IMG/VR virus record: IMGVR_UViG_3300032782_000031
Location: 1-21,972 of that record
Length of the DNA stretch: 21,972 bases
Reading direction: 5' to 3' (one strand)
Origin: a virus
Part shown: positions 1 through 21,972 of the stretch, in pieces
Layout of the letters: the number at the start of each line of letters is the position of its first letter
How positions within the stretch are numbered: the first letter of the stretch is position 1
The notes under the pieces: generated by a model
What the model saw: the letters and a program-made list of their open reading frames with translations, nothing else
Database searches by the model: none
Told to the model about the DNA's origin: nothing
Position numbers and translations under genes: made by a program

Positions 1-354
1 GTCTTTATAGACGAGCAATGCGCAACGGATTGCTATTTCGACACGCTGCTCAGTAGAAATGACAGGCAGATCGATCTTGCGCAGCGTAGTGAGCGTTTTA
101 ACTCCGCACTTGAGTTGCCCTTCGCGTGCGACGATTTCTCCTTCCGCCTCCCAAAGCTGCGGATCTTTTAGATTGGCCTGGATTGGGTTCATGAACGCAG
201 CGAGCAATGGGTGCTCATAGGCATGGATTACGCCATCGGTGCATAGGCCTCCATAACCATAGGCGGTATGGGTGACGCCTTCACCCCACTGTGTCTCGTT
301 TCGCATTCCGCGCCGCGTGTATCCTTCCTTGTCTGTGAGCTTGTAGAGTTTCAT
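1..354 (-). CDS. Partial copy 1 of a tandemly duplicated phage protein (left copy, cut by window edge)
   Basis: This minus-strand gene starts with ATG at 354 and runs off the left edge after 118 codons, so its C-terminus is not visible. A purine-rich site (GAGAGG) precedes the ATG at normal spacing. The protein begins MKLYKLTDKEGYTRRG and is collinear, with no gaps, with the first 118 residues of the next gene on the same strand. I count about 13 amino-acid differences, all in residues 9-76, and none after residue 77. The segment GLCTDGVIHAYEHPL resembles a family of small phage-borne proteins with a conserved N-terminal domain and an Ala-rich helical tail, possibly DUF7666-like. That family assignment is from memory and no function is known. 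The visible part has no catalytic motif. Whether this copy also has an Ala/Trp tail lies outside the window. Confidence 0.85.
   Translation of the reverse strand, partial: MKLYKLTDKEGYTRRGMRNETQWGEGVTHTAYGYGGLCTDGVIHAYEHPLLAAFMNPIQANLKDPQLWEAEGEIVAREGQLKCGVKTLTTLRKIDLPVISTEQRVEIAIRCALLVYKD
1..354. repeat. Direct repeat, left copy (partner 745-1098)
   Basis: Positions 1-354 align without indels to 745-1098 at an offset of 744. The first 127 bases are identical, including synonymous sites; differences appear only from position 128 on. The left end of the repeat is beyond the window. Confidence 0.95.
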
Positions 355-372
355 TGCATTCCTCTCTGCAGG

Positions 373-401
373 ATATTAATCGACATACCTTTTATGCGCA
401 A
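373..401 (-). promoter_or_regulatory. Sigma70-like promoter for copy 1 of the duplicated gene
   Basis: Read on the minus strand, TTGCGC (396-401) and TAATAT (373-378) are separated by exactly 17 bases. The -10 lies about 19 bases upstream of the ATG at 354. The spacer contains a 15-base block (379-393) that is identical to one at 1128-1142 upstream of copy 2. The shared block and the correct spacing in both copies support a real promoter. Confidence 0.6.
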
Positions 402-432
402 CAACCCAACAATAAACGATTCTGCGAATTCC

Positions 433-1098
433 TTAGTTGACCACAGATTGGATAATGGAGAGCAGGTCGATTGCCGCCGCCGCCTCCGCCGCCTCCGCCG
501 CCGCCTCCCACGCCGCCGCCGCCGCCGCCTCCGCCTCCGCCTCCCACGCTGCCTCCGCCTCCGCCTCCTCCCACGCCGCCGCCTCCCACGCCGCCGCCGC
601 CGCCGCCTCCGCCGCCGCCCACGCCGCCCTCGCCGCCGCCTTCGCCGCCGCCGCCTCCGCCTCCGCCGCCTCCGCCGCCGCCGCCGCCTCCGCCGATCTG
701 TCTTTTCCGGAAATCCAATTCTCTGCCCATTGGAGAAAATTGGGGTCTTTATAGACGAGCAATGCGCAACGGATTGCTATTTCGACACGCTGCTCAGTAG
801 AAATGACAGGCAGATCGATCTTGCGCAGCGTAGTGAGCGTTTTAACTCCGCACTTGAGTTGCCCTTCGCGTACGACGACTTCTCCTTCGGCTTCCCATAG
901 TTGCGGATCTTTCAGATTAGCGTGACTCGAATTCATGAATGCAGCGAGCAGCGGGTGCTCGTATGCATGGATTACGCCATCGGTGCATAGGCCTCCAGTA
1001 CCGGATGCTGTGTGCGCGATGCCAGCACCCCACTGCGTCTCATTCTCCATCCCGCGCCGCGTATAGCCGTCCTGATCGGTAAGTTTGTAGAGTTTCAC
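433..1098 (-). CDS. Copy 2 of the tandem duplicate: conserved N-terminal domain plus Ala/Glu/Trp-rich helical tail
   Basis: This is a 221-residue minus-strand gene with a GTG start at 1098. AAGGAG lies about 10 bases upstream, and the start aligns exactly with the ATG of copy 1. Residues 1-134 form the conserved domain (MKLYKLTDQDGYTRRG..., CTDGVIHAYEHPLL, LWEAEGE, STEQRVEIAIRCALLVY). Residues 135-209 are almost only Ala, Glu and Trp with a single Lys and Arg, and Trp at irregular spacing. This should form one long helix or coiled coil. The last 12 residues return to normal composition. The minus frame is real because the conserved domain reads straight into the tail. The poly-Pro, poly-Gly and Ala/Ser readings of the same DNA are shadows. 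The family seems to be phage-associated, DUF7666-like at best, and its function is unknown. The triplet tract may change length by slippage. Confidence 0.88.
   Translation of the reverse strand: MKLYKLTDQDGYTRRGMENETQWGAGIAHTASGTGGLCTDGVIHAYEHPLLAAFMNSSHANLKDPQLWEAEGEVVVREGQLKCGVKTLTTLRKIDLPVISTEQRVEIAIRCALLVYKDPNFLQWAENWISGKDRSAEAAAAAEAAEAEAAAAKAAARAAWAAAEAAAAAAWEAAAWEEAEAEAAWEAEAEAAAAAAWEAAAEAAEAAAAIDLLSIIQSVVN
473..695. repeat. GC-rich triplet (GCC/TCC) low-complexity tract
   Basis: About 220 bases are built almost entirely from gcc, tcc and cac triplets on the plus strand. All three frames on one or both strands stay open, giving artefactual poly-Pro, Ala/Ser/His and poly-Gly readings. 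In the true minus frame the tract encodes the Ala/Glu/Trp tail of the 433-1098 gene. It is a likely site for replication slippage and for assembly error. Confidence 0.95.
745..1098. repeat. Direct repeat, right copy (partner 1-354)
   Basis: This is the right-hand copy of the tandem duplication and covers the N-terminal domain of the 433-1098 gene. The identical stretch (745-871) encodes the end of the conserved domain. The diverged stretch encodes its N-terminal half. This pattern suggests recent duplication or gene conversion limited to one half. Confidence 0.95.
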
Positions 1099-1124
1099 TT
1101 TAATGATTCTCCTTGTCGATTAGG

Positions 1125-1153
1125 ATTATCGACATACCTTTTCAGGAATGCAA
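1125..1153 (-). promoter_or_regulatory. Sigma70-like promoter for copy 2 of the duplicated gene
   Basis: On the minus strand, TTGCAT (1148-1153) and GATAAT (1125-1130) flank a 17-base spacer that includes the block shared with the copy 1 promoter. The -10 is about 26 bases upstream of the GTG at 1098. Each copy thus appears to be transcribed on its own rather than only by read-through. Confidence 0.6.
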
Positions 1154-1218
1154 GGATTATTTTCCGCAAATGCGATTATTCTGTGAAAATCTCCCGGGAG
1201 CCCATTCTGAGCCTATTT

Positions 1219-1437
1219 ATGATGGTCTTCGCAGTGCAACCAGAAACGGGAACGAAGGGACGAGGAAAGGCCCTGCGGACTCCTCGGCAGCTCCAGGAGA
1301 AGATTGTGGCGTGCATGTGGGGATATTTGTCCCGCTTGGCGCCAGAGGAGCGCAGAGGCGTATACGATGCGGTCTGTACTGAGATTGAGGCGAGGCTTGC
1401 GCCAGCCGTCCAGAAAAAGAGATCGAAAGCGGCCTGA
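1219..1437 (+). CDS. Small hypothetical protein (uncertain)
   Basis: This is a possible 72-residue plus-strand gene. The clearest part is TPRQLQEKIVACMWGYLS followed by LAPEERRGVYDAVCTEIEARLA and a basic end (QKKRSKAA). That composition fits a small helical protein. The start is unclear. ATG 1219 (or 1222) has GGGAG only 18 bases upstream, which is too far for a good site. GTG 1183 is in frame but also lacks one. The ORF runs divergently from the duplicated minus-strand genes and is followed by a long gene-free stretch. No family was recognised. It is listed because the amino-acid composition looks protein-like and no better gene occupies the DNA. Confidence 0.45.
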   Translation: MMVFAVQPETGTKGRGKALRTPRQLQEKIVACMWGYLSRLAPEERRGVYDAVCTEIEARLAPAVQKKRSKAA

Positions 1438-1485
1438 TTTTATTTGCATTATTTATCGATCTCTGGCAATCTGTTTTTGGCCCGA

Positions 1486-1563
1486 GAATCCAGCCCGGGG
1501 TGAGATGTTGGTAGCGTCTTGCCCCAATCCCCTACCAGGGAGGCTTGATTAAAGGCTGGATTC
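1486..1563. ncRNA. Candidate structured RNA element (perfect 10-bp closing stem)
   Basis: GAATCCAGCC (1486-1495) is perfectly complementary to GGCTGGATTC (1554-1563). Inside it, TGGTAG (1509-1514) pairs perfectly with CTACCA (1532-1537), and GGGG (1497-1500) can pair with a C run. The 78-nt span is close to tRNA size, but I cannot fit an anticodon arm or a T-loop consensus, so I do not call a tRNA. It could be a small RNA, a processed leader or a protein-binding site. There is no trailing T run, so it is not an ordinary terminator. Confidence 0.35.
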
Positions 1564-1676
1564 CGAAACTAAACGGGCATCAACCCCTTTATTTTCCCAT
1601 CCATTTCAACGCAGTTTGCAACGGGAATTGTTGCCCGGAGTTGCTGCCGCCTGCCCTTGTGGGTTGCGTCGCCGCT

Positions 1677-1708
1677 CAAGCCTTCCGGAATCCAGCATTC
1701 AAGGTTTG
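1677..1708. other. Imperfect stem-loop upstream of the small-gene operon
   Basis: CAAGCCTT (1677-1684) pairs with AAGGTTTG (1701-1708) with one G-U wobble. The 16-base loop contains another GAATCCAGC. It lies 54 bases before the ATG of the zinc-ribbon gene at 1762 and may be part of the leader or an operator. Confidence 0.3.
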
Positions 1709-1761
1709 AGATGCTGTAGTTTAAACAGGAGAGATCGAGAGCGCTCGAAAGGATAAACGAA

Positions 1762-1926
1762 ATGGGAAAAAGACCAGGTCGTAAAATTCTTTGCAATTTA
1801 TGCAATCACACTACCGTGGAAGGTGCTCCGCGTGTGATGAAGTTCCTGCTGTTTTTCTTCTGCCCGAAATGTTGGCAAGATAGAAGGAAATGCGAGGAGT
1901 TTATGAGGAGTATTGCGCATGGCTAA
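1762..1926 (+). CDS. Small zinc-ribbon protein (54 aa)
   Basis: This 54-residue gene starts with ATG at 1762, with AAAGGA at good spacing. The protein starts MGKRPGRKILCNLCNHT and has two CxxC pairs, CNLC (residues 11-14) and CPKC (residues 34-37), separated by a hydrophobic stretch (VMKFLLFFF). Two CxxC knuckles at this distance are typical of a small zinc ribbon that binds nucleic acid or a protein partner. The C-terminus is basic and helical (CWQDRRKCEEFMRSIAHG). The stop overlaps the start of the next gene by 8 bases, so the two are probably translationally coupled. The family is unknown. It is first in a run of five small plus-strand genes. Confidence 0.7.
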   Translation: MGKRPGRKILCNLCNHTTVEGAPRVMKFLLFFFCPKCWQDRRKCEEFMRSIAHG

Positions 1927-2161
1927 TGGGAAGCAAAAACCAAAGCGCAACATGAACATAAACTGGGGCAAGCCGATGCCTGTAGTCGGCGTCGGCACGC
2001 CCACCCGCTGGGATATACTGCTCAAGCGCCTCGGCATTACGGAGATCGAAGCAATCAACCACCCCGTTGCCAAGCAGTGGGCCCGGCAGCATCGCAACAG
2101 CGCCTATATCCCTGAGGAGATCCTTAAAGCTTGGGGATTGGATAGCGCAGGAAGGGATTAA
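1919..2161 (+). CDS. Hypothetical protein (80 aa), possible DNA-binding helical protein
   Basis: An upstream in-frame TTG at 1913 is possible, but GAGGAG (1905-1910) would then be only 2 bases away. ATG 1919 leaves 8 bases and is preferred. The protein has a basic N-terminus (MANGKQKPKRN) and a Gly/Pro-rich segment (GKPMPVVGVGTPTRWD). A helical region follows (ILLKRLGITEIEAINHP, EEILKAWGLD). The helices and basic start could suit a small nucleic-acid-binding role, but no family is recognised. It overlaps the preceding zinc-ribbon gene by 8 bases, and the following gene starts 3 bases after its stop, so all are in one operon. Confidence 0.7.
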   Translation: MANGKQKPKRNMNINWGKPMPVVGVGTPTRWDILLKRLGITEIEAINHPVAKQWARQHRNSAYIPEEILKAWGLDSAGRD

Positions 2162-2164
2162 AAC

Positions 2165-2392
2165 ATGGAACAACCAATTCAGCAAATGCTATTAGAGATG
2201 CACATCGAAGTTCTAGAAAAGAAGATTTCGATTGCTACTAATGCGCTAAAGGGGTTGCAGGGATTACTGCAACTTCTCATGGGCCGAGCTGATGTCCCAG
2301 AGGAAGTTAAGGCAGCGTATAAGGAAAATCATCGCTGGATAGCTGCCGAGCACGCCTTGCAAGAATGTGAAGGAAAGGAGAACCATGGATAA
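2165..2392 (+). CDS. Hypothetical small helical protein (75 aa)
   Basis: The start is ATG 2165 with AGGAAGGG upstream. The protein is predicted to be almost entirely helical. An amphipathic N-terminal helix (MEQPIQQMLLEMHIEVLEKK) leads into a leucine-rich stretch (NALKGLQGLLQLLMG) and a charged end. It has no cysteines, signal peptide or transmembrane segment. The leucine spacing could support a coiled-coil dimer. The gene starts 3 bases after the previous stop and overlaps the start of the next gene by 8 bases. The function is unknown, and its place among early-type small phage genes is the only context. Confidence 0.7.
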   Translation: MEQPIQQMLLEMHIEVLEKKISIATNALKGLQGLLQLLMGRADVPEEVKAAYKENHRWIAAEHALQECEGKENHG

Positions 2393-2558
2393 CCGGAAGA
2401 TTTATAAAGCCTGCGCAGACGGGGACATAATCTACATCGGCGGGAACAATGAAGATGATGCGTACGTCCGTATATGTAACTTCTTTGGATACATTCCAAG
2501 ATATCTTGTGAAACTGGTCGAAGTTCCCGGCGTGCCAGACGGAGAGGAGTTAATGTGA
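2385..2558 (+). CDS. Hypothetical small protein (57 aa)
   Basis: I chose ATG 2385 because AAGGAG (2375-2380) sits just before it. The in-frame ATG at 2367 has no such site and would give six extra residues. The protein (MDNRKIYKACADGDIIYIGG...) has alternating hydrophobic residues in DGDIIYIGG and RYLVKLVEVPG. That suggests a small alpha/beta or all-beta fold. It overlaps the end of the preceding gene by 8 bases and shares one base with the next start (TGATG), which implies translational coupling. No family is recognised. Confidence 0.65.
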   Translation: MDNRKIYKACADGDIIYIGGNNEDDAYVRICNFFGYIPRYLVKLVEVPGVPDGEELM

Positions 2559-2860
2559 TGGATAAGCATCAGTTTGTTTCTTTAGTCAGGCGACCTGGAT
2601 TTTGCAAATTCTGTGGGGGCAACAGAGAGGCGCATTACTCTATCGGTAATAAAAATCCTGGTATTCATATCGACTGGGTGCGCGGCGACGTCGAGATTCA
2701 ACGCAGCTCGCTTATTGATTTAGTCTCCTTTCGGAATGGAACCTGCGAGTCTGCGATATTTTTCGGGACCGCAATAAGATCCCGCGAAGACATGGGATTG
2801 GTCAATGAAGTTTCAGTGGCTTACTCGTGCAATGCGGCACATGGGCACGCATCGCCGTGA
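2558..2860 (+). CDS. Hypothetical protein with one CxxC knuckle (100 aa)
   Basis: ATG 2558 is used because GAGGAG lies about 8 bases upstream. The GTG at 2555 is in frame but too close. The N-terminus carries one CxxC (FCKFCGGNREAHY, about residues 16-28) with a nearby His, a possible zinc knuckle. The rest is mixed with no known motif. The last 59 bases overlap the end of the convergent minus-strand zinc-finger gene (2802-2975). The C-terminal residues (SCNAAHGHASP) lie within that overlap and look less protein-like. This convergent overlap is real on both strands as the sequence stands. No function is assigned. Confidence 0.6.
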   Translation: MDKHQFVSLVRRPGFCKFCGGNREAHYSIGNKNPGIHIDWVRGDVEIQRSSLIDLVSFRNGTCESAIFFGTAIRSREDMGLVNEVSVAYSCNAAHGHASP

Positions 2861-2975
2861 CGCCGAAGTTCTTCCCGCACCATTGGCACGGGTGTGGTTT
2901 CGCCGGCCTTCCGCCGCGCCTGGTCTTACGCATGGCGTTTAGCGCACGGGCCGCTGCCGTTGAGTCGAGAATCAT
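2802..2975 (-). CDS. Small C2HC zinc-finger protein (57 aa)
   Basis: This short minus-strand gene has ATG at 2975 and AGAGGG 7 bases upstream. It begins one base after the stop of the preceding gene in the operon. The protein has a basic linker (RKTRRGGRPAKPHP) followed by CQWCGKNFGVTAMRAHVPHC. This gives C30, C33, H45 and C49 (or H48), a C2HC/C2H2-type finger with the spacing of a single classical finger. Single-finger proteins with a basic Gly/Arg/Pro arm occur in phages and may bind DNA, though no target is known. The gene is last in a four-gene minus-strand operon and overlaps the convergent gene 2558-2860 by 59 bases. The zinc-binding pattern is clear, but the function is not. Confidence 0.75.
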   Translation of the reverse strand: MILDSTAAARALNAMRKTRRGGRPAKPHPCQWCGKNFGVTAMRAHVPHCTSKPLKLH

Positions 2976-2976
2976 G

Positions 2977-3198
2977 CTATATCCCTCTCAACGATCCAAC
3001 ATGTGTTTTATCGAACGATTTTGGATACCCAAACCATTCTCCGTCATCGGGAAGAAGATTTGCAGCATATCCTCTATATCGCCCCAATATCAACCCTGAG
3101 TGCACTCCGATAACATCGAAATACACATATTCTTCCGGATGCACGCGGGCGTAAATCTCCCGCGATACCGGACCAACTTTTTCTATTGTTGCTTCCAT
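2977..3198 (-). CDS. Hypothetical protein (73 aa)
   Basis: The start is ATG 3198 with GGAGGG 7 bases upstream. An in-frame ATG at 3213 is less well placed. The protein (MEATIEKVGPVSREIYARVH...) contains several beta-like segments, EYVYFDVIGVHSG and LILGRYRGYAANLLPDDGEW. It has no cysteines and no membrane segment. It is third in the minus-strand operon, with about 30 bases after the previous stop and one base before the next start. No family is recognised. The aromatic- and Gly-rich composition suggests a small folded beta domain. Confidence 0.7.
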   Translation of the reverse strand: MEATIEKVGPVSREIYARVHPEEYVYFDVIGVHSGLILGRYRGYAANLLPDDGEWFGYPKSFDKTHVGSLRGI

Positions 3199-3229
3199 TT
3201 TGCTTCCCTCCATGCGGCTATGCCGCTAG

Positions 3230-3409
3230 CTACTCGACTGCATACAGCCACCCATTGACGCGGATGTACTCTTGAGCATCCACATCCCAAGCTCTAAAAG
3301 TATCGTCCAGGTCGGTATCTGGCTTCACGAGGAGGTACATCTCGTGATCGGTAGCAGTAGCTACGATCCCCCTCGTATACCCTTGCTCTCTTGCTGCGTT
3401 ATCGCTCAT
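3230..3409 (-). CDS. Hypothetical protein (59 aa)
   Basis: This is a clear short gene: ATG at 3409 with GAGGAG 6 bases upstream, and TAG at 3230-3232. The protein begins MSDNAAREQGYTRGIVATAT and continues with HEMYLLVKPDTDLDD, FRAWDVDAQEYIRVNGW and LYAVE. It is acidic, with beta-strand-like segments. It starts 3 bases after the ParB-like gene's stop and is probably co-translated with it. It resembles many small phage accessory proteins, but I recognise no family and assign no function. Confidence 0.75.
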   Translation of the reverse strand: MSDNAAREQGYTRGIVATATDHEMYLLVKPDTDLDDTFRAWDVDAQEYIRVNGWLYAVE

Positions 3410-3412
3410 ATC

Positions 3413-3751
3413 TCACTCCTCGATTCCGTATTGCTCCGCGATGTCTGCAGGGACCATCGACAGAATTGTTTGCACTTCGCGCTCACCAACATCCATCGCG
3501 TCTTCGCAGATCTCTTCCCATTCCTGCTCCAGTTCCGGACAGAGATCGAACAGATCGACACATGGCAATTCGGTAAGTCCGCGCTCGAGCATCAGCCATG
3601 CCGCCCGACGATGCACCCCGGTAACCTGGATACTTCCGAGCAGTACCACGGGAGCACCGATGTAGCCATTGGCCTCCATGCTGAGAGCAATGGAGGCCAC
3701 TTTCTCCTGATCTTTTACTTCGTGGCGCGGATAGCAATCTTGTGCTGTCAT
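3413..3751 (-). CDS. ParB/sulfiredoxin-fold-like protein (112 aa)
   Basis: ATG 3751 is preceded by GAGGT on the minus strand. The middle of the protein reads KVASIALSMEANGYIGAPVV, then IQVTGVHRRAAWLML, then LTELPCVDL. This is the order of the ParB N-terminal-like fold: a helix-forming 'positions to consider' segment, a hydrophobic strand, the G-x-HRR-AA motif in place of GERR, and a closing strand. In phages, stand-alone domains of this type occur as putative nucleases or NTP-binding regulators. Here the C-terminal part (residues 68-112) is acidic and helical, with no DNA-binding HTH as in true ParB. It is the first gene of the minus-strand operon and lies next to the divergent control region. 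The fold call is moderately sure, the biochemical role is not. Confidence 0.6.
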   Translation of the reverse strand: MTAQDCYPRHEVKDQEKVASIALSMEANGYIGAPVVLLGSIQVTGVHRRAAWLMLERGLTELPCVDLFDLCPELEQEWEEICEDAMDVGEREVQTILSMVPADIAEQYGIEE

Positions 3752-3772
3752 AACCTCACCTCACTGATGTTT

Positions 3773-3792
3773 GGGCGGCTTCCGCGCCGCCC
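3773..3792 (-). promoter_or_regulatory. GC-rich stem-loop in the leader of the minus-strand operon
   Basis: GGGCGGC (3773-3779) and GCCGCCC (3786-3792) form a perfect 7-bp stem with a 6-base loop. It ends 22 bases before the ParB-like start at 3751. There is no T run on either side, so it is more likely a leader hairpin or protein site than a terminator. Confidence 0.5.
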
Positions 3793-3814
3793 CTGAGACT
3801 GTCAGTGCCTCACG

Positions 3815-3900
3815 CCAACTCACTAATCGCCTTGCCACATCATCAAGCTACGTACGAGTTGGTAACGCCTCACTTGATGTACCACATTTCTAAGATGTGA
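3815..3900. promoter_or_regulatory. Cluster of inverted repeats between the divergent operons (candidate operators)
   Basis: Three separate dyads lie in the divergent intergenic region: CCAACTC (3815-3821) with GAGTTGG (3856-3862), CATCAAG (3841-3847) with CTTGATG (3873-3879), and CACAT with ATGTG in 3884-3900. They are interleaved rather than nested, so they cannot form one RNA hairpin. Binding sites for regulators of both operons are more plausible. I cannot identify the protein. Confidence 0.35.
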
Positions 3901-3917
3901 CTGTATTACTCTAGGGA

Positions 3918-3948
3918 TTGACATCGCAAAAACGCGAAATGCTACCCT
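3918..3948 (+). promoter_or_regulatory. Sigma70-like extended -10 promoter for the plus-strand operon
   Basis: A perfect -35 (TTGACA, 3918-3923) is followed 19 bases later by TACCCT (3943-3948), preceded by TGC, an extended -10. The long spacer would be tolerated because of the TG motif. It drives rightward into the gene at 4021. Confidence 0.65.
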
Positions 3949-3954
3949 AATGCC

Positions 3955-3972
3955 GTTCCCAAAGCTGGGAAC
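3955..3972 (+). promoter_or_regulatory. Perfect dyad just downstream of the promoter (operator or leader hairpin)
   Basis: GTTCCC (3955-3960) and GGGAAC (3967-3972) are a perfect inverted repeat around AAAGCT. They begin 7 bases after the -10, so they overlap the expected transcription start. This is a classic place for a repressor site or a 5'-end stabilising hairpin. Confidence 0.45.
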
Positions 3973-4020
3973 TCGCTGGAATGTCAGTAGCGGTATCCGG
4001 ACGATAAACAGGAGGAAAGC

Positions 4021-4239
4021 ATGTCACATCTGATTCAATTCCCCGCCGGCAGATCTCTCGCAATCCAATCTGCAGTCCACCGCAACCTCGCGAAGGTCGC
4101 TGCCGAGTCTAATCCCGATACCGTTCGCCCGAAATTCAACGGAGCTGGCTGCGGATACAAGAAAATCTGCGCCTGGTGCGGGTCCAAAATCGAACCCTCC
4201 GACACCGTCTGCTGGAATTGCAGAGGCCGCATACGATGA
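4021..4239 (+). CDS. Zinc-ribbon protein (72 aa)
   Basis: ATG 4021 has a strong AGGAGG 5 bases upstream and follows the extended -10 promoter. The C-terminal half holds a zinc ribbon: CAWC (about residues 51-54) and CWNC (65-68), embedded in KKICAWCGSKIEPSDTVCWN. This double CxxC with an intervening turn is like the short 'zinc-ribbon' tails of many prokaryotic proteins. The N-terminal half (MSHLIQFPAGRSLAIQ...) has no known motif. The stop overlaps the next start (ATGA), so the two are likely coupled. A role in DNA, RNA or protein binding is possible, but no function is proven. Confidence 0.75.
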   Translation: MSHLIQFPAGRSLAIQSAVHRNLAKVAAESNPDTVRPKFNGAGCGYKKICAWCGSKIEPSDTVCWNCRGRIR

Positions 4240-4412
4240 ACAATTCTCAAATCCATCAATCCTCTGATTTTAATAGAGATAAAGAGCAAGATCGCTGCCT
4301 TTACTGCAATCATCCCGATGATCACTACATCACCTGCCAGGAAATGATTGGCTGCGTCCTCTGCGCCAGAGTAAAGTGCGATTGCCTCAATTTGTCGACC
4401 TCGGAGGATTAA
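4236..4412 (+). CDS. Cysteine-rich putative zinc-binding protein (58 aa)
   Basis: ATG 4236 overlaps the preceding stop (ATGA). The protein is 58 residues, with a polar N-terminus and a Cys/His-rich core: CLYCNHPDDHYITC followed by GCVLCARVKCDC. That makes seven Cys and two His within about 34 residues, enough for one or two zinc sites. It ends before the TerS-like gene, and its last codons contain GGAGG, which is too distant to serve that gene. The pattern suggests a compact treble-clef or knuckle-type zinc protein. The family and role are unknown. Confidence 0.65.
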   Translation: MNNSQIHQSSDFNRDKEQDRCLYCNHPDDHYITCQEMIGCVLCARVKCDCLNLSTSED

Positions 4413-4424
4413 AAGCGCTACACT
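4395..4424 (+). promoter_or_regulatory. Putative promoter placing the transcript start at the terS-like GTG
   Basis: TACACT (4419-4424) is a good -10 element. Six bases separate it from the GTG at 4431, the distance expected when transcription starts at the start codon. A weak -35 (TCGACC, 4395-4400, 4 of 6 matches) lies 18 bases before it. It is located inside the end of the preceding gene. Confidence 0.4.
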
Positions 4425-4430
4425 CATCCT

Positions 4431-4853
4431 GTGGCGAAGAAGACGATCAACATTCTCAACAAGTCCTCGCATCGAGGCGCAGCTGCCAAAATCCGCAAAC
4501 TCAAGCTCAAGTATCCGGAGCTCAGTAATGCAGAGATCGGTCGCACAGTAGGCTGCACGGAAGGCAATGTCCGATCTGTGCTACGTCAATTTTTGCGCGA
4601 TGCTACAGAATCAGACCTCCGCGACTATCAAGCCAACAAGGCAGACGTGTTTGACGCTCTCGGACTACAATTATTACAATCACTTACGCCCTCCAAGCTT
4701 GAAAAGGCCAGCGCTCTACAAGCGGTCACGGCGGCGGCAATCCTGCAGGACAAGACGCAGGTGCTCCGGGGCCAGGCGACCAGCATTAATGTGACGGTGC
4801 TGATGGACGTAGTCGAGGCTATACGCGCGAGGAGGGATGGTCGAGATGGCTAA
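4431..4853 (+). CDS. Probable terminase small subunit (HTH protein)
   Basis: The 140-residue protein begins at GTG 4431. A stop at 4410-4412 in the same frame and the lack of any other start between leave this as the first option, and there is no Shine-Dalgarno within range. Residues about 20-55 form a helix-turn-helix (KLKLKYPELSNAEIGRTVGC, then TEGNVRSVLRQFL) of the kind that recognises packaging sites. The helical C-terminal part (DLRDYQANKADVFDALGL, LTPSKLEKASALQAVTAAAI) fits an oligomerisation domain. Size, HTH-first layout and position just upstream of the large terminase match TerS. TerS would form a ring that recruits viral DNA to TerL. Another small HTH regulator is the alternative. 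Confidence 0.65.
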   Translation: MAKKTINILNKSSHRGAAAKIRKLKLKYPELSNAEIGRTVGCTEGNVRSVLRQFLRDATESDLRDYQANKADVFDALGLQLLQSLTPSKLEKASALQAVTAAAILQDKTQVLRGQATSINVTVLMDVVEAIRARRDGRDG

Positions 4854-5211
4854 AGTGTCAGAATCTCCAGATGGCATACTCCTCTTCCGCTGTCCTGGGT
4901 GCGGCGATTATCACTCTGTTTGTGTCGAGGGGCCAGGGTGGACGTGGAATAGGAGCGTCGACTCGCCAACTCTCTCCCCGAGCATATTGGTTCGATCTGG
5001 TCATTATCTCCCTGGCCATAGACCTGGAGACAGTTGCTGGTGCACATACAATGCCGAGCACCCAGAGCATATCGGAAAATCTTTTATTTGTGTGATATGC
5101 CATTCTTTCGTCACGGATGGCAAGATTCAGTTCCTGCCGGATTGCACTCATGCGCTTGCTGGGCATACTGTAGATCTTCCGGAGTGGGAGCGAGAGATGC
5201 ACTCCTCTTAA
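4846..5211 (+). CDS. DUF6527-like phage protein
   Basis: ATG 4846 is preferred because GAGGAGG lies about 10 bases upstream. ATG 4837 is in frame but directly touches that site. The 121-residue protein has the DUF6527 pattern I know from many phages: LLFRCPGCGDYH, GWTWNRSVDSPTLSPSI, GHYLPG, GDSCWCTYN, CVICHSFV, and the strongly conserved GKIQFLPDCTHALAGHTVDL. Paired CxxC and CxC motifs suggest a bound metal, probably zinc. Such proteins are often mislabelled 'ammonia monooxygenase', and no enzyme activity is established. It overlaps the end of the TerS-like gene by 8 bases and lies before TerL, a common location for this family. Confidence 0.85.
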   Translation: MAKVSESPDGILLFRCPGCGDYHSVCVEGPGWTWNRSVDSPTLSPSILVRSGHYLPGHRPGDSCWCTYNAEHPEHIGKSFICVICHSFVTDGKIQFLPDCTHALAGHTVDLPEWEREMHSS

Positions 5212-5381
5212 CCGTTAAGTGTTCCACGTGCAACATTGAATCGCGCTCGGGCAAGCATGCTTTTTCCCTGGGCCCCCATGCCCCCATGCGCGACGGGCGG
5301 GCGACGGCGTGTACTATCCCCAAAACAGATTTTTCAGTAAAAGGGGGAGTAGTATATCTCCAAGATGCCAGAAACTCATAA
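5184..5381 (+). CDS. Possible small protein (65 aa), start uncertain
   Basis: This frame is open from inside the DUF6527-like gene to a stop at 5379-5381. The part beyond that gene reads like a protein: LLLTVKCSTCNIESRSG with a CxxC, SLGPHAPMRDGRAT, then KTDFSVKGGVVYLQDARNS. The only usable start is GTG 5184 inside the upstream gene, and it has a poor ribosome site. If real, it fills the otherwise empty gap before the large terminase. The alternative is that the gap is a leader containing the hairpin at 5313-5353. Confidence 0.3.
   Translation: MGARDALLLTVKCSTCNIESRSGKHAFSLGPHAPMRDGRATACTIPKTDFSVKGGVVYLQDARNS
5207..5234. other. Two adjacent palindromes after the DUF6527-like gene
   Basis: CTTAA-CCG-TTAAG (5207-5219) is a perfect dyad overlapping the stop codon. 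It is followed by the near-perfect 14-base palindrome centred on CACGTG (5221-5234). There is no T run, so neither looks like a terminator; protein sites or chance are possible. Confidence 0.25.
5313..5353 (+). other. Bulged stem-loop in the leader of the large terminase gene
   Basis: ACTATCCCC (5313-5321) pairs with the 11-base arm at 5343-5353 apart from one bulged G. The 21-base loop is A/T-rich. It ends 46 bases before the TerL start and could affect transcription or translation of the packaging operon. Confidence 0.3.
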
Positions 5382-5399
5382 AGATAAGGCGCTTGTGTA

Positions 5400-7115
5400 A
5401 TGGCAAAGAGAGCGGAAAAGCCTATTCCGGATTTGCTCGAAGGATATTCAAAGGAAGACCCCGAGAGCCTTTCGAAGGTCGAGGCAAGAGTCCAGGAGTA
5501 TTTAAAGCTGGCATTCCTGGAGATGGGGCCGACGCAGGAACGTTTCGTCAGGGTTAAGAACCATCGCGGAAGGATGCCGCGTACAAGGCTGTTTGAGGGC
5601 GCGAATCAGTCCGGGAAAAGCACGATAGGCGTAGCGGAGGATATCGCACATGCGATGGGGTTCCGTCCCTGGCTTTCGAAAGACGATCCCGATTACAAGA
5701 TTCCTATCCGGGTACCCAATGTCGGCATGATTGGATGCGAGGTAGCCGGTCAGACTCTGGCGCAGAATATCGAACCGAAGTTTATGGAACTTGTCCCGAA
5801 TTATTGCTCTCCTCAGCCCACCCGTTACTCGGATGGTTCTCTGAAAAGCATGACGCTGACATATGACTTCAATGGAAACTATTGCGGTTCGACTATTCAT
5901 TTCCGGTCATACGTTCAGCAGGCGGATACATTTGAAGGCGTAGTCTTTGACTGGCTGCACTGGGACGAGCCGCCACCGCGGCCAATTCTGAACGCAGCCG
6001 AACGCGGGAAGATGAGGACGAATGCTCCTTCCTGGCTGACAATGACCCCCCTCAAAGAGCCATATATCTACGACATCTTTACCCTTAAAGCGTTCAATAA
6101 CGGGGGAGATGACGATGAGATCGCCATCTTCCGGTGCTCGGTATGGGAGAACTGTCAGGATTGGTGCCGGAACTGCAACCTGATGATTCCTGAAAATGAT
6201 CCGGATAAGCTTGAGCCGGGCCAGGTAAGGCCGAAAAGCCGCTGTCCGAATTGCAATAAAGTGATGGGATTTATGCCTCGTGCCGGCATCGAGAATTATC
6301 TCAAGAAGATCACTGATCCTGACGAGCGCGAGGCCCGCGAAGAAGGGAAATGGAAACATCTTTCCGGATTGATATACAAGGAGTTGGATAGGTCGGTCCA
6401 TCTCTACAAGGATTTTGAGATTCCGCAGGACTGGATGAGGATAGAAGTGATTGACCCGCATGACAGGAAGCCTACCCGCTGGTTGTTTGGCGCTGTCTCT
6501 CCGGAAGAAATCACGATCAATGGAAAGTCCGCAAACCGGATCTACTGGTATACGTACCTGTTGCTGTCGGGGAACATCGACAAAATCGCCCAGGCGGTGA
6601 AGGTAAGGCGAGCGGAGAATCGTTATCGTGAACCGGCATTCGTGATCATTGATGCCAAATTCGGCGCCGCCCACAAGCCTAGTCATGGGATCGAGCAGAC
6701 GTCCTGGCAGGAGGAATTAGAGAAGTCTGGAATCAATCACATCATCCTTTCGCATTCTTCGCCTGGCGATATTGGTTTGGGACACAAGCGCGTCAAAGAA
6801 TACCTGGCTCCGCACTATTCCCCGGTAAAAGACAAGACGTTTCCCGGGATGCTCTTTGCGCTAGAGGGATGCAGCGGCGATCGGGGCCCCACTCAGGACA
6901 TGTGGAATTATCAATGGGACAAAGACAAGCCGGAAAGTCCAGATGAAGCATACAAGGACTTCTGCGACTGCGTGCGTTATGCCGCTCTAGAACAGCCGGC
7001 TTATCGGCGTCCGGAACCGGAAATCGATATGGAGCTGGCGAAAATGTTGATAAACAAAGATAATCATGACGTTAGCTCGAACCCGCTGTACTATGGTTTG
7101 AGCATGAAGAGGTAG
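5400..7115 (+). CDS. terL: Terminase large subunit (packaging ATPase and nuclease)
   Basis: This 571-residue protein pumps viral DNA into the procapsid and cuts it. The N-terminal ATPase has Walker A in FEGANQSGKST (residues 65-75), Walker B with catalytic acid in VVFDWLHWDEPP (D189, E190), and a coupling motif in WLTMTP (212-217). The C-terminal RNase H-like nuclease has acidic residues in MRIEVIDPHD (D352), FVIIDAKFG (D418) and DFCDCVRYA (about D519-D523). Between them lies a zinc-ribbon-like insert with CRNC (256-259) and CPNC (282-285). The ATG at 5400 shares a base with an upstream TAA, and AAGG lies 11 bases before it. The length is ordinary for TerL. The portal gene follows after one small gene, the usual order. 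Family assignment is firm. Confidence 0.96.
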   Translation: MAKRAEKPIPDLLEGYSKEDPESLSKVEARVQEYLKLAFLEMGPTQERFVRVKNHRGRMPRTRLFEGANQSGKSTIGVAEDIAHAMGFRPWLSKDDPDYKIPIRVPNVGMIGCEVAGQTLAQNIEPKFMELVPNYCSPQPTRYSDGSLKSMTLTYDFNGNYCGSTIHFRSYVQQADTFEGVVFDWLHWDEPPPRPILNAAERGKMRTNAPSWLTMTPLKEPYIYDIFTLKAFNNGGDDDEIAIFRCSVWENCQDWCRNCNLMIPENDPDKLEPGQVRPKSRCPNCNKVMGFMPRAGIENYLKKITDPDEREAREEGKWKHLSGLIYKELDRSVHLYKDFEIPQDWMRIEVIDPHDRKPTRWLFGAVSPEEITINGKSANRIYWYTYLLLSGNIDKIAQAVKVRRAENRYREPAFVIIDAKFGAAHKPSHGIEQTSWQEELEKSGINHIILSHSSPGDIGLGHKRVKEYLAPHYSPVKDKTFPGMLFALEGCSGDRGPTQDMWNYQWDKDKPESPDEAYKDFCDCVRYAALEQPAYRRPEPEIDMELAKMLINKDNHDVSSNPLYYGLSMKR

Positions 7116-7118
7116 CGT

Positions 7119-7388
7119 ATGGCACCGATCATTCCGTTCTTGCCTCTGATAGCAGCAGGCGTAGGAGCGGCCACTACTGCCGTGGCATTGGCCGAGCAGC
7201 CATCTTTACCGACAGCTACGCAGCCTACCAGCACGCAATCCACTTCAACGCAGGCTCAGGTTTCCGATGCGGCGGCTCAGGCTCAGGCGGCCAATCTTGC
7301 CCAGCGCCGGGGTCTGGCTTCGACGATCCTTACCAGTCCGATGGGTGCCGCTTCCGCCGTAACGACCAAGCCTACATTGGGAGCATAG
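7119..7388 (+). CDS. Small Ala/Gln/Thr-rich phage protein between TerL and portal (89 aa)
   Basis: ATG 7119 has AAGAGG upstream and starts 3 bases after TerL. The protein opens with a hydrophobic segment (PIIPFLPLIAAGVGAATTAV) that could span a membrane. A low-complexity Thr/Ser/Gln/Ala region follows, then a conserved-looking end (NLAQRRGLASTILTSPMG). I have seen the RRG-x-ASTILT motif in small proteins near the portal of other podovirus-like phages, where it is of unknown function, probably a minor virion component. A signal-like N-terminus may be membrane-active, as in a few phage ejection proteins, but this is inference. The portal gene begins directly after its stop. Confidence 0.7.
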   Translation: MAPIIPFLPLIAAGVGAATTAVALAEQPSLPTATQPTSTQSTSTQAQVSDAAAQAQAANLAQRRGLASTILTSPMGAASAVTTKPTLGA

Positions 7389-9254
7389 ATGCCATATCCC
7401 TTCACAGGTTCAAGGCAGTTCCTTAACGAGAAAGGATATTCTCCTTCGAATCTTGGCGACAGAAGCGAAGAGCAAAAGGCAAAAGACTGCCTGAAATATC
7501 TTCTGGTTCTTGCTGAACAGAGAATTTTCTGGGAACCGATGATCGATAACATCATCGCGTATGTGAACCACGGACGAAGGTTTATCACGGATCGCGATCT
7601 ATGGGACGGGCAGCAGACCGGTCAGTTTGTCTATGACGACACGGCAATGCTGGCCCGTAATCTCCTGGTAGACGGCATGGTGGGCTACCTGTGCTCCCGC
7701 AATCAGCCATGGTTCGCCTTGGAGCTTCCCGGGAAGTTCAATTTCCCCCGTACAAGCATGATGCGTAGCTGGACCGGACAGAGAATAGACTCCTATCCGC
7801 AGGTACAGCAGTGGCTCCAAGATTGCGCCACGGTCATGTACTCGGCTTTCAATCGATCGAATTTCTATGATGTCGTGACTGAATTCATCTCTGATGGCGC
7901 CAGCTTCGGAACTGCGGAGCTTTTGGTCGAGGAAAATATCGAACAGGCGTCGATCAACTTCATGGTTCCGCACTTCCGGGAATGCTTCATTGCCGAAAAC
8001 CAATTCAAGAAGGTCGACACGGTTTACCGGGTCTACAAGATGACATTGCGCCAGTTGGCGCAGAAGTTTGGCTGGAAAGAGATGTGCGATATCGAGCCAA
8101 ACTTCAATCAGGACTATACCTCGAACATGTACCAGGAGCGAGACGTTCTGCATGCCATCTATCCCCGCCAGGATTACCAGCCGTGGCGCATTGACGCCAA
8201 AGGGAAAAAGTGGGAATCGGTTTGGGTCTATTGCCGTGGCGGGAAAATACTGAATGCCGGCGGCAAGGGGCAGAGCCCATCTCTCGCCAACAGCAAAGAT
8301 TCGATAGCCAAAGAAAGCGGCTACGATTCCATGCCGATGATTACCTGGCGCTGGCGCGTCAACTCGGATGAAGTTTACGGTCGCGGCCCTTCGCATGATG
8401 CTTTTGTCTCGATCGCGCAGTTGAATCAGATGGCACGTACCAATCTGATTACCGCCCAGCGGGCCGCAGAGCCTCCCCTGGTAGCCTATTCGGATATGCG
8501 GGGCGCTATCCAGAGAGGCCCCAACGGCATTACGTACGTCGAGGCGAACCGCGGCGACTTGAGAGCGAGAATGCCGCAGCCCCTGCACACCGGAGTGCAG
8601 AACCTGCCATTCAATCTTGAATATCAGGACCGGGTCCGGCAGGTGGTGAATCAGTATTTCCATACCGATGTTTTCATGATGATGAGCCAGCTCGCCCAGG
8701 CGGGAAACAGCGAACGCATGGTTGTAGAACAGGTGCTGGAACTCCAGGGAGAGAAGGCGGCGATTCTGGGAACCCGCGTAGGGAATCTTCAGTCGGAAGC
8801 TTTTGACCCTCTCATCAATCGCGTCTATTCGATCGAAGCCTCGGCCGGTCGGATTCCAGATCCTCCGGATATTCTTCTTGAATCGATTCATGGACCTGTG
8901 CAAGTGCAGTATCTCGGTCCCCTGGCTCAGGCGCAGACGCGTCTGACTACGGTTCGCAGTATCGATGGATTTCTGAGCGAGGTCACGAAACTGGCCCAGG
9001 TCGATCCCTCGATCATTCATGCCATCAATGCGCCTTATATCCTCAGGGTGCTTCGAGATGCCGTTAACGCTCCAGTGGGATGCGTATACGACGAAAAGAC
9101 CTTTGCCGCTATCATGATGAACCTGCAGAAGCATGCCGCGCAGCAGCAGCAGGCTGAAGAAATTCCCAAGCTAGCGAAGGCGGCGGCGGCGCTTTCGAAG
9201 GCTCCGCAGTCGGGAAGCATCCTCAAAGAATTGATGGGAGGAGAGAATGCCTGA
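7389..9254 (+). CDS. Portal protein (T7 gp8-like head-tail connector)
   Basis: This 621-residue protein should form the dodecameric ring through which DNA enters and leaves the head. It matches the T7 gp8-type head-tail connector by length and sequence features: LAEQRIFWEPMIDNIIAYV near the N-terminus, RRFITDRD, DDTAMLARNLLVDGMVGYL, then DGASFGTAELLVEE. The central stem-like region has QRAAEPPLVAYSDMRGAIQR. The C-terminal half has helices, including VVEQVLELQGEKAAILGTRV, and an Ala/Lys/Gln-rich tail. GGGAG precedes the ATG. The stop overlaps the next start by 8 bases. Its place after TerL and before the capsid genes supports the call. Confidence 0.93.
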   Translation: MPYPFTGSRQFLNEKGYSPSNLGDRSEEQKAKDCLKYLLVLAEQRIFWEPMIDNIIAYVNHGRRFITDRDLWDGQQTGQFVYDDTAMLARNLLVDGMVGYLCSRNQPWFALELPGKFNFPRTSMMRSWTGQRIDSYPQVQQWLQDCATVMYSAFNRSNFYDVVTEFISDGASFGTAELLVEENIEQASINFMVPHFRECFIAENQFKKVDTVYRVYKMTLRQLAQKFGWKEMCDIEPNFNQDYTSNMYQERDVLHAIYPRQDYQPWRIDAKGKKWESVWVYCRGGKILNAGGKGQSPSLANSKDSIAKESGYDSMPMITWRWRVNSDEVYGRGPSHDAFVSIAQLNQMARTNLITAQRAAEPPLVAYSDMRGAIQRGPNGITYVEANRGDLRARMPQPLHTGVQNLPFNLEYQDRVRQVVNQYFHTDVFMMMSQLAQAGNSERMVVEQVLELQGEKAAILGTRVGNLQSEAFDPLINRVYSIEASAGRIPDPPDILLESIHGPVQVQYLGPLAQAQTRLTTVRSIDGFLSEVTKLAQVDPSIIHAINAPYILRVLRDAVNAPVGCVYDEKTFAAIMMNLQKHAAQQQQAEEIPKLAKAAAALSKAPQSGSILKELMGGENA

Positions 9255-9492
9255 AGAAAAGACCGAGGAGCAGCTTGCCAGGGAGATGCAGCAACGGTAC
9301 AAGAATGTCTTCGGCAGTGCTGAGGGAAGAATTGTTCTTGGCGATATCCTGTTTACTCTCGGTCATTTCGGAGATACGATTGACCCGACAGATCCTGTCG
9401 CCATGACGGAAATGGAATTCGCCGTCACGATCGCTCGTACGGCAGGCGCATTTGACGATCTTTACCGTAAGCTTGGGTTAGGAAAGGAATAA
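9247..9492 (+). CDS. Bbp19-like small phage protein (81 aa)
   Basis: The start ATG 9247 lies in the end of the portal gene, with GGAGG just upstream. The protein contains RYKNVFGSAEGRIVLGDIL followed by a hydrophobic/charged helix (MTEMEFAVTIARTAGAFDDL). The 'FGS-x-EGR-x-VL-x-D' start and the later AG helix match the Bbp19-like domain found in many phages next to portal genes. It is of unknown function, probably virion-associated or regulatory. Its position between portal and structural genes fits that family. This rests on remembered family features without a search. Confidence 0.6.
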   Translation: MPEEKTEEQLAREMQQRYKNVFGSAEGRIVLGDILFTLGHFGDTIDPTDPVAMTEMEFAVTIARTAGAFDDLYRKLGLGKE

Positions 9493-9493
9493 A

Positions 9494-9877
9494 ATGGCAA
9501 ACCCGACAGCACCTTATTTCGACAACGTACGCTGGCCTGGCGCTGATGGCCTCAGAGTTCCGCAAGAGGCTGGATCGGCTACTCTTGCGGTAACCAGCTA
9601 TCAGTCTACAGCGGCGCAAAGCGGCAGTTCTCTGACACTGAATGCCATACAGATGAATGCCTCCGTGCTGTTCATCGGATCGATGAGTTCGACGACTAAC
9701 AACACGGTTTCTCTACCCGCCGCCATTCCAGGGGCCGTATTTCTGTTCAAAAACAACTCCGGATCGGCTTGCACGTTTAAGGTTTCAGGTGCCACTGGAG
9801 TATCGGTGGCCAACGGTAGCCATGCAATACTGGCCTGCAATTCAACCGACATCGAGCAGTTCGGAGCAAGCTTCTAA
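9494..9877 (+). CDS. Putative virion decoration/beta-rich structural protein (127 aa)
   Basis: ATG 9494 has AAAGGAA upstream and starts one base after the preceding stop. The protein is rich in Ser, Thr, Ala, Gly and Asn, with strand-like segments (SSLTLNAIQMNASVLFIG, TVSLPAAIPGAVFLFKNNS, CTFKVSGATGVSVANGSHA). This composition fits an all-beta surface protein such as a head fibre, decoration or fibre-tip module. There is no signal peptide or zinc pattern. The stop overlaps the start of the glycosyltransferase (TAATG), so the two are probably made together, and this protein is one possible substrate of that enzyme. No family is firmly recognised. Confidence 0.6.
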   Translation: MANPTAPYFDNVRWPGADGLRVPQEAGSATLAVTSYQSTAAQSGSSLTLNAIQMNASVLFIGSMSSTTNNTVSLPAAIPGAVFLFKNNSGSACTFKVSGATGVSVANGSHAILACNSTDIEQFGASF

Positions 9878-10602
9878 TGCCGAATCAGGACGAAGGCGAA
9901 TACAGGCCTGTTGGGTCATCGCAAGTTCAAGTGCGCGTAGCACTTTGCCCCCGTTCGCAGCCTTTTGACGAGAGCGTCGACTCTCTCAATGTGGCGATCG
10001 GCGTGGCGCAGATGGCGGGATTCCGAATCGTTATCGAGAAAGTGCGTAAGGGATGTCCTGGATTTCAGAACGCCGGACCGGTGCTCGCTCACTTCCTCAA
10101 GTCCAAGGATACCCATCTGTTTCTCGGCGCCGATGATGTTGTCTATCCTCCCGATACCCTGGTGCGGCTGATCAATGCCGACAGGGATATTGTTTCGGGA
10201 ATCTATCGAAAGAATCGCCTTGACCGGATAGAGCCCGCCAACCTGGTTGAGTCGGGAGAGAAATTTCTTGCGTGCCTGCATGAAGGCGGTATCTATGAAA
10301 CTGAGTTCGCCGCCGGCCACACCATGACGATCAAGCGGGCCGTGATTGAGAAGATGGTTGCCGATTATCCCGAGCTCGAATACGACGACAAGAACGGTTC
10401 GGGAGAAGTCCACTACGGGTTGTTCCTTCCTATTATCGAAAGCAGGCAATGCTATCAGGATGACTGGTCTTTCTCGATTCGAGCCCGAAAAAGCGGTTTC
10501 CGTATCTGGAATGATTTCGGAGTTAAGCTGAAGCACTTCTGCGGAGACTTTCTCGGATTTGAAGCTCTGGAGAAGATAGAGGTCACCAATGCCGGCAGCT
10601 AG
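9877..10602 (+). CDS. Glycosyltransferase-like protein (GT-A fold) within the capsid module
   Basis: The protein is 241 residues and starts at ATG 9877, overlapping the previous stop. The sequence has the layout of a GT-A/family 2-like glycosyltransferase. An N-terminal nucleotide-binding region is followed by HLFLGADDVVYPPDTL (residues 80-95) with the acidic metal/sugar-nucleotide motif. Then come DIVSGIYRKN (104-113), an acceptor-side segment AGHTMTIKRAVIEKM (146-160), and QDDWSFSIRARKSGFRIW (194-211) with a following conserved His (KLKHFCG). It would transfer a sugar from a nucleotide-sugar, possibly to a virion protein or host surface polymer. The acceptor is unknown. There is no membrane segment. 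It is an unusual gene to find between portal and scaffold. Confidence 0.8.
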   Translation: MPNQDEGEYRPVGSSQVQVRVALCPRSQPFDESVDSLNVAIGVAQMAGFRIVIEKVRKGCPGFQNAGPVLAHFLKSKDTHLFLGADDVVYPPDTLVRLINADRDIVSGIYRKNRLDRIEPANLVESGEKFLACLHEGGIYETEFAAGHTMTIKRAVIEKMVADYPELEYDDKNGSGEVHYGLFLPIIESRQCYQDDWSFSIRARKSGFRIWNDFGVKLKHFCGDFLGFEALEKIEVTNAGS

Positions 10603-10798
10603 CGGTGGAAAGGGAAGCAAGGGAGGATCGAGCGGTGGAGCATCGAATGCTGCACTTCATGACGACGAGGACTTGATGGCGCGGCGCCGCGTACTGTTCG
10701 CCGAGTGGAAGGGAAAAAGGAAGTCCGGCAAAGCCAAACACCCCAACCACATCATCGACTATTCGAATTCTCCTGCACCTCCGGTAAAGAGAGGCTGA
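10589..10798 (+). CDS. Small basic protein with the shared C-terminal SPxPP tag (69 aa)
   Basis: ATG 10589 lies 14 bases inside the end of the glycosyltransferase gene, with a GAGG-type site before it. The N-terminus is a Gly/Ser/Lys linker (GGKGSKGGSSGGASNAAL). A helical charged part follows (DDEDLMARRRVLFAEWKGKR), then HPNHIIDYSNSPAPPVKRG. The last 15 residues follow the same pattern as the ends of the next two proteins, including the scaffold: two hydrophobics, an acid, Tyr, two residues, Ser-Pro-x-Pro-Pro and Lys. The linker-plus-helix-plus-tag plan suggests a protein meant to be bound inside the procapsid. No known family is recognised. Confidence 0.7.
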   Translation: MPAASGGKGSKGGSSGGASNAALHDDEDLMARRRVLFAEWKGKRKSGKAKHPNHIIDYSNSPAPPVKRG

Positions 10799-10800
10799 TC

Positions 10801-11043
10801 ATGGCAAAATCGCAAGCGCAGATGTCCGACAAGGAGCGCGAAGAAAAATGGATGGCCGAAAGCGATGCTCGCACGCTGGCTGAGGCTGACGTGATTCGCA
10901 ACGATGAGAAGCGTCTCGGCAAGGCGCAGGAAGCCGCCAAGCGTCTGGCGGAAGAAGCGCAGGAGCAGGCCGACGCCATGCGGAGAGCCGGAAAAGGGAT
11001 GCTCGAATATTCAAATTCCCCAAAACCACCAAAGAAAAATTGA
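10801..11043 (+). CDS. Small charged helical protein with the shared C-terminal tag (80 aa)
   Basis: ATG 10801 has GAGAGG upstream and starts 2 bases after the previous stop. The frame is open further upstream, but only this ATG has a ribosome site. The protein is a single charged helix or coiled coil (MSDKEREEKWMAESDARTL, AEADVIRNDEKRL, AAKRLAEEAQEQADAMRRAG), followed by MLEYSNSPKPPKKN. I have seen similar 'ESDARTL-x-EA-x-x-I-x-x-D' proteins near capsid genes of other phages, where they are hypothetical. The C-terminal tail is nearly the same as in its two neighbours. A minor head protein or an assembly factor is likely, but unproven. Confidence 0.75.
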   Translation: MAKSQAQMSDKEREEKWMAESDARTLAEADVIRNDEKRLGKAQEAAKRLAEEAQEQADAMRRAGKGMLEYSNSPKPPKKN

Positions 11044-11087
11044 CTTTCGATGCATTAAGTGGTTTGCTTCTATGAAAGAAGGAATGA

Positions 11088-11792
11088 ATGCCTGAAGACA
11101 ATCAAACGACGTCTGAATCCCTGGGATGGAGAGCTGGACTGCCGGGCGATCTCCAAAAGGACGAAACCTTTTCGCAATTCAAGACGGTTGGCGATTTCGC
11201 CAAGCACCATCTTGAGGTTTCGAAAAAGGCTACCGAACTGGAGGGAAAGCTCAGCAATTATGTTCCCAAACTTCCGGATAATGCGACGGATGAGGACCGT
11301 AATCTCTATTACGAAGCTTTAGGCAGACCAAAAACCGCCAGCGAATACGAGTTTGACGGAGAGGACAAGAACGCCACCGAGTGGACGAATGAGTGGAAGC
11401 AGCAATTTCATTCTCTAGGCTTGACGAAAACTCAGGCCAAAGCATTGAGTTCCGCATGGAATACTTCGATACAGAAGATGGTCGATGCGCACAATGCTTC
11501 CGTTCAGAATGAAATGAAGTCTGCCGAAGCGAAGCTCAGAAGCGAGATGGGCGACAAGTACGATACCAACGTGGAACTGGCCAAACGAATGACCCAGAAG
11601 CACCTGGGCGCGGAATTCGATAAGACGTTCAACAATCTTCCGGCGGAATCCCGTTTCGGAGTTGTCAGGCTTCTATTGAAGGTTGCGTCATTGACAGGTG
11701 AGGATGTGTCGCCAAAGGCAGGGCATACTCAATCGGGATCCAAGGTGAGCTTTATTGAGTACGACAAGAGCCCAGCGCCTCCAAAGAGATAG
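11088..11792 (+). CDS. Capsid scaffolding/assembly protein with C-terminal SPxPP tag
   Basis: This 234-residue acidic, mainly helical protein lies directly before the major capsid gene, the normal scaffold position. The pattern SLGWRAGLPGDLQKDETFSQ, then TVGDFAKHHLEVSKKATELE, then YYEALGRPKTASEYEFDG is typical of phage capsid assembly scaffolds. These scaffolds line the procapsid and leave before or during DNA entry. Residues 120-200 continue as helices. The last 13 residues (FIEYDKSPAPPKR) repeat the tail seen on the two preceding proteins. In known scaffolds the C-terminus contacts the coat protein, so the tag may be the coat-binding element. ATG 11088 has AAGAAGGA upstream, and the nearby ATG 11084 is out of frame. 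Confidence 0.85.
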   Translation: MPEDNQTTSESLGWRAGLPGDLQKDETFSQFKTVGDFAKHHLEVSKKATELEGKLSNYVPKLPDNATDEDRNLYYEALGRPKTASEYEFDGEDKNATEWTNEWKQQFHSLGLTKTQAKALSSAWNTSIQKMVDAHNASVQNEMKSAEAKLRSEMGDKYDTNVELAKRMTQKHLGAEFDKTFNNLPAESRFGVVRLLLKVASLTGEDVSPKAGHTQSGSKVSFIEYDKSPAPPKR

Positions 11793-11808
11793 CTAAGGGA
11801 GACTCGTT

Positions 11809-12861
11809 ATGGCTGTTGATGTATCGCAATTGGGGTACAGCACATTCACCGACATCGTCGCGAATTACTCCTCGTCCGATGCCGCCGCGAGGTTCATTCT
11901 TCCAAAGCGCGTGCTTGACCGCATGACGCCCCTGGTAAGAATGTTGCCTCTGGTATCAAGCAACAATATTCTATCCAATATCGCTACCCGTACCGATTCT
12001 CTACCGGTGGCGAGTACCCGCCGCTTCAATGAGGGCATCAAGGCCACGGCGGCTAAGAACGCTCCGATCAATGATCCGATCGCCATGTTCGAGGACTATT
12101 CCGAGGTCGACAAAGACCTTTGGGAAATCCAGAATGATCCGAACGCCTGGCGGGCCGATCAGGACATGAACCATATCGAAGGCCTCTTCCAGTTGATGGA
12201 GTCCACTCTTCTTTATGGCTCTCTGGCAACCAATCCCGGAGGCTTCAACGGCCTGGCTACCCGATTCAATAATCTTGAATCCTATCCGAACGGTGATCAG
12301 AGCTGGCAGCCTAATGTGTGGAACGGCGGCGCTTCTTCCGGAAATGTCACCAGCGCGTGGATGATCGAGTTCGGTGACGATACGGTGTATGGAATCTATC
12401 CTCCAAATACCCCGGCCGGTCTGAGCATTCGCGATCTGGGAGAATCGACAAAGGAGCTGGCAAGCGCAACCGGCGCCCAGGGACTGAATTACATGTACCA
12501 GGTTCTTCGCACTATGCTGCGCTGGTACCTTGGCATTCAGATCGCCGACGAGCGGTGCGTGCAGCGGATCTGCAATATCAACCCGACGGCACTCTCGACA
12601 AATAACTTCGATGAGAACATCTTCATTCAGGCGAAGAACTGGTTGCCGCGTGCCGGCGAGGCTCCCGGTACCATCATTCTCGTCAACCGGGCGCTCAAGA
12701 CGCAGATCGATATCCGGGCGGTATCGCAGAAGATCAATACCTATTTCACGCCTCCCGGCGATGGATCGATGGATGTGTTCGGGAAAGCTGTTACCAAGTT
12801 CCAGAACATTCCGATTTACGTGGCGGAAAAAATTCTCTCGACCGAAACGGTCCTGACCTAG
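11809..12861 (+). CDS. Major capsid protein
   Basis: This 350-residue protein should build the icosahedral shell with the HK97-type fold. GGGAG precedes ATG 11809. Characteristic parts are the N-terminal helix region (ARFILPKRVLDRMTPLVRML), NDPIAMFEDYSEVDKDL, the LLYGSLATNPGGFNGLATRF element, MIEFGDDTVYGIYPPNTPAG, and the C-terminal P-domain-like KAVTKFQNIPIYVAEKIL. It belongs to the capsid type found with Bbp16-like cement proteins in podoviruses related to BPP-1. It has no long N-terminal prohead delta domain, consistent with a separate scaffold gene. Its position between scaffold and cement supports the assignment. Confidence 0.92.
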   Translation: MAVDVSQLGYSTFTDIVANYSSSDAAARFILPKRVLDRMTPLVRMLPLVSSNNILSNIATRTDSLPVASTRRFNEGIKATAAKNAPINDPIAMFEDYSEVDKDLWEIQNDPNAWRADQDMNHIEGLFQLMESTLLYGSLATNPGGFNGLATRFNNLESYPNGDQSWQPNVWNGGASSGNVTSAWMIEFGDDTVYGIYPPNTPAGLSIRDLGESTKELASATGAQGLNYMYQVLRTMLRWYLGIQIADERCVQRICNINPTALSTNNFDENIFIQAKNWLPRAGEAPGTIILVNRALKTQIDIRAVSQKINTYFTPPGDGSMDVFGKAVTKFQNIPIYVAEKILSTETVLT

Positions 12862-12870
12862 GAGACGAAT

Positions 12871-13428
12871 ATGCCAGTTACCGATGCACTTCTCTACGTC
12901 CACGGCACAGGAACTGCGGCGGGCGGAGCTATCACCAATACGTCCGGCGTAATCGGCGATGCCCTGTGCTGGGCCGGAACGAATGGAACTTCCGGATCCG
13001 TCTACAGCAACCTTGAACTGGATTTCGGACCTCCTAACGCCGGGTCCACATCCCCTTATCTAGTTCAATTTCCATCCTCTTACGAAAAACTATATAGCTT
13101 CCCTCCTGAGGTTGTTGGCGATGGCGGCGTCGAGTGGGGCCTGCACATGGTGGTGTGCCAGACCTTCAACAGCGCAACCAGCATCCAGGTGGAAATCTGT
13201 ACTTCAGCGGCAACTGCGGCGCTCTATACAACCAGTCCGCCGAACCCGATTGCGGCACGAACCTTCTCCCTCTCGCAGCTTCAGGTTGCCGGGGCGCACT
13301 ACTTTATCCCCGTCAATCAGGCGGCCGTTCAGGAATTTCTTCGTACCTACAATGCTTTGACCGGTGGAACTCCGACGCAGGGAACCGTTATCCAGTGGTT
13401 TGGCCCGAAGACTGGCGGAGAGCAGTAG
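12871..13428 (+). CDS. Bbp16-like capsid cement protein
   Basis: This 185-residue protein starts 9 bases after the major capsid gene, with GGAG before ATG 12871. The features LLYVHGTGTAAGGAITNTSG, SNLELDFGPP, GLHMVVCQTFNSATSIQVEI, FSLSQLQVAGAHYFIPVNQ and the final VIQWFGPKTGG match the Bbp16 family. Members of that family sit right after the major capsid gene and act as trimeric cement on the shell. It is beta-rich with no membrane segment. The next gene starts directly at its stop. The family call is from recognised features and position. Confidence 0.75.
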   Translation: MPVTDALLYVHGTGTAAGGAITNTSGVIGDALCWAGTNGTSGSVYSNLELDFGPPNAGSTSPYLVQFPSSYEKLYSFPPEVVGDGGVEWGLHMVVCQTFNSATSIQVEICTSAATAALYTTSPPNPIAARTFSLSQLQVAGAHYFIPVNQAAVQEFLRTYNALTGGTPTQGTVIQWFGPKTGGEQ

Positions 13429-13878
13429 ATGAAGGTGGAAGCCAAATGCATTGCCCGTGCCTGGGATAGTCAAGCATGCGTGCTTTTCTATCCCGGCGAG
13501 GTTTCGACAATCGAGCATGATGGCCATCTTGCCGAATTGAAGGTGGGAGACAAGTTCGTGTTCGAATTCGATCGAACGATGTCCGGAACCGGATGCTCTC
13601 CTGCTATCGGAGGTTTTGTTTGCCGGGTATGCAAACGTTCCTTCGATACGCTGAATCTTCTGGGAACACATACCCGTTCGGCGCACAATGATACGCCTCT
13701 TGTAAATCGGCCAGCGGACGTCGACGACGAAAAGATTCAGCTTGACGGCAGAGGAAAGAAGAAGAATAAGACATTCACCTGTAAGGATTGCGGAGAGACA
13801 GTCCCCAATCTCTATGCTCTTCGCGTTCACAAAAAGGGGCACAGACAAGCCGCCGAGACTACACCTGTCCCGGCATAG
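13429..13878 (+). CDS. Virion-module protein with two C2H2 zinc fingers (149 aa)
   Basis: ATG 13429 directly follows the cement gene's stop. Residues 1-50 form a small beta domain (VLFYPGEVSTIEHDGHLAEL, KVGDKFVFEF) like that of short proteins often found after capsid genes. Residues 63-87 and 116-139 are two classical fingers: C65, C68, H81, H86 (C-x2-C-x12-H-x4-H) and C118, C121, H134, H138 (C-x2-C-x12-H-x3-H). They are joined by a 31-residue polar and basic linker (GRGKKKNK near its end). This is close to eukaryotic-style C2H2 fingers and rare in a phage structural operon. It may bind DNA, perhaps as an internal or ejected protein, or bind a virion partner. The finger pattern is clear, the role unknown. 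Confidence 0.85.
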   Translation: MKVEAKCIARAWDSQACVLFYPGEVSTIEHDGHLAELKVGDKFVFEFDRTMSGTGCSPAIGGFVCRVCKRSFDTLNLLGTHTRSAHNDTPLVNRPADVDDEKIQLDGRGKKKNKTFTCKDCGETVPNLYALRVHKKGHRQAAETTPVPA

Positions 13879-13889
13879 GGGTAGTCGCC

Positions 13890-14822
13890 TTGAATTATTC
13901 GCAGGTAGGCATCTCGAACGTTGCGCTGAACCGGATAGGAGCCCGGGGAGAGATTGTCAGCATCAACGAAAATAGCCCGAACGCCGTTAAGGTGCTGAAT
14001 GTTTGGGATGCCGTGTTTCAGGAAGTCCTCTCCGAACGCGATTGGAAATTCGCCAAAACCAGAGCCTCCTTACAGCTCCTCTCTGCATCCTCGTTCATGG
14101 GATCCATCTCCGGAAACGTTCTCACCGTTTCCTCTGTTTCTTCCGGAACAATTGCCGCGCAGCAGCCCGTATATGGACCCGGCATTCCCATAGGAACGAT
14201 CATCACCAGCTTTGGTTCCGGCTCGGGCGGCACCGGAACGTACAATCTTAATAATAGTCTGTCGATATCTGGCGAGACTATGCAGACTGGAGCGGTTCCG
14301 CTGTACGCCTATCGCTACGCATGGGCGCTTCCCGGCGACCTCCTGCGCTTCGTTCGTCCTCACAAGAGACCAAGGGACAAGAGGCGGTTTACTTATCTAT
14401 GGGGTCCGGAGGGATGCGGATGGTACCGGCGGGAAGATCCTCCATTCTGGCCTGCAGAGCATGCTTATGTTGTCGAATCGATCCAGAATGGAACTATAGA
14501 CGCCAATGACAATCCTGCATATCAGCAGGCCGCTTTGACGGACTACGGCGGATTCTATGGACCGGCAAAGATCAACTACATTCGCCTGATTACCGACTAC
14601 ACGCAATTGATGCCCGGTTTTGTTAATTGCCTCACCTATCGCTTGTCTCAGGAATTGTCGATAGGAATCACCGAGGACAAGCAGAAGTGGCAGATCATGG
14701 AAGAGAAATACAAGGAAAGCCTGAACTCTTCCGAAGCGCAGAATGAATGCCTGGACTTTCAGGAAGACGAAGCCGGGTCGGAATCCTGGGTTGAAGCCGG
14801 AAGATACGTAAACATATGGTAA
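13890..14822 (+). CDS. Tail tubular protein A (T7 gp11-like) with an inserted beta module
   Basis: The start is taken at TTG 13890 ([20 protein letters not shown]), with AGGGG 9 bases upstream. The frame is open further left, but those residues lie inside the zinc-finger gene. The 310-residue product matches gp11-type adaptor proteins that join the portal to the tail nozzle: ALNRIG near the start, [34 protein letters not shown], and a helical C-terminus with [18 protein letters not shown]. Family members are usually near 200 residues. The extra length comes partly from residues 67-131, a Gly/Ser/Thr-rich module ([32 protein letters not shown]) shared with the next protein. Its place before the gp12-like gene fits. 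Confidence 0.85.
14088..14282 (+). repeat. Beta-rich 'GSISG' module, copy in tail tubular protein A
   Basis: It encodes [15 protein letters not shown]..., [18 protein letters not shown] and [13 protein letters not shown]. The same order of motifs occurs twice in tail tubular protein B (15028-15345). The coding DNA shares the exact 16-base string TCTCACCGTTTCCTCT with the first copy there, so the module was probably copied recently between the two genes. Confidence 0.8.
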
Positions 14823-14829
14823 GGAATCC

Positions 14830-17800
14830 ATGGCGCCAAAGACATACCCAGTCCGCAATGCTTTCAACTCCGGAGAAATTTCGGGTCTCGTAGATTTCAG
14901 GGACGATGTTTCGAAGTACAGTTCGGCATGTCTTACTCTCGAGAATGCAGTCCCCCTGGTCGAAGGCGGAGCCAAGAAGATGCCGGGAACATACTTCGCG
15001 GGACCGGCAACGCTTGGCGGCAGTCTCTTTACCGGTTCGATCTCAGGAACTAATCTCACCGTTTCCTCTATTCAATACGGAACCCTGCAGCCAGGGCAGC
15101 AGATTTCCGGGTCTGGAGTCTCTTCCGGGACTACGATCGTAGCCAATTCCTTTACCGGATCGATTTCAGGAACCACTCTCACGGTGACGGCAGTCGCCAC
15201 AGGATCGCTTGCAGTCGGGCAGCTTATTCTAGGACCAGGCATTGTTGGAGGAACGACAATAACAGCATTGGGAACGGGATCGGGCGGGACTGGAACCTAT
15301 TCGATAAACAACTCTCAGACCGTTCCATCGGAAGCTATCATCTCGATCACGCAAGGCCCGGGCGTCTACGTGGTGAGCGCTTCGCAGACGGTTGCAAGTA
15401 CTTCGATGAGGAGCTCCACCAGCGGAAAGAGCCGCCTGGTTCCCTTCCAGTTTTCGACAGCGCAAGGAGCCGTACTTGAATTCTCAGCCGGACTCATCCG
15501 CATCTGGGAACCTACCGCTCCGGGGCAATGGTCTCTCGGTCTGGTTGCGGCGCCGGCTTCAGGGAATTACAATCCGGCTACCAGCTACGTAAATGGGAAT
15601 GTTGTTGTTGTCGGTCCATTCTGGCAGATACGTCCATGGAATCAGACGCCCGCTGGAAGCCTATTTATCGCTACACCATATGGAACGACAAACGCTGGAA
15701 CTATTCCTATTACGCTATCGGTCAATGGATCTGATTCCTTGAGCGTTACGAAGACAGGCAGCTCTCCCGTTCAGGGAATCAACATCGCCCTGGCGAATGC
15801 CACTCCCGCAAAGAATACCGCTGCATTGATCCAGGCGGCAATCCGTGCTCTCGTGTCTCTCAACTCTTCCTCTTCGAATTATGTTGACCTGTCGCAATGG
15901 ACAGTAACTCCAGATGCTACTTATTATGCTAGCCCGTGGATAACCGGATTACCGGCACTGCCTTCTAATTTTCCTCCTAAGCCGTTTCCTCCTCGAAATA
16001 TCTACCTATGGGATAGTAACTGGATAGGGGTATGTGTATCGGCGAATCAGAATGACGAGTTTCCCCTGACGACAGCTTTCGGTGAAGTCGGGAATCCCTT
16101 TGTCACTTGGAACTCTACTTTCTGGAACGCATTTAGCGGCATCGAGTCTCCTATTCAAATTTCCACCCCCTACCAGGAAGAAGACTTGTTCGCACTCGAT
16201 TGCAGCACGCAAAGCGCGGATGTCTTGTGGGTTTTCCATCCAAACTATCCGCCTGCATCCGTTCAGAGGCTTGGAGCCAATCTTTGGCAGTACAGCACAT
16301 CGCTTCCCGGATCTAATCCAAATTTTCCGACATACCGAGGGACTACGGATGTCGTCAAAACAGGATACTCGGCACTCGGACAGTCAATTACCGCTATCAC
16401 TCAGGCGAACCCGGGAGTGGTTACGGTAAGCTCGACAAACTCATCTTTCGCGCAGGGAGATCTGATTTATATCAACCTTGTAGCGGGAATGGTCGAGCTT
16501 AACGAAGGTCAGTTCTTTGTCGATAATCCATCCTTCGATGGGAACGGTAATCTGACGTTCAATCTGAAAGATGTCAATACCGGAGTGGATGTTAACACCA
16601 CCGGATTCGTGAAGTACGTAAGTGGAGGATTCGCGGTAAAAGTTGTTTCCATGTTCGCTCAGGCTGGAGACTATCCGGCATGCGGAACGCTCTATCAGGA
16701 GCGCCTTTGCGTTGGTGGAAGTATCAATAATCCTACACAGATAAATGGCAGCGTGCAGGACGATTATCCCGATTTTATCTGCGATCCAAATGAAGACGAC
16801 TTCGCCATTCAGTTCACCCTGGTATCGAACAAGCTCGATCAGATTCTAAACATGATCGGAACCCCGAATGCGCTTGTAATCGGGACAGCCGGCGGCGTAT
16901 GGATCATGGCAGGAACCAATGGAGCATCTCTTTCGCAGACGAACGTTACCGCAGCAAAGCAGACAACCGTTGGAGTAGGCCAGGTTCAGCCACAGCTTGT
17001 CAATGATGCCGCTATCTTCATTTCTCGATCTTCCAAAATAGTTCTCTTCCTGGTATTCAATTTCGTCTCAAACCAATGGGACAATTACGATCTGACGCGC
17101 CTCAATCGCAACATTACCCTGGGATCGACGGCGGAAACTTCCGGAATCGCTCAGACCGGATTCCAGGTTGAGCCGTACCCTATTTTCTGGGCGGTGCGTA
17201 ATGATGGCCAACTGATCGGCTTGGTATTTAACCGGCAGGATCAGGTGTACGCATGGTTTCGCATCAACATGACTCAGGAGGGAGGCCTGGTCGAATCGGT
17301 AGCCGTGATTAGCGGATCAGGGCAAGAGGATCAGGTTGTCGTAGTGGTCAATAGGACGATCAACGGAGTATCGAATCGGTATATTGAATATTTTATGCCG
17401 CAGGAGCTTTTCGGCCAGCTATCGAATGCCTTTTTTGTTCATTGCGGCCAGCAATTACAGCTGGATGGTCCATTCAATATCACCGCTATCAACCAGGGGA
17501 ATCCCTGCGTCGTCACGGCGCCCGGCCATACTTTTACCAATGGAGAGTTTGTTCAGATTGCCAACGTACAGGGAATGACGGAGATCAACCAGGATAAGAC
17601 CGAGGCTTATACGGTTACCAATGCCGCAACAGACACCTTTCAGCTATCGGGAATGGACTCGAGTTCATTTCATGCTTATACCGGAGGCGGAACTGTGATG
17701 CGTGTATCGAACCAGGTAACCGGTATGAGCTACCTCGAAGGACAGACAGTAACGGCGGTTGGAGATGGCGCTTTGATTCTTGAGCCCACCACGGTTACTT

Positions 17801-18177
17801 CCGACACCGTAATGTTCCCGTACTACTGCAATCTGATTACTATCGGAATCCCCTTTGGCGTCACCATACAGCCTACCAACCCGGTATTGACTACTCAGAC
17901 TGGGACTACGCGGGGCATGAAGCAAAAGCTCGAACGGGTAACGTTGTCTCTTTACCAATCGATGGGAGGCCAGTATGGAACCGATCTCGATCACATGTAC
18001 GATATTCAATATGGACCAGGAGCGCAAGGTAAAACTCCGGCGATGTCCACATTCGAATTTACTCGCGATATCGATGCGGACTGGAGTGATCTCTCGACCT
18101 TCTATGTGAACCAAAGCGATCCTTTTCCCTTTACTTTAAGAGGTTTAGTGATGAGAATGAGCTACAACCAGGACTGA
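14830..18177 (+). CDS. Tail tubular protein B (T7 gp12-like nozzle), enlarged
   Basis: The protein is 1115 residues, starting at ATG 14830 with AAGGAA upstream. It should form the tail nozzle below the gp11-like ring. Family features include the N-terminal [20 protein letters not shown] and [20 protein letters not shown]. Further on are [36 protein letters not shown] with [25 protein letters not shown] and [12 protein letters not shown]7 gp12 is about 794 residues, so this one is long. The surplus comes from module insertions: two GSISG-type copies at residues 67-172, and two copies of an 'ITAI-Q-NP-VVT ... GM-E-N' module near residues 518-600 and 880-960. No frameshift is seen. Confidence 0.9.
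15028..15345 (+). repeat. Two tandem copies of the GSISG module in tail tubular protein B
   Basis: Residues 67-107 ([19 protein letters not shown]...) and 108-172 ([19 protein letters not shown]...) are tandem homologous modules. The second also has the [18 protein letters not shown] end seen in tail tubular protein A. This type of beta module is found as an insert in many phage structural proteins. Confidence 0.85.
16381..16629 (+). repeat. 'ITAI-Q-NP-VVT' module, copy 1 in tail tubular protein B
   Basis: It encodes [36 protein letters not shown] and YVSGG. It aligns in order with the module at 17473-17706, with a longer central part. Such GM-E-N modules recur in phage tail proteins. Confidence 0.7.
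17473..17706 (+). repeat. 'ITAI-Q-NP-VVT' module, copy 2 in tail tubular protein B
   Basis: It encodes [60 protein letters not shown]. This is the fuller form of the module and fits a common beta domain of phage tail and fibre proteins. Confidence 0.75.
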
Positions 18178-18184
18178 GGAAGGC

Positions 18185-18622
18185 ATGCAATATCAGGTTG
18201 TTCCATTGAATATCGATCATCTGGACAGGCTTTTTGCGGATCAACCTGAATCCGAACTCGTCATCCAATCCCGGCTGGCTTACCTATCTCCGGGAAGCTC
18301 CGCACTCTGCCTGCTTGAAGATGGAATTCCGGTATTCTGCGGCGGTATTGTCTCCCTCCAGTGGCACCGCGGAGAGGCGTGGATCCTTCCCAATCATTTC
18401 TTTCGATCTCACTTGAAGCTTTGCTTGAAGATTTTACGCGACCAGATGCCGCGTCTGGCTTCTCTCGGAAAATTCCGCCGGGTGCAGGCGACCTGTCTTA
18501 ACGGATCATCGGCTAAGCTGTTTTATGTCTTGGGATTCGATTATGAAGGAACTATGAAGAAGTTTGGCCCGGGCGGGGAGAGTTGCCAGATGTGGGCAAG
18601 GGTATTCGAGGTAGGCATATGA
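18185..18622 (+). CDS. GNAT-like protein in the gp13 position (145 aa)
   Basis: ATG 18185 follows GAGGAAGG, 7 bases after the gp12-like gene. The 145-residue protein looks like a GNAT acyltransferase-type fold. It has a beta region with LCLLEDGIPVFCGGIVSL, a helix HLKLCLKILRDQMPRLASLG, a strand RRVQATCLNG, then SSAKLFYVLGFDYEGTMKKF, the usual GNAT end. Similar GNAT-like proteins occupy the place of internal protein gp13 in many T7-like phages. The canonical acetyl-CoA P-loop (Q/RxxGxG/A) is not clear, so it may be a structural or non-catalytic relative. The stop overlaps the next start (ATGA). Confidence 0.7.
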   Translation: MQYQVVPLNIDHLDRLFADQPESELVIQSRLAYLSPGSSALCLLEDGIPVFCGGIVSLQWHRGEAWILPNHFFRSHLKLCLKILRDQMPRLASLGKFRRVQATCLNGSSAKLFYVLGFDYEGTMKKFGPGGESCQMWARVFEVGI

Positions 18623-19116
18623 CGCCTCAGGTCATGTCTGGCAGCATCTTTGGTCTGGGAGTTCTGTCCTCCGTGCTTACCGGATTCGGCAAGTATTCTT
18701 CAGGACAGCAACAGCAGGCAGCCTATGACTACAACGCGCAAATCACCCTTGAAACCATGCGCGACCAGGTCGAGGCGAACCAGCAGAAGACGTCGTCGCT
18801 TATTGGCCGGCAGGCGAGCTCGTATGCCGCTTCTGGAGTCGATATCGCTTCCGGGTCGCCGCTGCTCGTGATGGCCGCTACGGCGGCGCGTGGCGCCAGG
18901 CAGGGAGAACAGATAAGAGAGCAGGGAGAAGATCAGGCGGCTCTGCAGCGGTACTATGGAAAGATTGCGGCCTATAGCGGCACCATGGGAGGTATCGGTT
19001 CCTTCCTTAGCGGCATAACACAGGCTTCGACAGGGTACTATAACGCTACATCAAATCCGAAACCTTCTGTACAATCCGGCGGCGGCAATATCCCGACCGG
19101 GGGAGATTGGGACTGA
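18619..19116 (+). CDS. Internal virion protein, gp14-like (165 aa)
   Basis: ATG 18619 overlaps the previous stop, and GAGGTAGG lies before it. The frame is open for 12 more codons upstream, but inside the GNAT gene. The protein has a hydrophobic Gly-rich start (SGSIFGLGVLSSVLTGFG), a Gln/Ala-rich helical core, the conserved-looking SSYAASGVDIASGSPLLVM, a charged helix (ARQGEQIREQGEDQAALQ), and a second hydrophobic segment (YSGTMGGIGSFLSGIT). This plan matches the gp14-type ejection protein that enters the host outer membrane during DNA delivery. It lies in the gp13-14-15-16 order typical of T7-like phages, and the stop shares a base with the next start. Confidence 0.8.
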   Translation: MTPQVMSGSIFGLGVLSSVLTGFGKYSSGQQQQAAYDYNAQITLETMRDQVEANQQKTSSLIGRQASSYAASGVDIASGSPLLVMAATAARGARQGEQIREQGEDQAALQRYYGKIAAYSGTMGGIGSFLSGITQASTGYYNATSNPKPSVQSGGGNIPTGGDWD

Positions 19117-20915
19117 TGGCACGCATACCTGGAGTCCCTGATCTCGAACCGGTTTCACGTCCATACATCTCTCCTCAGGAAGCCGGTCAATCCGGAGTTG
19201 CGATTGCGGAAATGGGGCAGGAGATATCCGGTATAGCCTCTGAGGGTCTAGCGTTGCAGGCGCATATCCGCAAGGCTCAAGCGCATGTCGACTCCCTTGC
19301 CGCCAGCAACGAACTCGATGCCGCTTTCCGGCAGATGCAGACTGATCTTGCCAAGACGCAGAATTCCCAGGATGTTCCTCAAGTCGTCGAGCACTACAAG
19401 GAAAGCCTGAACGAAATCTCAAAGAAATGGTCGCAATCTCCGGCGGCAATACAGATTCAGATGTCCGCCGACAGCCTGCGTCCGGAGATGGATCAGCACG
19501 CGCAACTCCGCCAGGTGGATCTGATGGGAAAGGAATTCAAGATTGCGCTCAATCATCAGGGGCAGATATTGTCGCAGGATTATGCCAGTGCCCGGGCCGC
19601 AGGCGATTCCGGAGGGGAAGCGGCAGCGCTCGATGCCTACAGCAGGGCGGTAGAGGGCGGCGTGCAGACGGGGTTGATAGGACAAGTTGAAGCTCAAGAA
19701 AATATTCGCCAGTTTCGCCGTGCGGGTCAGACTATGGAAGTTAGACAGGCGCTGGATAGCCTTAATCCGGAGACAAACCAGAAGATGATCAATGAATTGA
19801 CGTCCAGTCCGGACAAGTTCCCTGATCTGACGAAGGAGGAAATCGGAGACCTGATCGAGCGCGGCAACACGGCTTTCATTAACCACACCCGGCAAAAGGA
19901 GTGGGCGCAAAATCAACTGGTGAAGCAGACTGTAGTTCCTGCGATCATTAAAGACAATACGGACACGCAAACCGGCATATTCCATCTCGACCAGGCTCTT
20001 AAGGCAGTCAGTCATCTGCCTCCCGAACAGGAGGCTGTAGCGGCGGAAGAAGTGCGCAGTCATGCCGCCAATGCGAATGCAGATCTTCTCGATCGGCTGA
20101 ACAAGGCAGACAATCAGATCGAAAGCGCAATTGCTCACAATGATTTTAGAGGAGCTCGCCAGATAACGGACGCCCTGAGAGCGACGACAGAGCAGGCTGG
20201 ACTCCCCTGGTTCTCTAGCCAGACGAGGATCATCGACGCCGCCCGGCGCCAACACGAGGCTGAATATCGAGCCAATTTCAACTTCGATACGCGGATACAG
20301 AAAGCACAGGAAACCGCTAGCAGCACCTTCCTCGCCAACCAGCTTATCCCGCGAATTACCTCAGGACAGATAACGCAGCAGGATTTGAATAATGCTGTCG
20401 GCGAAGGACCGGGAAAGATAAACTACAGAAACTACCTACAGCTTACACATCTTCTCAATCAGGTGCAGAAGGAGCCCGATACTCAGGCGGCATTGAATGT
20501 TCTCTATGATTCCCTTCCCGCTCCACCAAAGACGGCGCCGGCAGACCAGCAAGCGCAATATGACATGATGAAGTGGAATTTGTACGAACAATGGCAGCAG
20601 GGAGTAGCTGAGAAACAGCTCAAAGGAGAGGATAAGACAAAGTATGCCATTGAACTTGTAAAGCCTTTTGTTGCCAAGGACGTAGCAGATAGGTTGGATC
20701 AATTACTTGGAGGACCGCAACAGACGCAATCGCAATCAGTGAAGAGCTTCATCGGAACTGGTCTTTCATGGATAGGAATTGCCACGCCGTGGCAGCTTCC
20801 GGAGGTGACACCGTCGAAATCGGGATTTCCTTCCACTCCGAAAGAGGGCGATAAGAAGAAGAATTCTAGCGGCGACAATCTAATCTATCGCGGCGGCAAG
20901 TGGGTTATCCAGTAA
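19116..20915 (+). CDS. Internal virion protein, gp15-like (599 aa)
   Basis: ATG 19116 shares a base with the preceding stop (TGATG), with GGGGGAG 10 bases upstream. An in-frame TTG at 19107 is less likely. The protein is almost entirely helical and polar, with long Gln/Ala/Glu-rich helices (RKAQAHVDSLAASNELDAAF, NEISKKWSQSPAAIQIQM, LLNQVQKEPDTQAALNV) and no membrane segment. Length, composition and position fit the gp15-type ejection protein, which forms a periplasmic tube for DNA entry. The C-terminus has a short Gly/Lys/Ser region and ends IYRGGKWVIQ. The next gene starts at the stop (TAATG). No enzyme motif is recognised. Confidence 0.75.
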   Translation: MARIPGVPDLEPVSRPYISPQEAGQSGVAIAEMGQEISGIASEGLALQAHIRKAQAHVDSLAASNELDAAFRQMQTDLAKTQNSQDVPQVVEHYKESLNEISKKWSQSPAAIQIQMSADSLRPEMDQHAQLRQVDLMGKEFKIALNHQGQILSQDYASARAAGDSGGEAAALDAYSRAVEGGVQTGLIGQVEAQENIRQFRRAGQTMEVRQALDSLNPETNQKMINELTSSPDKFPDLTKEEIGDLIERGNTAFINHTRQKEWAQNQLVKQTVVPAIIKDNTDTQTGIFHLDQALKAVSHLPPEQEAVAAEEVRSHAANANADLLDRLNKADNQIESAIAHNDFRGARQITDALRATTEQAGLPWFSSQTRIIDAARRQHEAEYRANFNFDTRIQKAQETASSTFLANQLIPRITSGQITQQDLNNAVGEGPGKINYRNYLQLTHLLNQVQKEPDTQAALNVLYDSLPAPPKTAPADQQAQYDMMKWNLYEQWQQGVAEKQLKGEDKTKYAIELVKPFVAKDVADRLDQLLGGPQQTQSQSVKSFIGTGLSWIGIATPWQLPEVTPSKSGFPSTPKEGDKKKNSSGDNLIYRGGKWVIQ

Positions 20916-21972
20916 TGGCTGACAACGTTCAGATCGATCCTAATACCGGAGAGCGTATTGCGGCGCCGCAGATCGACCCTCAGACCGGAGAGCGTATCGG
21001 CCAGCAAGCAGGGAATCCCATTTCCACCAAGATGGCTTCTGATGCATGGAAGGCCGCAACATACAGCAAGATGCTCGACACTTCTCCAGGATATGCCTAC
21101 CAGAACATTGACCAGATCGACAAGCAGATGCACATGCATAGCAAGGATTTCGATTCGAGCATTGGCTATGCGGCGAAGACAGGCTGGGAGGATACGCCTT
21201 TCGGGATGGCGATACGCGGCCAAGCCCCCGAGCCATTCGAATCTGATGATCTTCTCGGCAACTTTGTCCACGATGTTGTCAGTATGGCGACCGATCCCTC
21301 ATTCATTATTCCCACCCTGGTAGGTACTGCGGTTGGGGCTCCCGAGGTTGGAGCTGCGGTGGGTTTTGCTTTGTCTCCCGCTCTGCGGCAGGGACTGATG
21401 GATCATTACACGCGTGGCAATGTCAAAGACTTCGGCGAGTTGGCTTATCGGGCTGGAGACATTCTCTGGTCTGCTGCAAAAGGTTTGGCAACGGGAGAGG
21501 CTGGCGTACTGGCTGGAAAGCTTCCTGTGGGCAAGATGATCGGGAAGAGTGTTCTCGGATCGGCAGCCTTGCGGGGGTTCTATCAGGCCAGCGCAATGAC
21601 GGCGGCAGGGGATCTACTGAACGGTCAGATACCGAAGATGCAAGACTTCGTTCGTTCCGCCGCCGTCATGGTTCCCCTGAATATCGCGACAGGCGGAGTT
21701 CTCTTGCGCGGTAAGCCGGCTGAGCAGGCGATGCAGGATGTCTATGCTCAGACCGGACAGTCTCCCGATGAATTAGCAGTCAAGCTTTCTGCTCAGCCTC
21801 CAGTGGTCCGGGATCTGCCTCCAGGATTACGCCCGGCAATCGACATAGGCGAAGGAGCATTCATTCAGGCTGATCCCGGCGAAACTCACCCTGAACTCGC
21901 CGAGAGGATTCTGGGAGAAAAGGTTGTTTCGCTTGATGAACTGAATGCCGATCCTTCGCTTGCCGACAGAGT
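20915..21972 (+). CDS. Large internal virion protein, gp16-like, N-terminal part (cut by window edge)
   Basis: The frame is open from ATG 20915 (TAATG overlap with the previous stop) to the right edge, about 352 codons. The start has a tandem 12-13-residue repeat (QIDPNTGERIAAP, QIDPQTGERIGQQ). A charged segment follows, then hydrophobic helices (SFIIPTLVGTAVGAPEVGAA, GILWSAAKGLA-type stretches, SAAVMVPLNIATGGVLL). This hydrophobic alternation is like that of very large ejection or polyvalent phage proteins that cross the host envelope with the DNA. A lytic transglycosylase or other enzyme domain may lie beyond the window. The position after gp15-like supports gp16, and it is incomplete here. 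Confidence 0.75.
   Translation, partial: MADNVQIDPNTGERIAAPQIDPQTGERIGQQAGNPISTKMASDAWKAATYSKMLDTSPGYAYQNIDQIDKQMHMHSKDFDSSIGYAAKTGWEDTPFGMAIRGQAPEPFESDDLLGNFVHDVVSMATDPSFIIPTLVGTAVGAPEVGAAVGFALSPALRQGLMDHYTRGNVKDFGELAYRAGDILWSAAKGLATGEAGVLAGKLPVGKMIGKSVLGSAALRGFYQASAMTAAGDLLNGQIPKMQDFVRSAAVMVPLNIATGGVLLRGKPAEQAMQDVYAQTGQSPDELAVKLSAQPPVVRDLPPGLRPAIDIGEGAFIQADPGETHPELAERILGEKVVSLDELNADPSLADR

Follow-up and report, generated by a model that had tools for sequence, protein, structure and literature searches.

Why should three consecutive proteins with unrelated bodies, encoded by separate genes in the head module of a virus, end in the same short peptide? This question is raised by virus record IMGVR_UViG_3300032782_000031, of which positions 1 to 21,972 were analyzed (21,972 bases, hereafter the window). 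The window contains genes for terminase, portal (PF12236), scaffold, GP7-type major capsid protein (PF20911), and tail; the portal gene lies upstream and the scaffold gene immediately before the capsid gene, a gene order that was also found in relatives. A genome-contig scan with the capsid protein gave no bacterial relative. Between the capsid and tail genes (13429–13878) lies a gene whose product has two zinc fingers of the C2H2 type (PF13912, E = 1.6e-9), and positions 392–1098 form a GC-rich low-complexity stretch, several frames of which give long Ala/Glu-rich, Pro-rich, or Gly-rich runs.

All three tagged genes are on the plus strand. Small protein 1 (10589–10798, 69 aa, pI 10.3) has an N-terminus rich in Gly/Ser/Lys, followed by a conserved SNAALxDDED...W segment and the C-terminal tag IIDYSNSPAPPVKRG (10751–10795); it had no Pfam or PHROG matches, and its family has 24 members in relatives. 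Small protein 2 (10801–11043, 80 aa) is charged, probably helical, and ends with MLEYSNSPKPPKKN (10999–11040). The third protein (11088–11792, 234 aa), predicted to be all-helical in an AlphaFold2 model, has the C-terminus FIEYDKSPAPPKR (11751–11789). These ends are precisely those quoted in an earlier note on this DNA, and its statement that no other protein of the window ends this way was borne out by a scan of all open reading frames of at least 30 aa, which returned the three carriers only; one further regular-expression match fell in a spurious reverse-strand frame. The assignment of the third protein as the scaffold also holds: it belongs to phrog_3742/phrog_458, has phage capsid-assembly proteins as homologues, and adjoins the capsid gene on its upstream side. 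PHROGs and many records label phrog_458 as a protease, which is likely a propagated misannotation. A protease function for the scaffold was rejected, as the structure model is helical throughout and found no significant counterpart in the PDB, and PDB sequence searches gave no credible relative for either scaffold queried. The major capsid protein (11809–12861, plus strand), which is the putative docking partner of the tag, is of the GP7/epsilon15 type (PF20911, E = 1.8e-62), and a homologue showed a fold match to the capsids of Carin1, BPP-1, and epsilon15.

To place the peptide in a wider context, we scanned IMG/VR, which gave dozens of relatives of the window. The tag occurs far beyond this window, within about 20 residues of the C-terminus in all cases. 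The SPxPP pattern described in the earlier note is present on the three window proteins but is too narrow as a definition: it is merely the local form of a wider, lineage-specific aromatic C-terminal core, hydrophobic-[YFW]-[P/D/G/S]-[K/N/S]-[S/M], which was found in 94 of 109 scaffolds versus 10% of other gene tails. A reading of the tail as an SH3 ligand (PxxPx[KR]) was rejected because the proline part is missing from most lineages. In 36 related scaffolds, the Y, K, S, and last P of the tag have an entropy of only 0.2–0.5 bit, and the linker in front of it (residues 209–221; 11712–11750, plus strand) is the most variable segment of the protein, with a mean entropy of 2.5 bits. Thus, a conserved C-terminus is preceded by a hypervariable linker. 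When the scaffold was modeled alone with AlphaFold2, residues 209–222 had pLDDT values below 50, suggesting low order, and the last 30 residues were without helix. A check for loss of the motif among scaffold homologues found the tail kept, and the docking reading was not refuted.

The scaffold tail differs among relatives, and the small-protein tails of the same genome differ alongside it. Examples of scaffold/small-protein pairs are WFPNSPPSPTGL/WFPNSPPSPTGK, MVYDKSNMPPAKA/MKYDKSEMPPAKE, VWFPNSPPSPTGL/NWFPNSPPSPTGK (L017), DWFPNSPPSPTGR/KFFPNSPESPNGK (L060), SWFPNSPKSPTGK/NYFPKSPLSPNGK (L063), KMVYDKSNMPPAKA/KMKYDKSEMPPAKE (L057), and AWMNMYKNPKARK/AWTKMYSQAKG (L053). Homologues of small protein 2 in L057 and L058 bear the tag of their own scaffold. 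Among 109 non-redundant genomes, the sum of own-genome tail matches had a z of 10.5 against permuted pairings and was reached in 0 of 20,000 permutations, a figure which does not count independent events because the genomes are related. A fairer figure is that a scaffold-like tail (score ≥30) occurs on another gene of the same genome in 23% of cases versus 0.3% for cross-genome pairings, the latter being scaffold/genome pairings whose capsid proteins are less than 45% identical. Many relatives have a tagged scaffold and no tagged partner detected within about 5 kb, and some low or odd tail matches (L079, L132, and a far-downstream one in L169) are probably due to chance.

A blind search of gene tails returned mainly coherent families: small protein 1 (24 members), Gp10-like proteins of phrog_825 (10), and small protein 2 (3, window included). 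The tag is present on at least three unrelated protein families, and probably on several more. On one soil contig (L120/L209), the scaffold ends with TTLYPNMAGLGNGHEG, and four small proteins end with MYPKLATNDGD, SAAETIYPKQGKK, SPAHKLYPNQK, and ESADKLYPKKAE; two of the small proteins resemble DUF6582 and DUF6496 below the threshold, and one belongs with the Gp10-like proteins. Another contig (L220) pairs SPAEKLYPNQGKKK with the scaffold tail SPAETLYPNQGNTNS. In a marine group, a basic protein of 44–61 aa, of the LWANIHAKRKRI type, carries a MYPNQK or KLYPKMA end in some genomes and stops before the tag in others, and the scaffold tails are near-identical across both sets. In sequenced phage records, 22 matches of this protein were found, in all of which the alignment ended at residue 44–45 of 51, just before the tag. 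The existence of this protein with and without the tag, together with alignments that end in front of it, indicates that the tag is separable from the body. For the matches from marine and soil genomes, the short core is the main basis, and individually they are less secure than those within the clade of the window. Many of the tagged small proteins are basic, but the Gp10-like proteins are acidic. On several marine contigs, an upstream 169-aa protein ends with EIMYSKEI. We also noted a second common C-terminus, of the S/T-x-KTLLGQ type, on small proteins upstream of the portal (7119–7388 in the window; L070:3037–3243, L071:2512–2919, and L081:2208–2423).

We then examined well-studied phages by scanning every annotated gene tail. 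Only gp6 (the scaffold, SAFYPKK) and gp10 (DAFYPDGEDD) were marked in epsilon15, and only bbp18 (RLYAASNMNP) and bbp20 (RLYGASSMSA) in BPP-1, where the matching pair is LYAASNMNP/LYGASSMSA. As with the tags in the window, the tails of gp10 and bbp20 match that of their own scaffold; weaker versions were seen in BcepC6B, Caulobacter JessA, and Xanthomonas CP2. Together with the corresponding proteins of other phages, gp10 and bbp20 form one family (phrog_825), unrelated to the small proteins of the window, and the member on the soil contig matches the Pfam family Gp10-like (PF21628). No Gp10-like protein was recognized in the window, which has two other small-protein families. Test phages fetched later agreed with prediction: in phiV10, Enterobacter Tyrion, and Salmonella 66FD, the scaffold carries RSAAEVLYGK and the Gp10-like protein KSAAxTLYG. 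Agreement was limited to the short aromatic core in the Xanthomonas phages Olaya and 10KY502B, ctQRb9, and zth2-2. In L292 (782–1156), the Gp10-like protein seems to carry a tag-like core twice toward its end, as AKSLYGNEA and as IANYLYKD. The genes of L201 (PQ492659, Limnohabitans phage DC33), classed in Inoviridae, form an epsilon15-type podovirus head module.

The position of gp10 in the particle has been described differently over time. It was identified by proteomics of infectious epsilon15 particles, and a 130-aa protein is a better fit for the outer staple density that had been attributed to gp10 (PMC9207676); a 2025 paper keeps gp10 as the staple and places it on the inner surface (PMC12391199). 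According to PDB sequence searches, 3j40 is the sole entry for the gp10 family, and the density assigned to gp10 in it is probably that of a wrong protein (PMC9207676). Databases still name epsilon15 gp10 (L070:7705–8040) as the major coat protein.

Could the shared peptide be a functionless by-product of copied DNA, the 3' end of the scaffold gene having been duplicated or spread by gene conversion? The genes are neighbors, and in some genomes the peptides are identical, as in L017, where both tails contain WFPNSPPSPTG. However, only one of the ten informative codons in L017 is identical, and over all residues common to scaffold and partner tails, 80 of 206 codons agree, compared with 77.5 predicted from genome codon usage. 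In the window, the two small-protein tails use the scaffold codon at 3/7 and 1/7 shared residues (2.6 and 2.2 expected from codon usage), in agreement with the remark of the earlier note that the codons differ. Since codon agreement is no higher than codon usage predicts, recent duplication or gene conversion is unlikely, conversion of the scaffold 3' end was rejected on this test, and copied DNA as an explanation has almost no probability left. The peptide may still have an ancient common origin, followed by selection. Selection on the peptide, which had been proposed from the window alone, is now well supported by same-genome co-variation, the codon test, recurrence on unrelated families, and tag gain and loss on one body.

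As to the binding partner, the scaffold C-terminus attaches to the coat protein in both P22 and herpesviruses. The C-terminal region of the P22 scaffold is essential for assembly (PMC9962691). A natural comparison is offered by Pelagibacter phage HTVC035P and Vibrio phage VP5: their scaffolds (E = 9e-35 and 7e-16, respectively) and portals (2e-156 and 3e-103) are homologous, their capsid proteins show no detectable relation, and the ends of their scaffolds are unrelated in sequence. In these two distant comparison phages, on which the argument is based, a homologous scaffold and portal combined with an unrelated coat and a different tail indicate the capsid protein as the partner. The idea of the earlier note that the tag docks on the coat thereby gains support of an indirect kind: the tail type follows the family of the coat, and neither the portal nor the body of the scaffold. 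The binding partner of the small proteins is very probably that of the scaffold, and we infer that it is the coat protein. In an AlphaFold2 model in which stop read-through fuses the L005 tail to the capsid protein, the tag block reached about 61 pLDDT compared with 53–56 in the control (scaffold alone), a difference which could be explained by conservation alone.

A reasonable hypothesis, which we consider fairly likely on this comparative evidence, is that the shared C-terminus is a modular, scaffold-derived docking tag for the capsid protein that carries small proteins into the procapsid. The scaffold would dock, by a short peptide at its free C-terminus, on the inside of the major capsid protein; a linker that varies and is probably flexible precedes this peptide. 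Bearing the same peptide, unrelated small proteins whose genes lie next to that of the scaffold could use the same capsid-protein sites and join the procapsid among scaffold molecules. When the capsid site changes in a lineage, scaffold and small-protein tags would change together, and the small proteins might then stay in the virion, bind DNA, or be ejected. A broader version, to which we give an even chance, is that epsilon15-type phages possess a general natural cargo-loading system in which the lineage-specific scaffold tail is a transferable label. Many small and frequently basic proteins would have acquired or lost this label, which has them packed into the head and possibly injected into the host; gp10 would then ride inside the head as a passenger and would not be the outer staple of 3J40.

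The small size of the tagged proteins and the position of their genes next to the scaffold and capsid genes would also suit assembly regulators, whose scaffold-like tails cap capsid subunits and delay assembly or displace the scaffold, the proteins not being retained in the particle; a common docking site would indeed imply competition with the scaffold. We regard this as unlikely, since gp10 was found in infectious epsilon15 particles (PMC9207676), and since four different tagged small proteins on one soil contig, as well as tag gain and loss on one body, suit passengers better than a core regulator. A different partner, either the portal at the nucleation vertex or the scaffold body, would place the tagged proteins in the scaffold core and not on the coat. 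In T4, the scaffolding core is where internal proteins are directed (PMC3012670), and in P22 the scaffold interacts with the portal too (PMC13386823). HTVC035P and VP5 speak against such a partner, because in them a homologous portal and scaffold body go with a coat that is unrelated and a scaffold tail of another kind, and we think it quite improbable.

It is also conceivable that the tail is a degradation or processing signal for a host or phage protease, common to proteins removed after assembly, given that scaffolds have to exit the head and that phrog_458 carries the protease label. Yet variation is greatest in the last residues of the tail, and the part retained is an internal aromatic core, a pattern not typical of C-terminal degrons, and the scaffold model is that of an all-helical protein with no significant PDB match. 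The survival of a tagged protein in epsilon15 virions (PMC9207676) makes such a signal more doubtful still, and its probability is very low. The docking tag that loads passengers is thus the reading we prefer. If it is true, the last residues of a scaffold would tell which uncharacterized small proteins reach the head in a phage group that is large and widespread; ready-made peptides would be available for cargo loading into epsilon15-type shells; tiny widespread tagged families (Gp10-like, DUF6496-like, DUF6582-like, and ENIHAKR-type) would obtain their first functional context; and epsilon15 gp10 would gain a testable role, its place in the virion becoming testable as well.

Several known systems resemble the proposed one in part. 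The capsid targeting sequence (CTS) of T4 is N-terminal and is cut off by the prohead protease. It is the sole conserved part of diverse small internal proteins, which it sends into the prohead (PMC3012670). By description, the tag is like the CTS in being a short peptide on unrelated small proteins, but it is C-terminal, of the same type as the tail of the scaffold itself, and lineage-specific; no prohead protease was recognized among the genes examined here. In encapsulins, a C-terminal cargo-loading peptide docks cargo inside an HK97-fold shell. The likeness to this peptide is again one of description. The present tag is shared with the scaffold and belongs to a phage procapsid, in a head module with terminase, portal, and scaffold, unlike the permanent compartment of encapsulins. 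In herpesviruses, the scaffold and protease precursors bind the major capsid protein through a common C-terminal tail; that pair consists of nested-gene products with the same body, whereas here the bodies are unrelated and the genes separate.

In P22, foreign proteins fused to the scaffold C-terminus become encapsulated (PMC9962691). The scaffold C-terminus would likewise serve as the coat-docking part here, with about 13 residues instead of the helix-turn-helix domain of about 36 residues in P22; no helix-turn-helix was seen at the C-terminus of the scaffold model. Unlike the man-made P22 fusions, the tag is natural and is located on separate proteins. A natural C-terminal copy of the scaffold tail that co-varies with lineage on several unrelated families was not found in the literature searched, which is weak evidence because the search covered open-access papers only. 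That a short peptide can direct diverse small proteins to the head was already known, both from T4 (PMC3012670) and, artificially, from P22 (PMC9962691); what seems new here is a C-terminal, lineage-specific tag shared with the scaffold itself.
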